NCBI RefSeq assembly: GCF_003344625.1
Contig: NZ_QPKJ02000007.1
Location: 1 to 64,000, forward strand
Reading direction: 5' to 3'
Origin: Solirubrobacter deserti
Lineage (GTDB): Bacteria > Actinomycetota > Thermoleophilia > Solirubrobacterales > Solirubrobacteraceae
DNA length: 64,000 nucleotides
Shown: piece after piece, positions 1-64,000 of the stretch
Layout of the letters: each line of letters begins with the position of its first letter
Position numbering within the stretch: position 1 is the first letter of the stretch
The notes under the pieces: model-generated
The model's database searches: none
What the model was told of the DNA's origin: nothing
What the model saw: only the letters and a program-made list of their open reading frames with translations
Program-made: the position numbers and the translations under genes

Positions 1-291
1 GAGGACGCCGCGATCAGCGGCGACGGGATGCGCTTCAAAGCCAAGCTCGACGTCGTCGAGTCGATGGGCTCCGAGCTGTACGTGTACTTCGAAGGCGGTG
101 AGGTCCGCCAGGACCAGTTGGACGAGCTGGCGGCGGACACGGGCGCCGAGGAGGTCCCGGGCGCCGGGTCGAGCGTCGTCGCGCGCCTGGACGCGGCGAG
201 CCGGGCCGAGGCCGGGGCTGAGGTCGAGCTGGTGCTCGACCCCAGCGCGATCAAGCTGTTCGACCCGGCCAGCGGAGCCGCGCTGCGCTGA
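1..291 (+). CDS. Sugar ABC transporter ATP-binding protein, C-terminal fragment (UgpC/MalK type)
   Basis: The reading frame is open from base 1 to the TGA at 289-291, so this is the 3' end of a gene whose start lies outside the window. The 96 visible residues contain no Walker motifs. They look like the C-terminal TOBE/OB-fold of MalK, UgpC and MsmK-type ATPases, with the typical pattern MGSELYVYFEG followed by a variable linker and a closing strand 'VELVLDPSAIKLFDP'. In that family this domain follows the nucleotide-binding domain and serves regulation or substrate control of a carbohydrate importer. The assignment rests on the C-terminal pattern only. Confidence 0.75.
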   Translation, partial: EDAAISGDGMRFKAKLDVVESMGSELYVYFEGGEVRQDQLDELAADTGAEEVPGAGSSVVARLDAASRAEAGAEVELVLDPSAIKLFDPASGAALR

Positions 292-295
292 GACG

Positions 296-700
296 CTAGG
301 AGTGCTTCTCGGCCGCGAGCCCGCGCGGCTCGGCGGTCGGCGTCGGCGTGCCGGGCGCGTGCAGCAGGTTCTTGACGCCGTTGATGCCCTGGACCTTGCG
401 CGCCTCGGTGCCGAAGCGCTCGATCCAGGCCTCGTCCGCGACCGTGCCGCGCAGATAGACGACGCCCGCCTGGACGTCGACCGAGACGTCGCCCTTGGGC
501 GCGTCCGCGGGACGGAAGATCTCGCTGCGCACGCGGTCGGCGAGCGTCTGGTCGTCCATGTCCTCGCGACGGTGCGGGATGACGCCGTGCGCCATGCCCT
601 TGGCCGGGCCCGCAAGGCCCCTCGCCTTGTTGCGACTGAGGTAGCCGGCGACCGCGGCGGCCGCACCAGCGCCCATGACGAGCAGTGCTCCGGTTCTCAT
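296..700 (-). CDS. BON domain protein with N-terminal membrane segment
   Basis: This 134-residue protein starts with an Ala/Gly-rich hydrophobic stretch (about residues 4-20) that looks like a signal anchor. A BON domain follows at about residues 50-115, with the characteristic 'SVDVQAGVVYLRGTV' strand and a conserved late Gly in 'VQGINGVKNLL'. BON domains bind membranes or phospholipids and are common in osmotic-shock proteins such as OsmY. The gene lies 60 bases downstream of a STAS gene on the same strand. A GGGTAG hexamer (reverse complement at 741-746) sits about 40 bases upstream and resembles a SigB-type -10, but no good -35 is visible. A role in envelope stress is inference. Confidence 0.8.
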   Translation of the reverse strand: MRTGALLVMGAGAAAAVAGYLSRNKARGLAGPAKGMAHGVIPHRREDMDDQTLADRVRSEIFRPADAPKGDVSVDVQAGVVYLRGTVADEAWIERFGTEARKVQGINGVKNLLHAPGTPTPTAEPRGLAAEKHS

Positions 701-760
701 TTCGGGTCTTCCCCCTTGATGGTTGCCGTCTTGATAACGGCTACCCGGGGTCTTGGGCGG

Positions 761-1120
761 CTACGCCCCGACCGTGTCCCCGTTGAGCGCCTCTTCGAGC
801 CGCCCGACGATCGTGAAGACGCTGTCCAGACCCGTGATCCGGAACGTCTTGACGATCGCGTCGTTCGAGCACACGACCACCAACCGGCCGTCGAGGCGGC
901 GCAGGCGGCGATGCGCACCGATCAGCACGCCGAGCGACGAGGAGTCGATGAAGGTCGTCTCCGTGAGGTCCACCACGACGTGGGTACGGCCCTCGTCGAT
1001 CGGAGCGGACACGCGTTGCTTGAACTCAGGGGCGGTGAAGAGGTCGATCTCGCCGGCGACGGAGACGATGTGGGTATCAGCGTCGACTGATCGATCTTCT
1101 ATTGCAAAAGCTACGGCCAT
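761..1120 (-). CDS. STAS-domain anti-sigma factor antagonist (RsbV/SpoIIAA-like)
   Basis: The 119 residues make one STAS domain. The key motif is FIDSSSLGVL at residues 58-66; Ser60 lies where SpoIIAA and RsbV carry the regulatory phosphoserine. The usual Gly after DSS is Ser here. In this family the unphosphorylated antagonist binds the anti-sigma kinase and frees the sigma factor. Two genes for anti-sigma-like ATPases lie just upstream on the same strand (1169-1576 and 1573-2028), so the three probably form one partner-switching unit in the order kinase, degenerate partner, antagonist. Which sigma factor it controls cannot be read from sequence. Confidence 0.88.
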   Translation of the reverse strand: MAVAFAIEDRSVDADTHIVSVAGEIDLFTAPEFKQRVSAPIDEGRTHVVVDLTETTFIDSSSLGVLIGAHRRLRRLDGRLVVVCSNDAIVKTFRITGLDSVFTIVGRLEEALNGDTVGA

Positions 1121-1168
1121 CGCGGATGGTGATCCCCCGCGAGGCCGTTTTCCAATCTCGCCGAACGG

Positions 1169-1576
1169 CTAGTTCGCTGACCCCGCGTACTCGAGCCGCA
1201 CGTGGAGGAACTCGCGCTCGCCCTCGGGGGCGACGCGCAGCTCGTCCGCCAGCTGCTCGATGACGTTGCCCACGCCGGGCACCGCGGCGTCGACGACGAG
1301 CGCGTCGCCGCCACCCGGACGGAGCGGACCCACGCGCAGCGAGAGCGTGCGCGGGCCGGGCTGGAACGCCACATCGACGGTGCCGTGAAGCACGTGCGCG
1401 GGCGCGCGGGCGGCGATCAGGTCGGCGACCAGGACCGCGTCGTCGAGGCGGTCCAGCGGCAGGTCGGCGCGCGCGGCCAGCATGCCCACGACGCGGCGCA
1501 GGATCGGGCCGACGAGCGGCCCGGCGGCGATGGAGACGGTCGTCGGCGCGTCCGCGCCGGAAGGCTGGCTCGTCAC
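1169..1576 (-). CDS. Degenerate anti-sigma-like protein, partner of the adjacent RsbW-type kinase
   Basis: The start chosen is GTG at 1574-1576, overlapping by 4 bases (GTGA) the stop of the upstream ATPase gene; codon use upstream of it looks non-coding. The 135-residue product has an alpha-beta layout similar to a short GHKL ATPase: a helix 'VGPILRRVVGMLAARADLP', then 'DDAVLVADLIAARA', then two strands. The Asn of the N box and the DxGxG and GLGL nucleotide motifs are missing. It may be a non-catalytic relative that pairs with the kinase. No database family can be named with confidence. The translational coupling is seen directly; the structural reading is inference. Confidence 0.65.
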   Translation of the reverse strand: MTSQPSGADAPTTVSIAAGPLVGPILRRVVGMLAARADLPLDRLDDAVLVADLIAARAPAHVLHGTVDVAFQPGPRTLSLRVGPLRPGGGDALVVDAAVPGVGNVIEQLADELRVAPEGEREFLHVRLEYAGSAN

Positions 1577-2028
1577 GCAGCGTCCCCCGAACGCTGCCGC
1601 GCGAACGTCATCGCCACTCGGCTGCCTCCGCCCGGAACGGGCTGGAGCTCGACCTCGTCGGCGATCGCCGCGATCAGCGGCAGGCCGAGGCCCGGGCCGT
1701 TGGTGTCCGAGCTGGACCCGATGCCGCGCCCGTGATCGGCGACGATGACGCTCACAACGTCCTCCGACGGGACGATCGAGATCTCGACCGGGCCGGGAAC
1801 ATCGGGCGGATAGGCATGGCGCACGACGTTCGTGCACGCCTCGGTGACGGCAAGCCGCAAGTCCTCCACAAGGTCATCGGGCAGCTTCAGCGCCTCCGCG
1901 AACGCGCCGAGCACGTGACGGATCACCGACACGTTCTCCGGCCGGGCCGGAAGCGTCAGCTTCACGTCGGTGGTCGTGCGCTCCGTCACCGGCGGGACGG
2001 AGCGAAGTTGCGTCTGTGCGTTGCCCAT
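1573..2028 (-). CDS. RsbW-like anti-sigma factor serine kinase (GHKL ATPase)
   Basis: This 151-residue protein has all landmarks of a small GHKL ATPase. The N box 'VTEACTNVVRHAY' covers residues 61-73 (Glu63, Asn67), the G1 motif 'DHGRGIG' starts at Asp98, and the ATP lid 'GPGLGLPLI' covers 111-119. Such proteins bind a SigB/SigF-type factor and phosphorylate a STAS antagonist. It is the first gene of a set that continues with a degenerate partner (4-base overlap) and a STAS protein. A SigB-like promoter sits at 2047-2072, so it may be autoregulated through the sigma factor it controls. The N-terminal 20 residues are a non-conserved extension. Confidence 0.9.
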   Translation of the reverse strand: MGNAQTQLRSVPPVTERTTTDVKLTLPARPENVSVIRHVLGAFAEALKLPDDLVEDLRLAVTEACTNVVRHAYPPDVPGPVEISIVPSEDVVSVIVADHGRGIGSSSDTNGPGLGLPLIAAIADEVELQPVPGGGSRVAMTFARQRSGDAA

Positions 2029-2046
2029 GAAATGTCACGCGTCCTG

Positions 2047-2072
2047 GTACCCCCGGCAGTGCTGCGCCTAAC
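2047..2072 (-). promoter_or_regulatory. Candidate SigB/SigF-type promoter for the 1573-2028 kinase gene
   Basis: On the minus strand a GTTA (2072-2069) is followed after 16 bases by GGGTAC (2052-2047). This resembles the SigB/SigF consensus of Gram-positive bacteria (GTTT, 14-16 bases, GGGTAT), with one mismatch in each box. The ATG at 2028 lies about 12 bases from the expected transcription start. Confidence 0.45.
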
Positions 2073-2134
2073 CGTGGCCGCACCTGGAATATTGCGGTTC
2101 GAAGGATGACACGTCCGGCCTGCGGTTGAGGCGG

Positions 2135-2626
2135 TCACGCGGCAGGCCGCACGCTGCGGACGGTGGGCGGCTGAGGCTCGCTGCTCTCGGCGGCGTTCGC
2201 GTGCGCGCAGATCGCCTTGAAACCGGCCTGCAACAGATCGTTCCCGGCCTTCGCGGCGAGCACGGTCGCGACCGTGCGGCCGGCCGCGGGGGAGTGCAGG
2301 CGCAGGGCCACCAGCCCGAGCGAGGCCCAGGCTCCTGTGCAGCGGGTGCACAGGAGCAGCTCGCCGATGGCGTAGCGCAGGCGCCGGCCCTTCGGCTCGC
2401 GTCGCGCCTCGTCCACGAACGGGCGCCGCATCCAGGTCTCCACCTTCTCGTGCACGACGAGCTTGGAGAGCGCGAAGCTCGCCACGGCCAGCGTCGGGAG
2501 CTCGTGCTGCGGGATGGGCGCACGCCGGCGGGCGCTGAGGGCGGTCCCGGCCAGCAGCGTGCCGTAGATCGCGGACAGGGCCGCGTAGTCAGACGGCTCG
2601 GTCGGGGTGTGGTCGACGGGCTCCAA
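2135..2626 (-). CDS. DUF1360 membrane protein
   Basis: The start is a TTG at 2624-2626, separated by one base from the stop of a Pro-rich mini-ORF, which suggests coupled translation. The 163-residue product has three or four short hydrophobic segments ('LSAIYGTLLAGTAL', 'LPTLAVASFALSKLVV', 'WASLGLVALRL', 'VATVLAAKAGNDLL') and the Cys motif LLCTRCTGAW near residue 95. That layout matches the DUF1360 family of small integral membrane proteins, some of which are linked to sporulation in Firmicutes. Function here is unknown. Confidence 0.75.
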   Translation of the reverse strand: MEPVDHTPTEPSDYAALSAIYGTLLAGTALSARRRAPIPQHELPTLAVASFALSKLVVHEKVETWMRRPFVDEARREPKGRRLRYAIGELLLCTRCTGAWASLGLVALRLHSPAAGRTVATVLAAKAGNDLLQAGFKAICAHANAAESSEPQPPTVRSVRPAA

Positions 2627-2627
2627 C

Positions 2628-2738
2628 TCAGATCGGCCGCGGGTTCGGATCGGGCGGGAGCGGCATGGGGTCCGGTGAGGGCGAGGGCGGCGCCGGGTCG
2701 GGGCCGGGGCCGGGCGGTCTGGGGTCTGGGGTCGCCAT
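2628..2738 (-). CDS. Pro-rich 36-residue small protein, leader of the DUF1360 gene
   Basis: An ATG at 2736-2738 opens 36 codons ending in TGA at 2628-2630. The peptide is almost entirely Pro, Asp, Gly and Ala with a PDP/PGP pattern. It is probably disordered. Its stop lies one base before the TTG start of the DUF1360 gene, and a SigB-like promoter (2748-2772) would place the transcript start within a few bases of the ATG, making the message nearly leaderless. It has no clear Shine-Dalgarno. A similar Pro-rich mini-gene follows the sigma factor gene at 25128. It could be a translated leader rather than a functional protein. Confidence 0.45.
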   Translation of the reverse strand: MATPDPRPPGPGPDPAPPSPSPDPMPLPPDPNPRPI

Positions 2739-2747
2739 GGACTTCGG

Positions 2748-2772
2748 CTACCCCAGGGCCTCGCCGCTTAAC
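2748..2772 (-). promoter_or_regulatory. Candidate SigB-type promoter for the 2628-2738/DUF1360 unit
   Basis: On the minus strand GTTA (2772-2769), a 15-base spacer and GGGTAG (2753-2748) match the SigB/SigF pattern with one or two mismatches. The first ATG is at 2738, ten bases past the -10 box. Confidence 0.45.
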
Positions 2773-2775
2773 GCA

Positions 2776-2803
2776 AACGAGGCGCCCGTGAGGACGCCTC
2801 GTT
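2776..2803 (-). terminator. Hairpin downstream of the 2937-3290 gene
   Basis: AACGAGGCG (2776-2784) and CGCCTCGTT (2795-2803) form a perfect 9-bp stem with a 10-base loop. It lies between two minus-strand genes, past the end of 2937-3290, so it probably ends that transcript. No clear U-run follows, as is common in GC-rich actinobacteria. Confidence 0.5.
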
Positions 2804-2936
2804 CACTGAGGAGGAGGGTTGTGGCGCGCCTGCCGGAGAGTGGAGGGCATCCGTACGACGCGACATCCCGTTTGTTCCCGGTTGTTGCCGTGGCAAACCA
2901 ACACAGGCTCAATTTCCCCCTACTGCGTCCAAAATG

Positions 2937-3290
2937 TCACGGCGCGGACCGCTCTCCCTCCGCTTCGCCTCCCACCACCGGTCGGGCGACGTTCGGATCG
3001 TCGTGCGGGGTGCCGCGGTTGAAGCGATCGCGCGGCGCACCCGTGCCGCCGTAGCGCTCCGCGTCTTGGCCGCCGATCGTCGTGCCGTCCTCGGTCTGCT
3101 CCCCAGCGTGCTCGCTGGTGTCGCCGAGCGGGGTGCTGTCATCGGAGCCGATGATGCTGAGCGGATTCTGGTCCGCGCCCGGGTCTCCGGCGTCCGAGAG
3201 GTCGTTCTTCTTCATGGAGTTCATGACGAGGAACGTGATGAAGCCGGCGATGATGAGGATCACCAGCACGCCGGCGATGACGTATCCCAT
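2937..3290 (-). CDS. Small single-pass membrane protein with long acidic tail
   Basis: The start chosen is ATG at 3288-3290, giving 117 residues. Residues 3-23 form one strongly hydrophobic helix ('YVIAGVLVILIIAGFITFLV'), followed by a short Lys pair and then about 90 hydrophilic, Asp/Gly/Pro-rich residues without recognisable domain. The topology is probably tail-inside by the positive-inside rule. A SigB-like promoter at 3301-3327 would start transcription a few bases before the ATG. It is not assigned to a family; it may be a stress-induced membrane protein. Confidence 0.7.
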   Translation of the reverse strand: MGYVIAGVLVILIIAGFITFLVMNSMKKNDLSDAGDPGADQNPLSIIGSDDSTPLGDTSEHAGEQTEDGTTIGGQDAERYGGTGAPRDRFNRGTPHDDPNVARPVVGGEAEGERSAP

Positions 3291-3300
3291 AGGGGTTCGG

Positions 3301-3327
3301 CTACCCGTCGCTCGTGGAGGGTCAAAC
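3301..3327 (-). promoter_or_regulatory. Candidate SigB-type promoter for the 2937-3290 gene
   Basis: On the minus strand an exact GTTT (3327-3324), a 17-base spacer and GGGTAG (3306-3301) form the best SigB/SigF-like promoter in the window. The ATG at 3290 is 10 bases past the -10 box, so the transcript would be almost leaderless. Confidence 0.55.
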
Positions 3328-3356
3328 GGCTCGCGCCCCTGGGTAACCCCGATTCC

Positions 3357-3926
3357 ATGGCTACTGAACTCGCAGGCAAGAAGATCGCGTTCCTCGCGAC
3401 CGAGGGCGTGGAGCAGGTGGAGCTGACGGAGCCGTGGAAGGCGGTCGAGCAGGCCGGCGGCACGCCGGAGCTGGTCTCGGTCGAGGACGGCGAGGTGCAG
3501 GCCTTCAACCACCTCGACAAGGCCGACACCTTCAAGGTCGACAAGACGGTGAGCGAGGCCACGGCCGCCGACTACGACGGGCTCGTGCTGCCCGGCGGCG
3601 TCGCCAACCCGGACTTCCTGCGCATGGACGAGGACGCCGTGAGCTTCGTGCGCGCGTTCTTCGAGCAGGCCAAGCCGGTCGGCGTGATCTGCCACGGCCC
3701 GTGGACGCTCGTCGAGGCCGACGTGCTCAAGGGCCGCACGATCACGTCCTGGCCGTCGCTGAAGACCGACATCGAGAACGCGGGCGGCACGTGGGTCGAC
3801 GAGGAGGTCCACGTGGACCAGGGCCTCACGAGCTCGCGCAACCCCGACGACCTGCCGGCGTTCTGCGCCAAGATCGTCGAGGAGTTCGCCGAGGGCAAGC
3901 ACGCCGAGCAGGCGCGCAGCGCGTAG
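3357..3926 (+). CDS. DJ-1/PfpI family protein (class I glutamine amidotransferase-like)
   Basis: This 189-residue protein has the DJ-1/PfpI fold. The nucleophile elbow is 'VICHGPWTL' with Cys112 and His113, and an acidic residue (Glu in 'TEGVEQVEL', about residue 16) is placed as in PfpI. The length is normal for the type often called intracellular protease PfpI or general stress protein 18. Members act as glyoxalase/deglycase or protease-like enzymes. The ATG at 3357 was chosen because the upstream part of the frame is non-coding. A GGGTAA (3341-3346) 10 bases upstream of the ATG could be a SigB-type -10. The next gene starts 4 bases after its stop. Confidence 0.88.
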   Translation: MATELAGKKIAFLATEGVEQVELTEPWKAVEQAGGTPELVSVEDGEVQAFNHLDKADTFKVDKTVSEATAADYDGLVLPGGVANPDFLRMDEDAVSFVRAFFEQAKPVGVICHGPWTLVEADVLKGRTITSWPSLKTDIENAGGTWVDEEVHVDQGLTSSRNPDDLPAFCAKIVEEFAEGKHAEQARSA

Positions 3927-3930
3927 TCGC

Positions 3931-4587
3931 GTGGCCACGGCGATCCTCGACATCGACGGCACGCTGGTCGACACCAACTACCACCATGCCGTCGCGTGGT
4001 ACCGCGCCTTCCGGACGTTCGGATTCGTCCTGCCGCTGTGGCGCATCCACCGGCACATCGGGATGGGCGGCGACCAGCTCGTCGCCGCCCTCGCCGGCGA
4101 GGGCTTCGACCGCGAGCACGGCGAGGCGGTCCGGGCGGCGGAGAAGGTCCTCTACGTGCAGCTCATCGACGAGGTGCAGCCCTTCACGGGCGCGCGCGAG
4201 CTGATCTCGACCCTGAAGGGCGAAGGTCACGTCGTGGTGCTGGCGTCCTCGGCCAAGCCCGAGGAGCTCGAGCACTACCTCACGCTGCTCGACGCGCGCT
4301 CGCTCGTCGACGGCTGGACCGACTCGGGCGACGTCGAGAAGACCAAGCCCGAGCCCGACCTCGTGAACGCCGCGCTGGAGAAGGCGGGCGCGAAGCCCAA
4401 GGACGCCGTGATGATCGGCGATTCCACCTGGGACTGCCTGGCCGCGGAGGCCGCCAAGGTCCGCTCGATCGGTGTGCTGACGGGCGGGTTCAGCGAGCAG
4501 GAGCTGCGCGACGCCGGCGCCGCGGAGGTGTTCGAGTCGGTCGGCGAGTTGGCCAAACATGTGAACGAGGTCGTCGTAAGGGTTTGA
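3931..4587 (+). CDS. HAD-superfamily phosphatase (phosphoglycolate phosphatase-like)
   Basis: The product has 218 residues from a GTG start, 4 bases after the preceding stop. The HAD motifs are complete: DIDGT (Asp7, Asp9), 'LASSAKPEEL' (motif II Ser), 'KTKPEPDLV' (motif III Lys) and 'MIGDSTWDCLAA' (motif IV). The cap after motif I is helical, as in PGP/beta-phosphoglucomutase relatives, so a small phosphorylated sugar or acid is a likely substrate. The close spacing with the PfpI-like gene suggests co-transcription and perhaps a joint role in metabolite repair, which is inference. Confidence 0.85.
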   Translation: MATAILDIDGTLVDTNYHHAVAWYRAFRTFGFVLPLWRIHRHIGMGGDQLVAALAGEGFDREHGEAVRAAEKVLYVQLIDEVQPFTGARELISTLKGEGHVVVLASSAKPEELEHYLTLLDARSLVDGWTDSGDVEKTKPEPDLVNAALEKAGAKPKDAVMIGDSTWDCLAAEAAKVRSIGVLTGGFSEQELRDAGAAEVFESVGELAKHVNEVVVRV

Positions 4588-4668
4588 ACGAAGAGCGCGG
4601 CGGAGATAGGGCGATGCGAGGCCGGCACTGGAGGCGTCCGGCACAAACCCACGACGGACGCTGCTGCT

Positions 4669-5529
4669 ATGGATACCCTCGAAGCTACCTCGCCGCCCGC
4701 ACCCCCGGCAAGCCCTGCTCGGAGGTCCGCGGCACGAGAGGAGAAGCCTGTCGCGATGACCTCCGTCCGGTCCGAGGACGGTCCGAGCCGTTCCGAGGAG
4801 GATCGGCGCCTGCTGATTCGCTACCACCGCCACGGTGACCAGGCGGCCCGTGAGCAGTTGGTGCAGCGCTTGCTGCCGCTTGCGCGGCGTATGGCGCGGC
4901 GCTACCGCCGCTCCGACGAGCCGCTGGATGACCTCGTGCAGGTCGCGACGCTCGGCCTGATCAAGGCCATCGACCGCTTCGACCCCTCGCGCGAGACCGC
5001 GTTCTCGTCCTACGCCGTGCCCACGATGCTCGGCGAGCTCAAGCGCTACTTCCGCGACAACGGCTGGGCGGTCCATGTCCCGCGCGGGATGCAGGAGCGG
5101 GTGATGCAGGTCGACAACGCGATGAAGGACCTGTCGCGCAGGCTCGGTCGGTCACCGTCGGCCGCGGAGGTCAGCGAGGCCCTGAACCTGTCGACCGAGC
5201 AGGTGCTCGAGGCGATGGAGGCGGCTTCGGCGTACGACGCCGTGTCGCTGGAGTCCTACCGGTTCGGCGACGAGGGCGACGGTGAGACGTACGCAGAGTC
5301 GATCGGCGTCGAGGACGACCGCTTCGAGCTGGTCGAGTACGGGGCGACGATCGCGCCGACTTTGCAGGCGCTGCCGGCGCGCGACCGGATCGTGCTCCAC
5401 CTGCGCTTCGTGGAGGACATGACGCAGGCCGAGATCGCCGAGCGGGTGGGCGTTTCGCAGATGCACGTGTCGCGCCTGATCCGGCGTGCGCTCGAGCGTT
5501 TGCGGACCGTCGCGGAACACTCGGGATAG
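4669..5529 (+). CDS. SigB/SigF/SigG-family RNA polymerase sigma factor
   Basis: The 286-residue protein has a disordered, Pro/Ala/Ser-rich N-terminus (1-45) and then sigma-70 regions 2, 3 and 4. Region 2 contains 'DEPLDDLVQVATLGLIKAIDRFDP' and 'FSSYAVPTMLGELKRYFRD', both diagnostic of the SigB/SigF group. Region 4 ends with the helix-turn-helix 'AEIAERVGVSQMHVSRLIRRALERL'. Factors of this group are held by RsbW-type kinases, of which several are encoded in this window. A second ATG (M30) is possible. A branched hairpin lies directly after the stop. It is paralogous to the sigma factor at 25128-25937. Confidence 0.92.
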   Translation: MDTLEATSPPAPPASPARRSAAREEKPVAMTSVRSEDGPSRSEEDRRLLIRYHRHGDQAAREQLVQRLLPLARRMARRYRRSDEPLDDLVQVATLGLIKAIDRFDPSRETAFSSYAVPTMLGELKRYFRDNGWAVHVPRGMQERVMQVDNAMKDLSRRLGRSPSAAEVSEALNLSTEQVLEAMEAASAYDAVSLESYRFGDEGDGETYAESIGVEDDRFELVEYGATIAPTLQALPARDRIVLHLRFVEDMTQAEIAERVGVSQMHVSRLIRRALERLRTVAEHSG

Positions 5530-5530
5530 C

Positions 5531-5595
5531 CTGATTGTCGAAGTGGTTGACCCCCTGGGGGATAACCGCTTCGGCCGAATCAGGAGAACCACTTC
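5531..5595 (+). terminator. Extended hairpin after the sigma factor gene, with an alternative pairing
   Basis: CTGATT (5531-5536) pairs with AATCAG (5578-5583), and inside it CGAAGTGGTT (5539-5548) pairs with AACCGCTTCG (5564-5573) with one G-U pair, around a CCCCCTGGGGG core. A second segment AACCACTTC (5587-5595) matches GAAGTGGTT exactly, so two exclusive folds are possible. A terminator is the simplest reading. Confidence 0.5.
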
Positions 5596-5682
5596 CGCAC
5601 GTACGCGGGTTTGCGGGCCGACCGTCACCGGTCTGACGGGTCCCGTTTCAATTGAAGCGCTTCTCGGAGAGCGGGTTCGGCA

Positions 5683-7332
5683 ATGGCCCGCGTTCTCGGC
5701 ATCAACGCTGTATTCCACGATCCCGCTGCTGCGCTGGTGGTCGACGGTGAGACCGTCGCCGCCGCGGAGGAGGAGCGCTTCTCCCGGCGCAAGCACGGCA
5801 AGACGCCCGTCGCGTTCTCCACCTGGGAGCTGCCTGAGCAGGCGATCCACTGGTGCCTGGCCGAGGCAGGGCTCACGCCCGCCGACCTCGACGCGGTCGC
5901 GTACTCCTACGACCCCGGGCTGTGCCGGCCGATCGGCGCCGACATCACGTCCGACAACTGGGAAGGGCTGCGCACCCTGTACGCGCAGCGGGCGCCGCTG
6001 TTCCTGAAGACCGTGCTCGACGGGTGGGAGGGCGACTTCCGGTGGGTGCCGCACCATCTGGCGCACGCGGCGTCGGCGACGTTCGCCTCCGGCTTCGAGA
6101 ACTGCTCGGCGCTCGTGCTCGACGGGCGTGGTGAGCGCGGCTCCTACCTGGCCGGCCGCTTCCAGAGCGGGCGCTTCGAGGTGCTGCGCGTCCAGGACCT
6201 CCCGCACTCGCTGGGGCTGATCTACGAGGAGCTGACGGCGCACCTCGGGTTCCGGCGCTCGTCGGACGAGTACAAGGTGATGGCGATGGCGTCCTACGGG
6301 GAGCCGTCGTTCCTGGATGAGTTCCGGCAGCTGGTGCGGCCCGACGGGGCCGGTGGCTTCTGCGTCGAGGAGATCGACTGGGCGCGCTTCGCGCCGGCGC
6401 TGGCCAAGGACGCGGAGTTCACCCCGCAGCACGCGGCGCTGGCCTCGACGGTACAGACGCGCCTGGAGGAGATGCTGATCGAGCTGGCCGGGTGGCTGCA
6501 CGAGCAGACGGGCGACTCGGACCTGGTGCTGGCGGGCGGCGTCGCGCTCAACTGCGTGGCCAACTCGCGCTTGTGGCGCGAGGGACCGTTCGCTCGCGTG
6601 TGGGTGCAGCCCGCGTCCGGCGATTCCGGGACCGCGCTCGGCGCCGCGATGCAGGTCGCGCACGAGCTCGGCGACAAGGTCGCGCCGATGCGCACGGCCG
6701 CGCTGGGGCGTGGGTGGGACGACGACGAGCTGGCAGCGGCGCTGAACGTGGCGGGCGTCGAGTACACGCGGCCGGACGACATCGCCGAGGCCGTGGCCGC
6801 GGTGCTGGCGGAGAACGGCGTCGTCGCCTGGTTCCAGGGACGGTCGGAGTTCGGGCCGCGCGCGCTCGGACATCGATCGCTGCTGGCCGACCCGCGCGAC
6901 CCGGCGAACCTCGAGAAGATGAACGACATCAAGGGGCGCGAGCAGTTTCGCCCCGTCGCGCCGATGGTCCTGGCCGAGCGCGCCAACTCGATCTTCCGCG
7001 ACGGCCCGATCCCGTCGCCGTACATGCTCTTCACGCACGGGGTGCACGACGAGTGGCGCGACCGGATCCCCACCGTCGTGCACGTCGACGGCACCGCGCG
7101 CATCCAGACCGTCGACCGCGCGGAAGAGCCGTTGGTGGCGCGCATGCTCGAGGCCTTCGAGGCCAAGACCGGCGTCCCGGTGGTCGTGAACACGTCGCTG
7201 AACACGGCCGGGCGGCCGATGGTCGACGACCCGCGCGACGCGCTGGAGTGCTTCGGCTCCTCCCCCGTCGACGCGCTCGCCATCGGCCCGTTCCTCATGA
7301 CGCGCAATCGCGATCGCCTGGCGGTCGCGTGA
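5683..7332 (+). CDS. NodU/CmcH-type carbamoyltransferase
   Basis: This 549-residue protein is a full-length O-carbamoyltransferase. The N-terminal ASKHA/Kae1-like part begins 'VLGINAVFHDPAAALVVDG' and includes the metal-binding region around 'HHLAHAASATFASGF'. The C-terminal YrdC-like part carries 'SEFGPRALGHRSLLADPRD' and 'NTSLNTAGRPMVDDP'. Family members transfer a carbamoyl group from carbamoyl phosphate to a hydroxyl of a sugar or antibiotic. It is the first of nine same-strand genes; the next gene overlaps its stop by 4 bases. The context of heptose and glycosyltransferase genes suggests that it carbamoylates a sugar in the glycan made by this cluster. Confidence 0.92.
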   Translation: MARVLGINAVFHDPAAALVVDGETVAAAEEERFSRRKHGKTPVAFSTWELPEQAIHWCLAEAGLTPADLDAVAYSYDPGLCRPIGADITSDNWEGLRTLYAQRAPLFLKTVLDGWEGDFRWVPHHLAHAASATFASGFENCSALVLDGRGERGSYLAGRFQSGRFEVLRVQDLPHSLGLIYEELTAHLGFRRSSDEYKVMAMASYGEPSFLDEFRQLVRPDGAGGFCVEEIDWARFAPALAKDAEFTPQHAALASTVQTRLEEMLIELAGWLHEQTGDSDLVLAGGVALNCVANSRLWREGPFARVWVQPASGDSGTALGAAMQVAHELGDKVAPMRTAALGRGWDDDELAAALNVAGVEYTRPDDIAEAVAAVLAENGVVAWFQGRSEFGPRALGHRSLLADPRDPANLEKMNDIKGREQFRPVAPMVLAERANSIFRDGPIPSPYMLFTHGVHDEWRDRIPTVVHVDGTARIQTVDRAEEPLVARMLEAFEAKTGVPVVVNTSLNTAGRPMVDDPRDALECFGSSPVDALAIGPFLMTRNRDRLAVA

Positions 7333-8834
7333 GCTACGAGATCGTCATCCCGACTTCGGGGCGGCCCTCGCTCGCGTCGTTGCTGGCCGCGATCGGGCCG
7401 CGCGACGTGATCGTCGTCGACGACCGGCGGGATCGCTCCGGCGAATTAGAGGTGCCGGCCGGCGTGCGCGTCGCCCGGGGGCCGGGACGTGGACCGGCGG
7501 CGGCGCGCAACGTCGGCTGGCGAGCGGCGCGGTCGGAGTGGGTGGCCTTCCTGGACGACGACGTCCTGCCGCCGTCCGGGTGGCGCGAGGCGCTCGAAGC
7601 CGACCTCGAGGCCGCGGGTGAAGCCGGCGCGACCCAGGGCCGCATCGTCGTCCCGGTGCCGGAGCGCCCGACGGACTGGGAGCGCAACGTGCGCGGGCTC
7701 GAGGACGCTCAGTGGGCGACCGCGGACATGGCCTACCGACGCGAAGCGCTGGCCGCGGTCGGCGGCTTCGACGAGCGCTTCCCGCGCGCCTACCGCGAGG
7801 ACGCCGACCTCGGCCTGCGCGTCACCGGCGCGGGCTGGACGATCGTCCGCGGCGAGCGCCACATCGTGCACCCGGTCGGGCCCGCCCCGGCGTCGATCTC
7901 GCTGCGCAAGCAGGCGGGCAACGCCGACGACGTGCTGATGCGTCGCCTCCACGGCGCCGACTGGCGCGAGCGCGCCGGCGTTCCCGCCGGCCGGCGACCG
8001 CGCCACCTCGCCGTGGCCGCGGCCGGCGTCGGTGCCCTCGCCGCCGCGGCGGTGGCCGCCGCGCCCGCGCGTCGCGCCGCCGCGCCGGCCCGCCTCCTCG
8101 CCGGCGGCCTCGGCGCCGCTTGGCTGGCGGGCACGGCCGAGCTGGCGTGGGCACGGATCGAGCCCGGTCCGCGCACGCCGCGCGAGGTCGCGACCATGAC
8201 GTGGACGAGCGCGACGATGCCGTTCTTCGCCGTCGGCTGGTGGCTGCGCGGGCTGCTCGGGCCCACGCCGGACGGCGCTCCGCCGCGGCCGCGCCCGAAG
8301 GCCGTGCTGTTCGATCGCGACGACACGCTGATCATCGACGTGCCGTACAACGGCGACCCGGACAAGGTCGTCCCGGTGCCCGGCGCGCTCGAGGCGCTCG
8401 AGCGGCTGCGCGCCGCCGGGGTGGGCGTCGGGGTCGTCTCCAACCAGAGCGGGATCGCCCGCGGCCTGTTGACCCCGGCCGACGTGCTCGCCGTACACGA
8501 GCGCATGGAGGCGCTGCTCGGCCCGCTCGGGCCGCTCGAGTTCTGCCCGCACGGCCCGGACGACGGGTGCGCGTGCCGCAAGCCGAAGCCCGCGCTGATC
8601 GAGCGAGCCGCGGCTCGGCTGGGCGTCGATCCCAGCGAGTGCGCGTTCATCGGCGACATCGGCTCCGACGTCGGCGCCGCGCTGGCCGCGGGCGCCCGGC
8701 CGATCCTCGTGCCGACCGCCCGCACGCGCTCGAAGGAGATCGACGCCGCGCCCGAGTGCGCCAAGGACCTGGCCGACGCGCTCGACCTCCTCGGCTTCGC
8801 CCCCATCGAGCAACGGGTTGCGGTGGCGGCGTGA
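7329..8834 (+). CDS. Glycosyltransferase (GT2) fused to GmhB-type HAD phosphatase
   Basis: The GTG start at 7329 overlaps the carbamoyltransferase stop (GTGA), giving 501 residues. Residues 1-220 form a GT2-like transferase with 'VIVVDDRRDR', 'WVAFLDDDVLP' (DDD) and 'GGFDERFPRAYREDADLGLR'. Two Ala-rich hydrophobic stretches follow at about 225-320 and may be membrane-associated. Residues 325-500 are a HAD-IIIA phosphatase with 'VLFDRDDTLI', 'VSNQSGIARG', the zinc loop 'CPHGPDDGCACRKPKP' and 'FIGDIGSDVGAALAAG'. That zinc loop is typical of D,D-heptose-1,7-bisphosphate phosphatase. With GmhA and HldE nearby it completes ADP-heptose synthesis. The fusion with a transferase is unusual. Confidence 0.88.
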   Translation: MSYEIVIPTSGRPSLASLLAAIGPRDVIVVDDRRDRSGELEVPAGVRVARGPGRGPAAARNVGWRAARSEWVAFLDDDVLPPSGWREALEADLEAAGEAGATQGRIVVPVPERPTDWERNVRGLEDAQWATADMAYRREALAAVGGFDERFPRAYREDADLGLRVTGAGWTIVRGERHIVHPVGPAPASISLRKQAGNADDVLMRRLHGADWRERAGVPAGRRPRHLAVAAAGVGALAAAAVAAAPARRAAAPARLLAGGLGAAWLAGTAELAWARIEPGPRTPREVATMTWTSATMPFFAVGWWLRGLLGPTPDGAPPRPRPKAVLFDRDDTLIIDVPYNGDPDKVVPVPGALEALERLRAAGVGVGVVSNQSGIARGLLTPADVLAVHERMEALLGPLGPLEFCPHGPDDGCACRKPKPALIERAAARLGVDPSECAFIGDIGSDVGAALAAGARPILVPTARTRSKEIDAAPECAKDLADALDLLGFAPIEQRVAVAA

Positions 8835-9817
8835 AGCACGTGCTCGCCACCCGGCTCGACAACGACGGCGACGTCCTGCTCGCCGGGCCGGCCCTGCGCG
8901 CGCTCGCGGCGGGCGCCGACCGCGTCACGCTGCTGTGCGGCCCGCGCGGACGCCAGGCGGCGCATCTGCTACCGGGCGTCGACGAGGTGATCGTCTGGCG
9001 CGCGCCGTGGATCGATCCGGACGGGCACCCGGTCGAGCGCGAGGACGTGGACGCGCTCGTCGCGCGGATCGCCGCGTTGAACGTCGACCGCGCCCTGATC
9101 TTCGGCTCCTTCCACCAGAGCCCGCTGCCGACGGCGCTGCTGCTGCGGCTGGCCGGCGTGCCGTGGATCGGCGCGACCTCGGTCGACTTCCCCGGCTCGC
9201 TGCTCGACCTGCGCCACCTGATCGACGACGACGTCCACGAGGTCGAGCGCTCGCTGGACCTCGTCCGCGCCGCGGGGTTCACGCCACCCGCCGACGACCG
9301 CTTGCAGGTGATCCGCGAGCCGTACGAGCTCGAGCCGGGCTACGTGGTCGTCCACCCGGGCGCGTCGGTGCCGGTGCGGGCCTGGTCGCCCCAGCGCAAC
9401 CGCGAGCTGGTCGCGCTGCTCGACCGCCCGGTGGTGGTCACCGGCGGACCGAACGAGACCGAGCTCACCGCGTACGTCGCGGGCGAGCGCGGCCTCGACC
9501 TCGGTGGCCGGACGAGCCTGGCCGAGCTGGCGAGCGTGATCGAGCAGGCGGACGCGATCGTCGTCGGCAACACGGGCCCCGCGCACCTCGCGGCGGCCGT
9601 CCAGACGCCGGTCGTCTCGCTGTTCGCCCCGACCGTCCCGGCCGTCCGCTGGCGGCCGTGGAAGGTCCCCCACGAGCTTCTGTACATCGACGTCCCGTGC
9701 GCCGGATGCCGCGCCCGCACCTGCCCGGTGCCGGGCCACCCGTGCCTGGAGGGCGTGACCCCCGAGACGGTCGCGGACGCCGTCGACCGACTCGCCCGGA
9801 AGGCGGTACCCGCATGA
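8831..9817 (+). CDS. Glycosyltransferase family 9 (heptosyltransferase-like)
   Basis: The GTG at 8831 overlaps the preceding TGA. The 328-residue product has the GT9/GT-B layout: N-terminal 'ATRLDNDGDVLLAGPALRAL', the donor-side 'VVHPGASVPVRAWSP', 'VVVTGGPNE' and 'IVVGNTGPAHLAAAV'. A Cys-rich tail 'CAGCRARTCPVPGHPC' (about 290-305) may bind a metal and is also seen in some WaaF-type enzymes. GT9 enzymes use ADP-heptose, which matches the GmhA/HldE/GmhB enzymes of the same operon. A second GT9 gene lies at 14458. The acceptor is unknown. Confidence 0.88.
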   Translation: MKHVLATRLDNDGDVLLAGPALRALAAGADRVTLLCGPRGRQAAHLLPGVDEVIVWRAPWIDPDGHPVEREDVDALVARIAALNVDRALIFGSFHQSPLPTALLLRLAGVPWIGATSVDFPGSLLDLRHLIDDDVHEVERSLDLVRAAGFTPPADDRLQVIREPYELEPGYVVVHPGASVPVRAWSPQRNRELVALLDRPVVVTGGPNETELTAYVAGERGLDLGGRTSLAELASVIEQADAIVVGNTGPAHLAAAVQTPVVSLFAPTVPAVRWRPWKVPHELLYIDVPCAGCRARTCPVPGHPCLEGVTPETVADAVDRLARKAVPA

Positions 9818-10704
9818 GGATCCTGCTCTGGCACGTGCACGGCGCGTGGACGACGTCGTTCGTTCACGGCGGCCACGAGTACGTCGTGCCCGTCACGCCC
9901 GACCGCGGCCCGGACGGCGTCGGCATCGCGCGCACCTACAGCTGGCCGGACACGGTCACCGAGGTCCCGCTGGACCAGATCGCCGACGAGGACTTCGACG
10001 TCATCGTCTACCAGCGCCCGCACGAGCTCGAGCTGCGCCCGCCCCGCGGCGAGCAGCTGATCTACGTCGAGCACAACGCGCCGCAGGGCCGCATCAACGA
10101 GCTCCGGCACCCGATGGCCGACCGTGACGACCTGCTGCTCGTCCACGTCACGCACTTCAACGAGCTGTTCTGGGACGCGGGCGGCACCGAGACGCGCGTG
10201 ATCGAGCACGGCATCCTCGATCCCGGCCCGCTGTACACGGGCGAGCTGGCGCGCGCGGCGGTCGTCATCAACGAGGCGCAGCGCCGGGCGCGCGTGACGG
10301 GCACCGACCTGCTGCCCCGCTTTGAGCCGTACGACCTGTTCGGCATCGGCGCGATCGACCTCCCGCACGCGGAGCTGCACCGCGAGATGGCCCGCCGCAG
10401 GGTCTACGTGCACCCGATCCGCTGGACGTCGCTCGGGCTCTCGCTGCTGGAGGCGATGCACCTGGCGATGCCGGTCGTCGTGCTCGGCACGACCGAGGCC
10501 TTCGAGGCCGTGCCGCAGGCGGCGGGCGCCGTCTCGACCCGGGTCGACGTGCTGGAGGCGACGCTGCAGCGGCTGCTCGCCGACCCGGACGAAGCGCGCG
10601 AGCGGGGCCTGATCGCCCGCGACGCGGCGCTCGCCCGCTACGGACTTCAACGCTTCCTCGCCGACTGGGACGAGGTGCTGACGGCTGTGGAGGTGGCCCC
10701 ATGA
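9814..10704 (+). CDS. Short glycosyltransferase, GT-B type
   Basis: This ATG overlaps the preceding stop (ATGA). The 296-residue product is shorter than a usual GT4. It begins '[19 protein letters not shown]' and has a C-terminal donor-site pattern '[35 protein letters not shown]' in which the Glu of the E-x7-E region is visible. The N-terminal domain is abbreviated. It lies between a GT9 and a GT4 gene with 4-base overlaps on both sides, so the proteins are almost certainly made together. Donor and acceptor cannot be told from sequence. Confidence 0.78.
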
Positions 10705-11906
10705 GAATCGCGATGGTCAGCGAGCACGCGAGCCCGCTGGCGGTGCTCGGCGGCGTCGACGCCGGCGGGCAGAACGTGCACGTCGCGGCGCTCGCGACGG
10801 CGCTCGCCCGGCTCGGCGACGAGGTCGTCGTGCATACGCGGCGCGACGATCCGTCGCTCCCGCGGCGGGTCGCGCTCGCCCCGAGCGTGGAGGTCGACCA
10901 CGTCGACGCCGGCCCGCCCACCGAGGTCCCGAAGGACGAGCTGCTGCAGTACATGGGCGCGTTCGCGGACGAGCTGCGCGAGCAGTGGCTGGCCGAGCCG
11001 CCGGACGTCGTGCACGCGCACTTCTGGATGTCGGCCGTGGCCGCGCTGGACGCGGCCGAGGGCCTCGGCATCCCGGTGGTGCACACGTTCCACGCGCTGG
11101 GCACCGTCAAGCGCCGCCACCAGGGCGAGCGCGACACGAGCCCGTCGACCCGGATCGAGCACGAGACGCGGATCGCGCGCTCGGTCGACCGGATCGTCGC
11201 GACCTGCACCGACGAGGTGTTCGAGCTGCTGCGGCTGGGCGCCGACCGGCGCCGCATCAGCGTGGTGCCGTGCGGCGTGGACCTCGACCGCTTCGGCACC
11301 GACGGGCCGCGCGAGCGCAAGGCCGCGCCGCGCTTCGTCGCCGCCTGCCGGCTGGTCGAGCGCAAGGGGCTCGCGGACGCGATCACCGCGCTGGCCGACG
11401 TGCCGGGCGCGGAGCTGCACGTCGCCGGCGGGCCCGAGGCGAGCGCGCTGGAGGCGGACCCCGAGGCCCAGCGGCTGCGTGAGCTGGCCGAGCGGGTGGG
11501 CGTCGGCGACCGGCTCGTGCTGCGCGGCCGGGTCGGCCGCGACGAGATGCCGGCGCTGTTGCGCTCCGCCGACGCGGTCGTCTGCGTCCCCTGGTACGAG
11601 CCGTTCGGGATCGTGCCGCTGGAGGCGATGGCGTGCGGCGTGCCGGTCGTGGCCACCGCCGTCGGAGGGCAGATCGACAGCGTCGTGCACGGCGTGACGG
11701 GCGTGCACGTGCCGCCGCGTGAGCCGGCCGCGCTCGCCCGCGCGCTGCGTCAGCTGCTCGAGGACCCGCAGCGCCGCGACGAATACGGCGCGAACGGGGC
11801 CAAACGCGCGCGGCTGCGGTTCGGCTTCGACCGGATCGCGCGCTCCACGCGTGACGTCTACCTGTCGCTGGCCCCGAGCCGCGCGCGGCAGCGGGTGGTC
11901 CGATGA
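10701..11906 (+). CDS. Glycosyltransferase family 4
   Basis: This is a 401-residue GT4 enzyme with an N-terminal acceptor domain '[25 protein letters not shown]', similar to MshA and sucrose-phosphate synthase. The donor site is '[28 protein letters not shown]', with both Glu residues of the EX7E motif. Members are retaining transferases using UDP- or GDP-sugars. The ATG overlaps the preceding stop (ATGA), and its own stop overlaps the gmhA start. The sequence alone does not say whether it elongates the heptose-containing glycan. Confidence 0.9.
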
Positions 11907-12490
11907 GCACGACCCGCTTCGTGCGCGAGCTGCCCGCGGGCCGCACGCACCTCGACCAGCTCGCGCGCCCGCTCGCCGCGCTCTACGACGAGACCGACCG
12001 GCTGGACCGGTGGGGCCGCGAGCTCGCCCGCGTGCTGGCGGGTGGCGGGCGGCTGCTGGCGATCGGCAACGGCGGCTCCGCTTGCCAGGCGCAGCACCTG
12101 ACGGCGGAGATCGTCGGGCGCTACCGCGACGACCGGCCGCCGTTCGCGGCGTTGGCTCTGTGCGCCGAGACGAGCGCGCTGACCGCGATCGGCAACGACT
12201 ACGGCATCGAGGAGCTGTTCGCCCGCCAGGTGCGCGGCCACGGCCGCGAGGGTGACGTGCTGCTCGCGCTGTCGACCTCCGGCCGCTCGCCGAACATCGT
12301 GAGCGCGGTCGAGGCGGGCAACGACGCCGGGCTCGTGACGTGGGCGCTGACCGGCCGGGGCCCGAACCCGACGGTCGACGTCGCTGACGACGCGGTGTGC
12401 ATCGAGACCCCGCACACCGCGACCGTGCAGGAGCTGCACCTCGTCGCGATCCACTTGATCTGCGCCGCCTTCGACATGGAGATCGGATGA
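11903..12490 (+). CDS. gmhA: Phosphoheptose isomerase (SIS domain)
   Basis: This 195-residue SIS-domain protein converts sedoheptulose-7-phosphate to D-glycero-D-manno-heptose-7-phosphate. Diagnostic parts are '[20 protein letters not shown]', '[17 protein letters not shown]' and the C-terminal '[17 protein letters not shown]', whose Glu and His are active-site residues in GmhA. The length is right for GmhA. It is coupled by 4-base overlaps to the upstream GT4 gene and downstream hldE. The transketolase and transaldolase genes at 36-39 kb are also in the pathway that supplies sedoheptulose-7-phosphate. Confidence 0.92.
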
Positions 12491-13788
12491 CCCGGCTGAT
12501 CGTGATCGGCGACGCGCTGCTCGATCGCGACCTGCACGGCCGCGCGGAGCGGCTCGCCCCGGACGCGCCCGTGCCGGTCGTCGACGCGATCGAGCCGTCC
12601 GCCCGCGCGGGCGGTGCTGCGCTGGCCGCGATGCTGGCGGCCCGCACGGGCGTCGAGGTGACGCTCGTGACAGCGTTGGGCCGCGACGCCGCGGGGGAGG
12701 AGCTGCGCTCCCTGCTGAAGGGCATCGACGTGATCGACCTCGGCCTGCACGGCGCCACGCCGGAGAAGATCCGCGTGCTGGCCGGCGGCCGCCCGGTCGT
12801 CCGCCTGGACCGCGGCGGCGAGTCCCGCGGCTGCGGCCCGCTCCCGGACGGCGCGCTCGACGGCGCGGACGCGATCCTCGTCTCCGACTACGGCCGCGGC
12901 GTCGCCGCCGAGCCGACGGTCCGCGCCGCGCTCAGCGGTGACGTCCCGGTGGTCTGGGACCCGCACCCGAAGGGCCCCGAGCCCGTGCCGGGCTGCATCC
13001 TCGTCACCCCCAATGCGAAGGAAGCGACCGCCTCCGCCGGCCACAGTGACCCCGAGGACGCTGCCCGCACGCTGGTGGCACGGTGGCGCGCGGTCGCCGT
13101 CGCCGTGACCCGTGGGGAGCGGGGTGCGCTCATGGTCTCCGGCGACGGGCCGGCGCTCGCCGTACCCGTCACGCGCGTGTCGTCCGGCGATCCCTGCGGG
13201 GCCGGCGACGCGTTCGCCGCGACCGCCGCCTCGCGGATCGCGAGCGGCGCGCTGCCGTCCGAGGCCGTGCGGGAGGCGGTCGAGGCGGCGTCCGCGTTCG
13301 TCGCCGGCGAGGCCGAGCCCGCCTCGTACACCGGTGACGCGGTCGCGGTGGCCGAGCGCGTGCGCGCCGCCGGCGGGACGGTGGTCGCGACCGGCGGCTG
13401 CTTCGACCTGCTGCACGCCGGCCACGTGCGGATGCTCGAGCAGGCGCGGGCGCTCGGCGACTGCCTGATCGTGTGCCTGAACTCGGACGCGTCGGTCTCG
13501 CGCCTGAAGGGGCCGGACCGGCCGCTGGTCGAGCAGGACGACCGCGCCGCCGTGCTCAAGGGCCTCGGCTGCGTGGACGCCGTCGTCATCTTCGACGAGG
13601 ACGATCCGCGCGAGGCCATCAAGACCATCAAGCCGCACGTCTGGGCCAAGGGCGGCGACTACGCGGTCGCCGAGCTGCCCGAGGCCCAGACGCTCGCCGA
13701 GTGGGGCGGGCGCGCGGTCATCGTTCCCTATGTCGCGGGTCGCTCCACGACCCGCTTGATCACGGAGGTGCTCGCGCGTGCGCGATGA
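12487..13788 (+). CDS. hldE: Bifunctional heptose-7-phosphate kinase / heptose-1-phosphate adenylyltransferase
   Basis: The ATG at 12487 overlaps the gmhA stop (ATGA), giving 433 residues. Residues 1-295 form a PfkB-type kinase, with 'VIGDALLDRDLHG', an Ala-Gly-rich 'ARAGGAALAAMLAA' and the catalytic 'GDPCGAGDAFAA' signature. Residues 300-433 form the nucleotidyltransferase with 'GCFDLLHAGHVRML' (HAGH), 'RPLVEQDDRAAVL' and 'AKGGDY'. The two activities phosphorylate the C1 position and add AMP, giving ADP-heptose. The adenylyltransferase half is complete, as in enterobacterial HldE. No HldD-type epimerase is obvious, so the product may stay in the D,D form. Confidence 0.92.
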   Translation: MTRLIVIGDALLDRDLHGRAERLAPDAPVPVVDAIEPSARAGGAALAAMLAARTGVEVTLVTALGRDAAGEELRSLLKGIDVIDLGLHGATPEKIRVLAGGRPVVRLDRGGESRGCGPLPDGALDGADAILVSDYGRGVAAEPTVRAALSGDVPVVWDPHPKGPEPVPGCILVTPNAKEATASAGHSDPEDAARTLVARWRAVAVAVTRGERGALMVSGDGPALAVPVTRVSSGDPCGAGDAFAATAASRIASGALPSEAVREAVEAASAFVAGEAEPASYTGDAVAVAERVRAAGGTVVATGGCFDLLHAGHVRMLEQARALGDCLIVCLNSDASVSRLKGPDRPLVEQDDRAAVLKGLGCVDAVVIFDEDDPREAIKTIKPHVWAKGGDYAVAELPEAQTLAEWGGRAVIVPYVAGRSTTRLITEVLARAR

Positions 13789-14467
13789 AGTCGGAACCGT
13801 CCTTGTCACCGGTGGCTCGTCCGGCCTGGGCGCGGCGGTCGCCGCGGCCGTCGAGCAACAGGGCGGCAAGGCCATCGTGCTCGATCGCGTGCCGCCGCCG
13901 AACGGGTTTCAGTTCGAAGAAGTGGACTTGGCCAACCCGCGGGAAGCCGAGGCGGTCGTCAAGCGCGTCGCCGAGGAGGCGGGCGGGCTCGACGCCGTCG
14001 TCACCGCCGCCGGCACCGACGCGTGCGGCGACATGATGGACGTCGACGCCGACGACTGGGATCGCGTGATCCTCGTCAACCTGCTCGGTACGGCGGCGGT
14101 CGTCCGCGCCGCGATCCCGTTCCTGGAGCAATCACAGGGCCGGATCGTCACCGTCGCGTCGACGCTCGGCCTGCGCGCGCTGCCCGCCGCGACGGCCTAC
14201 TGCGCGAGCAAGTTCGGCGTCGTCGGCTTCACCCGCGCGCTCGCGATCGAGATGGGCGACAAGGTCGGCGTGACCATGCTCATCCCCGGCGGCATGAAGA
14301 CGCAGTTCTTCGACGGCCGCAAGGAGGAGTTCAAGCCCGGCCCGAACCAGCGGCTCAACGACCCGGCGGTGGTCGCCGAGTCGGTGCTGTTCGCACTGCG
14401 CCAGCCGCCCGGCGTCGAGCTGCGCGAGCTGCTCGTCACGCCGTCGGCTGAGCCCTCGTGGCCGTAG
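13778..14467 (+). CDS. Short-chain dehydrogenase/reductase
   Basis: The start chosen is GTG at 13778, overlapping hldE by 11 bases. The 229-residue product is a classical SDR, with the cofactor loop 'VTGGSSGLGAAVAAA', 'AGTDAC' in place of NNAG, the catalytic Ser in 'IVTVASTLG', and YCASK with Tyr and Lys. The size and YxxxK spacing fit a classical SDR rather than the extended SDR HldD, so it is not simply the ADP-heptose epimerase. Its place inside the glycan operon suggests oxidation or reduction of a sugar or sugar-linked group. Confidence 0.88.
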   Translation: MRDEVGTVLVTGGSSGLGAAVAAAVEQQGGKAIVLDRVPPPNGFQFEEVDLANPREAEAVVKRVAEEAGGLDAVVTAAGTDACGDMMDVDADDWDRVILVNLLGTAAVVRAAIPFLEQSQGRIVTVASTLGLRALPAATAYCASKFGVVGFTRALAIEMGDKVGVTMLIPGGMKTQFFDGRKEEFKPGPNQRLNDPAVVAESVLFALRQPPGVELRELLVTPSAEPSWP

Positions 14468-15336
14468 TCCTCATCTACAGAGCCCTCGGCCTCGGGGACT
14501 TTCTCACCGGCGTCCCCGCCTACCGGGCGCTGCGGCGCGCGTTTCCGGACCACCGGATCGTGCTCGCGGCGCCCCAGGCGCTCGCGCCTCTGGCCGAGCT
14601 CACCGGCGCGATCGACGAGGTGGTCGACACCGCGCCGCTCGGCCCCGCGCCGCCCGGCGCGGACATCGCGGTCAATCTGCATGGGCGCGGTCCGCAGAGC
14701 ACCGCCCTCCTGCGCGCGAGCCATCCGAACCGCCTGATCGCGTTCGGGGACAGCTGGCGCGCGGACGAGCACGAGGTGCAGCGCTGGTGCCGCCTGCTGC
14801 GCGAGCACGGGATCGAAGCCGATCCCGGCGACCTGCGGCTGGACCCGCCCGCCGTGCCCAGCCCCGCGCCCGGCGCGACGGTCGTCCACCCGGGCGCGGC
14901 GAGCGAGGCACGCCGCTGGCCCGCCGACCGTTGGACGGAGGTGGCGCGGCGGCTCGACGACGTCGTGATCACCGGCGGGCCGGAAGAGCGGGCGCTGGCG
15001 GAGCGCGTCGCGCGCGGCGTGCCCGGCGCACGCGTGCTCGCCGGCGAGACGAACCTGCTCACGCTCGCCGCGACCGTCGCGCACGCCTCGCTCGTGCTGT
15101 GCGGCGACACCGGCGTCGCCCACCTCGCCACCGCGTTCGGCACGCCTTCGGTCGTGCTCTTCGGACCCACGCCGCCGGACGAGTGGGGTCCGCCCGCCGA
15201 CCGGCCGCAGCACCGTGTCCTGTGGAGCGGCCGCACCGGCGATCCGCACGCGGCCACGCCGGACCCGGGCCTGCTCGAGATCTCCGTGGACGACGTCCTC
15301 GGCTACGTGCCGGCGAGCCAGTCGAGCAGCGCCTGA
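14458..15336 (+). CDS. Second glycosyltransferase family 9 (heptosyltransferase-like)
   Basis: The GTG at 14458 overlaps the SDR gene by 10 bases. The 292 residues carry the GT9 patterns 'YRALGLGDFLTGVPAYRAL', 'VVHPGAASEARRWP', 'VVITGGPEE' and 'LCGDTGVAHLATAFGTPSVVLFGPTPPDEWGP'. The last is very similar to the ADP-heptose-binding region of WaaC/WaaF. It is the last gene of the nine-gene operon. Its 3' end overlaps the convergent regulator gene by 34 bases. Confidence 0.88.
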   Translation: MAVVLIYRALGLGDFLTGVPAYRALRRAFPDHRIVLAAPQALAPLAELTGAIDEVVDTAPLGPAPPGADIAVNLHGRGPQSTALLRASHPNRLIAFGDSWRADEHEVQRWCRLLREHGIEADPGDLRLDPPAVPSPAPGATVVHPGAASEARRWPADRWTEVARRLDDVVITGGPEERALAERVARGVPGARVLAGETNLLTLAATVAHASLVLCGDTGVAHLATAFGTPSVVLFGPTPPDEWGPPADRPQHRVLWSGRTGDPHAATPDPGLLEISVDDVLGYVPASQSSSA

Positions 15337-15704
15337 CGGGAGAACCGCCACTGGCCGCCGATCTGGCGGCCGGGGAGGCCGCCCGCCTCCGCGAGCTCGC
15401 GCAGCGCGGCCTCGTCGACCGCCAGCAGCTCCGCGGCGCCCGCCGCGTCGAGGACCTCGGCCGGTGCCGCCGGCCGGAACTCCGCGTGGCCCACCACGGG
15501 CGCGTCGCCGCCCAGCTCCACGGTCACCCGCTTGGCCGTCGCGAGCTCGCGCAGCGCGTCGACGCCCGCGGGCGTCGACGGATCCACGTACCGGTCGACG
15601 AGGCCGCCGATCAGGTCCTTCTTGTGCGCCGGGACCGCCGCCGCGGCCCGGTCCAAGCGGCCGGCCTGCTCGGTCGTCAGCCGCACGTACAACGGAGAGG
15701 TCAT
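15303..15704 (-). CDS. RHH-like plus excisionase-type HTH DNA-binding protein
   Basis: This 133-residue protein seems to have two DNA-binding parts. Residues 4-42 ('PLYVRLTTEQAGRLDRAAA...VDRYVD') have the strand-helix-helix pattern of ribbon-helix-helix repressors. Residues 80-132 ('LDAAGAAELLAVDEAALREL...PGRQIGGQWRFSRQALLDWL') are a MerR/excisionase-type winged HTH. The ATG at 15704 lies inside one arm of an 11-bp perfect inverted repeat (15703-15732), which is a natural candidate for its own operator. The 3' end overlaps the convergent GT9 gene by 34 bases. Targets elsewhere are unknown. Confidence 0.75.
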   Translation of the reverse strand: MTSPLYVRLTTEQAGRLDRAAAAVPAHKKDLIGGLVDRYVDPSTPAGVDALRELATAKRVTVELGGDAPVVGHAEFRPAAPAEVLDAAGAAELLAVDEAALRELAEAGGLPGRQIGGQWRFSRQALLDWLAGT

Positions 15705-15732
15705 ATCGGATATCTAACCAAATATCCGATAT
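15703..15732. promoter_or_regulatory. 11-bp perfect inverted repeat, probable operator of the 15303-15704 regulator
   Basis: ATATCGGATAT (15703-15713) and ATATCCGATAT (15722-15732) are exact reverse complements with 8 bases between them. The AT-rich element stands out in GC-rich DNA and covers the start codon of the RHH-HTH gene, so binding there would block its transcription or initiation. Confidence 0.6.
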
Positions 15733-15739
15733 CTGCGCG

Positions 15740-16120
15740 TCAGCTGCGGCGGTCTGGGCCGATCTCGAACCAGACGTGGGTGGAGCCCTCGCGGACGCCC
15801 CACTTCTCGGCCACCTGATCGACCAGGTGCAGGCCCCACCCGCCCTCGACCGTCGGCTCGACGCTCATCTCGACCTTCGCGCGCTCGCCGTCGCCCTGGT
15901 CGATGACCTCGCCCCGGACGATCCCGCCCTCCTCGATCGCCAGCGCGAGCGTGATCGGGCGCCGCGGGCCGAACTTGACGCTGTTGGTCACCAGCTCGGA
16001 GACGACCAGCTGCAGGTCCTCCAGCACGTCCGGCGAGAGAATCTGATCGAACACCTCGAGCGCCGCGCGGGCCTGAGCGGGCGCGTCCTCGGCGGGTGGG
16101 AACTGGAAGCTGAACTGCAC
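15740..16120 (-). CDS. RsbW-like ATP-binding protein (GHKL)
   Basis: This small GHKL ATPase has 126 residues. The N box 'SELVTNSVKFG' covers 41-51 (Glu42, Asn46), Asp74 starts 'DQGDGE', and the lid is 'GGWGLHLVDQVAEKWG' (93-108). The GxWGL lid is typical of the actinobacterial anti-sigma/serine-kinase group. It has no adjacent STAS gene; the PP2C phosphatase gene 16345-18132 is the nearest partner candidate. The operator-like repeat lies immediately downstream. Confidence 0.85.
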   Translation of the reverse strand: MQFSFQFPPAEDAPAQARAALEVFDQILSPDVLEDLQLVVSELVTNSVKFGPRRPITLALAIEEGGIVRGEVIDQGDGERAKVEMSVEPTVEGGWGLHLVDQVAEKWGVREGSTHVWFEIGPDRRS

Positions 16121-16186
16121 GGGGAGGGACGAGCGTACGGGGCGCAGCGGGCATGCGACATCCCCGAATGGGGGTAGGAGGAGACA

Positions 16187-16348
16187 ATGGAGACCACCGA
16201 ATCCGACGTCGGCTACCCGGAGGAGCAGCCTCCCGAGGTCGATGATACGCCCGCTGAGGGCACGCCGCAGCGGGAGAAGACGGGCTCAGGCAGAAAACCT
16301 GACAACGACGATGGCAAGGCCACCGGCAACCCGAACAGCGCCGGCTAG
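16187..16348 (+). CDS. Acidic 53-residue small protein
   Basis: ATG at 16187 follows a strong Shine-Dalgarno (AGGAGGA at 16177-16183) and opens 53 codons to TAG at 16346-16348. The product is highly charged and low in hydrophobic residues, starting METTESDVGYPEEQ and ending ATGNPNSAG. It is probably disordered. From memory, similar GYPEEQ...ATGNP proteins occur in related actinobacteria, but this was not checked. Its stop shares the CTAG with the stop of the convergent phosphatase gene, so the stretch is fully used. The good ribosome site is the main evidence. Confidence 0.65.
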   Translation: METTESDVGYPEEQPPEVDDTPAEGTPQREKTGSGRKPDNDDGKATGNPNSAG

Positions 16349-18132
16349 CTCAGCTTGAGCACCAGCACCGCGAGGTCGTCTCGCGGTGCGGCCCGGTCGC
16401 CCAGCGCCCCGGCCACGAGGCTGTCGACCACACCGACCGGCCCGTTCATGGGCGCGCTGCGTACCGCGGCCAGCAGCTCCTCCTCGTCCCACGTGTGCAG
16501 CGGGGCCCGCGCCTCCGTGAGCCCGTCGGTGTAGAGCACGAGCGCGTCGCCGGGCCGCAGCTGCGTCGAGGTCTCGGGGAGCTCGAGGTCCGGGAGCAGG
16601 CCGAGCAGCGTCCCGGGCTCGCCGAACAGCTCCACGCGTCCGTCGCTGCGCCGCACCACCGGCAACGGATGGCCACCGCAGGCCACCGTCCCGACGCCGG
16701 CTGCCAGGTCGACGTGCACGCACGCGATCGTGCAGAAGCGCCCGCCCGTCCCGGCCTGCGCGCGCATCGCCTCGTCCACCCAGCGCAGGATCGCCGCGGG
16801 GGACCGCAGCCGCGCGGCGGCGCTGCGCAGCGTGTAGCGCGCGAGCGCGGTGAGCGCCGCGGCCTCGGCGCCCTTCCCGCACACGTCCCCGATGACGAGG
16901 AACCAGTGGCCGTCGCCGGTGGAGAACACGTCGTAGAAGTCGCCGCCGACCTCCAACCCTTGGCCGGCGGGGAGGTAGGCCGCGGCCAGCTGCGCGCCGG
17001 GGATCTCCGGCAGCACCGGCGGGAGCAGCGACGTCTGCAGCGCCCGCGCGATCTCCGAGGCCGCGCGGTACAGGCGCGCGTTCTCCACCGCGGCGCCGGC
17101 GCGCAGCGCGAAGTCCTCGACGACGAGCACGTCCTGCGCGTCGTAGGGCATGGCCCGCTCGACGGTGATCGCGCCGAGCACGCGCCCGCCGGTGAGCATC
17201 GGCACCACGACCCGCGTCGCCGCGAGCGCGGCCACCCCGGTCGCGAGCACCTCGAGCACGTCCGCCGGCGCGCTCTCGGCGTCGGCGAGCACGACCGAGC
17301 AGGTGTCGGCGAGCTCGGGAACGGCCATCTCGGCCACCGCGGTGAGCGTCAGCTCGTAGTCCAGGGACGCCGACGCCAGCCGGCGCGAGGCCTCCGCCAG
17401 GAACCGCTGCGCCTCCTCGCTGCGCTTGAGCTCGGTGATGTCCTCGATCACGTTGATGGCGAGCCGCACGCCGCCGTCCGGGTCGCGCACCGCGGTCGCC
17501 TTGATCCGCGCCCACTGGACGACCCCCGTGCGGCGGTCGACCGAGCGGATCGTGACGGGCTCCGGGTCCAGCCCGGACAGCGCGAGCCGCCCCGGCATCC
17601 GCGCCAGGTCGAGCGGATGCCCGGCCTCGTCGACCACGTCGTAGTCGCGCAGATACTCCTCGGTCGAGAACGCCGCGAGGTCGCTGCCGTGGGGGATGTC
17701 GTAGAGCCGCGTGGCCGCGCGGTTGGCGTACACGAGCTTGAAGTCCGGCGACTGGACGGTGACGGCGTCGGCGATGCCGTCGAGCATCACCTCGAGCTCG
17801 TCGGCCTGGACGGATGCGCGCCGGCGCCCCGTTTCGAGCTCGGTGACGTCCTCGAAGGAGAGCAGCGCGACCTGGCGCGAGCCGGCGAGGGTGACCATGG
17901 TCCCCGACACGAGCACGGTGCGCAGCCGCGCGCCCGTGTCCCAGTCGAACTGGACGTTGCTCAGGCTCTCGCCGCCCGCGACGCGCAGCGCGGGCTCGCG
18001 CGGGTACTCGCCGCCGGCCGCCGCGTTGACGTGCAGCACACGTCCGGTGACCGGCTCCAGCGCCACCAACGGCACGGGCATGACGTCGAGAAGCGGCTCG
18101 ACATCGACGACGGCCGTGAGGGTGGGCTCCAC
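16345..18132 (-). CDS. PAS-PAS-GAF-PP2C (SpoIIE-type) serine phosphatase
   Basis: The 595-residue protein has an N-terminal PAS-like domain (about 8-100, 'VPLVALEPVTGRVLHVNAAA'), a second PAS (105-235, 'QSPDFKLVYANRAATRLY'), a GAF-like region (240-370) and a SpoIIE/RsbU phosphatase (380-595). The metal-binding aspartates are visible in 'VGGDFYDVF', 'VIGDVCGKGAEAAALTA' and 'PRDDLAVLVL'. Such proteins sense a signal and dephosphorylate a STAS antagonist, which releases a sigma factor. It is a natural activator for the STAS/anti-sigma pairs in this window. The stop shares CTAG with the convergent mini-gene. Confidence 0.9.
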   Translation of the reverse strand: MEPTLTAVVDVEPLLDVMPVPLVALEPVTGRVLHVNAAAGGEYPREPALRVAGGESLSNVQFDWDTGARLRTVLVSGTMVTLAGSRQVALLSFEDVTELETGRRRASVQADELEVMLDGIADAVTVQSPDFKLVYANRAATRLYDIPHGSDLAAFSTEEYLRDYDVVDEAGHPLDLARMPGRLALSGLDPEPVTIRSVDRRTGVVQWARIKATAVRDPDGGVRLAINVIEDITELKRSEEAQRFLAEASRRLASASLDYELTLTAVAEMAVPELADTCSVVLADAESAPADVLEVLATGVAALAATRVVVPMLTGGRVLGAITVERAMPYDAQDVLVVEDFALRAGAAVENARLYRAASEIARALQTSLLPPVLPEIPGAQLAAAYLPAGQGLEVGGDFYDVFSTGDGHWFLVIGDVCGKGAEAAALTALARYTLRSAAARLRSPAAILRWVDEAMRAQAGTGGRFCTIACVHVDLAAGVGTVACGGHPLPVVRRSDGRVELFGEPGTLLGLLPDLELPETSTQLRPGDALVLYTDGLTEARAPLHTWDEEELLAAVRSAPMNGPVGVVDSLVAGALGDRAAPRDDLAVLVLKLS

Positions 18133-18157
18133 TCGGCGCGGAGCCTACCGGCGGTGC

Positions 18158-19051
18158 TCAGGCGGCGTTGTCGGGCGGGTCAGAGCGACGACGGTCGAGC
18201 AGCTCGCGCAGCTCGCCCGGTTCCAGGGCGTCGCGGAGGCGGTCGATCGCGGTGACGACCTCCGGCTCCGGCGCCCGCTGCTCGCGTTCGAACCGGCGCG
18301 CGGGGCGCATCAGGTCCTGCGCGCGCGAGGCGGCCTGGCCGGCCGGCGCCGGCTTGCGCGCGAGCGACTCGGCGTCGGGCGGATCGCCGCGTAGCAGCCA
18401 CGAGCCGTCGGGGCGGCGGATGAGCTCCTCACGCTCGGCGAGCTCGCTCAGCGCGGTGGAGACGGTGGGCCGACGCGCGCCCACCAGCTGGCCCAGAATG
18501 CGATGCGTGAGCGCAAGTGGCACGATGACGCCATCGCCCGACACTCGCCCCCAGCGCTCGGCCAGGTGCCAGAACAGTGCCTTCAGGCGCCGGTCGACCC
18601 GTGTCAGCTGGGAGATCGCCTGCGTGGTCGCCAGACGCAGGGAGCGCTCGGACAGGCGATCGAAGAGGGCGGCGGTGATCTCGGGGTAGCGCGTCATCTC
18701 CGCCGCGAAGCGGCGGTCGAGCACGGCGACCGTCAGCGGCGACAGCACCGTCCACACGGCGTCGACGGGCAGCAGCCCGGTCCGGCTGGTGGGCTGCCAC
18801 GGGCGGACGAGGTCGCCGGGGCCGAGCAGCTCGGCGGAGACGTGGTCGGCGACGACCAGCTCACGCGAGAGGATGCCGTCGATGATCAGCAGGCCGACGT
18901 GGTCGGCGGTGGCTCCCGCGAGGCGGGAGACGTCCCAGGGACCCACGGGCAGCCGATGCGTGCGTACGACGAGCTCACGCTCCGCGTGGTCGCGCCGGCT
19001 GTCGTTGAGCAGTGCGCCAAGATCTGGATCGACATCCAGCAGACGAACCAT
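18158..19051 (-). CDS. Crp/Fnr-type transcription regulator (first paralogue)
   Basis: The frame opens at GTG 19096, but ATG 19051 (297 residues) is preferred because a GGGTAC promoter element lies at 19100-19105. The N-terminal half is a diverged cyclic-nucleotide-like sensor ('VGLLIIDGILSRELVVADHVSAELLGPGDLVRPW'). The middle helix 'TTQAISQLTRVDRRLKALFWHLAERWG' and the winged HTH 'LVGARRPTVSTALSELAEREELI' follow Crp/Fnr order. The residues that bind cAMP in E. coli CRP are not conserved, so the ligand is unknown. A close paralogue lies at 26968-28029. Confidence 0.82.
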   Translation of the reverse strand: MVRLLDVDPDLGALLNDSRRDHAERELVVRTHRLPVGPWDVSRLAGATADHVGLLIIDGILSRELVVADHVSAELLGPGDLVRPWQPTSRTGLLPVDAVWTVLSPLTVAVLDRRFAAEMTRYPEITAALFDRLSERSLRLATTQAISQLTRVDRRLKALFWHLAERWGRVSGDGVIVPLALTHRILGQLVGARRPTVSTALSELAEREELIRRPDGSWLLRGDPPDAESLARKPAPAGQAASRAQDLMRPARRFEREQRAPEPEVVTAIDRLRDALEPGELRELLDRRRSDPPDNAA

Positions 19052-19099
19052 GTCCGGGGTCCGGGTCAAGGTGGTGGGGCCTCCTCTCACGATCACGGG

Positions 19100-19125
19100 G
19101 TACCCCTAGACGTCGGATTCCAGAC
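19100..19125 (-). promoter_or_regulatory. Weak SigB-like promoter candidate for the 18158 Crp-type gene
   Basis: On the minus strand GTCT (19125-19122), a 16-base spacer and GGGTAC (19105-19100) form a partial match to the SigB/SigF pattern. GGGGTACCCC is itself a palindrome, so the hexamer also reads on the plus strand, toward the sigma factor gene at 19213. Confidence 0.3.
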
Positions 19126-19212
19126 CTGGGTGGCGGAGCATGCACGACGGAGTTCACTCTAATTTCTGGCTGGTTTAGTGGAGGCGCAGAGCGGTGAGTC
19201 AAAGGGGCAGCC

Positions 19213-20274
19213 ATGGCAACGGAGCGTGACGCCTACAGCACCGGGCCGATTGCGGCCCTCATCGACCGGGGCGAGGAGCGTGGGTGCGTCGACCTGAAGG
19301 AGGTCGACGAGCTCGCTCAAGCCCTGGAGCTCGAGGACGACGATCTCGGCGCCCTCTATGAGCAACTGCACGCGAAGCACATCGAGCTGCGCGACGACTG
19401 CACGCGCGAGGACGCACCCGAGGCGCCGATCGACGACGCCCACTTCGCGACGGTCACGACCGACACGCTGCAGCTCTTCCTGAACGAGATCGGCCGCCAC
19501 CGGCTGCTGACGCCGTCCGAGGAGATCGACCTCGCCAAGCGCATCGAGCGCGGCGACCTCGGCGCCAAGGACCGCATGATCAACGCGAACCTGCGGCTGG
19601 TCGTCTCGATCGCGAAGAAGTACCAGGGCTCCGAGCTCACCCTGCTCGACCTGATCCAGGAGGGCATCCTGGGTCTGATCCGCGCCGTCGAGAAGTTCGA
19701 CTGGCGCCGCGGCTATCGCTTCTCCACGTACGCGACGTGGTGGATCCGCCAGGCCGTCGAGCGCGGCATGGACGCGAAGGCCCGCACGATCAAGCTGCCG
19801 ATCAACCTCGTGCGTACGCAGCGCAAGGTCGCGCGCGCGGAGAACGCGCTCGCCCTCAAGCTCGACCGCGCGCCCACGGACGAGGAGATCGCCAAGCACG
19901 CCGAGATCTCGCTCGAGGACCTGCTCGCGCTGCGCGACGCCGCCCGCACCGTCACCTCGCTGGACCGCCCCCTGGGCGAGGGCGAGGACGCCGCGTTCGG
20001 CGACCTGCTGCCGTCCGACGGGCCGGCGCCCGAGGACGTCGTCCACGTGTCCCTGCGCGAGGAGACGCTCAAGCGCGCGTTGCTCGAGCTGCCGGACCGT
20101 GAGCGGACCGTCGTGGCGCTGCGCTACGGGATCGACGGCGGCGAACCGACGCCGCTGCGCGAAATCGGCCGCCAGCTCGGGATCACGCCCGAGCGCGTGC
20201 GCCAGATCGAGTCCAAGGCGCTCGGCCGGCTCGGCCGCATGCGCGAGCTTGCGGCGCTGCGCCAGGCCGCGTAG
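19213..20274 (+). CDS. Sigma-70 family primary-like sigma factor (RpoD/SigA group)
   Basis: This 353-residue factor has a region 1.1-like N-terminus (about 1-75, acidic), region 1.2 ('[21 protein letters not shown]'), region 2 ('[13 protein letters not shown]', '[37 protein letters not shown]'), region 3 and region 4 ('[25 protein letters not shown]'). The pattern is group 1 or 2. The segment after IRQA reads '[15 protein letters not shown]' instead of the usual ITRAIADQARTIRIP, so this is more likely an alternative group 2 factor (HrdB/SigB-paralogue type) than the sole housekeeping sigma. Start ATG 19213 follows AAAGGGG. Confidence 0.9.
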
Positions 20275-20290
20275 CGCACGCCGCGCGAGG

Positions 20291-20325
20291 GCTCGATTTG
20301 TCAACCGGCGGTTGACAAATCGAGC
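20291..20325. terminator. Perfect 16-bp stem hairpin between convergent genes
   Basis: GCTCGATTTGTCAACC (20291-20306) and its exact complement (20310-20325) enclose a 3-base loop. It lies between the stops of the plus-strand sigma gene and the minus-strand anti-sigma gene and could end both transcripts. It has no U-run. The core TTTGTCAACC...GGTTGACAAA also resembles a repressor operator. Confidence 0.6.
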
Positions 20326-20337
20326 GGTCGACGGCGG

Positions 20338-20826
20338 CTAAGCGGGCGACTCGGCGTCCGGGTCCCAGCGCCCTTCGGCGCCGATGTTCCCGGTCACGGG
20401 GTTGGCTTCGGCCGGGTCGGACGCGCGCGAGTACGCGAAGGTCATCCGCACCTCGGTGCCCTGGCCGGTGGAGCCGCGCAGCTCGAAGGCGTCCGACAGC
20501 GCCGCGATCAGCGGCAGGCCGAGGCCGAGCGCGGGCGCTTCGGAGCGGGCGGGGCGCGGCTGGATGCCGGCGCCGTGGTCGCGGACGACGATGGTGAGGC
20601 CGGTCTCGTCGGCGAGCATCTCGACCTCGAGCATGCCCGCGTCCTCGTCGTAGGCGTGCACGACGACATTGGTGCACGCCTCGGTGACGGCCATCTTCAT
20701 GTCCGCGAGGACGGTGGGGTCGAAGTCCAGGGCGTCGGCCATGCCCGCGAGCGCCTGGCGTACGACGCCGACGCCTTCGGGCCGGGCGGGCATGGTGAGC
20801 AGGACCTCCGGGGCCGGGGCGGTCAT
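20338..20826 (-). CDS. RsbW-like anti-sigma factor serine kinase
   Basis: The 162-residue protein has the complete GHKL set: N box 'MAVTEACTNVVVHAYDED' (Glu49, Asn53), 'RDHGAGI' (Asp83) and 'LGLGLPLIAALSDAF' (100-114). It starts directly after the stop of the STAS gene 20827-21201 with no spacer, so antagonist and kinase form a two-gene unit. It closely resembles the kinase at 1573-2028 but adds a C-terminal tail of about 25 residues without motif. Confidence 0.9.
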   Translation of the reverse strand: MTAPAPEVLLTMPARPEGVGVVRQALAGMADALDFDPTVLADMKMAVTEACTNVVVHAYDEDAGMLEVEMLADETGLTIVVRDHGAGIQPRPARSEAPALGLGLPLIAALSDAFELRGSTGQGTEVRMTFAYSRASDPAEANPVTGNIGAEGRWDPDAESPA

Positions 20827-21201
20827 CTACTCGCTCGCGCCGTTGGTGGAGCGGACGGCGGTGATCGCCTCTTCCCGGCCCTGGAGGACGGGAAGGACGG
20901 GGACGAGCCCGGTGATGTCGAGGATCCGCTGGACCCCCGGCTCGACGCTGTCGCCGACGCAGACCACGTAGCCCTGGCCGGCCTCGATCGCCCGGCGGCG
21001 CGCGTCGAGCAGTGCGCCCAGAACGGAGGAATCCACGAATGTCGCGGCCGTGAGATCGACCACGATGCCGCCGCCGCGGCCGAGCGCCTCGTCGAGCCGC
21101 TCTCGCAGCGTCGGCGCGGTGTAGATGTCGTGCTCGCCTTCTACGACCACCACGACGACGTCGCCGGCGGTCTCATCGAGGACGATGGGGTTGGCGTCCA
21201 T
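20827..21201 (-). CDS. STAS-domain anti-sigma factor antagonist
   Basis: The start chosen is ATG at 21199-21201, giving 124 residues; the frame could extend to 21252 but the extra 17 residues are not STAS-like. The phosphorylation motif is 'TFVDSSVLGALLDARRR' with Asp57-Ser58-Ser59. The N-terminal strand 'VVVVVVEGEHDIYTAPTLRERL' is typical of RsbV. The kinase gene follows immediately. The divergent LigD gene begins 43 bases away. Confidence 0.88.
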   Translation of the reverse strand: MDANPIVLDETAGDVVVVVVEGEHDIYTAPTLRERLDEALGRGGGIVVDLTAATFVDSSVLGALLDARRRAIEAGQGYVVCVGDSVEPGVQRILDITGLVPVLPVLQGREEAITAVRSTNGASE

Positions 21202-21244
21202 ACGGGCGTGCACGATACCTACTTGTGCCCGAAAGGACGCCACA

Positions 21245-22666
21245 ATGGGCACGATGGCTGATCGGCTGGACCAATATCGGGCGAAACGTCAGTTCGGGGA
21301 GACGCCGGAGCCCGCCGGGGAGGTCGAGCCCGGCGAGCAGCTGCGGTTCGTCGTGCAGGAGCACTCCGCCCGCTCGATGCACTGGGACCTGCGCCTCGAG
21401 CACGAGGGCACGCTCGCCTCGTGGGCGGTGCCGAAGGGCATCCCGGTCGACAAGCGCAACAACCTCGCGGTCCGGACCGAGGACCACCCGCTCGAGTATC
21501 TGGACTTCCACGGCGAGATCCCGGCCGGCAACTACGGCGCGGGCACGATGAAGATCTTCGACCGCGGCACCTACGAGCTGCACAAGTGGCGTGACAAGGA
21601 AGTGATGGTCACGTTCCACGGCGAGCGCGTGAAGGGCAAGTACGTCCTGTTCAGGACCGATGGCAAGAACTGGATGATCCACCGCATGGACCCGCCGGCG
21701 GACCCGACCCGGGAGCCGCTCCCGGAGTGGATCGAGCCGATGCTCGCGCGCCAGGGCGAGCTGCCGGGCGACGACGGCTGGGCGTACGAGATCAAGTGGG
21801 ACGGCATCCGCGCGCTCGCCTTCATCGAGGGCGGCCGCCTGAAGCTCATGAGCCGCCGCAAGACGACCATCACCGGCGGTTACCCGGAGCTCGCGCCGCT
21901 CGGCCGCGCGCTCGGCACCCACGAGGTCATCCTCGACGGCGAGATCGTCTCGTTCGACAACGGCCTGCCGAGCTTCCAGCGCCTGCAGCAGCGCATGAAC
22001 CTCACCCACGAGGCGCAGATCCGGCGCATGTCGCAGTCCCAGCCGGTCGTGTTCATGATCTTCGACCTGCTGTGGCTGGACGGGCACTCGCTGCTCGAGC
22101 AGACCTACGAGGACCGCCGCAAGCTGCTGGCCAAGCTCGAGCTCACCGGCCCGCGCTGGCAGACGCCCGCCTACCACGTGGGCAACGGGGCGGGCCTGCT
22201 GGAGGCGTCCAAGGCCCAGGGCCTGGAGGGCGTCGTCGCCAAGCGCCTGAACTGCCCGTACATCCCGGGCCGCCGCTCCCCCGGCTGGGTCAAGGTAAAG
22301 AACGTTCGTTCCACGGAGGTCGTCGTGGGCGGCTGGACGCGCGGCGACGGTGGTCGCGCCGGCCGCCTCGGCGCGCTCACGCTCGGCTTCTACGAGGACG
22401 GCGAGTTCGTGTTCGCGGGCAAGGTCGGCTCGGGCTTCAACGACGCCGAGCTCAAGCGCGTGCAGGACCTGCTGGAGCCGCTCGCGCGGGACACGAGCCC
22501 GTTCACAGCCGGCGCCAAGCCCGAGAAGGGGACGCGGTTCGTCGAGCCCAAGCTGGTCGCGAGCGTCGTCTACGGCGACATGACGCGCGACGGGACGCTG
22601 CGCCATCCCGTCTACAAGGGGCTGCGGGACGACATCGCGCCGGAGGACGTCTGCCGGCCTGAGTGA
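21245..22666 (+). CDS. ligD: LigD-type ATP-dependent DNA ligase with 3'-phosphoesterase domain
   Basis: The ATG at 21245 (AAAGGA upstream) gives 473 residues. Residues 30-155 are a LigD 3'-phosphoesterase ('FVVQEHSARSMHWDLRLEHEG', 'SWAVPKGIP'). Residues 160-470 are an ATP-dependent ligase with the adenylated Lys184 in 'YEIKWDGIRALAF', plus 'LDGEIVSFD', 'EGVVAKRL' and 'WVKVKN'. The polymerase domain that many LigD proteins carry is absent; separate polymerase-like genes are at 32219 and 53953. Ku follows 46 bases downstream on the same strand, so ligase and Ku form a non-homologous end-joining operon. Confidence 0.93.
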   Translation: MGTMADRLDQYRAKRQFGETPEPAGEVEPGEQLRFVVQEHSARSMHWDLRLEHEGTLASWAVPKGIPVDKRNNLAVRTEDHPLEYLDFHGEIPAGNYGAGTMKIFDRGTYELHKWRDKEVMVTFHGERVKGKYVLFRTDGKNWMIHRMDPPADPTREPLPEWIEPMLARQGELPGDDGWAYEIKWDGIRALAFIEGGRLKLMSRRKTTITGGYPELAPLGRALGTHEVILDGEIVSFDNGLPSFQRLQQRMNLTHEAQIRRMSQSQPVVFMIFDLLWLDGHSLLEQTYEDRRKLLAKLELTGPRWQTPAYHVGNGAGLLEASKAQGLEGVVAKRLNCPYIPGRRSPGWVKVKNVRSTEVVVGGWTRGDGGRAGRLGALTLGFYEDGEFVFAGKVGSGFNDAELKRVQDLLEPLARDTSPFTAGAKPEKGTRFVEPKLVASVVYGDMTRDGTLRHPVYKGLRDDIAPEDVCRPE

Positions 22667-22712
22667 CGGCGCAATTGCGCCACCGCCGGCGCGATCCGCC
22701 AGAATGTGACCC

Positions 22713-23546
22713 ATGCCGCGCTCAATGTGGAGTGGAGCCATCTCGTTCGGGCTCGTCAACGTCCCGATCAAGCTCTACTCCGCCGTGTCCAAGAAGACCG
22801 TGCGCTTCCACCAGATCAACGGTGAGACCGGGAACCGCATCGCCCAGAAGCGGACGGACGCGGTCACCGGCGAGGAAGTGCAGTACGAGAACCTGGTCAA
22901 GGGCTACGAGATGGCCAAGGACCAGTACGTGATCATCAACCCGGACGAGCTGGACGCGCTCGATCCCGAGAAGTCGCGGACGATCGACATCGAGGACTTC
23001 GTCGATCTCGCCGAGATCGACCCGGTCTACTACGACCACCCCTATTACCTGGTGCCCGACAAGGGCGCCGCCAAGGCCTACGGCCTGCTGCTGAACGCCA
23101 TGCAGGAGTCCGGCCGCGTCGCGATCGCGCGCGTGGTCCTGCGCTCGAAGGAACAGCTCGTCGCCATCCGCCCCGCGCAGGGCGGCACCGTGCTGATGAT
23201 GGACACGATGGTCTTCGCCGACGAGGTCATCCCCCGCGACGCGCTGGACGGCCTGCCCGAAGCCGAGGAGCTCAAGGTCTCCGAGCGCGAGGTGCAGATG
23301 GCCCAGCAGTTGATCGAGTCGCTGGTGACCGAGTTCGAGCCCTCCCGTTACAAGGACGAGTACCGCGAGAAGGTGCTCGAGCTGATCGAGGCCAAGGCCG
23401 CGGGCGCCGAGATCGTCCAGCAGCCCGAGGCGCCGGCGCCGACCGCCGTGCCGGATCTCATGGCCGCGCTCGAGGCCAGCCTCGCCGCCGTCGACAAGCC
23501 CAAGAAGAAGGCCTCCTCGAAAGAGAAGGAACCGGCCAAGTCCTAG
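22713..23546 (+). CDS. ku: Non-homologous end-joining protein Ku
   Basis: The 277-residue bacterial Ku opens 'SMWSGAISFGLVNVPIKLY', a hallmark of the family, and contains 'DFVDLAEIDPVYYDHPYYL' and the conserved 'YRLL-like' core. It ends in a Lys-rich tail ('KPKKKASSKEKEPAKS') that in other Ku proteins binds DNA or LigD. It forms a ring dimer on broken ends and recruits LigD, encoded just upstream. Its stop shares CTAG with the convergent STAS gene. Confidence 0.95.
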   Translation: MPRSMWSGAISFGLVNVPIKLYSAVSKKTVRFHQINGETGNRIAQKRTDAVTGEEVQYENLVKGYEMAKDQYVIINPDELDALDPEKSRTIDIEDFVDLAEIDPVYYDHPYYLVPDKGAAKAYGLLLNAMQESGRVAIARVVLRSKEQLVAIRPAQGGTVLMMDTMVFADEVIPRDALDGLPEAEELKVSEREVQMAQQLIESLVTEFEPSRYKDEYREKVLELIEAKAAGAEIVQQPEAPAPTAVPDLMAALEASLAAVDKPKKKASSKEKEPAKS

Positions 23547-23863
23547 AGCAGCTCGGGCGCGTCGACGAACTCGAGCCGCTCCGTCATGCGCGTGATCTCG
23601 AACACGCGCTGCACGGCCTCGCAGCCACGCACCAGCACGAGCCGCCGGTCCTGCGAGCCGAGCCGGTCGCGGGCGAGCAGGATCGTGCGCAGCCCCGCCG
23701 AGTCCAGGAACAGCAGCGCGCGCAGGTCGATGGCCACGACGTCGTGGGTCAGCCGCTCGAGCTCGGACTCGAGCTCCGCGGTCGCGAGCATGTCGAGCTC
23801 ACCGCGCAGCGTGATGAGCGCGACCGCACCGTCGGCCGTCGTCTGCAGACCGAAACGTGGCAT
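23543..23863 (-). CDS. STAS-domain protein (anti-sigma factor antagonist)
   Basis: The ATG at 23861-23863 gives 106 residues, a minimal STAS domain. The motif is 'LFLDSAGLRTILLARDRL' with Asp54-Ser55 and Ala in place of the second Ser, so one phosphorylatable Ser remains. No kinase gene is adjacent. It sits between Ku and topoisomerase IB and shares the CTAG with the Ku stop. It may act with one of the unpaired anti-sigma ATPases in the window, such as 15740-16120. Confidence 0.82.
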   Translation of the reverse strand: MPRFGLQTTADGAVALITLRGELDMLATAELESELERLTHDVVAIDLRALLFLDSAGLRTILLARDRLGSQDRRLVLVRGCEAVQRVFEITRMTERLEFVDAPELL

Positions 23864-23908
23864 CCGCGCGCAAGCGTAAACCGGCCGCGCGCGGGGGAGG
23901 CTGGGGAA

Positions 23909-24961
23909 ATGGCCAGGCTCCGCCGCGCAGACTGCTCCGGTCCCGGGATCACCCGCAAGCGCGCGGGCAAGGGGTTCGCCTACTACGACGAAGACGGTGA
24001 GCGGATCACCGAGACCGAGGTGGTCGACCGCATCCGCGAACTCGGCATCCCGCCGGCCTGGGACCAGGTCTGGATCTGTCCGTATCCGAACGGCCACCTC
24101 CAGGCGACGGGCATCGACGCGGCCGGCCGCAAGCAGTACCGCTACCACGAGGCGTGGCGCACGCGCCGGGACGCGGAGAAGTTCGAGGACATGACGCGCT
24201 TCGCCCGCGCGCTGCCGGCGCTGCGCGAGCACGTCGAGGCCGACCTGACCGCCACGGATGAGCTCACGCGCGAGCGCGTACTCGCGTGCGCGGTGCGGCT
24301 GCTGGACCGCGGCTTCTTCCGCATCGGCACCGAGGAGTACACGCAGACCAACGAGTCCTACGGCCTGGCCACGATCCGCAAGGAGCACGTGACGATCGCC
24401 GACGGCCAGATGATCTTCGACTACCCGGCCAAGAGCGGCCAGCGCCGCGTGCAGGCCGTCGCTGATCCGCTCGCGATGGAGATCGTCGGCAAGCTCAAGC
24501 GCCGCCGCGGAGGCGGCCCCGACCTGCTCGCGTTCAAGGCCGGCGGCCACTGGTGCGACATCAAGTCCGACGACATCAACGCGTACCTGAAGGAGGTCAC
24601 CGGCGGGGACTTCTCCGCCAAGGACTTCCGCACCTGGAGCGCGACGGTGCTGGCGGCGGTCGCGCTCGCGGTCTCCGGGCCGGCGCAGGGCACCAAGACC
24701 TCGCGCCAGCGGGCCAAGACCCGCGCGATCAAGGAGACCGCCCGCTACCTGGGCAACACGCCCGCCGTGTGCCGCGCGTCCTACATCGACCCGCGCATCT
24801 TCGACGCCTACGACGCCGGCCTGGTGCTCGACCACCAGGTGCTGCTCGAAGCCGCCGAGCCCGGCCAGCTCCCGACGCAGCACCCGGAGATCGAGAACGC
24901 GGTGCTCGACCTTCTCAACGAGAAGGAAGAGTCACCGCGCCTCGAGAAGCTGGCCGCCTAG
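23909..24961 (+). CDS. DNA topoisomerase IB
   Basis: The 350-residue protein is a poxvirus-like type IB topoisomerase. It opens with the N-terminal domain 'GPGITRKRAGKGFAYYDEDG' and 'IPPAWDQVWICPYPNGHLQATGIDAAGRKQYRYH'. The catalytic part includes 'FRIGTEEYTQTNESYGLATI', 'FDYPAKSGQRR', 'KDFRTWSATVLAA' and the nucleophile Tyr in 'VCRASYIDPRIFDAY'. It relaxes supercoils by single-strand nicking via a 3'-phosphotyrosine. It lies next to LigD and Ku, a common arrangement in actinobacteria. The stop overlaps the convergent mini-gene (CTAG). Confidence 0.93.
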   Translation: MARLRRADCSGPGITRKRAGKGFAYYDEDGERITETEVVDRIRELGIPPAWDQVWICPYPNGHLQATGIDAAGRKQYRYHEAWRTRRDAEKFEDMTRFARALPALREHVEADLTATDELTRERVLACAVRLLDRGFFRIGTEEYTQTNESYGLATIRKEHVTIADGQMIFDYPAKSGQRRVQAVADPLAMEIVGKLKRRRGGGPDLLAFKAGGHWCDIKSDDINAYLKEVTGGDFSAKDFRTWSATVLAAVALAVSGPAQGTKTSRQRAKTRAIKETARYLGNTPAVCRASYIDPRIFDAYDAGLVLDHQVLLEAAEPGQLPTQHPEIENAVLDLLNEKEESPRLEKLAA

Positions 24962-25131
24962 GACTCGCTGGGGTCGGTGTCGGGGGTCGCCGGCGGCGGG
25001 TCGTCCGGCGGCGGCGTCTCCTGCGGCGGCGTCGGGTCGGCCGGGACGATCGGCTCGTCGGGGACGGTCGGCGTCGGGGTCTCGGGCGGGACGACCGGCC
25101 CGGTCGGGTCCGTGGGTTGCGGGACGCTCAT
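24958..25131 (-). CDS. Pro-rich 57-residue protein coupled to a sigma factor gene
   Basis: The ATG at 25129-25131 overlaps by 4 bases (ATGA) the stop of the sigma gene. The product is made mostly of Pro, Thr, Asp and Glu (PPETPTPTVPDEP pattern), with no hydrophobic core, and is probably disordered. The tight coupling and full use of the space up to the shared CTAG of the topoisomerase stop argue that it is translated. Function is unknown; a small regulator or tail of the sigma operon is possible. Confidence 0.55.
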   Translation of the reverse strand: MSVPQPTDPTGPVVPPETPTPTVPDEPIVPADPTPPQETPPPDDPPPATPDTDPSES

Positions 25132-25937
25132 GACTCCACCTTCATCGAAGATCCGTAGGCGTACAGCTTCTCCAGCGAGGAGCGGATGATGCGCGACACG
25201 TGCATCTGCGAGCAGCCGACGACCTCGGCGATCTCGGACTGCAGGAGGTCTTCCTGGAAGCGCAGGCGCAGGATCTCGCGGGCGCGCTCGTCGAGGATGC
25301 CGGTGAGGCGCTCGAGCGTGACGCCGGCTTCGACCCGGTCGAACTCCTCGTCCTTGACGCCGATCAGGTCGCCGGCGGACGCCGAGTCGTTCTCCTCGTC
25401 GTGGACGGGCGCGTCCAGCGAGCGCACGGAGCGGCCCTCGGTGGCCTGCATCGCCTCGACGATCTCCTCGGGCGAGCGGTCCAGCCGGTCGGCGAGATCG
25501 GCGACCGTCGGCTGACGGCCCAGTTCGCCCCACAGCTTCTCGCGCGCCTCTTCCAGCGCGAGGCACAGCTCCTGCAGGTCACGCGCGGGACGCACGTCCC
25601 AGGTCGAGTCGCGGAAGTAGCGCCGGAGCTCGCCGAGGATCGTCGGCACGGCGTAGGAGGAGAACGCCAGGCCGCGTTCGGGATCCCAGCGGTCGACGGC
25701 CTTCACGAGGCCGACGGAGGCGACCTGGATGAGGTCGTCGAGGGGCTCGCTCGCGCGCCGGTAGCGCAGGGCCAGTGAGCGGGCGAGCGGCATGTAACGC
25801 TCGATCAGCTCCCCACGCGCGCGCTCGTCGCCCTTCTGGACGAGCCGCATGAGCCGCTGGTCTTCGCGCTGCCGCTTGGCACGGTCGATCGGTGTGGCCG
25901 GGGAGCGGGGGCGGTCGGCCGTCGGAGTCGAAGCCAT
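25128..25937 (-). CDS. SigB/SigF-family RNA polymerase sigma factor (second paralogue)
   Basis: The ATG at 25937 (269 residues) is preferred over an upstream TTG. Region 2 includes 'SEPLDDLIQVASVGLVKAVDRWDPERG' and 'FSSYAVPTILGELRRYFRD'; region 4 ends with 'SEIAEVVGCSQMHVSRIIRSSLEKL'. It is clearly paralogous to the factor at 4669-5529. Two genes upstream on the same strand encode a STAS protein (26410-26745) and a DUF2294 protein, but no kinase. A GGGTAC box at 25950-25955 lies 13 bases upstream, which would fit self-activation. Confidence 0.92.
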   Translation of the reverse strand: MASTPTADRPRSPATPIDRAKRQREDQRLMRLVQKGDERARGELIERYMPLARSLALRYRRASEPLDDLIQVASVGLVKAVDRWDPERGLAFSSYAVPTILGELRRYFRDSTWDVRPARDLQELCLALEEAREKLWGELGRQPTVADLADRLDRSPEEIVEAMQATEGRSVRSLDAPVHDEENDSASAGDLIGVKDEEFDRVEAGVTLERLTGILDERAREILRLRFQEDLLQSEIAEVVGCSQMHVSRIIRSSLEKLYAYGSSMKVES

Positions 25938-25949
25938 CAATGTGCTTCG

Positions 25950-25970
25950 GTACCCCAGGTGCGTGAAAAC
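25950..25970 (-). promoter_or_regulatory. SigB-like elements upstream of the 25128 sigma gene
   Basis: On the minus strand GTTT (25970-25967) and GGGTAC (25955-25950) are both present, but the spacer is only 11 bases, shorter than the usual 14-17. The -10 hexamer may be real with another -35. Confidence 0.3.
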
Positions 25971-26012
25971 CAGCCTGAGAGCACGTCGTTCGTTCGTTTG
26001 CGGACAGGGCCG

Positions 26013-26396
26013 TCAGTTTTCAGGGGCAAGCACGAAGATCTCGAAGGCCCGTACCGGCTCGAACACGATCTGGCTGTGGTAGCCGACGACGCGGCGTCCG
26101 GTGAGCTCCTCGACGGCACCGATCGCGGTCGGTCCGACGGTCTCCTGGAACGTCAGCCGGTACTGGCGCACGAGGTCGTGCTTGCCGGCGGCCAGCAGCG
26201 TCTCTTCGTTGCGGGTGAGGCCGCCTTCCATGACGATGAAGATGTACTCGTCCTCGATGTAGGCCTTGGCCGCCTCAGGTCCGCGCCCGTAGTAGCGCTT
26301 CTTGAGGCCGACCATCGCGTTGGCGAGCGCGGCGCGCAGGGAGCCAGGGGCCTGTCCGCCTGCCGCCTCGATCAGTTCCTGGGCATGATCGGGCAC
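26013..26396 (-). CDS. DUF2294 domain protein
   Basis: The 127-residue protein has the DUF2294 pattern, with 'LANAMVGLKKRYYGRGPEAAKAYIEDEYIFIVMEGGLTRNEETLL' and a C-terminal 'VGYHSQIVFEPVRAFEIFVL'. The family is small, soluble and of unknown function, and often found near sigma or stress genes in Gram-positive bacteria. Here it lies between a STAS gene 13 bases upstream and a SigB-type gene downstream, so a role in that stress circuit is a fair guess. Confidence 0.8.
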   Translation of the reverse strand: MPDHAQELIEAAGGQAPGSLRAALANAMVGLKKRYYGRGPEAAKAYIEDEYIFIVMEGGLTRNEETLLAAGKHDLVRQYRLTFQETVGPTAIGAVEELTGRRVVGYHSQIVFEPVRAFEIFVLAPEN

Positions 26397-26409
26397 GTTG
26401 TCGGCGGCT

Positions 26410-26745
26410 TTACCCGGCGACGAAGGTGAAGTATTCGTGCAGCCCGGTGAGCGTGAACAGCCGGGCGATGCGGTCCTCGCCCTGGATCAGTGCGAGGTCG
26501 AAGCCGTCGCGGTTGGCCGCGTTGTTCCAGCGGGTGAGCAACGTGATCCCGGTTGAATCCATGAAGCTGAGCCCGCGCAGGTCGACGACGATCTGCTTGG
26601 CGCCGCCTCGGAGCAACTCATCGAGTAGGTGCTCCACGTCGTCCACCGTGCTCATGTCGAGATCGCCCTCGGGGCGGACGGACGCCGTCCCGTCGAGGTG
26701 GCTCACCTCACAGCGGAACGGTTTGGGGGCGAAGTCGTCGGGCAT
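26410..26745 (-). CDS. STAS-domain anti-sigma factor antagonist
   Basis: The 111-residue STAS domain carries 'LRGLSFMDSTGITLLTRW' with Asp63-Ser64-Thr65-Gly66; Ser64 is the likely phosphorylation site. The N-terminal strands 'GTASVRPEGDLDMSTVDDVEHLL' fit RsbV. It precedes the DUF2294 gene by 13 bases and the sigma gene by about 470, suggesting one transcription unit in which an antagonist is made with its sigma factor. The kinase must be elsewhere. Confidence 0.88.
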   Translation of the reverse strand: MPDDFAPKPFRCEVSHLDGTASVRPEGDLDMSTVDDVEHLLDELLRGGAKQIVVDLRGLSFMDSTGITLLTRWNNAANRDGFDLALIQGEDRIARLFTLTGLHEYFTFVAG

Positions 26746-26967
26746 CGGGCGGAAATCCTCGGGTGGTGCGCGCTCGGAGGCCGCTGGTCGCCCCGGAAGT
26801 GGAGCCGGTCAGTCCGTCCTCGTGAGGTTCCGCCTGCCCGTGCCCCCGCGGGGAGGCGCGCGCCTGCGCGGCGGCCACTCTAACCGCTTAGGCGGTTGTC
26901 CGGGGGCGCAGTCACCACTGTGACGGGGGGTTTGGGATCCCGCCGGACCTGGTACGACAATCGCTGC

Positions 26968-28029
26968 ATGCCGGACGCGACGGTCAACCGCAAGCTTCGA
27001 GCCGGGATGGAGGGGCGGCCGGACACGACGCGACCGGCCGGCGCCGGCCGCTCGCTGCTCGAGCTGGACCCTGAGCTCGGGCAGCTGCTGACCGACGAGC
27101 GCCGGGCCGCGGCCGAACGCGAGCTGCGGGTGCGGGTGACGACGTTCCCGGTCGGTGAGTGGGACGGCGGGCGGCTCGCCGACGCCGATCCGACGCACCT
27201 CGGCCTCCTCGTCGTCGAAGGCGTGCTGGCTCGCGAGGTCGTGCTCGGCGACACCGTGAGCACCGAGTTGCTGGGGCCGGGTGACATCGTCCGCCCCTGG
27301 CACATCGAGGGCCCGCCGGAGCTGCTGCCGGTGGCGGTGCGCTGGAACGCGCTCGCCCCGATCCGGCTCGGCCTGATCGACCGCCGCGCCGCCGCCGTCA
27401 TCGGGCGCTACCCCGAGGTGTCCGTGGTGATCGTCGACCGGCTGTCCGAGCGCGCCCAGCGGCTGTCGGTCACGCAGGCGATCTCTCAGCTCAACCGCGT
27501 CGACCGCCGCCTGCTGGCGCTCTTCTGGCACCTCGCCGAGCGCTGGGGCCGGGTCGCGCGGGACGGCATCGCGGTCCCGCTGGTGCTCTCTCACCGGCTG
27601 ATCGGCGAACTGGTTGGTGCGCGGCGCCCGACCGTGTCCACCGCGCTGGCCGAGCTCGCGCGCGACGGGCAGCTGGTCCGCCGCGACGATGGCACGTGGC
27701 TGCTCACCGGCGACCCGGTCGCCGTCCCGGCCGAGAGGGCGGCCGAGGTCATCCGCCAGCGCCGCCGGCTGATGCCCACGCCGGCGGAGCCGGTTGTGGC
27801 CCAGGCCACGCTGAGCGCCGTCGCCGAACCTGCGCACGAGCGGATGGCGGAGCTGCGTGGATCGATGGACGCTGCCTGCGCCGTAGCGGCCGAACACCGG
27901 CGCGCGTTCGACGCGATCCGGGCCGAGACGTCGGCGCTGCGCGAGCGCACGACCGAGCTGCGCGACCGCCGCTCCGACCACGTCGAGCGGCATCGGGCCG
28001 CCGCCGCGGGCCCGCGCGAAGACGGTTAG
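26968..28029 (+). CDS. Crp/Fnr-type transcription regulator (second paralogue)
   Basis: ATG 26968 gives 353 residues; the frame reaches back to 26896, but those residues are Gly/Thr-rich and unlike the paralogue. The order is a variable N-terminus, a diverged sensor domain ('HLGLLVVEGVLAREVVLGDTVSTELLGPGDIVRPW'), the dimer helix ('VTQAISQLNRVDRRLLALFWHLAERWG') and the winged HTH ('LVGARRPTVSTALAELARDGQLV'). A C-terminal tail of about 110 residues is Arg/Ala/Glu-rich and helical. It is about half identical by eye to 18158-19051. Ligand and targets are unknown. Confidence 0.83.
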   Translation: MPDATVNRKLRAGMEGRPDTTRPAGAGRSLLELDPELGQLLTDERRAAAERELRVRVTTFPVGEWDGGRLADADPTHLGLLVVEGVLAREVVLGDTVSTELLGPGDIVRPWHIEGPPELLPVAVRWNALAPIRLGLIDRRAAAVIGRYPEVSVVIVDRLSERAQRLSVTQAISQLNRVDRRLLALFWHLAERWGRVARDGIAVPLVLSHRLIGELVGARRPTVSTALAELARDGQLVRRDDGTWLLTGDPVAVPAERAAEVIRQRRRLMPTPAEPVVAQATLSAVAEPAHERMAELRGSMDAACAVAAEHRRAFDAIRAETSALRERTTELRDRRSDHVERHRAAAAGPREDG

Positions 28030-28304
28030 ACCTCGTCGGCGCGCCGGCGTTCGGCGAAGCCGCGCTCGTGGTCGGTGTGCAGCTTCTGCAGCTCGGCCGC
28101 GCGCCGCTGCGTGCCTTCGGCGGCACGATGCGCGTCCGCCTCGCGCTCGTGGGTCCGGCGAGCGATCGCGTTCGGCGCCTCGGTCGCCTCTTCCGCGGCC
28201 CGCACGGCGCGTTCGGCGGCGCTGCGCGCGCGGGAGCGGGCGTGCTCGGCTCGTTCGAGCGCCTCGAGCGCCTCGAGCGCCCGTTGCTCGTGGTCCGGAC
28301 CCAT
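28026..28304 (-). CDS. Small Ala/Arg/Glu-rich helical protein
   Basis: The start chosen is ATG at 28302-28304, 5 bases after the stop of the upstream CheR-PAS gene. The 92 residues are nearly all helix-forming ('EQRALEALEALERAEHARSR...AAERAVRAAEEA') with a likely coiled coil from 5 to 80. No motif for a named family is visible. The stop overlaps the convergent Crp-type gene by 4 bases (TTAG). It is probably the last gene of the CheB-CheR operon. Confidence 0.6.
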   Translation of the reverse strand: MGPDHEQRALEALEALERAEHARSRARSAAERAVRAAEEATEAPNAIARRTHEREADAHRAAEGTQRRAAELQKLHTDHERGFAERRRADEV

Positions 28305-28309
28305 GGGGC

Positions 28310-30171
<1,862 letters not shown>

Positions 30172-30175
<4 letters not shown>

Positions 30176-31146
30176 GCGGCGGGCTCATGCTCGGCGGCCA
30201 GCACGCGACGGATGATCGCAGCCCGTTCAGCTGCCTCCCGCGCGCCGGCCGCGAAGCTCGTGCGGGTGCGCTGGTGGGTGGTCGCGCGACCCGCCAGGCG
30301 CTGCAGCAACTCGGCCCGCTCCTCGAGCACCTCGAGCGCCGTCCACAACGCGGCTTCGACCGAGCTGCCCTGCGCCTCGACCCTCGCCTCCTCCGAGTAG
30401 GCGTGCCCGACGCGGCCGCGGTAGCGCACGAGCTCACCCTCGCGCAGCTCCCAGAGCGCGCCGCTGCACTCCGGGCAGGTGAAGCCGGTCGCGGGTCCTT
30501 CCGGACGGATCGGACCGTCCAGGACCTCGGCGGGATCGGGTTCAGGCGACTCCGGGGTCTCCTCGGTCTCGACCTCGACACGCGTGGCGGCCAACCGGTC
30601 GGCGAGCGCCCGGATCGGCAGGACGGCGTCGGGCGTCGTCGCCGCGAGCGCCGCCGACGGCATCCCGGGAACCAGCGCGTCCTCCGGATGCTGCACGAGC
30701 ACTTCGCCCCCGCCGAGCTTGACTGCGACCGCTCCGGCGGCGCCGTCGTCGAGCGCCCCCGAGAGCACCACGGCCGCGCCGCGCTCGCCCCAGGCGCGGG
30801 CGATCGAGCGGAACAGCGGGTCGGCGGCTGGGCGCGAGCCGTTCTCTTTCGGGCCGCGGCTGAGCTCCACCCGGTCCTCGCGGACCAGAAGGTGATGGTC
30901 GGCGGGCGCCACGTAGATGCTGCCCGGCCAGAGCGCCATGCCGTGCTCGGCCACGACGGCGCTCAGCACCGTGTCGCGATCCAGGATCGGCGCCAGGAGA
31001 CTGCGGCCGGTGGGCGGGATGTGCAGCACGATGCACACCGCCGCATCGAAGTCCGCCGGAAGGGCGCTGACGACCGTGCGCAACGCCTCGACGCCTCCCG
31101 CCGACGCGGCGACGCCGATCACCCGGCTCGGGAGCGTGTGACCCAC
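30172..31146 (-). CDS. CheB-type methylesterase domain protein
   Basis: A GTG at 31146 gives 324 residues; the frame extends to 31221 but upstream codons look non-coding. Residues 8-190 are a CheB methylesterase with the catalytic Ser in 'GVAASAGGVEAL', His in 'VLHIPPTGRSLL' and Asp in 'LSGALDDGAAG'. There is no receiver domain. The C-terminal part has a zinc-ribbon-like 'CPECSGALWELREGELVRYRGRVGHAYS' and a helical tail, as in CheB proteins paired with CheR-PAS partners. It is translationally coupled to the CheR-PAS gene. Confidence 0.87.
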
Positions 31147-31205
31147 GCGTCGGACCCTACGCCGATCGGACTGAATCGCGCTCGGCACGGGTAAGCAAAC
31201 GCGCG

Positions 31206-31376
31206 ATGATCTCCACTTCACGCTGCTCCCACTGTCGCTCGACGGTCACCCGCGACGACGCGGCGTGCCCGCGGTGCGGACGCCCGCCGCGGCGGCTTGA
31301 TCCCGCCGCGGTCAGGTCCGTGATGGCGCGGACGGGCGGGCGCCTGCGGCGCCCGGCCCTCAAGCGGAGCCGCTGA
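31206..31376 (+). CDS. 56-residue zinc-ribbon protein
   Basis: ATG 31206 to TGA 31374-31376 encodes 56 residues with two CxxC pairs ten residues apart (CSHC, then CPRC followed by Gly), the signature of a minimal zinc ribbon, and a basic C-terminus. GGGTAA at 31189-31194 lies 11 bases upstream of the ATG, as in the other near-leaderless SigB-like units. No Shine-Dalgarno is visible. The gene runs against the convergent DUF892-type gene and overlaps its end by 17 bases. Confidence 0.5.
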   Translation: MISTSRCSHCRSTVTRDDAACPRCGRPPRRLDPAAVRSVMARTGGRLRRPALKRSR

Positions 31377-32187
31377 GCTCTCGCTGCGCGGCTTCGAGGA
31401 CCGTCACCCGGCGGCGGTGACGGCTCTCGTAGTCGCGCACGGCGCCGGCGTGCTCGCCGTCGAGGCGGTCGACGATCGCCTCGGCGGTGTCGTCGTCGTA
31501 GCCCTCCCACGGCGGCTCGCCCGTGAGCTGGTCGCCCTTCTCGATCACGGCGCGCCGGTTGCGGTGCGCGCGCTCGTAGTCGAGGACGAGGGCGAGCTCG
31601 GCCTGAGTGAGGTCGCTGAGGCGCGCGACGACCTGGCCCGCGTTGAGCTCGTCGTAGTCGTCGATGGGGAAGGTCGCACCGGTCTCGGTCCGGCCGTCGG
31701 CGGCGAGCGTCGGGATCAGCGCACGCAGGTCGGCCAGCATGCGCTCTTCCTCGGCGCGGTGGCTGCGAGCGAGCTCGGCGATCTCGTCCTCGCCGAGCTG
31801 CGTCGCGAGCGCCTCGATCGCGTCGTAGGTGGCGATCTCCAGCGCCTCGGTGGCGCACTCGTCCTTGGCGTTCTTGAGCTGGCGCTCCTCGACGCTGGTG
31901 CCGCCGCGGACGAGGTCGAGCGGGCCCTTGGCGAGGGTGAGGGCCTGGCCGACCACGGTCTCGGCGAGGCCGAGCGCGAGGTTGATGACGTTCGTGCCCG
32001 GCTCGGTGGCGTGCTGGGAGAGCGCCGCGGCGTGCTGGCGGGTCTCGCGCAGGTGGCGCTCCAGCAGCGTTCGGTGGTCGCCGCGCGGGGTCATCGCGAT
32101 GTGTGCGGCGAGCGTGGAGACGAGGGCGCGTTCGGTCGCGAGCGCCTCGTGCAGGTACCGGTTCAGGCGGTCGTAGTCGTTGGCCAT
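31360..32187 (-). CDS. DUF892/YciE-like helical protein with extra C-terminal domain
   Basis: The 275-residue protein begins like ferritin-like DUF892 proteins of the YciE/YciF group ('LNRYLHEALATERALVSTLAAHIAMTPRGDHRTLLERHLRETRQHAAALSQH'). Its middle helix 'CATEALEIATYDAIEALATQLGEDEIAELARSHRAEEERML' keeps the His/Glu pattern. About 100 residues at the C-terminus ('YDELNAGQVVARLSDLTQAEL...') resemble a second helical module. Members are linked to oxidative and osmotic stress. Metal binding is not proven. GGGTAG (32102-32097) sits 10 bases upstream of the ATG without a good -35. Confidence 0.75.
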   Translation of the reverse strand: MANDYDRLNRYLHEALATERALVSTLAAHIAMTPRGDHRTLLERHLRETRQHAAALSQHATEPGTNVINLALGLAETVVGQALTLAKGPLDLVRGGTSVEERQLKNAKDECATEALEIATYDAIEALATQLGEDEIAELARSHRAEEERMLADLRALIPTLAADGRTETGATFPIDDYDELNAGQVVARLSDLTQAELALVLDYERAHRNRRAVIEKGDQLTGEPPWEGYDDDTAEAIVDRLDGEHAGAVRDYESRHRRRVTVLEAAQRELSGSA

Positions 32188-32218
32188 GTGGAAGGCCTAC
32201 CCGGATAACGTCTGATCG

Positions 32219-33118
32219 GTGCCCCAACCGAAGCGTGTCGAGGTCTCTGTGGGCGACGTCACGGTGTCGCTCTCCAACCTCGAGAAGGTGATGTACCCGC
32301 GTGCCGGGTTCACCAAGGGGCACGTGATCGACTACTACACGCGGATCACGCCGGTGCTGCTCCCGCACCTGCGCGCGCGGCCGCTGACGCTCAAGCGCTA
32401 TCCGAACGGGGTCGAGGACACGTTCTTCTACGAGAAGCGCTGTCCGTCGCACCGGCCGGACTGGGTGCGGACGACGGCGGTGTGGTCGGGCCGTAACGAG
32501 GGTTACATCGACTTCTGCGTGTGCGAGGACCTGCCGACCGTGGTGTGGCTGGCGAACCTCGCCGACCTGGAGCTGCACACGCCGATGGCGCGGGCGCCGG
32601 AGATGGACAACCCGACGATGGTGGCCTTCGACCTCGATCCGGGGCCGCCGGCGACGATCGTCGAGTGCGCGCGGGTGGCGATGGAGCTGCGGCGCTCGTT
32701 CGAGTACTTCGGGCTGCAGGCGTTCCCCAAGACGTCGGGGTCCAAGGGGATGCAGGTGTACCTGCCGCTGAACGTCCCGGGGGTCACCTACGAGGACACG
32801 CGGACGTTCTCACGCGGGCTCGCGGGCGTGCTGCTGCGGCGCATGCCGGACCTGATCGTGGGCGACATGAACAAGGAGCGCCGGCGCGGGAAGGTGTACG
32901 TCGACTGGTCCCAGAACGACCGCCACAAGACGACGGTCAACGTCTACTCGCTGCGGGCGATGGAGCGGCCGACGGTGTCCACGCCGCTGACCTGGGACGA
33001 GGTCGAGGACATGAGCGAGCCCTTGTCCTTCACGTCGGGTGAGGTGCTGGAGCGGGTGGAGCGGATGGGCGACCTGTTCGCGCCGGTGCAGACGCTCGAG
33101 CAGGAGCTGCCGCGGTAG
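32219..33118 (+). CDS. LigD polymerase-domain protein (PolD-type primase-polymerase)
   Basis: GTG start, 299 residues, full length for a stand-alone LigD polymerase domain. Visible motifs are 'SNLEKVMYPRAGFTKGHVIDYYTRI', 'VAFDLDPGPPATIVECA' (metal-binding DxD), 'PKTSGSKGMQVYLPL' and 'VYVDWSQNDRHKTTVNVYSLR'. In the SGSKG motif the usual His of the polymerase active site is Gln. Actinobacteria such as mycobacteria have similar stand-alone PolD proteins that add nucleotides in repair. The gene is divergent from the DUF892-type gene, 31 bases away. Confidence 0.88.
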   Translation: MPQPKRVEVSVGDVTVSLSNLEKVMYPRAGFTKGHVIDYYTRITPVLLPHLRARPLTLKRYPNGVEDTFFYEKRCPSHRPDWVRTTAVWSGRNEGYIDFCVCEDLPTVVWLANLADLELHTPMARAPEMDNPTMVAFDLDPGPPATIVECARVAMELRRSFEYFGLQAFPKTSGSKGMQVYLPLNVPGVTYEDTRTFSRGLAGVLLRRMPDLIVGDMNKERRRGKVYVDWSQNDRHKTTVNVYSLRAMERPTVSTPLTWDEVEDMSEPLSFTSGEVLERVERMGDLFAPVQTLEQELPR

Positions 33119-33565
33119 CTACGCGCCCGGGCCGGCGTGCGCCCGGACGTCGCGGGCGGTGAGCTTGGCGCCGCACGCCATGCAGGTGCGGTGCGCGTCC
33201 AGCGTGCCGCCGCAGTCCTTGTGGGTGAGGATCACGGGCGGGCCGTCGGGGGCATAGTGGCGGTCGCCGAACTGCATCAGCGTGATCAGGACGGGCCATA
33301 GGTCCAGGCCCTTCTCGGTCAGGCGGTACTCGAAGCGCTGGGGGCGCTCCTGGTAGGCGACCTTGATCAGCACGTCCTCGTCGACCAGGCGCTGCAGGCG
33401 CTGTGTGAGGACGTTGCGGGCGATCTTCAGGCCGTCGGCGATCTCGTCGAAGCGCCGGTGGCCGAAGTAGATCTCGCGCAGGATCAGCACGGTCCAGCGC
33501 TCGCCGACGAGCTCGAGCGTCTTGGCGACGCTGCAGTTCTGGCCCTCGTAGGTGCGTCCGAGCAT
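33119..33565 (-). CDS. HxlR-family regulator with C-terminal zinc ribbon
   Basis: ATG 33563-33565 gives 148 residues. Residues 8-100 are an HxlR-type winged HTH ('CSVAKTLELVGERWTVLILREIYFGHRRFDEI', 'ARNVLTQRLQRLVDEDVL', 'YRLTEKGLDLWPVL'). The conserved Cys11 is a redox sensor in some relatives (HypR, YodB). The C-terminal 30 residues hold two Cys pairs ('HKDCGG', 'CMACGAKL') that may bind zinc. Divergent expression with the small gene at 33644 suggests that it controls it. Confidence 0.85.
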   Translation of the reverse strand: MLGRTYEGQNCSVAKTLELVGERWTVLILREIYFGHRRFDEIADGLKIARNVLTQRLQRLVDEDVLIKVAYQERPQRFEYRLTEKGLDLWPVLITLMQFGDRHYAPDGPPVILTHKDCGGTLDAHRTCMACGAKLTARDVRAHAGPGA

Positions 33566-33643
33566 CGGCTTGCGTCCGAGAGTAGCGTGATGCAACGCGG
33601 TCGTCGATGTTACGCGGCGGCGCGAACGAGGTACCGTCCTGGC

Positions 33644-33826
33644 ATGGACCTCGAAGAGCGCACCCTCGAAGACACCATCTCTCAGACGTGCGCCGTCTGT
33701 GGCGCGACGCTGACCGAGGCGGAGATCAAGGACGCCCGCGAAGTCGGTGGGCCGTTCCTGTGCACCGTGCACGCCGCCGAGGAAGCGCCCGCGGACGAGA
33801 TCGCGTCCGACGTCGAACCGGACTAG
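33644..33826 (+). CDS. 60-residue Cys-rich small protein
   Basis: ATG 33644 opens 60 codons. The product carries 'TCAVCGATLTEAEIKDAREVGGPFLCTVHAAE', a CxxC...CxxH arrangement that fits one small zinc site, with acidic ends. It lies 78 bases from the divergent HxlR gene, and its stop shares CTAG with the convergent WYL gene. No family is recognised. Confidence 0.6.
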   Translation: MDLEERTLEDTISQTCAVCGATLTEAEIKDAREVGGPFLCTVHAAEEAPADEIASDVEPD

Positions 33827-34746
33827 GCCTCCAGCAGCCGCTCCGCGAGCCGTCTCACGGCGGCTCGGAGCTCGTCCGGCGCGACGATCGTGAACGAGCA
33901 GCCCGCGCCCGCCAGCAGGCCGGCTGCCCAGTCGAGCGAGTCGGCGCGCATGCGCAGCGTCACGCCTTGGTCGTCTGGTTCCAGCTCGGCCAGCGTCGGC
34001 GGGAAGCGCCTGACGGCTTCTTCGTGGCTGGTGTCGAGGTGGACGATGACCTCGTGCGCCCAGGGCACCCGCGCGAGCTGGCGGCTCACGAACGCGGTGG
34101 CGTCGAAGCCGGGCGGCTTGGGTGCGCCGGCGCCCAGGAGGGTCACGGTGCCGATGCGGTCGGCGCGCAGCACGCGTTGTTGGCCGCGCTGGTGGTCGAA
34201 GGCGGCGACGTACCAGCGGCCCTGGTGGGCGACCACACCGTGCGGGCTCAGCTCGCGCGTGGTCTCGGTGCCGGTGGAGTCCACGTAGGTCGTCGCGACC
34301 CGACGGCCACGGCCCGCCGCGTCGGCGAGCGCGAGGAGCGTCTCGCCGTCGGGCGGCGCGGCGTCCACGTCACCCGTGAAGCCGAGGATCTGTTCGAGCG
34401 ACTCGACGCCGCGCCGCAGCGGGTCCGGCAGCACGCGGCGGACCTTGCGCAGCGCGCTCTCGGCCTCCAGACCGAGCCGGCGGGCGGCGAGCAGGCCCAG
34501 GGCGGCCGCGGCGGCCTCGCCGCTGGTGAACATCAGCGGCGGGACGCGGAAGCCCGGCTTGAGGCGGTAGCTGCCGCCGCGGCCCCGTTCGCCCTCGACC
34601 GGGATGCCGAGCTCGCGCAGCGCGACGACGTCGCGGCGCACGGTGCGCACGTCCACCCGCAGCCGCTGCGCGAGCTCCGGCCCGGTCGACGCCCCGTGGT
34701 CCTGCAGGGCTTCGAGGAGAGCGAGAACACGAGCCGCCTTCGACAT
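33823..34746 (-). CDS. WYL-domain transcription regulator
   Basis: The 307-residue protein has an N-terminal HTH_11 domain ('ALLEALQDHGASTGPELAQRLRVDVRTVRRDVVALRELG', 'GERGRGGSYRLKPGFR') and a WYL domain (about 140-210, 'ELSPHGVVAHQGRWYVAAFDHQRG'), then a WCX-like C-terminal part ('VIVHLDTSHEEAVRRFPP'). WYL regulators sense ligands such as single-stranded DNA or nucleotides and often act in DNA damage or phage defence. The divergent gene 34791 begins 44 bases away and is a possible target. Confidence 0.9.
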   Translation of the reverse strand: MSKAARVLALLEALQDHGASTGPELAQRLRVDVRTVRRDVVALRELGIPVEGERGRGGSYRLKPGFRVPPLMFTSGEAAAAALGLLAARRLGLEAESALRKVRRVLPDPLRRGVESLEQILGFTGDVDAAPPDGETLLALADAAGRGRRVATTYVDSTGTETTRELSPHGVVAHQGRWYVAAFDHQRGQQRVLRADRIGTVTLLGAGAPKPPGFDATAFVSRQLARVPWAHEVIVHLDTSHEEAVRRFPPTLAELEPDDQGVTLRMRADSLDWAAGLLAGAGCSFTIVAPDELRAAVRRLAERLLEA

Positions 34747-34790
34747 TAGAGGACCAATCCTGCCCTGTTTACCGCGTAGCGTCCAGGCCC

Positions 34791-35180
34791 ATGCCCCACG
34801 AACCCCGCGAGATCGCCTTCTACGGCTGTGAAGGCCACACCAAGCACTACGGGATCGGCGACCCGGACCCCGCCCACATCGCCGCCGTCCGGGCGCGCGC
34901 CCGGTTGGACGCGCCGGGCTTCACCATCGCCCATCGCGGTGCCTCCGCGGCTTTGAGTCTCGTGTACTGGTGGGCGAACGAGAACGAGCTCCACGCGGAG
35001 TTCTTCGTCGCTCCCTTGAACGCGCCCGACGACCTACGGCCGTACGAGAGCACCGGTATCACCTGCGTGTGGGAGATGGAGGTCATGGACTTCGAGCGCC
35101 GCGCCTGGCTGCGGGACGTCCTGATCGACGAAGACCTCGACGCCTACCTCTCGCGGGCGCTCGACCCGGTGGCGATCTGA
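34791..35180 (+). CDS. Unknown 129-residue protein
   Basis: ATG 34791, 129 residues, no signal peptide or membrane segment. It has an alpha-beta character with 'IAFYGCEGHTKHYGIG', 'SLVYWWANENELHAEFFVAPL' and a C-terminal helix ('RRAWLRDVLIDEDLDAYLSRAL'). The WANENELH segment recalls small proteins annotated only as hypothetical. It is followed after 3 bases by 35184-35639, so the two are probably co-expressed and may be controlled by the divergent WYL regulator. Confidence 0.65.
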   Translation: MPHEPREIAFYGCEGHTKHYGIGDPDPAHIAAVRARARLDAPGFTIAHRGASAALSLVYWWANENELHAEFFVAPLNAPDDLRPYESTGITCVWEMEVMDFERRAWLRDVLIDEDLDAYLSRALDPVAI

Positions 35181-35183
35181 GCC

Positions 35184-35639
35184 ATGCCCGTCACCGACTT
35201 CGACTTCCTCCCCGGCCGCTGGGAGATCACCAACCACAAGCTCGTCGACGGCGAGTGGCAGACCTTCACCGCCATCTCCACCGCGTTCTCGATGCTCGGC
35301 GGCGGCGGCAACCACGATCACTTCGTCACCGACGGCTACGAGGGCTTCAGCCTGCGCCTGTACTCGCCGGAAACGGACACGTGGCGCATCTGGTGGTCGA
35401 GCACCCAGCGCCCGGGCCGGCTCGACCCGCCCGTCGAGGGCCGCTTCCACGGCGACGGGACGGCCACCTTCGAGGCCGACGACGTGCTCGACGGCGTCCC
35501 CCTGCGCATGCGCTTCGTCTGGTCCGACATCACGGGCGACGCCGCCCGCTGGGAGCAGTCCTTCTCCTACGACGAGGGCGCGACGTGGGAGCCCAACTGG
35601 ATCATGGAGCTGCGCCGCGTGGAGTCGCCGGCCGCGTGA
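35184..35639 (+). CDS. DUF1579-like beta-barrel protein
   Basis: The 151-residue protein opens 'FDFLPGRWEITNHKL' and continues with alternating strands ('FEADDVLDGVPLRMRFVWSDITGDAARWEQSFSYDEGATWEPNW'). The FLxGxW start and the 'W-x-Q-x-F-S-x-D-x-G-x-x-W-x-x-N-W' end are typical of DUF1579 and related lipocalin-like proteins. Function is unknown; a ligand-binding barrel is likely. It is the second gene after the unknown gene at 34791. Confidence 0.7.
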   Translation: MPVTDFDFLPGRWEITNHKLVDGEWQTFTAISTAFSMLGGGGNHDHFVTDGYEGFSLRLYSPETDTWRIWWSSTQRPGRLDPPVEGRFHGDGTATFEADDVLDGVPLRMRFVWSDITGDAARWEQSFSYDEGATWEPNWIMELRRVESPAA

Positions 35640-36014
35640 ACGGCGAGCACACCCGCGGCAGCGGGCGCGCTCACGCCCGTGTGATTTGCGCGGGGCGCGC
35701 TCGTGCCGAGGGGGCGCAAACGCTTGCGCTGAGGGGGTGGTCGACGAAACTCTCGCTGTGCGCGACCAACGTCGACCACCCCGCCCGGATGAGCCCGAGC
35801 GAGCTGGCCCGCGCCCGGGCGCGCCGGCGCCAGCCGGTGTGCTCACCCGACGCCGGCGACGAGCCCGAACGCGAGGGGCGCGGAGCGCGGCGGCGGCGAG
35901 ACAGCGCGGCGAGCGCGCGAGGGCGGCGGGGCAGGGCGACGCGGTGGCGCCTTGGGCCCGGCGAGGGCGCGACGGCGCGCCCCGGCCGAGGGCCGGGGCG
36001 CGCGCCTGCCTTCT
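35640..36014. other. 375-base intergenic region between convergent genes
   Basis: No convincing gene is seen. Translations are low-complexity Arg/Gly/Ala in all frames. The region holds a strong inverted repeat (35734-35782) and a small hairpin GCGCAA-ACGC-TTGCGC (35715-35730), both fitting transcription ends for the plus-strand pair and for transketolase. Confidence 0.5.
35734..35782. terminator. 13-bp stem inverted repeat
   Basis: GGGGTGGTCGACG (35734-35746) and CGTCGACCACCCC (35770-35782) are exact complements with a 23-base loop. The position between two convergent genes suggests a bidirectional terminator. Confidence 0.5.
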
Positions 36015-37853
36015 CTACGCCGGTGACGCGACGAGCTTCTGCGCCGCGTCGGCGATCGCGTCGGCGTCGATCTTCGCGCCGTGCAACAGCTCGGCGGGCG
36101 TGCCCGAGCCGGGGATCTCGCGGACGGCGAGCTTGACGACGTGCGCGGTCTCGTCGCCGGCGGCCAGCGCTTCGAGGACGGCGTCGCCGAGGCCGCCTTC
36201 GGGGGCGTGGTCTTCGACGGTGACGATCGCGCCGCAGTCGCGGGCCGCGGCCTGGACGGCGGAGGCGTCGATCGGCTTGATCGAGTAGGCGTCGAGAACG
36301 CGGGCCTTGATGCCGCCGTCGGCGAGCCGTTCGGCGGCCTTGACGGCCTCGTCGACGGTGATGCCGCAGGCGATGATCGCGACGTCGTCGCCCTCGACCG
36401 CGACGCGCGAGCCGCCGATGCGGACGTCCTCGTCCGCAGCGGTCCGCACCGGGGTCTTGCCGCGCAGGGTGCGGATGAACGAGATGCCGTCGTGGTCGGC
36501 CAGCGCGGCGACGAGCCGCGCGGTCTGCTGGGCGTCGCTCGGGTGGACGACGACCGAGCCGTGGATCGCGCGCAACGAGGCGATGTCCTCGAGCGCCATC
36601 TGGGACGGGCCGTCCTCGCCGATCGACACGCCCGCGTGCGAGCCGCTCAGCACGAGCTTGGCCTGCGAGATGGCGCCCATGCGGACGAAGTCGTACGCGC
36701 GCGAGAGGAACGCGGCGAACGTGGACACGAACGGCGTCCAGCGGCCTCCTACCTGCATGCCGACCGCGGCGGCCACCAGCTGCTGCTCCGCGATGAACAT
36801 CTCGAAGTAGCGGTCCGGGTGGGCCTCGCGGAAGTCCTCGGAGTGCGTCGAGTTCGAGACCTCGCCGTCCAACGCGACCACGTCGCCACGGATCGAGGCC
36901 AGCGCCGCGATCGACTCGCCATAGGCCTTGCGCGTCGCGACCTCGTCGCCGAGCTCGTACGACGGCAGCGAACCGCCGCTCGTCTCGAACTCGTGCGCCG
37001 AGCCGCCCTCGGGCGCGGCGACGTCCACGGACAGATCGCGCTCGCCGCCGAGCTCCGCCACGGCGGCCTCGGCGTCCTCGACCGGCTTGCCGTGCTTGCC
37101 GGGCTGGTCCTCCACGGCCTTCACGCCGCGGCCCTTCATGGTCTTGGCGACGATCGCGACCGGCTGGCCCGTGGTCGCCTCGGCCTCGGCGTAGGCCGCC
37201 TCGATGGCCTCGACGTCGTGGCCGTCGACGGCGATCGCCTTCCAGCCGAACGCCTCGATCCGCTTCACGTAGCCGTCGAGGTCCCAGCCGAGCATCGTCT
37301 CGCGCGTCTGCCCGAGCCGGTTGACGTCGATGATCGCGACGAGGTTGTCGAGCCCTTCCCAACCCGCGTGCTGGAAGGCCTCCCACATCGAGCCCTCGGC
37401 CATCTCGGAGTCACCGCACAGCACCCACACGCGGTACGGCAGCTTGTCCAAGGACCGGCCCGCCATCGCGACGCCGACGCCGATCGGCAGCCCTTGGCCC
37501 AAAGACCCGGTGGCGACGTCCGTCGGCGGGATGCGCGGCGTCGGATGCCCTTCCAGGCGCGACCCCAGCTGGCGGAACGTCAGCAGCTCCGCGTCGTCGA
37601 TCGCGCCCACGGCCTTCAGCACCGCGTAATAGAGCGGCGAAGCGTGGCCCTTGGAGAAGATCAGGTGGTCGTTCGCCGGGTTCTCCGGGCTGGAATAGTC
37701 AAGCCGGAGGTGGCCGTCGATGAGCACCGCCATCAGATCCGCGGCGGACATCGACGAGGTTGGGTGACCCGAGCCGGCCGCGGCCGAGGTGCGGATGGAA
37801 TCCACCCGCAGCTGCTGGCCGAGCTCGCGCCGGAAGTCGGCGTCGTGGGCCAT
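36015..37853 (-). CDS. tkt: Transketolase
   Basis: The 612-residue enzyme transfers two-carbon units in the pentose phosphate pathway. The N-terminal thiamine diphosphate domain contains 'AAAGSGHPTSSMSAADL', 'ILFSKGHASPLYYA'-like 'IFSKGHASPLYY' and the motif 'LCGDSEMAEGSMWEAFQHAG...IIDVN'. The middle pyrimidine domain has 'EQQLVAAAVGMQVGG' and 'SGSHAGVSIGEDGPSQMALED', and the C-terminal domain starts near 470. The short form (about 610 residues) resembles the archaeal/animal type rather than the 660-residue E. coli TktA. Transaldolase lies 4 bases upstream on the same strand. Together they supply sedoheptulose-7-phosphate, the precursor of heptoses made by the 5.7-15.3 kb cluster. Confidence 0.93.
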   Translation of the reverse strand: MAHDADFRRELGQQLRVDSIRTSAAAGSGHPTSSMSAADLMAVLIDGHLRLDYSSPENPANDHLIFSKGHASPLYYAVLKAVGAIDDAELLTFRQLGSRLEGHPTPRIPPTDVATGSLGQGLPIGVGVAMAGRSLDKLPYRVWVLCGDSEMAEGSMWEAFQHAGWEGLDNLVAIIDVNRLGQTRETMLGWDLDGYVKRIEAFGWKAIAVDGHDVEAIEAAYAEAEATTGQPVAIVAKTMKGRGVKAVEDQPGKHGKPVEDAEAAVAELGGERDLSVDVAAPEGGSAHEFETSGGSLPSYELGDEVATRKAYGESIAALASIRGDVVALDGEVSNSTHSEDFREAHPDRYFEMFIAEQQLVAAAVGMQVGGRWTPFVSTFAAFLSRAYDFVRMGAISQAKLVLSGSHAGVSIGEDGPSQMALEDIASLRAIHGSVVVHPSDAQQTARLVAALADHDGISFIRTLRGKTPVRTAADEDVRIGGSRVAVEGDDVAIIACGITVDEAVKAAERLADGGIKARVLDAYSIKPIDASAVQAAARDCGAIVTVEDHAPEGGLGDAVLEALAAGDETAHVVKLAVREIPGSGTPAELLHGAKIDADAIADAAQKLVASPA

Positions 37854-37857
37854 GGGA

Positions 37858-38961
37858 CTACGCCGCCACGAGGCTCTTGAGCTTCTTGTCCAAGCCTTCG
37901 ATCAGGTCGGCGAACGACTTGGCGAACTTCTCGACGCCCTCCTTCTCGAGCGTCTGCACGACGTCGTCGTAGGACACGCCGGCCGCCTCGACCTGGTCGA
38001 GCAGGCGGCTCGCGCCCTCAACGTCCTCGGTGATCGCGTTCCCGCGGATCTCGCCGTGGTCAAGGACGGCTTCCACGAGCTCACGCGGGGCCGTGTTGAC
38101 CGTGTCCGGCCCGACGAGCTCCTCGACGTAGACCGTGTCCTTGTAGTTCGGGTTCTTGACGCCCGTCGACGCCCACAGGCACCGCTGCGGAGACGCGCCC
38201 TTGGCCGCCAGCTCCTCCCACTCGGGGGTCGAGAAGACCTCCTGGTAGGTCTGGTAGGCGAGCTTGGCGTTCGCGATCGCGAGCTTGCCGAGCAGCTCAT
38301 CCTGCCCGCCGATCGCCTCCAGGCGCTTGTCGGCCTCGGTGTCCACGCGCGAGACGAAGAACGACGCGACGGAGGCCACCTTCGAGGGATCGCCGCCGCC
38401 CTCGACCAGCCGCTTGATGCCGGCCATGTAGGCCTCGGCGACCTTGCGGTGACGCTCGAGCGAGAAGATCAGCGTGACGTTGACCGGGATGCCGCGCGCG
38501 ATCGTGTCCTCGATGGCGGGCAGACCCTCGAGCGTCGCGGGGATCTTGATCAGCAGGTTCGGGCGGTCGACGAGCTCGAACAGCCGCACGGCCTCGGACT
38601 TGGTCTTCTCCGTGTCGTGCGCGAGGTTTGGGTCGACCTCGAGCGAGACCCAGCCGTCCTTGCCCTCGCCCTCGTCCCAGACGGGGCGCAGGATGTCGCA
38701 GGCGTCGCGGATGTCGTCCTTCGCCAGCTGCCAGAAGATCTCCTTCGGATCATCGTGGGAGCCGCTGAGCTCGCGGATCTGCTCGTCGTAGGCGTCTCCC
38801 TCGGCGATGGCGCCCTGGAAGATCGTCGGGTTGGACGTCACGCCCTCGACTCCCTGCTCGACCAGGCCCTTGAGGTCGCCGTCCTTGACGAAGCGACGCG
38901 ACAGGTAGTCGATCCAGACGCTCTGACCGTATTCGGTCAACTGCTGGAGCGGAGTGCTCAT
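37858..38961 (-). CDS. tal: Transaldolase
   Basis: The 367-residue protein is a transaldolase of the long actinobacterial type. It contains 'GVEGVTSNPTIFQGAI', the Schiff-base Lys139 in 'NLLIKIPATLEGLPAIE', 'GIPVNVTLIFSLERH' and 'CLWASTGVKNPNY'. It exchanges dihydroxyacetone units between sedoheptulose-7-phosphate and glyceraldehyde-3-phosphate. AAAGGA lies 8 bases upstream of the ATG. The tkt gene follows after 4 bases, forming a two-gene operon. Confidence 0.94.
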   Translation of the reverse strand: MSTPLQQLTEYGQSVWIDYLSRRFVKDGDLKGLVEQGVEGVTSNPTIFQGAIAEGDAYDEQIRELSGSHDDPKEIFWQLAKDDIRDACDILRPVWDEGEGKDGWVSLEVDPNLAHDTEKTKSEAVRLFELVDRPNLLIKIPATLEGLPAIEDTIARGIPVNVTLIFSLERHRKVAEAYMAGIKRLVEGGGDPSKVASVASFFVSRVDTEADKRLEAIGGQDELLGKLAIANAKLAYQTYQEVFSTPEWEELAAKGASPQRCLWASTGVKNPNYKDTVYVEELVGPDTVNTAPRELVEAVLDHGEIRGNAITEDVEGASRLLDQVEAAGVSYDDVVQTLEKEGVEKFAKSFADLIEGLDKKLKSLVAA

Positions 38962-39083
38962 GAGGCGGTCCTTTCAAAGGGGTGTCCGTACACATTGACA
39001 CTCCCCCACGGTTTGCCCGGGCTAACGAGCCGTGAAGCAAGGTGAAGCGGGGACGCCACGGCGCGGAGCGGCGTCCCGCGCGT

Positions 39084-39281
39084 TCAACGTGGCCGGCCGG
39101 AGAGCTCGCGGAGCCAAGCGGCTACGGCTTGCTCATCGCGCCTGGCCTCCCGCCGACGAGCGGCGCGCGCCTGGGAGGCCGTGATGGTGTTCGGCTCCGT
39201 CTGCCGAACGAAGCGCTTAGACGGTGTCGCGGGAGGACGACTCGAGCGCGGTTGCTGATCCGCCTCAGAGGCAATCGACAT
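39084..39281 (-). CDS. Possible 65-residue basic protein
   Basis: Within the 409-base stretch between tal and the UbiA gene, a minus-strand frame from ATG 39279-39281 (or further back to 39386) ends at 39084. The last 35 residues ('ITASQARAARRREARRDEQAVAAWLREL') look helical and protein-like, while the rest is Pro/Ser-rich. An AGGTAGG lies 12 bases upstream of the ATG. No family is recognised, and it may be spurious. The remainder of the stretch (38962-39083) probably carries the tal promoter; nothing else stands out. Confidence 0.3.
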   Translation of the reverse strand: MSIASEADQQPRSSRPPATPSKRFVRQTEPNTITASQARAARRREARRDEQAVAAWLRELSGRPR

Positions 39282-39370
39282 TGCCGACAAACCTACCTGG
39301 CCGAATGGGGGATGTCCACGCCAAACGGGCCAACGGCCGGGAAAAGTTCTGGACCTGACGTCGAAAATGC

Positions 39371-40282
39371 CTAGTTTGCGAGACACGCGGCCGGGACGAG
39401 CAGGTACTCCAGAAAAAAGAGCGCCCAGACCCGCATGTAGAAGCGCGTGAACCCGCTGTGCGAGCGGGGTTCCGCGCTCCTGGCCCAGTACAGGAGCACT
39501 GCCGCGGCCGCCACGTGCCCGCCCGCGAGGACGAACGGATTCGCGTAGTCGACCAGCAGCGGCGGCGCCACCAGCGCCATTCCGGCGTAGGCAATCAACA
39601 GGGCTGCCAAACCCGCCCGGAACACCCGCTCGGGCCCGATCCGCACCGTGAACGTGCGGATCGCGTAGCGCCGGTCGCCCTCAATGTCCGGCACGTCCTT
39701 GAGGATCGCGATCGCGAGGCTGAACGGGAGCACGAACAGGCACAGCGCGATCACCGGCGGGTCGATCTGCCCCGCGAAGTGCCAGTACACGCCGAGGTTC
39801 ACGATCACCGACCGCACGCCCGAGATGCACAGGCTCGCCGCCACCGGATAGCGCTTGAGCCGTAGCGGCGGCAGCGAGTACACCGCCCCGACGGCGAGGC
39901 CCGCCGCGACCGCCGCCGTCTCCCACCCGCCCTGCGTGACGGCCATGGCGAGCGGCGCCACCGTGCACACCGCGACGATCGCCGTCGCCGCGCCGATCGA
40001 CAGCTCGCCCGCGGCGATCGGCAACAGCGGCTTGTTGACGCGGTCGATCTCCACGTCGGTGATCTGATTGATCCCGACGATCGCGACGTTGACCATCAGG
40101 CCGGCGAGCAGCGTCGCCGCGAGGTCCCACGCGGGCGTCGCGGCCTCCGCGATCACGTAGAGCCCGAGGACCGACAGCGCCGTCCCGATCACCGTGTGCG
40201 GCCGCGAGAACCGCCACAGCGTCATCAACGGGTTCGCGCGCGCAGCGACCCGCGGGGCGGTGGCTGCGCCGGCGCGGCTCAC
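39371..40282 (-). CDS. UbiA prenyltransferase, homogentisate phytyltransferase-like
   Basis: The 303-residue integral membrane protein has eight or nine hydrophobic segments. It carries the UbiA aspartate motifs 'NQITDVEIDRVNKP' and 'KDVPDIEGDRRY'. The N-terminal 'WRFSRPHTVIGTALSVLGLY' and the C-terminal 'FYMRVWALFFLEYLL' are, from memory, nearly the same as in cyanobacterial and plant homogentisate phytyltransferase (VTE2, Slr1736). That enzyme joins homogentisate and phytyl diphosphate in the first step of tocopherol synthesis. A VTE3-like methyltransferase gene lies 37 bases upstream on the same strand. Prenyl donor and acceptor are inferred. Confidence 0.85.
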   Translation of the reverse strand: MSRAGAATAPRVAARANPLMTLWRFSRPHTVIGTALSVLGLYVIAEAATPAWDLAATLLAGLMVNVAIVGINQITDVEIDRVNKPLLPIAAGELSIGAATAIVAVCTVAPLAMAVTQGGWETAAVAAGLAVGAVYSLPPLRLKRYPVAASLCISGVRSVIVNLGVYWHFAGQIDPPVIALCLFVLPFSLAIAILKDVPDIEGDRRYAIRTFTVRIGPERVFRAGLAALLIAYAGMALVAPPLLVDYANPFVLAGGHVAAAAVLLYWARSAEPRSHSGFTRFYMRVWALFFLEYLLVPAACLAN

Positions 40283-40319
40283 GCGCCCGCCCGTGCCGCG
40301 TGCGTCTCGCCGCGCGGCT

Positions 40320-41120
40320 TCACGACGCGGCTCGCTTCTCTCTGCGGGCCCGCAGCGCGAGCACGGCCGCGATCGGCACGAAGGCGGCGCCCGCCGCCGA
40401 CCCGGCCACGAACCGCGCCGCGAACTTCACCCGGCTCGGCGCGGGCTCCTCGGCCGGCGCCGCGCGCCCCGCCGGGGACGCGCCCGCCCCGGCGACGCCG
40501 CTCACCGCCAGCGCGTAGGGCACGCGCTCGTCGCGGTACCAGTCCGGCGCGAGCTCGACGACGCGCACGTCCGTGAACCCCGCCGCCTCCATCCAGCCCG
40601 TGTAGTCCGACACGGGCGGGAACAGCATCCACGCCTCCGCGAGCCAGCGCGCGAAGCGGTTCGCGGGCCGCACGGGCCCGATCACGAGCGCGGTTCCGCC
40701 CGCGCGGGTGACGCGGTAGGCCTCGGCGATCCCCTGCTGCGGGTCCGGCCAGTACTCGATCGAGCCCGCGGACACGTACCGGTCGAAGCTGTCGTCCTCG
40801 AACGGCAGCTGCTCGGCGTCCCCCAGCACGCGGCGGCAGGCGGCGAGCGCGGGCTTGGCGCGCGAACGGTGCAACTGGTGCGGGCTCTGGTCGAGCATCG
40901 TCACGTCGGCCGCGTCCACACGCGCCACGATGCCTTCGGTGGTGAAGCCCGTCCCGGCGCCCGCGTCGAGCACCTTCAAGCCGGGCTCCAACCGCGCCGC
41001 ATCCAGCGCCAGAGCGCGCATGGCGGGGGTCCAGAAGAGCGGGTTGACCCAGCGGTCATACCCCAGCGAGAGGAACCGGTAGAACCAGAACGCCTCGCGC
41101 TTGTGCTGGATCAGCCTCAT
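40320..41120 (-). CDS. MPBQ/MSBQ methyltransferase-like protein (VTE3 type)
   Basis: The 266-residue protein begins 'IQHKREAFWFYRFLSLGYD' and has the SAM motif 'VLDAGAGTGFTTEGIV', then 'MLDQSPHQLHRSR', 'DRYVSAGSIEYWPDPQQGI' and 'ALVIGPVRPANRFARW'. From memory these match plant VTE3, which methylates 2-methyl-6-phytylbenzoquinone and the plastoquinone precursor. A hydrophobic segment near the C-terminus ('FVAGSAAGAAFVPIAAVLAL') matches the membrane anchor of VTE3. It is the first gene of the pair with the homogentisate phytyltransferase-like gene. Only 20 bases separate its start from the divergent gene at 41141. Confidence 0.88.
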   Translation of the reverse strand: MRLIQHKREAFWFYRFLSLGYDRWVNPLFWTPAMRALALDAARLEPGLKVLDAGAGTGFTTEGIVARVDAADVTMLDQSPHQLHRSRAKPALAACRRVLGDAEQLPFEDDSFDRYVSAGSIEYWPDPQQGIAEAYRVTRAGGTALVIGPVRPANRFARWLAEAWMLFPPVSDYTGWMEAAGFTDVRVVELAPDWYRDERVPYALAVSGVAGAGASPAGRAAPAEEPAPSRVKFAARFVAGSAAGAAFVPIAAVLALRARREKRAAS

Positions 41121-41140
41121 TGCTTGGGCACCATACGGCC

Positions 41141-41671
41141 ATGAGCGAGGAGCTGGACCACTGGCTGCCCGATCCGGTGATCCGCAGTCGCCACCGGCGA
41201 GCGGCGCGCGCGACGCCCGCGGACCTGTGGGCGGCCGCGACGAGCATCCGCCTCGAGGAGACGCGGCGGCTGGGACGCCTGGTCGGCTGGCGCATCCCGG
41301 GCGTGCAGGGGTCGATGACCTACCACGAGCTGTTTCGCGCCTACCCCTTCAACGTGCTCGACGAATCCGAGCAGCGGCTCGTGTCCGGCCTGTGCGGGCG
41401 TATCTGGACGCTCGCCCGCGACTACCCGACGCTCGACGGCCCTGACGCGTTCAGGGCCTGGGATGAGCCCGGCACCGTGCGCGTCGCGTTCGCGCACGGC
41501 GTGCGTGCGCTCGAGGACGGGCGCTCGGAGCTGTGGTCGGAGGCGAGGGTGCAGCCGATCGACACCAGCGCCCGCCTGCGCCTGAAGGCCGTGTGGGCCG
41601 TGGTCGGCCCGTTCGAGCGCCTCGTGGGCGCCGAGCCGCTCGACCTCGCGGCTCGCCGCGCGGAAAGTTAG
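41141..41671 (+). CDS. Unknown 176-residue protein (DUF2867/SRPBCC-like)
   Basis: ATG 41141 gives 176 residues. The pattern 'ATPADLWAAATSIRLEETRRLGRLVGWRIPG' followed by 'TVRVAFAHGVRALEDGRSELWSEARVQPIDTSARLRLKAVWAVVGPFERLVG' resembles START/SRPBCC-type ligand-binding proteins related to DUF2867. The ending 'VWAVVGPFERLV' is typical. It shares a short divergent promoter region with the VTE3-like gene. Function is unknown; a hydrophobic ligand is plausible. Confidence 0.65.
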   Translation: MSEELDHWLPDPVIRSRHRRAARATPADLWAAATSIRLEETRRLGRLVGWRIPGVQGSMTYHELFRAYPFNVLDESEQRLVSGLCGRIWTLARDYPTLDGPDAFRAWDEPGTVRVAFAHGVRALEDGRSELWSEARVQPIDTSARLRLKAVWAVVGPFERLVGAEPLDLAARRAES

Positions 41672-41708
41672 GCGGACAACTCGACGTGGCGTCAATATCC
41701 TCGCCTTG

Positions 41709-44051
41709 ATGGAGGCGGACCAGCAGCGGATCGAGGCTGCTCGCCGCCTGCTCGGCGAGGCTCCGGGGGAGGCGATCGATCGGCTCGCCGCGCTCGGCGC
41801 GCGCCTGCTGGGCGCTTCGTACGCGCAGGTGTCCCTGTTCGCCGACGTGCAGGTGCCGCTCACGCCCCCCACGCCGCGCCGGCCGCCCGCGGACGCGCTC
41901 GTCGAGGCGACCTTCTACGGCCAGGAGCCGCCCAAACAGGCCGGGATCGGCGCGTACCTGGGCGTGCGGATCGAGGCGGCGGGCCACTGCGTCGGCGTGC
42001 TGTGCGTCTACGACGAGGAGGAGGCGACCTGGACCGAGCACGACCGTGACGTGCTCTCCGAACTGGCGGCGGCGGTCGCGGCCGAGCTCGAGCGCGGGTC
42101 GCTGGCCGCGGAGCTGGAGGACAGCGCCGCGCGGCTGAGCCTCGGGTTCGCGGCGGCAGACATCGGCAGCTTCGACTGGGACCTGCGGACCGACGCGCTG
42201 CAGTTCGACGAGCGGCTGATGGAGCTCTTCGGCTACACGCCCGCGACCTTCACCGGGCACATCGACTCCTTCGTCGCCCGTCTGCACCCCGAGGACCGGG
42301 CGCGCACGCAGGCCGCCATCGCGAAGGCGGTCGACCGCCTCGGCGACTACGAGGCCGACTACCGCGTCGTGCACGAGGACGGCACGGTCCGCTGGGTCGC
42401 CGCCCGCGGGCGGGTGATCGGCAACGACGGCACGCCGGTGCGGATGCTCGGCGCCGCCTACGACACGACGGCCGTCCACAGCGCCGCCGAGCGACTCGGC
42501 CGCGTGCTCGAGACGATGAGCACGGCCTTCCTGACGCTCGACCTCAACTGGACCTTCACGTACCTCAACGGCGCTGCGGAGCGGATCTTCGGCCGCAGCC
42601 GCGGGGAGCTCGTCGGCCGCTGCGTCTGGGACGTCTATCCCGAGCTGGAGGGCACGGAGACCGCCGTCGCGTACCGCCGCGCGATCACGACGGGCGAGCC
42701 GCAGAGCTTCGAGCAATACCACCCGCCGCTCGACATATGGTTCGACGTCCGCGCAACGCCGGGCGAGGACGGCCTGTCGGTCTACTTCCACGACATCACC
42801 GGCCGCGTCCGCGCCGAGCAGGACGCGGCGCGGCTCGCGGGCGAGCGCGAGGACGCGCTGGCCGCGAGCGGCGCCGCCACCGGCCGGCTGCAGATCCTCA
42901 GCGCGGCGAGCGCCCGGCTGGCGGGGACGCTGGAGGTCGACGAGCTGCTCACGATCCTCTCGGACGTGGTGGTGAACGGGTTCGGCGCGGCGGTCGTGGT
43001 GGCCCTGCGCGACCGGATCGTTCGCGACCTGGCGGGCAAGCCGACGATGCCCGACGGCGGCAAGGCCTTCCGCATCGCGCACACCGTGAACGTCGACCCG
43101 GCGCTGCACGGCGCCACGATCCCCGCGACCGCGCTCGCCGCCGGCGCCGTGCAGCAGCGCCCAGCGCGCGAGCTGGACGAGCGCCTGGGCGACCGGCTCT
43201 CGCTGACGCTCCCGCTCATCTCCCGCGGCCGCATGCTGGGTGCCATCGTCGTCCTGGACCCCGTGACGGGCGCCCTCGACCGCCGCGTGCTGACCGAGCT
43301 GGCCGCGCGCTCGGGCGTCGCGCTCGACAACGCGATGCTCTACGGCGCCGAGCGCCGCCTCGCGCTCACGCTGCAGCGCAGTCTGCTCCCGGCCGACCTG
43401 CCGGAGCTGCCGGGCATCGAGCTGGCCACGCGCTATCTCCCGGGCACGGGCGGGCGCGACGTCGGGGGCGACTTCTACATCGCCCACCCGCTCGAGGACG
43501 GGCGCGTGCTGCTGGTGATTGGCGACGTGATGGGCCACGGCGCGCAGGCGGCAGCCCGCATGGGTCAGCTGCGCGCCGTGCTGGCCGCCTATGCCTACGA
43601 CGGCGACCCGCCCGACCGCGTGCTCGCCCACCTCAGCGTCCGCGCTCCCGCGCTGCTGGACCTGCCGATGGCGACCGTCCTGGCCGCCGTCTATGACCCG
43701 CAGGACCGGCGCTTGACGTTCAGCCTCGCCGGCCATCTGCCGCCGCTGATCGCTCCGCGCGACAGTGCCCCGTACTTCGCCGACGCCCGCCCGGGCCCGC
43801 CGCTCGGCACCGAGACCGGCGAGTACGCCCGCCACACGCTGACGCTCCCGCCCGGTGCCACGCTCGTCTTCTACACGGACGGCCTGATCGAGGAGCGCGA
43901 GCTGGCGATCGACGCCGGGATGGAGCGCCTGCGCCAGGCCCTCGACGGCGTCGACCTGGACCCGGACGGCGTCGCCGACCACGTCCTGCGCGCGCTCGAC
44001 CGCGAGCAGGGCGGCGAGGACGACATCGCGCTGCTCGTCATGCGGGCGTAG
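41709..44051 (+). CDS. GAF-PAS-PAS-GAF-PP2C serine phosphatase
   Basis: ATG 41709 (780 residues) is preferred to the TTG at 41706. The order is GAF (about 15-135), PAS (145-265, 'GSFDWDLRTDALQFDERLMELFGY'), PAS (270-380, 'DLNWTFTYLNGAAERIFGRSRGELVG'), GAF (395-550) and a SpoIIE/RsbU phosphatase (560-780). Metal-site motifs are 'VGGDFYIAHPLEDG', 'VIGDVMGHGAQAAA' and 'GGEDDIALLVM'. It is a second sensor phosphatase for the partner-switching network. Its 3' end overlaps the convergent tocopherol cyclase-like gene by 14 bases. Confidence 0.9.
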   Translation: MEADQQRIEAARRLLGEAPGEAIDRLAALGARLLGASYAQVSLFADVQVPLTPPTPRRPPADALVEATFYGQEPPKQAGIGAYLGVRIEAAGHCVGVLCVYDEEEATWTEHDRDVLSELAAAVAAELERGSLAAELEDSAARLSLGFAAADIGSFDWDLRTDALQFDERLMELFGYTPATFTGHIDSFVARLHPEDRARTQAAIAKAVDRLGDYEADYRVVHEDGTVRWVAARGRVIGNDGTPVRMLGAAYDTTAVHSAAERLGRVLETMSTAFLTLDLNWTFTYLNGAAERIFGRSRGELVGRCVWDVYPELEGTETAVAYRRAITTGEPQSFEQYHPPLDIWFDVRATPGEDGLSVYFHDITGRVRAEQDAARLAGEREDALAASGAATGRLQILSAASARLAGTLEVDELLTILSDVVVNGFGAAVVVALRDRIVRDLAGKPTMPDGGKAFRIAHTVNVDPALHGATIPATALAAGAVQQRPARELDERLGDRLSLTLPLISRGRMLGAIVVLDPVTGALDRRVLTELAARSGVALDNAMLYGAERRLALTLQRSLLPADLPELPGIELATRYLPGTGGRDVGGDFYIAHPLEDGRVLLVIGDVMGHGAQAAARMGQLRAVLAAYAYDGDPPDRVLAHLSVRAPALLDLPMATVLAAVYDPQDRRLTFSLAGHLPPLIAPRDSAPYFADARPGPPLGTETGEYARHTLTLPPGATLVFYTDGLIEERELAIDAGMERLRQALDGVDLDPDGVADHVLRALDREQGGEDDIALLVMRA

Positions 44052-44904
44052 CCCCGTCTTCCAACGCCGCCATCGTCGACTCGCCGCGGAACCACACCCG
44101 GCGGCCCCGGCGCACGGTCACCTCCACCCGCCCCAGCAGGTGGTGGCGGGAGCGGACCTCGAGCCGGCGCTCGCGCGGGATCGGCACCGGGAGCAGGAGC
44201 GCGTCGGCGGCCTCGCCGCTCAGCTCGACGTTCCAGCGCCAGGAGGAGGCGCGGATCGACCACTCGCCAGCGCCCGCCCGCGCCACCGTGCGGGCGAGCG
44301 GCGGGGCGAGCGTCACGAGCTCGTCTTCAGTCCACACCGCGACCGCCGTCGGCGCCACGCCGTGCACGCGCCCGCCCGCGAACGCGACGAACTCCGCCTG
44401 CCCCCACCACCAGTGCGCGGCGAACACGGCGCCCCAGTTCTTCTCGGCGTAGCCGTGGGCGTCGAGCGTCCGCGTACCGAACGATCCGCGCGCGCGGGCG
44501 CCCAGCAGCCAGGGCGACCAGTACTGGCCCAGGAACGGGATCATCTGCGCCGGCCCGAGCGGGGAGAACGGGCGGCGCGGCCACTCACGCCGGTCCTCGA
44601 AGCGCACGTCCAGCCCGGGCCCGAGATCGACCCGCAGCGAGGCGCCGTCGGCGTGCAGCGGCCCGGCCTCCACGCCGAGCCCGTCGCGGGAGAGCCGCGG
44701 GGAGTCGACGATCTCCGTCCACAGCTCGCCGTCCGAGGTCGCCAGCGCAACCATCGCCCACCCGCGGCACACGCCCGCGATCGCGAGCGCGCTCCAGCCG
44801 GGCTCGTAGATCCGCCAGTAGTAGCCCTCGAGCCCGACGCCGTGCGCACGCCGAGGGTCGCCGAACGGCCCGTCGGCGCCTGTGCGGCGGTACAGCGAGC
44901 TCAG
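44038..44904 (-). CDS. Tocopherol cyclase-like protein, probable CTG start
   Basis: The conserved frame reaches the stop of the upstream gene without ATG, GTG or TTG; the first in-frame GTG (44772) would remove the conserved 'RRAHGVGLEGYYWRIYEPGW'. A CTG at 44904-44902 overlaps the upstream TGA (CTGA), just like the ATGA couplings elsewhere. With it the protein has 288 residues. Diagnostic parts are the 'HGVGLEGYYWR' start, 'IPFLGQYWSPWLLGARARGSF' and 'GYAEKNWGAVFAAHWWWGQAEF' (152-172), which matches the AEKNWG-W-W-Q region of plant and cyanobacterial tocopherol cyclase (VTE1). The enzyme closes the chromanol ring. It is shorter than plant VTE1. Confidence 0.78.
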   Translation of the reverse strand: MSSLYRRTGADGPFGDPRRAHGVGLEGYYWRIYEPGWSALAIAGVCRGWAMVALATSDGELWTEIVDSPRLSRDGLGVEAGPLHADGASLRVDLGPGLDVRFEDRREWPRRPFSPLGPAQMIPFLGQYWSPWLLGARARGSFGTRTLDAHGYAEKNWGAVFAAHWWWGQAEFVAFAGGRVHGVAPTAVAVWTEDELVTLAPPLARTVARAGAGEWSIRASSWRWNVELSGEAADALLLPVPIPRERRLEVRSRHHLLGRVEVTVRRGRRVWFRGESTMAALEDGATPA

Positions 44905-45305
44905 CGAGAGATCAGCGCGTGGGTGACGGGGACGTTCCAGCGGGCCTCGCCGGCGGCGATCGCCTCGTCCTCGCGGTAGTCGCGGTCGCCTTCGGGGTGG
45001 GAGAAGATCACGATGCGGTCGGCCTTGAAGGTCACCAGCGCGTCGTCGATGGCCTGGGCCGGCTCGGATTCTCCCACCTGGCCGGCGGCGTCCACGCCAT
45101 CCTCCTCCAGCCGCTCGACGGTCTCGGTCTGGGCGTGTTCGGCCTCCGCGATCGCGTCGTCGGGGTCGGACACCCAGAAGGCCAGCTTGGACTGGTTGGT
45201 GGCGGGCGAGAGCACGAGCACCTCCGCGCCCTCGACCTCGTCGCCGAGGGTCGAGCGCAGGAAGTCGGCGTCGATCGGCTCAGGGGTGACGACGAGCAGT
45301 TTCAC
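44901..45305 (-). CDS. Small Rossmann-like protein
   Basis: GTG 45305 overlaps the preceding stop (GTGA) and gives 134 residues. The fold looks like alternating strands and helices ('KLLVVTPEPIDADFLRSTLG', 'AEVLVLSP', 'ALVTFKADRIVIFSHP'), similar to universal stress or USP-like domains but without the ATP-binding Gly pattern. It is translationally coupled to the glycoside hydrolase before it and the cyclase after it. Function is unknown. Confidence 0.7.
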   Translation of the reverse strand: MKLLVVTPEPIDADFLRSTLGDEVEGAEVLVLSPATNQSKLAFWVSDPDDAIAEAEHAQTETVERLEEDGVDAAGQVGESEPAQAIDDALVTFKADRIVIFSHPEGDRDYREDEAIAAGEARWNVPVTHALISR

Positions 45306-46495
45306 GCCGACCGCGCTACCCGCCCGCCCGTGGCCGGAAACCCGCTCGGGAGGTCGATCGCGAGCGTCGCGAACCCGAAGCGCTGCTCGCCGTGCCCGGA
45401 GCCCGTGCGCGGGTGGTAGTACTCGCGGTACCCGCTGCGCTCGACGGCGGCCAGCGCGCCCGCGGCCAGCGTGTCGGCCTCGTCGTCGGCACCGAGCGCG
45501 CGCAGGCCGCCGACCATCAGCCAGTTCGTGTTCATCCACGCCGCGCCGCGCCAGGTCCGGTAGGCGTTGAAGCCGGGCCGGAACGAAGGCTCCTCCATCG
45601 ACACGCTGGGCACGCCGAAGCGCGCCCAGTAGCGGCGGCGGTGCAGCAGGTGCTCGTTGGCGACCCGCTCGCGCAGCTCGCGCGGGATGCCGACCAGCGC
45701 GAGCGGCGCCAGCGAGGACCAGGTGGACAGCTCGACCTGCGTCTCGGAGCGGCCGGCGAGGTCGAAGAACAGGCCGCGGCGCTCGTTCCAGCACCGTTCC
45801 ACCAGCGCGGCCTCGGTGCGCGCGGCGTGCTCGTCCCACTCCGCGTTGCCGGTCAGCCGCGCGAGCGAGCGCAGCGAGAGCGCGTGCGCGACGTTGACCA
45901 GCACGTCCTCGACGTGTTCGTCCGTGGTGCGCGCGAGCGTCGCGGCGCTCCAGCGTGCGCGGCGGCAGCGCTGGACGAGCCGCGCGTAGCCGGGCTTCCA
46001 GTGTGCGAGCCGGCCGTAGACCGCGTCGTACTTGGGCGAGTCGTCGAGGCCGGACTCGTCCGGTAGCAGGATCGTGATCAGCCCGTCGCCGTCGGGATCG
46101 CGCTCGCGGATCAGCCAGCGCGCGTGCGCCTCCAGGAACGCGAGGTCGTCCGGCGTGGCGCCGCCGACGCGCTCCCACGCGACCGGCAGCAGCGGCGTCT
46201 GGATCGACTCGGTGCCCGTGTCGCCGCGGTAGCTCGCGGTGGCGTAGAGCGGCGCCCGGCGCCACAGCGGGGACGCGTTCCAGAACGCGGTGTGCGGGAC
46301 GAACCCGTCCGGCCGGCCCGCGCGCATGAGCGTGCGCAGCTCCTGCCGGCCGCGCTCGGGGTCGAGGTGCGACCACGCGACGGCGTGGAAGCACGAGTCC
46401 CAGAACCACTGGTGCTGGTAGCGGCGCGGCGAGGGACAGGTGAAGGCGTACGGCGTCCCGTCGCGGCGGATGCCCTCGCGCCAGTTGGCGCGCAG
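45302..46495 (-). CDS. MGH1-like glycoside hydrolase, unusual start
   Basis: The coding frame is conserved well upstream of the first ATG (46327): 'VLRANWREG', 'FTCPSPRRYQHQWFWDSCFHAVAWSHLD' are typical of the N-terminus of MGH1-type glucosidases (GH63-related). Between the in-frame TGA at about 46513 and 46327 there is no ATG, GTG or TTG; CTG at 46495 is the best candidate (397 residues). The (alpha/alpha)-barrel parts include 'DGFVPHTAFWN', 'DESGLDDSPKYDAVYG' and 'AWMNTNWLMVGGLRALG'. Substrate is an alpha-glucoside or mannoside. The upstream DUF2334 gene ends at 46503. Confidence 0.78.
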   Translation of the reverse strand: MRANWREGIRRDGTPYAFTCPSPRRYQHQWFWDSCFHAVAWSHLDPERGRQELRTLMRAGRPDGFVPHTAFWNASPLWRRAPLYATASYRGDTGTESIQTPLLPVAWERVGGATPDDLAFLEAHARWLIRERDPDGDGLITILLPDESGLDDSPKYDAVYGRLAHWKPGYARLVQRCRRARWSAATLARTTDEHVEDVLVNVAHALSLRSLARLTGNAEWDEHAARTEAALVERCWNERRGLFFDLAGRSETQVELSTWSSLAPLALVGIPRELRERVANEHLLHRRRYWARFGVPSVSMEEPSFRPGFNAYRTWRGAAWMNTNWLMVGGLRALGADDEADTLAAGALAAVERSGYREYYHPRTGSGHGEQRFGFATLAIDLPSGFPATGGRVARSA

Positions 46496-46502
46496 GACGT
46501 CC

Positions 46503-47342
46503 TCAGCAGAGGTCGTCGTAGGTCACCGCCGTGCGGGCCCGCGTCCGGCCCAGCACCCGCTCGAGGGCGGCCAGGTGACGCGGATGGTCGAAGTCGGCCG
46601 GATGCAGGTCCAGCCGCATCACGCGCGGCGACAGCGCCGCCCCGGCCCGTACGAACGCGGGGGACGTCGCGCGCTTGAGCGCACCCGACGTGCCGAGGCA
46701 GAGCGCCGGGGAGCGGACGTCCGCGCGCCCGTGCACGCGCAGCAGCGTCGCCCACCAGTCGAAACGCGCGCTGAGCGCGCGGCGCAGCGCGCCCGTGTAG
46801 GCGTAGGCGGGGGCGACGAACCCGCGCGGCTGCAGGCCGGCGTCGGCGAGCACGCGCCGCCCGGCCTCGACCGACTCCGCGGCGGCGGTCGCGCTCATCC
46901 CCGCGTACTCGGCGGCGCGCCCGCCCTGCCAGTGGCGGATCGGGCGCGCGAGCAGCGGGCCCGGGCGCGTCTGGCGGTGCTGCAGGCCGTGCTGGGCGAT
47001 CGCGTCACCGGCGTCCTGGCAGTCCAGCAGCCAGTACTTCAGCTCGGGCGAGCGCGACGGGAACGGGTGCAGCTGCGGCGCCGGGATGACGAGCAGCGTG
47101 ACGCGGTCGACGCCGTGGTCGCGGAGCCAGTCGCGGATCTCCACGCAGCGGCGGAAGCTCGTGGGCTCGACGTCGTGGATCGCGACCGCGAGCTTGGCGC
47201 CGTCCACCGGTGCCGGGCGGACGGGCGTGCCGATGTGGTGGGCCGGCCGGGGCGGCGTGAGCTCGCGCTCGGAGACCGCGGCGAGCATCAGCTTCGCGAT
47301 CTCGTCGACGTCGGCGAGCTGGCTGGAGTTCGGCCCGACCAT
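46503..47342 (-). CDS. DUF2334 / polysaccharide deacetylase-like protein
   Basis: ATG 47340-47342 shares one base with the stop of the upstream GT gene (TGATG). The 279-residue protein has the DUF2334 start 'KLAVAIHDVEPTSFRRCVEIRDWL' with a His-Asp pair, 'LDCQDAGDAIAQHGLQHRQ' (HGxxH-like) and 'GFVAPAYAY'. These mimic the metal-binding sites of carbohydrate esterase family 4. It could remove an acetyl or other acyl group from a sugar. It sits between glycosyltransferase and glycoside hydrolase genes. Confidence 0.8.
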   Translation of the reverse strand: MVGPNSSQLADVDEIAKLMLAAVSERELTPPRPAHHIGTPVRPAPVDGAKLAVAIHDVEPTSFRRCVEIRDWLRDHGVDRVTLLVIPAPQLHPFPSRSPELKYWLLDCQDAGDAIAQHGLQHRQTRPGPLLARPIRHWQGGRAAEYAGMSATAAAESVEAGRRVLADAGLQPRGFVAPAYAYTGALRRALSARFDWWATLLRVHGRADVRSPALCLGTSGALKRATSPAFVRAGAALSPRVMRLDLHPADFDHPRHLAALERVLGRTRARTAVTYDDLC

Positions 47343-48454
47343 CACAGCGCCTCGAGGTCGGCGAGCTCGGCCGCGAACGCGTGCTCCCAGCGGTGCGCGG
47401 AGGCGAAGCGGGCCGCGGCGAGGCGGTCCGGGACGCCGGCCCGCGCGCGTTCGATCGCGGCGGCGAGGCCTTCGATGTCGCCCGGTGCGAATGTCTCGGC
47501 CAGCGGCCCGACGACGCGGGCGGACGGTGCGGAGGTGCACGCGACGACCGAGGCGCCGCTCGCGGCCGCCTCGAACGCGACCAGGCCGAACGTCTCCAGC
47601 TCGCCCGGCATCACGACGCAGCGGGCGGACTCGTAGGCGCGCGCGAGCGCCTCGCGGTCGCTCTCGTAGCCGACCATGCGCACGCGGTCGGCGACGCCGA
47701 GCTTGCGCGCGCGGGCGGCGATCGCGTTCTCGGCCGTGCCCGTGCCCATCAGCCACAGCGGCCACGGCTCGGACGAGCGCGCCGCGGCCTCCAGCAGCTC
47801 GAAGACGCCCTTCTCGCGGCTCAGCCGGCCGGCGTACAGCACGTGGTCCCCGCGCTCGGTGCCGCCGCTGGGGAAGAAGGCGGGGTCCAGGCCGAAGCGC
47901 AGCGGCAGCGTCGCCTCGCGGCCGGTGTCGCCGAGCGGGTCGCACGCGGCCATGACGGCGTCCACATGCCCGTAGGCGCGGCGCATCCAGGCGCCGAGCG
48001 CGGGGCGGTAGAGCCGGTTCGGGCCGGGGATGGCGTTGACGTCCAGGTCCAGCGAACCGTGGTGGACCATCACCACGCGCGCGCCGACCGAGCGGGCGGC
48101 GGTGACCGCGGCGCGCGGGGCCCAGAACGGGTCGTGCAGGAGCACGAAGTCGGGCTCGAGCTCGACCAGCAGGTCGGCGAGCGGCCGGATGCCGAGGGGC
48201 CAGCGGTAGCCGTTGTTCGGCGCCACGCGCACCGACGGCAGCGCGCACGTCGGGCCGCTCACGTCGCGCTGCGTGCCCGGGACCACGAGCCGGTGCTCGA
48301 ACGCGCCGGTCCGCTGGGCGTACGCCACCTTGGCGTTCAGGTAGGTACGGATGCCGCCGCTGCGTTCGCCGTAGAACAGCGCCACGTCGACCACGCGGTG
48401 CCGCCCCGGCTCGACGAGCCGCAGCGGCGCGCGCTCGTCGAACGCGACGCTCAC
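47342..48454 (-). CDS. Glycosyltransferase family 4
   Basis: GTG 48454 start, 370 residues. N-terminal domain 'DVALFYGERSGGIRTYLNAKVAYAQ' and donor site 'VMPGELETFGLVAFEAAASGASVVACTSAPS' with both Glu residues. 'VLYAGRLSREKGVFELLEAAA' is a typical GT4 hinge. It is the first gene of the GT-DUF2334-GH-small protein-cyclase operon. REP-like hairpins lie directly upstream, and an alternative start within a few codons is possible. Confidence 0.88.
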   Translation of the reverse strand: MSVAFDERAPLRLVEPGRHRVVDVALFYGERSGGIRTYLNAKVAYAQRTGAFEHRLVVPGTQRDVSGPTCALPSVRVAPNNGYRWPLGIRPLADLLVELEPDFVLLHDPFWAPRAAVTAARSVGARVVMVHHGSLDLDVNAIPGPNRLYRPALGAWMRRAYGHVDAVMAACDPLGDTGREATLPLRFGLDPAFFPSGGTERGDHVLYAGRLSREKGVFELLEAAARSSEPWPLWLMGTGTAENAIAARARKLGVADRVRMVGYESDREALARAYESARCVVMPGELETFGLVAFEAAASGASVVACTSAPSARVVGPLAETFAPGDIEGLAAAIERARAGVPDRLAAARFASAHRWEHAFAAELADLEAL

Positions 48455-48465
48455 GCGCCCGGCTC

Positions 48466-48508
48466 CGAACCTAAAGGGGTCAGACCCGTTAATGTTTCTT
48501 TAGGTTCG
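48466..48508. repeat. REP-like palindromic element, copy 1
   Basis: CGAACCTAAAG (48466-48476) and CTTTAGGTTCG (48498-48508) are exact complements, with an inner GGGTC-A-GACCC hairpin. The core AAAGGGGTCAGACCC is, from memory, the form seen in REP elements linked to RAYT transposases in many bacteria. It is non-coding. Confidence 0.65.
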
Positions 48509-48589
48509 CCGGCGAGGGCGGTTTGGCGCAAGTGCGCGGAAAGCGGCGTGTCGGGGAGGTGCGCGAACGGCGCGCGGTCACGAAGGTCA

Positions 48590-48618
48590 AACCTAAAGGG
48601 GTCAGACCCCTTCAGGTT
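48590..48618. repeat. REP-like palindromic element, copy 2
   Basis: AACCTAAAGGGGTCAGACCC followed by CTTCAGGTT repeats the core of copy 1 in the same orientation, 120 bases away; one base of the outer stem differs. The 214-base gap between two minus-strand genes holds both copies and nothing else recognisable. Confidence 0.6.
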
Positions 48619-48668
48619 GCGGGCGAGTCGGTGCTGTGCTGCCGGGTCGGGTGCCGCGGTGCTGCGGG

Positions 48669-50915
48669 TCATGCCGCGCGGACCTCGCCGGTCGCGGCGG
48701 CGCGGGCGGCGAGGGAACGCATCCAGCCCGCGCCCAGGGCGGCCATCGAGGCCTCCCACGTGCGTTCGCGGACGGCGCTGAGGCCGCCGCGGGCCAGGCG
48801 GGCCCGGGCGGGGGGCGAGGCGGCCAGGCCGCAGACGGCGTCGGCCAGCGCGCTCGCGCTCGCCGGGCACAGCATGCCGGTGCGGCCCGAGTCGATCAGC
48901 TCGACGGGGCCGCCCGCCGCCACGGCGACGACGGGCAGCCCCGAGGCCTGTGCCTCCAGCACCACCTGCCCGAAGGTGTCCGTCTGGGAGCAGAAGAGGA
49001 AGAGGTCCGAGTCCGCGTAGGCGCGGGCCAGGCCGTCGCCCTCGAGCCAGCCGAGGAACGTGCCGGCGCTGCCGAGGCGGGAGCGCAGCGCCTCCTCCTC
49101 GGGGCCGCCGCCGGCGAGCACGAGCTCCAGGCGCGGGTCGCGCGCGCGGGCGGCGAGGAACGCGTCGGCCAGCAGGTCGACGCCCTTCTCCTTGGTGAGC
49201 CGGCCCGCGTACATCACGCGCACCTTGCCGTCGTTGTCGCGCGCGCGCAGCGTCGGCGAGAAGCGCTCGACGTCCACGCCGCGGTCCCAGCGGCCGATCC
49301 CGTCGATGCCCATCGAGCGCAGCCGCTGGTCGGACACGGCGGAGGGGGACAGGACCACGTCGCAGGCGCCGTAGAAGGCGGTCAGCGCCGCCTCCATCGC
49401 GAAGCCGAGCTTCTGGTCGCCCGAGCGCATCTGCGTGTAGGTCGTGAGCTCGGTGTGGTAGGAGCCCGTGATCGGCATGCCGAGGACCTTGCCGATCAGC
49501 GCCGAGGCGACGCCGGCCGGGCCCGGCGAGCACAGGTGCAGGACGTCGTAGCGGCCCTCGCTCAGGGCCTCGACGACCGCCGGCAGCGACGGCACGCCGA
49601 CGCGCAGGCCCGCGTAGAACGGGATGTCGACCTCGGCCACGGCGGACAGGCGGCGGTCCACGTGCGGGTCGGTGCCGATGACCTCGACCTCGAACCCGGG
49701 CACGCCGCGCTCGCGGATCTCGTCCAGCGTGTGGGTGACGCCGTGCATGCCGCCGATGCCGTCGGCGACCAGCGCGACGCGCAGCGGCTCACCGTCACGG
49801 CGCGCGAGCTTGCTCTTCTCGCGGCCGAGGAAGGCGGCGGCGGGCGCGTACGGGATGGCCGCGACGCAGGCGGTGAAGACCTCTTCGGCGGCCGCGTCGA
49901 TCTCGTTCGGGGCGGCGATCGCCTTCGCGACCGCGCGCTCGAGGCCGCGCTCGTGGCAGCGCCGCGCGCGGCGCTCGAGGGCCGCGTGCGAGAAACCGTC
50001 GGACTGCAGGAGCGTGAGCAGCTCGCGCTCGCTCATGCGCAGGTCCACCGCGTCCAGCCACGCGCGCAGCAGGGCGCGGCCGTCCTCGGGGCCGAGGTCG
50101 GCGCCGACGGAGCCCGCGCGGGCATCGCCCTCGGTCATCACGCGCTCGACCATCTTCAGGACCGCGGCGGGATCCGGCGCGGCCGTGGAGTCGCCGCGGC
50201 CGAGCGCGCGGATGGCCAGCGCCATCGCGGCGTGCGCCCACTTGGCGGCGGAGCCCTGCTCACCCATCGCCTCGACGTGACCCGCGCGGATGTGCGCGAG
50301 GAACTCCTGCGGGGTGGCGGCGGCCGGGGTCTCCGACCACGTGCGGCCGATGTCCACGCCCGCGTGGTCGTCCGAGCCGCCCGTGCCGGTGCCGCCGTGC
50401 GTCTCGACGTAGATTGCGGCCGGGTGGTTGAGCTCGGGCGCGCGGGAGCCGTTGCGGACCTCCCAGACGTCGAACAGCTGCGCGAGCCGGCGCCGGTGGC
50501 GCGGCTGCAGCGGGGCCTCGACGGCGTAGAAGGGATGCGCGAGCGAGGCGGTGATCTCGTTCGTGCGCAGATACTCGGCGATGACCTCGACGTCATCGGC
50601 GTGCGCCTGCAACCACTCGTGATCGTCCGGCGTGATGCCCAGGCACAGGATGTGCACGGCCTGGGGCTCACCCTTGAAGCGCGCGGTCAGCTCCTCGGAG
50701 ATGAACACATCCGGCCGGTCGGCGATGGACAACACACCGTCGATCGTGTCGTGATCGGTGATCGTCACGAAGTCCATCCCGCGGCGCTTGGCCAGGGAGT
50801 AGACCTCCTCGGGCGGCGTGGCGCACTCCGGCAGGCCCAGAGAGCGCTGGACACCGAGCTTGGACACCTCGGATGCCGTCGAGTGGCAGTGGAGGTCCGC
50901 GCGGCTGGTGGTCAT
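48669..50915 (-). CDS. PHP-domain / glycosyltransferase family 4 fusion
   Basis: ATG 50913-50915 gives 748 residues; the frame could reach 50996 but those codons overlap the upstream motif region. Residues 5-330 form a PHP metal-dependent phosphoesterase ('ADLHCHSTASEV', 'FVTITDHDTIDGV', 'SLAHPFYAVE', 'GGSDDHAG'). Residues 375-740 are a GT4 ('ALVADGIGGMHGVTHTLDEI', 'VMYAGRLTKEKGVDLLADAF', 'LFLFCSQTDTFGQVVLEAQASGLPVVAVAAGG'). The fusion suggests a phosphatase acting on the product of the transferase, as in glycerol- or inositol-linked glycan synthesis, but no substrate can be named. The gene is divergent from the GH31 gene. Confidence 0.85.
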   Translation of the reverse strand: MTTSRADLHCHSTASEVSKLGVQRSLGLPECATPPEEVYSLAKRRGMDFVTITDHDTIDGVLSIADRPDVFISEELTARFKGEPQAVHILCLGITPDDHEWLQAHADDVEVIAEYLRTNEITASLAHPFYAVEAPLQPRHRRRLAQLFDVWEVRNGSRAPELNHPAAIYVETHGGTGTGGSDDHAGVDIGRTWSETPAAATPQEFLAHIRAGHVEAMGEQGSAAKWAHAAMALAIRALGRGDSTAAPDPAAVLKMVERVMTEGDARAGSVGADLGPEDGRALLRAWLDAVDLRMSERELLTLLQSDGFSHAALERRARRCHERGLERAVAKAIAAPNEIDAAAEEVFTACVAAIPYAPAAAFLGREKSKLARRDGEPLRVALVADGIGGMHGVTHTLDEIRERGVPGFEVEVIGTDPHVDRRLSAVAEVDIPFYAGLRVGVPSLPAVVEALSEGRYDVLHLCSPGPAGVASALIGKVLGMPITGSYHTELTTYTQMRSGDQKLGFAMEAALTAFYGACDVVLSPSAVSDQRLRSMGIDGIGRWDRGVDVERFSPTLRARDNDGKVRVMYAGRLTKEKGVDLLADAFLAARARDPRLELVLAGGGPEEEALRSRLGSAGTFLGWLEGDGLARAYADSDLFLFCSQTDTFGQVVLEAQASGLPVVAVAAGGPVELIDSGRTGMLCPASASALADAVCGLAASPPARARLARGGLSAVRERTWEASMAALGAGWMRSLAARAAATGEVRAA

Positions 50916-50948
50916 GAGGCGGAGAATCGTGCCGGTCTGCAGGCGTTT

Positions 50949-50988
50949 TGTGATCAAGCCGCGACCAACCGGTGATCGTCTTGTGAAC
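50949..50988. promoter_or_regulatory. Phased TGTGAWC repeats between PHP-GT and GH31 genes
   Basis: TGTGATC (50949-50955), GGTGATC (50971-50977) and TGTGAAC (50982-50988) are spaced 22 and 11 bases apart, about one helical turn units. The last is followed by ATCCGCACG, also found at 54939-54947. TGTGA is the half-site of Crp-type regulators. Confidence 0.4.
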
Positions 50989-51029
50989 ATCCGCACGACA
51001 CACCGAAGTGGTGTCGAAGCTCAAGCGCT

Positions 51030-53051
51030 GTGAAGGTGCGCAGATGGGAAGGTCGAGCCGAGGATCAGTTCATCCAGCTGACCGAGGGGATGGTCCCGGC
51101 CGAGACGCTCGAGGACCCCGTCGACTCGGATGATTTCACCGTCGAGCAGCTCGGTCCGCGACACGAGCTGGTGACGGTCGCGCCCGGCGGTCACCGGGTC
51201 GCGCTCGTGCTGCCGGGCCACCCGGAGCAGCGCTTCGTGGGGCTCGGCGCGCGGCACGGACTGCACGTCGATCAGGCCGGGCGGCGGGTCCAGCTCGGCG
51301 CCGACCGGGCCTACACCGGGCCGGACTGCCCGCCGGACATGCTCGACGTCGGCGGGATCCCGCAGGGCGACTACGCGCCGGTGCCGTTCGTGCTGTGCTC
51401 GCGCGGCTGGGCGGCATGGATCGAGAACGACGGCTCGGGCGTGCGCTTCGACCTCGGCGACGAGGTGGTCCTCTCCGTGCGTTCGGCCTCCGGCCCGTTG
51501 AAGGTCCACCTGTTCACGCAGCGGACGCCGGCCGCGCGGCTGCGCGCGTTCCTGGAGTACACGGGATCGCTGCCGCCGGTGCTGCCGGAGTGGGCGTACG
51601 GGTTCTGGAAGAGCCGCGACGTGTACCCGCACCAGACGGACGCCGAGGCGGACTGGGCGGGGCACCGCAGGCACGGCATCGCGCTCGACGCGATCGTGCT
51701 GGACTCACCCTGGGCGACGCAATACAACACGTGGGAGTTCAACCCGCACCAGTTCCCGGACGCGCGCGGGTATGTGTCCAAGCTGCGAGAGGACGGGGTC
51801 CGCACCGTGGTGTGGGTCGCGCCGTGGGTGAACCTGGACTCGCGCGAGGGCCAGTACCCGCCCGACGACGAGTCCGCCCGGCTGCACCGCGAGCCGGCGC
51901 CCAACTACGAGCCCGAGCACTTCGTGCGGGGTGCCGACGGCGAGCCGCTCGTGTCCAAGTGGTGGATGGGCAAGGGCTCGCCGGTGGACTTCACGAGCCC
52001 CGCGGCCGAGCGGTGGTGGCGCGAGCAGGCCAAGCGGGTGCTGGAGCTCGGGGTCGAAGGCATCAAGGCCGACGACGGCGAGGGCTGGTACTTCCCCGAC
52101 GATGTGCAGTTCGCGGACGGGCGGACCGGGGCGGAGTTCGCGTGGGGGCACGGGCTCGCGTACCGGCGTTCGATGCAGCGGGCGCTGGACGAGGTGCATC
52201 CCGGGACGGGCGTGCTGTTCGGCCGGCCGGGGTGGACGGGGCAACAGGCTGTCGGCGTGACCTGGGGCGGGGACCAGCCGAGCGACTTCTGGTCGCTGAA
52301 GACGCTGGTGGCCGCGACGCTCAACGCCGCGGCGAGCGGCTTCTCCAACTGGTCGCACGACGTCGGCGGGTACCTCGGCGAGCGGCTCGTGTCGCGCGCG
52401 ACGAAGGAGCTGCTCGCGCGCTGGGTGCAGTTCGGCTGCTTCACGCCGCTGATGCAGGCGCACAGCCGCTTCGAGCAGGAGGCGTGGACCTACGACGACG
52501 AGCTGCTCGACCTCTACCGCGAGCACGTGCTCCTGCACGAGCGGCTCGTGCCCTACATCCGCGCGGCGGCGGCGACCGCGCAGCGCACCGGCCTGCCGAT
52601 CATCCGGCCGCTGGCGTTGACCGACCCGAGCGACGTGCGCGGCTGGTCGATCGCCGACGCGTACGGCTTCGGGCCGTCCTTCTGGGTCGCGCCGGTGCTC
52701 GAGGACGGCGCGCGCTCGGTGCACGTCGATCTGCCGCGCGGGGACTGGATCGAGGTCGCCACCGGGCGGCACGTGCACGGTGGCGGCGAGGTCGACGCGG
52801 ATGCGCCGCTGCACCGGGTCCCGCTGTGGGTCCGCCGCGGCGCGTTGATCGTCACCTACCCGGCCGAGCACGTCGCGCGCGGGCTCGGCGACACGCCCGA
52901 GCACGAGCGCCCGCTCGAGGCGACGCTGTGGGGCGAGCCAACGTGCGGGCGCGCCAAGGTCCGCCTCGCGGACGGCACGACGATCCGCTACGACCGCGGC
53001 GAGTGGACCGTCCCCCCGGACCGACCGGTGGTGTTCGAGGAGCGGAACTAG
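51030..53051 (+). CDS. Glycoside hydrolase family 31 (alpha-glucosidase/xylosidase-like)
   Basis: GTG start, 673 residues. The N-terminal beta-sandwich is followed by the TIM barrel with 'WAYGFWKSRDVYP', 'DAIVLDSPWATQYNTWEFNP', the nucleophile Asp348 in 'GIKADDGEGWYF' and the acid/base Asp415 in 'TWGGDQPSDFWSL'. 'FSNWSHDVGGYLG' and 'WVQFGCFTPLMQAHSRF' are typical GH31. No signal peptide is visible, so it is probably intracellular. It hydrolyses or transfers alpha-linked glycosyl groups. No clear Shine-Dalgarno precedes the start. Confidence 0.92.
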   Translation: MKVRRWEGRAEDQFIQLTEGMVPAETLEDPVDSDDFTVEQLGPRHELVTVAPGGHRVALVLPGHPEQRFVGLGARHGLHVDQAGRRVQLGADRAYTGPDCPPDMLDVGGIPQGDYAPVPFVLCSRGWAAWIENDGSGVRFDLGDEVVLSVRSASGPLKVHLFTQRTPAARLRAFLEYTGSLPPVLPEWAYGFWKSRDVYPHQTDAEADWAGHRRHGIALDAIVLDSPWATQYNTWEFNPHQFPDARGYVSKLREDGVRTVVWVAPWVNLDSREGQYPPDDESARLHREPAPNYEPEHFVRGADGEPLVSKWWMGKGSPVDFTSPAAERWWREQAKRVLELGVEGIKADDGEGWYFPDDVQFADGRTGAEFAWGHGLAYRRSMQRALDEVHPGTGVLFGRPGWTGQQAVGVTWGGDQPSDFWSLKTLVAATLNAAASGFSNWSHDVGGYLGERLVSRATKELLARWVQFGCFTPLMQAHSRFEQEAWTYDDELLDLYREHVLLHERLVPYIRAAAATAQRTGLPIIRPLALTDPSDVRGWSIADAYGFGPSFWVAPVLEDGARSVHVDLPRGDWIEVATGRHVHGGGEVDADAPLHRVPLWVRRGALIVTYPAEHVARGLGDTPEHERPLEATLWGEPTCGRAKVRLADGTTIRYDRGEWTVPPDRPVVFEERN

Positions 53052-53057
53052 CCCAAC

Positions 53058-53069
53058 GGTATGTTCACA
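53058..53069 (+). promoter_or_regulatory. GGTATGTTCACA motif upstream of the phosphodiester glycosidase gene
   Basis: This 12-mer occurs identically at 54906-54917. It lies 33 bases before the ATG at 53103. GTTCACA is the complement of the TGTGAAC repeats at 50949-50988. Confidence 0.4.
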
Positions 53070-53102
53070 ACCGGTCAGGCCAACGGGAGCATTCTGCGGG
53101 AC

Positions 53103-53879
53103 ATGGCTCTCGCCACCAAAGCCCCGCTCAGCGCGCCGCGCGCGGGCTCGGCTCGCAGCATGCGCCTGGATCTCGCCGACGGCGCGTGCACGACCATCCA
53201 CGTCGCCGTGCACGACCGCGAGCACACGGAGTTGCGCGTCGCGCTCATGCGCGGGCAGGCGAAGCTCGAAGCGTGGTGCGCCGCCCAGGGCATCCAGGAG
53301 GCGATCGTCGGCGGCTTCTTCGCACGTCCGCACGGCACGCCGCTCGGCGAGGTCCGCACCCGCGGCGTCGCCCGCGAGCATGTTCCCTTCACCGCACCGT
53401 TCGATGCCGTTCGCGCATGCGTCCACGTGGACGGCGGCGAGGCCGCGATCGCACCGCGCTCCGCGCTGCCCGCGGCCCCGCGCGGGGATCTGCTGCAGGC
53501 CGGGCCGCTGCTGGTGCGTGACGGGGCGCCGATCTTCCGCCGCGAGGACGACGTCGAGGGCTTCAGCGCCGCGAACGGTCAGTTCGACTCCGACATCACG
53601 GACGGGCGGTACCCGCGGGCGGCGCTCGGCCTGTGCGCCGATCGGATCTTCGCGGTCGCGGTCGACGGGCGGTCCGCGGACGACTCCGGGCTGACCCTGG
53701 AGGAGCTGGCCGCGCTGATGGCGGCGCTCGGTGCCGACGTGGCGATGAACCTCGACGGCGGTGGGTCCACGTCGCTGGTGAGCGGCGGGCGGTTGCAGAA
53801 CCGACCCCGGTCGCAGTTCGACGTGCCCGAGCCGGGCGGCCGCCCGGTGTCGACGGCGCTGGTCTTCCTACCGCGCTGA
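53103..53879 (+). CDS. Phosphodiester glycosidase family protein (NAGPA-like)
   Basis: ATG 53103 gives 258 residues; the frame extends to 53061 but the earlier ATG is part of the shared motif. The protein has the NAGPA/DUF2233 pattern, with 'IVGGFFARPHGTPLGEVRTRG', 'GRYPRAALGLCADRIFAVAVDGRS' and the signature 'VAMNLDGGGSTSLV' near residue 220. Such enzymes cleave sugar-phosphodiester links in glycans. Lack of a signal peptide is notable. It lies 51 bases after the GH31 gene but has its own motif, so it may be transcribed separately. Confidence 0.85.
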   Translation: MALATKAPLSAPRAGSARSMRLDLADGACTTIHVAVHDREHTELRVALMRGQAKLEAWCAAQGIQEAIVGGFFARPHGTPLGEVRTRGVAREHVPFTAPFDAVRACVHVDGGEAAIAPRSALPAAPRGDLLQAGPLLVRDGAPIFRREDDVEGFSAANGQFDSDITDGRYPRAALGLCADRIFAVAVDGRSADDSGLTLEELAALMAALGADVAMNLDGGGSTSLVSGGRLQNRPRSQFDVPEPGGRPVSTALVFLPR

Positions 53880-53899
53880 CGGCAACGGCGAGCACAGGC

Positions 53900-53942
53900 G
53901 ATCGGTCACTTGACCCCCGTAGAGGTGGTGAAGTGACCGATC
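53900..53942. terminator. 12-bp stem hairpin between convergent genes
   Basis: GATCGGTCACTT (53900-53911) and AAGTGACCGATC (53931-53942) are exact complements around a 19-base loop. It separates the phosphodiester glycosidase gene from the convergent LigD polymerase-like gene and probably ends both transcripts. Confidence 0.6.
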
Positions 53943-53952
53943 CCGCCGGTCA

Positions 53953-54864
53953 TCACGCGCGTTCGTCGGCCGCGCGCTTGCGGCGCTTGCCCTCGTGCAT
54001 CGCGACCACCCGAGCGACGGGGATCGCGCGGCCCTCCTCGACCAGGTCGGTGGGCAGCGCCTGGGGCGCGGGCATCGACTCCACCCACGGGTCCCGGCCC
54101 TCCAGGAGCGCCGGCACCGTCCGGATCGTGAAGTCGGCCGGAGTGATCCGCGTGACGTCGTCCCACGGGACCGGGAACGACACCGGCACGCCCGGCCGGA
54201 TCCGGGGCGAATAGGCCGCCACCACCGTCGCGCCACCCGCGCGCGTGGAGTCGACGAACACCTTGCCCTCGCGCTCCTCGACCACGTACGCCGTCGTCGC
54301 GATCGACGGATCGAGCGCCACCGCCCGCGCGGCCAGCGCGCGCGTCGCGTGGGCGATCTCCTCGCCGTCCGCGGACACCGGGACGAAGATGTGCACGCCC
54401 TTGGAACCGCTGGTCTTCAGCGCGCCCTGCAGCCCGGCCGCCGCCAGCGCCTCCCGCACGAGCAGCGCCGTGGCCGCGACGACGTCGAAGGCCGCGCCCG
54501 GTGGCGGGTCCAGGTCGAGCACGAGGTGCGTCTGCGGCCAGAGCGTGGGGTGGTACTCGATCGCGCGCTGGTTGGCGAACCACAGCAGGGTCGGCTTGTC
54601 GTTGCAGAGCGCGTAGCGGACCTCGCGCTTGGAGCGCTCGGCCCAGATGCCGACGGTCTTGATCCAGTCGGGCGCGTTCTTCGGGACGTTCTTCTGCATG
54701 AACGGCTTCTGGCCCGGGCGGGCGCGCATGACGGACAGAGGCCGGTCGCGCAGCTGCTCGATCAGGGGGTCGGCGACGGCCTCCAGGTAGGCGACGAGGT
54801 CGCCCTTCGTCGCCTCGGCGCCGTCGAACAACGGCTTGTCGAGGCTCGTGAACGCGACGTCCAT
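53953..54864 (-). CDS. LigD polymerase-domain protein (second stand-alone copy)
   Basis: The 303-residue protein is a LigD-type primase-polymerase domain. It contains 'HLVLDLDPPPGAAFDVV' (metal-binding DxD), 'ALKTSGSKGVHIFVPVSADG' with the active-site His retained, and 'VFVDSTRAG' with the third Asp. Unlike the copy at 32219 it keeps the His. It may extend or fill DNA ends during Ku/LigD repair, or act alone. It is 32 kb away from ku/ligD and next to glycan genes without functional link. Confidence 0.88.
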   Translation of the reverse strand: MDVAFTSLDKPLFDGAEATKGDLVAYLEAVADPLIEQLRDRPLSVMRARPGQKPFMQKNVPKNAPDWIKTVGIWAERSKREVRYALCNDKPTLLWFANQRAIEYHPTLWPQTHLVLDLDPPPGAAFDVVAATALLVREALAAAGLQGALKTSGSKGVHIFVPVSADGEEIAHATRALAARAVALDPSIATTAYVVEEREGKVFVDSTRAGGATVVAAYSPRIRPGVPVSFPVPWDDVTRITPADFTIRTVPALLEGRDPWVESMPAPQALPTDLVEEGRAIPVARVVAMHEGKRRKRAADERA

Positions 54865-54905
54865 GCCGCGAACCCTAGGGCGTGGAACGGAATGACGCTC
54901 GCGCA

Positions 54906-54947
54906 GGTATGTTCACAGTCTGGCTACTTCGCGTTCACATCCGCACG
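54906..54947 (+). promoter_or_regulatory. Two GTTCACA repeats upstream of the 54953 glycosyltransferase gene
   Basis: GGTATGTTCACA (54906-54917) and GTTCACATCCGCACG (54933-54947) place two GTTCACA heptamers 22 bases apart, two helical turns. The first is identical to 53058-53069; the second shares ACATCCGCACG with 50987-50997. The ATG at 54953 follows closely. Confidence 0.45.
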
Positions 54948-54952
54948 CCCTG

Positions 54953-56227
54953 ATGGGGCTGCTGTTCTACCCCCGCGGCGGGTCCGCGCACGTCGCGCGC
55001 AACCTCGCGCACGCGCTGCCGGCCGTCGGCTGGGAAGTCACGGTCCTCAGCGGCAGCATCACGGGCCACGGCGACGCGCGCCGGTTCTACCACGACCTGG
55101 ACGTCCGGCCCGCGGACATGGCGGCCGGCTTCCCGCTGCACCCCTCCTACGAGGACCGCGAAGATGCCGCTGACCGCGTCTTCGGCCTGCTCGACGCCGA
55201 CGACGCCGAGCGTCACGCCCGCGCCTGGACGCGTGCGCTGCAGTCCGCCGGCGCCGCGCACGCCGACGTCCTGCACCTGCACCACCTCACGCCGCTGTAC
55301 GAAGCCGCCCGCCGCGCGGCGCCGCAGGTGCCGATCGTCGGCCACCTGCACGGCACCGAGCTGTTGTTCCTGGAGGCGGTGAAGCAGGACCCGCTGCGCT
55401 GGCCCTACGGGCTCGCGTGGGCCGAGCGGATGCGCAGCTGGGCGCTGCAGGCCGAAAGATTGATCGTGCTGTCCGAGACGCAGATCGAGCGCGCCGAGCG
55501 GGTCCTGCCGGTCGACCCCGACCGCTACACCCTGATCCCGAACGGCTACGACCCCGACCTGTTCACCGAGCGCACGGTCGACCGCGCCGGGCTCTGGGCC
55601 GACCTGCTCCCCGACGCCGGCATCGACCACGACACGCCCGTCCTGCTGTACGTCGGCCGCTTCACCGAGGTCAAGCGCGTCCCGCTGCTGATCGAGGCCT
55701 ACGAGCGCGCGCGCCCCGGCTTTGCCCGCCGCGCCCCGCTGGTGCTCGTCGGCGGCTTCCCGGGCGAGCACGAGGGCGAGCACCCGGCCGACACGATCGC
55801 CCGCGTCGGCGCGCAGGACGTCCACCTCGCCGGCTGGCACGAGCACGACGAGCTCCCGAACATCCTCGCCGCGTCCGACGTCGTCGTCCTGCCGAGCGTG
55901 CGCGAGCAGTTCGGCCAGGTCCTGGTCGAGGGAATGGCCTGCGGACTGCCCGCGATCGCCGTCGACGCGCACGGCCCGGCCGACATCGTCGAGCACGGCC
56001 AGACGGGCTGGCTGGTGGAGCCCGACGACGCGCAAGGACTCGCGAACGCGCTGGTGGAGGCCGTCAACCGGCCGCAGGAGCGCCGCCGGCGCGGCCGCAA
56101 CGCCGCCGAGGACGTCGCGGAGCGCTACGCGTGGCCCTCGTTGGCCCAGGAGATGGCCGACCTGTATGACCGAGTTTCCGGCGTTGACGCAACGTTGTTG
56201 CGCACAAACGCCGCACATAGCGGCTGA
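54953..56227 (+). CDS. Glycosyltransferase family 4
   Basis: The 424-residue GT4 has N-terminal 'LLFYPRGGSAHVARNLAHALPAVGWEVTVLSG', hinge 'VLLYVGRFTEVKRVPLLIEAYERA' and donor site 'VLPSVREQFGQVLVEGMACGLPAIAVDAHGPADIVEHGQTGWLV'. 'IVGHLHGTELLFLEAV' is the acceptor-side loop. It probably uses a nucleotide sugar. It has no close same-strand partner. No Shine-Dalgarno is seen, and two GTTCACA repeats precede it. Confidence 0.88.
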   Translation: MGLLFYPRGGSAHVARNLAHALPAVGWEVTVLSGSITGHGDARRFYHDLDVRPADMAAGFPLHPSYEDREDAADRVFGLLDADDAERHARAWTRALQSAGAAHADVLHLHHLTPLYEAARRAAPQVPIVGHLHGTELLFLEAVKQDPLRWPYGLAWAERMRSWALQAERLIVLSETQIERAERVLPVDPDRYTLIPNGYDPDLFTERTVDRAGLWADLLPDAGIDHDTPVLLYVGRFTEVKRVPLLIEAYERARPGFARRAPLVLVGGFPGEHEGEHPADTIARVGAQDVHLAGWHEHDELPNILAASDVVVLPSVREQFGQVLVEGMACGLPAIAVDAHGPADIVEHGQTGWLVEPDDAQGLANALVEAVNRPQERRRRGRNAAEDVAERYAWPSLAQEMADLYDRVSGVDATLLRTNAAHSG

Positions 56228-56264
56228 TCGCTGCGCGAAACGCAACGGTTGACGGGCCGCGCTG

Positions 56265-56294
56265 TTGAGCGGCCGGCACACCTGTTGCTACTTT
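56265..56294 (+). promoter_or_regulatory. Candidate sigma-70 promoter of gltB
   Basis: TTGAGC (56265-56270), an 18-base spacer and TACTTT (56289-56294) are a weak match to TTGACA/TATAAT. An alternative -35 TTGACG lies at 56249-56254. The gltB ATG is at 56354. Confidence 0.3.
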
Positions 56295-56353
56295 GTCACT
56301 CCCTTCCGAGCCCTCGGATGGGGTTTCGCGTCCCCCGACCCCGTCGCTCGCCT

Positions 56354-59300
56354 ATGCCTGAACGTCCACGTGGCCGGATCGGCCTCTACGACCCGACCTA
56401 CGAGCACGACGCCTGTGGCGTCGCCATGGTCGCAAAGCTGGACGGTTCGCCGTCGCATGAGGCCGTAGAGCGCGCGATCGTGGCGCTCGAGAACCTCGAG
56501 CACCGCGGCGCTGCGGGCGCGGATCCCAACACGGGCGACGGCGCCGGAATCCTGCTGCAGCTGCCCGACGAGTTCCTGCGCGGCGTCATCGACGCCGAGT
56601 TGCCGCCCGTCGGCGCCTACGGCGTCGCGATGCTGTTCCTCCCGCGTGAGGAAGAGGAGCGCGCGCGGCTGGAGGCGCTGCTGACCAAGACCGTCGAGGA
56701 CGAGGGCCAGACCGTCATCGGCTGGCGCGACGTCCCGGTCGACAAGGACTACGTCGGCATCACGGCCAACCTGTACGCGCCGTACGTCAAGCAGCTGGTC
56801 GTGGGCGCCTCCGAGGCGCTCGCGGGGGACCAGGACGCGTTCGAGCGCAAGCTGTACGTGATTCGCCGCGTGGCCGAGCTCGCAGCCGGGCCGGAGCTCG
56901 TGATCCCGAGCTTCAGCTCGCGGACGATCGTCTACAAGGGCATGCTGACCAGCCCGCAGCTGCTCGGCTACTTCCCGGACCTGCAGGACAGGCGCACGAA
57001 GACCGCGATGGCGCTTGTCCACTCGCGCTTCTCCACGAACACGTTCCCGAGCTGGGAGCTCGCGCACCCGTTCCGCATGATCGCCCACAACGGCGAGATC
57101 AACACGGTGCGCGGCAACATCAACTGGATGCGGGCGCGCGAGTCGCAGCTCGCCTCCGAGCTGTTCGGCGAAGACCTGCAGAAGGTGCTCCCGGTCGTGC
57201 GCGCCGGCGGCAGCGACTCCGCCACGTTCGACAACGTGCTCGAGCTGCTCACGCTCGCGGGCCGCAGCCTCCCGCACGCGGTGATGATGATGATCCCGGA
57301 GGCCTACGCCGACCGGGACGACCTCCCCGAGGAGCTGCAGGCGTTCTACGCCTACCACGCGTGTCTGATGGAGCCGTGGGACGGCCCCGCCGCGGTCACG
57401 TTCACCGACGGCCGCGTGATCGGCGCGACGCTGGATCGCAACGGCCTGCGTCCCGGCCGCTGGCTGGAGACCACGGACGGCTGGGTCGTCCTGGGCTCCG
57501 AGACCGGCGTGATGGACGTCCCGACCGAGAAGATCAAGCGCAAGGGCCGCCTGCAGCCGGGCAAGCTCTTCCTGGTCGACCTCGAGCAGGGCCGGATCAT
57601 CGAGGACGAAGAGGTCAAGCGCGCGGTCTCCACCGCCAAGCCGTACAAGCAGTGGTTCGAAGAGGGCATCGTGCACCTCGCGGATCTGCCCGAGCCCCCG
57701 GAGCTGCCGAAGTCCGAGCTGCCGCTGCCCAACCGCCAGCGCGCGTTCGGCTTCACGCAGGAGGACCTGCGCGTCCTGCTCGCGCCCACCGCCGCCAACG
57801 GCGAGGAGCCGATCGGCTCGATGGGCAACGACAACGCGCTCGCGGTCCTGTCCGACCATCAGCCGCCGCTGTTCAGCTACTTCAAGCAGCTGTTCGCGCA
57901 GGTCACCAACCCGCCGATCGACCCGATCCGCGAGGCGATCGTCATGAGCCACGGCACGGGCGTCGGCTCGGAGAGCAACCTGCTCACCGACGGCCCCGAG
58001 CACGCGCACCAGCTGTCGATGAAGACGCCGCTGCTGTTCGACCGCGAGCTCGCGCAGCTGCGCCACGTCGACTCCTCGATCTTCAAGGCGCACACGGTGG
58101 ACATCACGTGGCCGATCGCCGAGGGTCCCGAGGGGATGCTCAAGGCGCTCGACCGCGTCTGCGCCGAGGCCGACGCGGCGCTCGCCGACGGCGTCAACAT
58201 CCTCATCCTCAGCGACCGCGCCGTGAGCCCGAAGCGTGTGGCGATCCCGTCGCTGCTGGCCGTCGCGGGCGTGCACCACCATCTCGTGCGCGAGGGCACG
58301 CGCCTGCAGACCGGCCTCGTGCTCGAGTCCGGCGAGCCACGTGAGGTGCACCACTTCGCGACGCTGATCGGCTACGGCGCGTCCGCGATCAACCCGTACC
58401 TGATGCTCGAGTCGCTCGAGGAGCTCGTCAAGGACGGCCGCGTGCCGGGCGTCGAGGACTTCGAGACGGCGCAGTGGAACGTCGTCAAGGGCGTGGCCAA
58501 GGGCCTGCTCAAGACGATCTCCAAGATGGGCATCTCGACGATCCAGTCCTACAACGGCGCGCAGATCTTCGAGGCCGTCGGGCTCGCGTCCGACCTGATC
58601 GACCGCCACTTCACGGGCACCGCTTCGCGCATCGGCGGCATCGACAGCCACATCCTGGCCGTCGAGACGCTCGAGCGCCACGCGCGCGGGTTCGGCCTCG
58701 CGACCAGCGATCTGCTGCCGGTCGGCGGCGTGTACGCGTGGCGTCGCGAGGGCGAGCACCACATGTGGAACCCGGAGACGATCGCGCTCCTGCAGCACTC
58801 CGTGCGCCACGGCGGCCGTCCGACCTACGACGAGTACTCCAAGCTCGTCAACGACGACGCGGCCCGTCGCGCGACGCTCCGCGGCCTGCTCAAGTTCAAG
58901 GAGCTGCCCGAGGACGAGTGGCTGGACATCGACGACGTCGAGCCGGCGTCCGAGATCGTCAAGCGCTTCGTCACCGGCGCGATGTCGCTGGGCTCGATCA
59001 GCCGTGAGTCGCACGAGACCCTCGCGATCGCGATGAACCGCCTCGGCGGCAAGTCGAACACGGGCGAGGGCGGGGAGGACCCGGTCCGCTTCACCCCGGA
59101 TCCGAACGGCGACCGCCGCCGCTCGGCGATCAAGCAGGTGGCCTCCGGCCGCTTCGGCGTGAACATCAACTACCTCGTCAACGCCGACGAGCTGCAGATC
59201 AAGATGGCCCAGGGCGCCAAGCCCGGCGAGGGCGGCCAGCTGCCGGGCCACAAGGTGGACCGCTACATCGGCTCGATCCGCTTCACGACGCCGGGCGTCG

Positions 59301-60892
59301 GCCTGATCTCGCCGCCGCCGCACCACGACATCTACTCGATCGAGGACCTCAAGCAGCTCATCTACGACCTGCGCTGCGCCAACCCGGCCGCGCGGATCTC
59401 GGTGAAGCTCGTGTCCGAGGTCGGCGTGGGCACGGTCGCCGCGGGCGTCGCAAAGGCGAACGCCGACCACGTGCTGATCTCCGGCCACGACGGCGGCACG
59501 GGCGCGTCCCCGCTGAGCTCGATCCAGGCGGCCGGCGCGCCGTGGGAGATCGGCCTGGCCGAGACGCAGCAGACGCTGGTGCTCAACGACCTGCGCAGCC
59601 GCATCTGGGTGCAGACGGACGGCCAGCTCAAGACGGGCCGCGACGTGATCGTCGCCGCGCTGCTGGGCGCCGACGAGTGCGGCTTCTCCACCGCGCCGCT
59701 GATCGCGACGGGCTGCATCATGATGCGCGCCTGCCACCTGAACACGTGCCCGGTGGGCATCGCGACGCAGGACCCGGAGCTGCGCAAGCGCTTCAAGGGC
59801 GAGCCCGAGCACGTCGTGAACTTCTTCTTCTTCGTCGCGGAAGAGGCGCGGGAGATCATGCGCCGGCTCGGCATCCGCCGCTACGAGGACCTCGTCGGCC
59901 GCGTGGACCTGCTCGAGGCCGACGACGCGATCGAGCACTGGAAGGCCCGCGGCGTGGATCTCACGCACGTGCTGGCCGCGCCGCCCGTCGCCGACGACGC
60001 TCCGCGCCGGCGCCTGCGCCCCCAGGACTCGCCGCTGCCGGGCGCGCTGGACTGGACGCTGATCGAGGCGGCCAAGGACGCCATCGACCACCGCATGAAG
60101 GTCACGGGCGACTTCGACGTGCGCAACGTCAACCGCACCGTCGGTGGCCTGCTCTCGAGCGCGGTCACGAAGGTGCACGGGGCCCAGGGCCTGCCGCCCG
60201 GGACGATCAAGTTCACGCTGCGCGGCTCGGCCGGTCAGTCGTTCGGCGCGTGGCTCGCGCCGGGCGTGGAGCTGACGCTGATCGGCGACGCCAACGACTA
60301 CACGGGCAAGGGCCTGTCCGGCGGTGTGCTCACCGTCGCTCCGCCCGAGGACGTCACGTTCAAGCCCGAGGAGAACGTCATCGTCGGCAACACCGTGCTC
60401 TACGGCGCCAGCGGCGGCCGCGCGTTCTTCCGCGGGCTCGCGGGCGAGCGCTTCGCGGTGCGCAACTCGGGCGCCTCGGCGGTCGTCGAGGGCGTCGGCG
60501 ACCACGGCTGCGAGTACATGACGGGCGGCCGGGCGGTCATCCTCGGCCGGACCGGACGCAACTTCGCCGCCGGCATGAGCGGCGGCGTCGCCTACGTCCT
60601 GGACGAGGACGACACGTTCGGCGAGCGCTGCAACATGGGCCTCGTCGGGTTCGACCCGATCGAGGACTCCGACGCCATCGAGCTGCACAACCTGATCGCC
60701 GAGCACGCCGAGCGCACCGGGTCGACCGTCGCGCAGCGGATCCTGGACGCGTGGGACGACTATCTCCCGCGCTTCAAGAAGGTCATGCCGCACGACTACA
60801 AGCGCGCGCTGGCCGAGATGGCGGCCGAGGATGCCGTGTCGACGGGCGGCGGCGGTTTCGTGACCGAGCCCGCCGAGGAGGTCAAGTCCTGA
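56354..60892 (+). CDS. gltB: Glutamate synthase (NADPH), large subunit
   Basis: ATG 56354 gives 1512 residues, the normal length. It takes ammonia from glutamine and makes glutamate from 2-oxoglutarate. The N-terminal glutaminase begins '[21 protein letters not shown]'; Cys21 is the expected catalytic Cys after removal of about 20 residues. The FMN-binding synthase domain contains '[33 protein letters not shown]', and the 3Fe-4S Cys residues are Cys1121, Cys1127 and Cys1132 in '[20 protein letters not shown]'. The C-terminal GXGXG beta-helix follows. gltD starts one base inside its stop. Confidence 0.95.
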
Positions 60893-62388
60893 TGGGCAAG
60901 GTTGGTGGGTTCCTCGAGATCAACCGGGTCGAGCAGCCGGAGCGCAATCCGGCCGAGCGCCTGCACGACTTCAACGAGTTCGTGGACACGCTGCCCGTGG
61001 AAGGGCTGCGTGAGCAGGGCGCGCGCTGCATGGAGTGCGGCGTGCCGTTCTGCCACAACGGCTGCCCGCTGGGCAACCTGATCCCGGACTGGAACGACCT
61101 CGTCTACCGCGACCGCTGGCGCGAGGCGATCGACCAGCTGCACGCGACCAACAACTTCCCGGAGTTCACCGGCAAGCTCTGCCCCGCCCCGTGCGAGGCG
61201 GCGTGCGTGCTGGAGATCCGCGAGGGCGACGCGGTCTCGATCAAGCAGATCGAGGTCTCGATCATCAACCGCGCGTGGGATGAGGGCTGGGTCAAGCCGC
61301 AGCCGCCGAAGGTCGAGACCGGCCGCACCGTCGCCGTCATCGGCGCCGGCCCGGCGGGCATGGCCGCGGCGCAGCAGCTGCGCCGCGCCGGTCACACGGT
61401 CACGGTCTACGAGCGCGACGAGGCGGGCGGCGGCCTGGTGCGCTTCGGCGTGCCGCACTTCAAGATCGAGAAGTGGGTCATCGAGCGCCGGCTCGAGCAG
61501 CTCAAGGCCGAGGGCGTCGAGTTCCGCTACGGCGTGGACGTCGGGGTCGACATCACGGCCGAGGAGCTGCGCGCGCAGCACGACGCTGTGGTCATCGCCA
61601 CCGGCTCGCGCGTCCCGCGTGACCTCCCGGTCCCCGGCCGCGAGCTCGAGGGCGTGCACTTCGCGATGGAGTACCTGTACGACCGCGCGCGCTGCCTGGA
61701 CGGGAACGCCCCCGAGAACCCGATCACGGCCAAGGGCAAGCACGTCCTCGTCGTGGGCGGCGGTGACACGGGCGCGGACTGCGTCGGGCACTCGTTGCGC
61801 GAGGGTGCCGCTTCGGTGACGCAGATCGAGCTGCTCGGCGAGCCGCCCAAGCAGCGCCCGGACGACCTCACCCCGTGGCCGCGCTGGCCCGTGAAGCTGC
61901 GCACCTCGTACGCGTTGAAGGAAGGCGGCGAGCGCGACTTCGCGATCTCGACCACGAAGCTGACCGGCAACGGCCGCGTGCAGGAGGTGCACTGGGTGCA
62001 GAACTCCGGCAAGCCGCCGTTCGACGCGATCCCCGGCACCGAGGAGTCGCATCCGGTCGATCTCGTCCTGCTCGCGATGGGCTTCCTGTCGCCCGAGCAG
62101 GAGCTGCTGGAGGCGCTCGGCGTCGAGCGCGACGCGCGCGGCAACGCCAAGGCGGGCGCGTACGCGACGTCCGCCGACGGCGTGTTCGCCGCCGGCGACG
62201 CGCGCCGCGGCCAGTCGCTGATCGTGTGGGCGATCAACGAGGGCCGCCAGTGCGCCCGCGTCGCCGACCGCTACCTGCGTCAGCTCGCCGCGCGTGACCC
62301 GCGCGACGAGGAGTCCGCGGGCACCAGCGACCGGTTCGGCTCGCCCGACCTCGGCGCCGACCCGCCGCAGGTCGCATCGAACGCTTAG
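60892..62388 (+). CDS. gltD: Glutamate synthase (NADPH), small subunit
   Basis: ATG 60892 overlaps the gltB stop (TGATG). The 498-residue flavoprotein feeds electrons from NADPH to GltB. Cys-rich motifs for 4Fe-4S clusters are '[17 protein letters not shown]' (from Cys46) and '[10 protein letters not shown]'. The FAD site is '[15 protein letters not shown]', the NADPH site '[11 protein letters not shown]', and the second FAD motif is '[19 protein letters not shown]'. The pair makes the main ammonia assimilation enzyme. Confidence 0.95.
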
Positions 62389-62429
62389 GCACTTGACACT
62401 CAACTATCTGGCGTAGGAGGGTGAGCCTC

Positions 62430-64000
62430 ATGAGAGGCTCACTTCTCGCCGGTGCCTTGGGCATCGGCTTGCTGCTCGCGGGTGCAGGGCCCGCGCTGGC
62501 GACGGGCGCAGGCAACGACACCTCCGCCAAGTTGCGCAAGGCCGTCACGGTCGACGGGATTCGGCTGCACCAGGGTGCGCTGAACCTGATCTCGTCGTTG
62601 ACGAACGGGAACCGGCTGGCGGGCACGCCCGGCTACGACCGGTCGGCGGACTACGTGGCGCTGCAGGCGAAGCTGGCCGGGTTGCAGGTCAGTCGCCAGA
62701 GCTTCGAGTACGAAAACTTCTTCCTCGCCGATTGGAAGCCGCCGGTGCTCGACGTCCGGCGTGGCAAGAGCTACATCCCGGGCATCGCGGGGTCCAACGG
62801 CGGCGGCGACTTCGGGTCCATGATCAACTCGCCGTCCACGGACGTGACGGGCCCGGTGTGGGCCGCGGACCTGCTGATCCCGTCCCCGGCGCCGAACACC
62901 TCCACGTCGGCGTGCCAGGCGGCCGACTTCGCGGGCATGCCGCAGGGCGCAATCGTGTTGATCCAGCGCGGCGGCTGCGGCGAGCTGACCAAGTTCCGCA
63001 ACGCGTACACCGCCGGTGCGGCGGGCGTGGTCTACATCAACGAGGGCGTTGCCGCGCCGGGCTTCGAGGACCCACGCTGGTTCGACATGGCGGCCTTCGG
63101 GCCCGAGCCGTGGGCGCCGATGGTGGCCGCGCAGGTCGCAACCGTCGCCGACCTCGCGGGGAGCGTCCGCCAGGGTCTCGTCGGCAAGACGGTCCGCTTC
63201 CGCGTCGACCAACGGGTCGGCACCTACCCGACCGAGAACGTCATCGCGGAGACGCGCGGCGGTGACCCGAACAAGGTGATCGTGGTCGGCGCGCACCTCG
63301 ACAGCGTCGGCACGGGTCCGGGCATCAACGACAACGGCTCCGGATCGGCCGCGATCCTGGAGATGGCGCGGGCGCTGCGCGGCGTGTACCCGAAGAACAA
63401 GATCCGCTTCATCTGGTTCAGCGCCGAGGAGTCGGGCCTGCTGGGTTCCGAGGACTACGTGGCGCGCCTGTCCGACGCCGAGCGCGCGAAGATCGCGGCC
63501 AACCTGAACTTCGACATGATCGGGTCCCCGAACTTCGTCAACTTCGTCTACGACGGCGACCTGTCGGACTCGCCGCCGATCGGCGAGGACGTGTTCCACC
63601 CGGCGGCGCGGCCGTTCTCGGCCACGATCGAGAAGTACTTCCTCGACTACTTCCGCAGCCAGCGCATCCCGACGGCGCCGACCGACTTCGACGGCCGCTC
63701 CGACTACGGGCCGTTCATCCGCAACGGCATTCCGGCCGGCGGCCTGTTCACGGGCGCCGAGGGCATCAAGACGCCCGAGCAGGCGGCGATCTGGGGCGGC
63801 ACCGCCGGTGAGCAGTTCGACCCCTGCTACCACGAGGGCTGCGACAACGTGTTCAACAACTCAGGCCGCGCGCTCGACCAGAACTCGGACGCCGCGGCGC
63901 ACGTGCTGATCACGCTCGCGCAGACCAAGATCCCGGACCGGCCCGCGATCACGCCGGCCCCGGCCGCGCGGCGGGTCGCTCCGGCGTCGGCGTTCGAGCA
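62430..64000 (+). CDS. Secreted M28-family metallopeptidase with PA domain, 3' end cut by window
   Basis: ATG 62430 follows a strong GGAGGG and the frame stays open to the window end (523 codons). A signal peptide covers residues 1-24 (hydrophobic core 'LGIGLLLAGAGPALA', likely cut after ALA). A PA (protease-associated) domain lies around 140-215 ('GAIVLIQRGGCGELTKFRNAYTAGAAGVVYIN'). The M28 peptidase has all zinc ligands: His289 ('GAHLDSVG'), Asp301 ('NDNGSGSAAI'), Glu334 with catalytic Glu333 ('SAEESGLLGS'), Asp362 ('NFDMIGS') and His468 ('CYHEGCDN'). It is an exported aminopeptidase. The last residues are Ala/Pro-rich, so a C-terminal linker or domain lies beyond the window. Confidence 0.93.
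   Translation, partial: MRGSLLAGALGIGLLLAGAGPALATGAGNDTSAKLRKAVTVDGIRLHQGALNLISSLTNGNRLAGTPGYDRSADYVALQAKLAGLQVSRQSFEYENFFLADWKPPVLDVRRGKSYIPGIAGSNGGGDFGSMINSPSTDVTGPVWAADLLIPSPAPNTSTSACQAADFAGMPQGAIVLIQRGGCGELTKFRNAYTAGAAGVVYINEGVAAPGFEDPRWFDMAAFGPEPWAPMVAAQVATVADLAGSVRQGLVGKTVRFRVDQRVGTYPTENVIAETRGGDPNKVIVVGAHLDSVGTGPGINDNGSGSAAILEMARALRGVYPKNKIRFIWFSAEESGLLGSEDYVARLSDAERAKIAANLNFDMIGSPNFVNFVYDGDLSDSPPIGEDVFHPAARPFSATIEKYFLDYFRSQRIPTAPTDFDGRSDYGPFIRNGIPAGGLFTGAEGIKTPEQAAIWGGTAGEQFDPCYHEGCDNVFNNSGRALDQNSDAAAHVLITLAQTKIPDRPAITPAPAARRVAPASAFE

Follow-up and report, generated by a model that had tools for sequence, protein, structure and literature searches.

A candidate gene set for a homogentisate-derived tocochromanol pathway in Solirubrobacter deserti

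Genes and neighbours at the locus

The window analysed here, the whole 64,000-nucleotide stretch of Solirubrobacter deserti DNA, comes from a 7.55 Mb assembly (completeness 96.7, contamination 5.0) belonging to the class Thermoleophilia of the phylum Actinomycetota. It contains three minus-strand open reading frames, which we found at the positions given in the original prediction: a homogentisate prenyltransferase (HPT), a methyltransferase (MT) and a tocopherol cyclase-like protein (Table 1). MT shares the strand of HPT and lies 37 bases upstream of it, and an alternative later start of HPT is possible at 40225. The genes of the window do not form one operon, since the two plus-strand genes that intervene keep the cyclase out of a common transcription unit with the MT-HPT pair. 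Compact arrangements exist in related genera, and in genome G041 and locus L076 the cyclase stands immediately before MT-HPT on the same strand.

Table 1. Coordinates of the genes at the window locus and of cyclase loci lacking HPT in related genomes
Feature	Position	Strand	Remarks
HPT (VTE2-type UbiA enzyme)	39371..40282	-	303 aa; NF009525 match
VTE3-type MPBQ/MSBQ methyltransferase (MT)	40320..41120	-	266 aa; similarity to At3g63410
Predicted Bet v 1/START-like (helix-grip) fold protein	41141..41671	+	conserved neighbour; no Pfam family
GAF-PAS-PAS-GAF-SpoIIE phosphatase gene	41706..44051	+	between MT and cyclase
Divergent tocopherol cyclase-like protein	44038..44904	-	PF14249 and YAEKNWG
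Usp-like gene	44901..45305	-	by eye; 3' end overlaps cyclase frame
HPT-less cyclase locus L063	7712-8530		beside MenA-like gene
HPT-less cyclase locus L066	3998-4936		beside MenA-like gene
HPT-less cyclase locus L069	8488-9414		beside MenA-like gene

Genes in the related loci were called with a simple gene finder, and stop-to-stop open reading frames were used where few or no genes were called. The SpoIIE phosphatase gene separates MT from the cyclase in the window, in genome G157, in S. phytolaccae and in S. soli, and it was unmatched in the remaining HPT loci that have a cyclase (L075-L078, L081 and L083). The Usp-like gene is probably a flanking gene and not part of the pathway; it lies upstream of the cyclase in three of the nine named loci that hold a cyclase (L071, L072 and L075) and also in G157.

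Upstream of its conserved EGYYWR motif the cyclase frame contains no ATG, GTG or TTG. Any start near 44904 would therefore need a near-cognate codon; coupling or frameshifting are other possible explanations. None of these codons precedes EGYYWR in four of the five Solirubrobacter loci (the window/L071, L062, L072 and L075; the region is 44773-44904 of the minus strand in the window), and in the same four the cyclase frame comes straight after the Usp-like gene and overlaps it, each time with the same relative frame. The S. soli cyclase (L074) has a GTG, and the Usp-like gene is unmatched there.

The three enzyme families

HPT scored 323.5 bits on NF009525, the NCBI homogentisate phytyltransferase model, against a cut-off of 226; the next best model gave 94.5 bits, the best chlorophyll synthase (ChlG) model 69.8 and the best MenA-type model 27.0. 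It is 44% identical to a Synechocystis slr1736 sequence. In a genome scan giving the best 80 of 320 confirmed loci, it is 100% identical to the HPT of Solirubrobacter deserti CPCC 204708 and 39-48% identical to cyanobacterial HPTs among the matches listed. The Asp-rich residues N72, Q73, D76 and D80, together with K195, D196, D199 and D203, are invariant in a five-row alignment and fit the two motifs N-Q-x2-D-x3-D and K-D-x2-D-x3-D. When compared by sequence with solved structures, HPT matched ChlG, a digeranylgeranylglyceryl phosphate synthase and a prenyltransferase. The protein has already been named HPT automatically in JGI and NCBI records.

A 59-row tree was built from 52 of the 92 extracted HPTs (the cyanobacteria thinned to 25), six chlorophyll synthases and one plant sequence, and among these rows the HPTs split from the chlorophyll synthases at 100/100. 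A branch supported at 73/99 has the 13 Solirubrobacterales-type rows on one side, including one whose title says just Actinomycetota, and the backbone that relates them to cyanobacterial and other actinobacterial HPTs is unsupported. A clade uniting the Solirubrobacterales-type with the other actinobacterial HPTs was not rejected (p-AU 0.332), and neither was a cyanobacterial HPT clade (p-AU 0.615). The model scores and the tree agree with the homogentisate phytyltransferase-like UbiA enzyme that had been predicted, and the grouping with MenA, UbiA or chlorophyll synthases that would have spoken against it was not seen in the scores or, for ChlG, in the tree. We rejected MenA and ChlG as identities of the protein on the same grounds and on the presence of a separate MenA in the genome. 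One HPT in the tree, from a metagenome-assembled genome (MAG) labelled 'Gracilibacteria' (L087), clusters with Hydrococcus at 100/99, so that contig is probably cyanobacterial.

The methyltransferase is the most telling part of the locus. It carries Methyltransf_11 and is 49% identical to Arabidopsis VTE3 (At3g63410) over 264 residues (E 1e-78), the match running through the C-terminal anchor, and 49-52% identical to 11 plant VTE3s; a hydrophobic stretch near the C-terminus, at residues 238-256 of 266, has its counterpart in Arabidopsis VTE3. Both the plant VTE3-like methyltransferase and the membrane anchor of the original prediction were thus recovered. MT adjoins HPT in 10 of 13 related loci, and the remaining three have fewer than 135 bases upstream of HPT. 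Its homologues are named 'MPBQ/MSBQ methyltransferase' by JGI automatic annotation; the plant enzyme accepts MPBQ and MSBQ alike. Comparison by sequence with solved structures returned generic methyltransferases. UbiE/MenG and MpqE were rejected as identities, since MT scores below the cut-off on all 25 of the models listed (44 NCBIfam models matched) and fails the MpqE model NF052510 with 31.4 bits against a cut-off of 335.

Cyanobacteria use a methyltransferase unlike plant VTE3, and the plant enzyme probably arose outside the cyanobacteria. Across 12 genomes that carry an HPT (ten from cyanobacteria, a Calditrichota MAG and a MAG labelled Deltaproteobacteria) the best match to MT was 48 bits, and only four of the 12 had any match at E 1e-10; a plant-type VTE3 was not found in the ten cyanobacterial genomes searched with MT. 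Solirubrobacterales-type and plant methyltransferases (11 plant rows chosen from 120 listed) group at 99/98 against six of the distant methyltransferases from these genomes, and because the branches of this outgroup are very long the tree shows kinship, not direction.

The cyclase scored 36.2 bits on PF14249 (cut-off 26.6), matching only model positions 183-334, the second half, and it holds YAEKNWG, which conforms to the YxEKNWG motif as defined in the available text of PMC4963081. The tocopherol cyclase-like protein with an AEKNWG motif therefore stands as first described, and it does not fail the VTE1 profile. In the cyclase alignment, from which fragments, duplicates and the class genomes G115 and G023 were left out, the exact YxEKNWG is present in 24 of 27 rows and absent from L051, L205 and L206. 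The window protein is 19-22% identical to the seven aligned cyanobacterial cyclases, with 10 invariant columns, and had no match at E 1 when compared by sequence with solved structures. On the cyclase tree the cyanobacterial proteins split off at 98/91, and cyclases that are linked to HPT are interleaved with those that are not. A UbiA-family gene lies beside or within 5 kb of 13 of the 14 cyclases in the clade that holds all ten linked ones (91/99), which lends support to a prenylated quinol as the substrate, with a head group that may vary.

A proposed tocochromanol pathway and its rivals

We propose, with moderate confidence, that this locus supplies the central enzymes with which Solirubrobacterales, although non-photosynthetic, would derive tocochromanols (vitamin E-type lipids) from homogentisate, a cyanobacterial-type HPT, a plant-type VTE3 and a divergent cyclase being best read in this way. 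Of the explanations considered, such a pathway accounts best for HPT and MT, and judging from the genes a chromanol is the likely end product. 4-Hydroxyphenylpyruvate dioxygenase (HPPD) would make homogentisate from 4-hydroxyphenylpyruvate. HPT, going by its family, would condense homogentisate with a prenyl diphosphate to give 2-methyl-6-prenyl-1,4-benzoquinol with release of CO2, and the membrane-anchored VTE3-type MT would then put a second methyl on the ring. The lipocalin-like cyclase, recognised by its family and predicted fold, would act on this putative substrate by protonating the first double bond of the tail, after which the neighbouring phenol would close the ring to a chromanol. 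If no further enzyme takes part, a gamma-tocopherol-like compound would result; a geranylgeranyl diphosphate donor would make it gamma-tocotrienol-like instead. The likely role of the lipid would be protection of the membrane against oxidation in dry, irradiated soil. More speculatively, the START-like neighbour, which is conserved, may serve to transport or display this lipid.

A source of homogentisate had been called for by the original prediction and is present, HPPD being encoded elsewhere in the window's genome (444.5 bits on TIGR01263, cut-off 277; this genome alone was searched). The HPPD gene adjoins an Lrp/AsnC regulator, and a single gene separates it from an HgmA-like gene, which is over the Pfam cut-offs and under the NCBI equivalog cut-off, and this proximity suggests that homogentisate also has a catabolic fate. 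The geranylgeranyl reductase sought alongside HPPD did not follow suit: in this genome no protein was over the cut-off, the best reaching 87.7 bits on TIGR02032 (cut-off 158.8), and a second match (66.6 bits, or 82.6 on the called gene) adjoins a squalene/phytoene synthase-family gene. The donor could consequently be geranylgeranyl, phytyl or a longer chain. The separate MenA mentioned above is a strong match within a menaquinone cluster elsewhere in the genome.

The leading rival, which we regard as unlikely, has the pathway end in a plastoquinone-like benzoquinone with a long chain, alone or together with the corresponding chromanol (plastochromanol type). HPT would then be a homogentisate solanesyltransferase-like enzyme using a C35 chain, as for MK-7, and VTE3 would yield a plastoquinone homologue for electron carriage or radical quenching. 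The family name of MT covers both substrates and so fits this rival, as does the lack of a reductase over the cut-off. The menaquinones of the class are mostly MK7-H4, which the available text of a 2026 bacterial quinone survey gives for 8 of 12 Thermoleophilia species (PMC13386864), and plastoquinone relatives occur in non-phototrophic Nitrospira according to the available text of PMC12324825. However, the linked cyclase would imply a chromanol end product, and the phytyltransferase model gives HPT its best score; the tree compares HPTs with chlorophyll synthases.

The distribution of the three genes bears on a second rival. HPT and MT occur in the same four of 199 class genomes, and all four are among the 14 of 199 that have the cyclase, an overlap beyond that expected by chance (hypergeometric 1.6e-5, a guide only because the genomes are related). 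The cyclase lies within 5 kb of MT in nine of the ten named MT loci, across genera, and this linkage, like the compact same-strand order in G041 and L076, argues against a scheme in which HPT and MT make a methylated prenyl-benzoquinol while the cyclase acts elsewhere, for example on menaquinol or another lipid, and stays near by ancestral order. We consider that scheme quite unlikely, but several observations favour it. Ten of the 14 cyclase-bearing class genomes have no detected HPT. The surroundings of eight of these were inspected, and the cyclase adjoins a MenA-like UbiA gene in G077, G113 and G137 (the latter two from the same genus), with 101.0 and 122.6 bits on TIGR00751 (cut-off 102.15) in G077 and G113 and recognition by eye in G137 (L069); in the other five no UbiA gene was recognised by eye. 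The three MenA-like neighbours hint at a naphthoquinol as a possible substrate. The G017 cyclase keeps its START-like neighbour without HPT-MT, and L082 has MT-HPT and no cyclase in the available 1.7 kb upstream of MT, a span that would contain the cyclase if the arrangement were compact. The function of cyclase-like proteins in heterotrophs is also called open in the available text of PMC4963081. By eye, the surroundings of the G017 locus (L065) resemble those of L061 in G107 (nadA/nadC-like, prfB-like and secA-like genes), and the two form a natural absent/present pair, with the cyclase and START-like genes in both and HPT-MT only in G107.

That the UbiA protein is instead a MenA-, ChlG- or lipid-type prenyltransferase with unrelated neighbours is highly improbable. 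The shared UbiA fold and the weaker scores on ChlG and other models speak for it; the lead of NF009525 over the next model, the separate MenA and the ChlG split speak against it. Weighing against the tocochromanol reading itself are the half-model cyclase match and its low identity to the cyanobacterial cyclases, the HPT-less cyclases and their interleaving with the linked ones, L082, the reductase result, the catabolic fate of homogentisate, the separate transcription of the window cyclase from MT-HPT and the MK7-H4 reported for the class.

In the phylum as a whole HPT is over the cut-off in 12 of 396 genomes, including G000 and G041, the other ten belonging to four other families, and MT was found in only two of the 396 at E 1e-20. 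The other actinobacterial HPT loci (11 in number, each 10.7-20 kb long and a few of them truncated where a contig ends) gave no MT or cyclase at E 1e-4, and we therefore treat only the Solirubrobacterales-type cluster here. Among these other-family loci (L207-L217), a second UbiA-like gene adjoins HPT by eye in L211-L214. A Calditrichota MAG (L114/L206) and a 'Deltaproteobacteria' MAG (L144/L205) have HPTs of 45% and 44% identity, with contamination possible, and each has a PF14249 protein on a contig other than that of its HPT. For the cluster treated here, contamination by a phototroph was rejected because several named Solirubrobacter records have the same genes and share the flanking transketolase and transaldolase genes.

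A bolder extension of the tocochromanol reading, which we offer tentatively and hold to be somewhat doubtful, is a modular, light-independent chromanol cassette of the Thermoleophilia, in which the PF14249 cyclase and a START-like carrier would be combined with the quinol-making UbiA enzyme of the lineage in question. HPT with a plant-type VTE3 would lead to true tocochromanols (vitamin E) in soil heterotrophs and a MenA-like enzyme to naphthochromanols, and plastid VTE3 would have come from such bacteria, not from the cyanobacterial endosymbiont.

Significance and comparison with known systems

Tocochromanols are stated, in the available text of PMC5745509 and PMC6602966, to be made only by photosynthetic organisms. 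If our reading is true, this view would be overturned by a cluster conserved among heterotrophs that include named isolates, the orphan bacterial cyclase-like proteins would gain a testable function, and a plant-type enzyme would become available from a compact source in bacteria. The bacterial VTE3 sequences add to the question of where plant VTE3 came from, because cyanobacteria use a different methyltransferase, with which the ten-genome search agrees.

We found no report of an HPT-MT-cyclase cluster in the open-licence literature, in which no paper pairs 'homogentisate phytyltransferase' with 'Solirubrobact'. The 2026 quinone survey annotated ubiquinone, rhodoquinone, plastoquinone and menaquinone pathways, and its available main text contains none of the strings 'tocopherol', 'homogentisate' and 'solirubro' (PMC13386864). 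A 2016 study of heterotrophic bacteria, actinobacteria among them, described tocopherol cyclase-like proteins, its set of 19 proteins including those of Rhodococcus rhodochrous and Corynebacterium testudinoris (PMC4963081). The window cyclase is of the same kind and shares their motif; unlike our locus, no linked prenyltransferase or methyltransferase is mentioned for them in the available text, where 'solirubrobacter' occurs 0 times.

The cyanobacterial tocopherol pathway, whose Synechocystis genes are slr1736 for HPT, slr1737 for the cyclase and Sll0418 for the methyltransferase, resembles the present locus in its HPT, at the identities given above for the matches listed, and in the cyclase family. 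It differs in that the methyltransferase here is of another type, the cyclase reaches 36 bits compared with 456-555 in ten cyanobacterial genomes, and the genes form a cluster, in a host that is not a known phototroph. The plant pathway (VTE2, VTE3 and VTE1) shares the VTE3-type methyltransferase with its similar C-terminal anchor, whereas a bacterial gene cluster and the lack of a reductase over the cut-off in this genome set our locus apart. The Nitrospirota methyl-plastoquinone pathway likewise belongs to a non-phototroph and makes a plastoquinone relative (available text of PMC12324825), but its methyltransferase MpqE is of a kind whose model MT fails by a wide margin. Proteins of the AttH, CghA-Phm7-Fsa2 pericyclase and kievitone hydratase fold are only 6-13% identical in sequence to the cyclase and have different substrates. 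The pathway thus belongs to a familiar kind, and its novelty lies in the host, in the clustering of the genes, in the occurrence of a plant-type VTE3 among bacteria and in the function proposed for the divergent cyclase.
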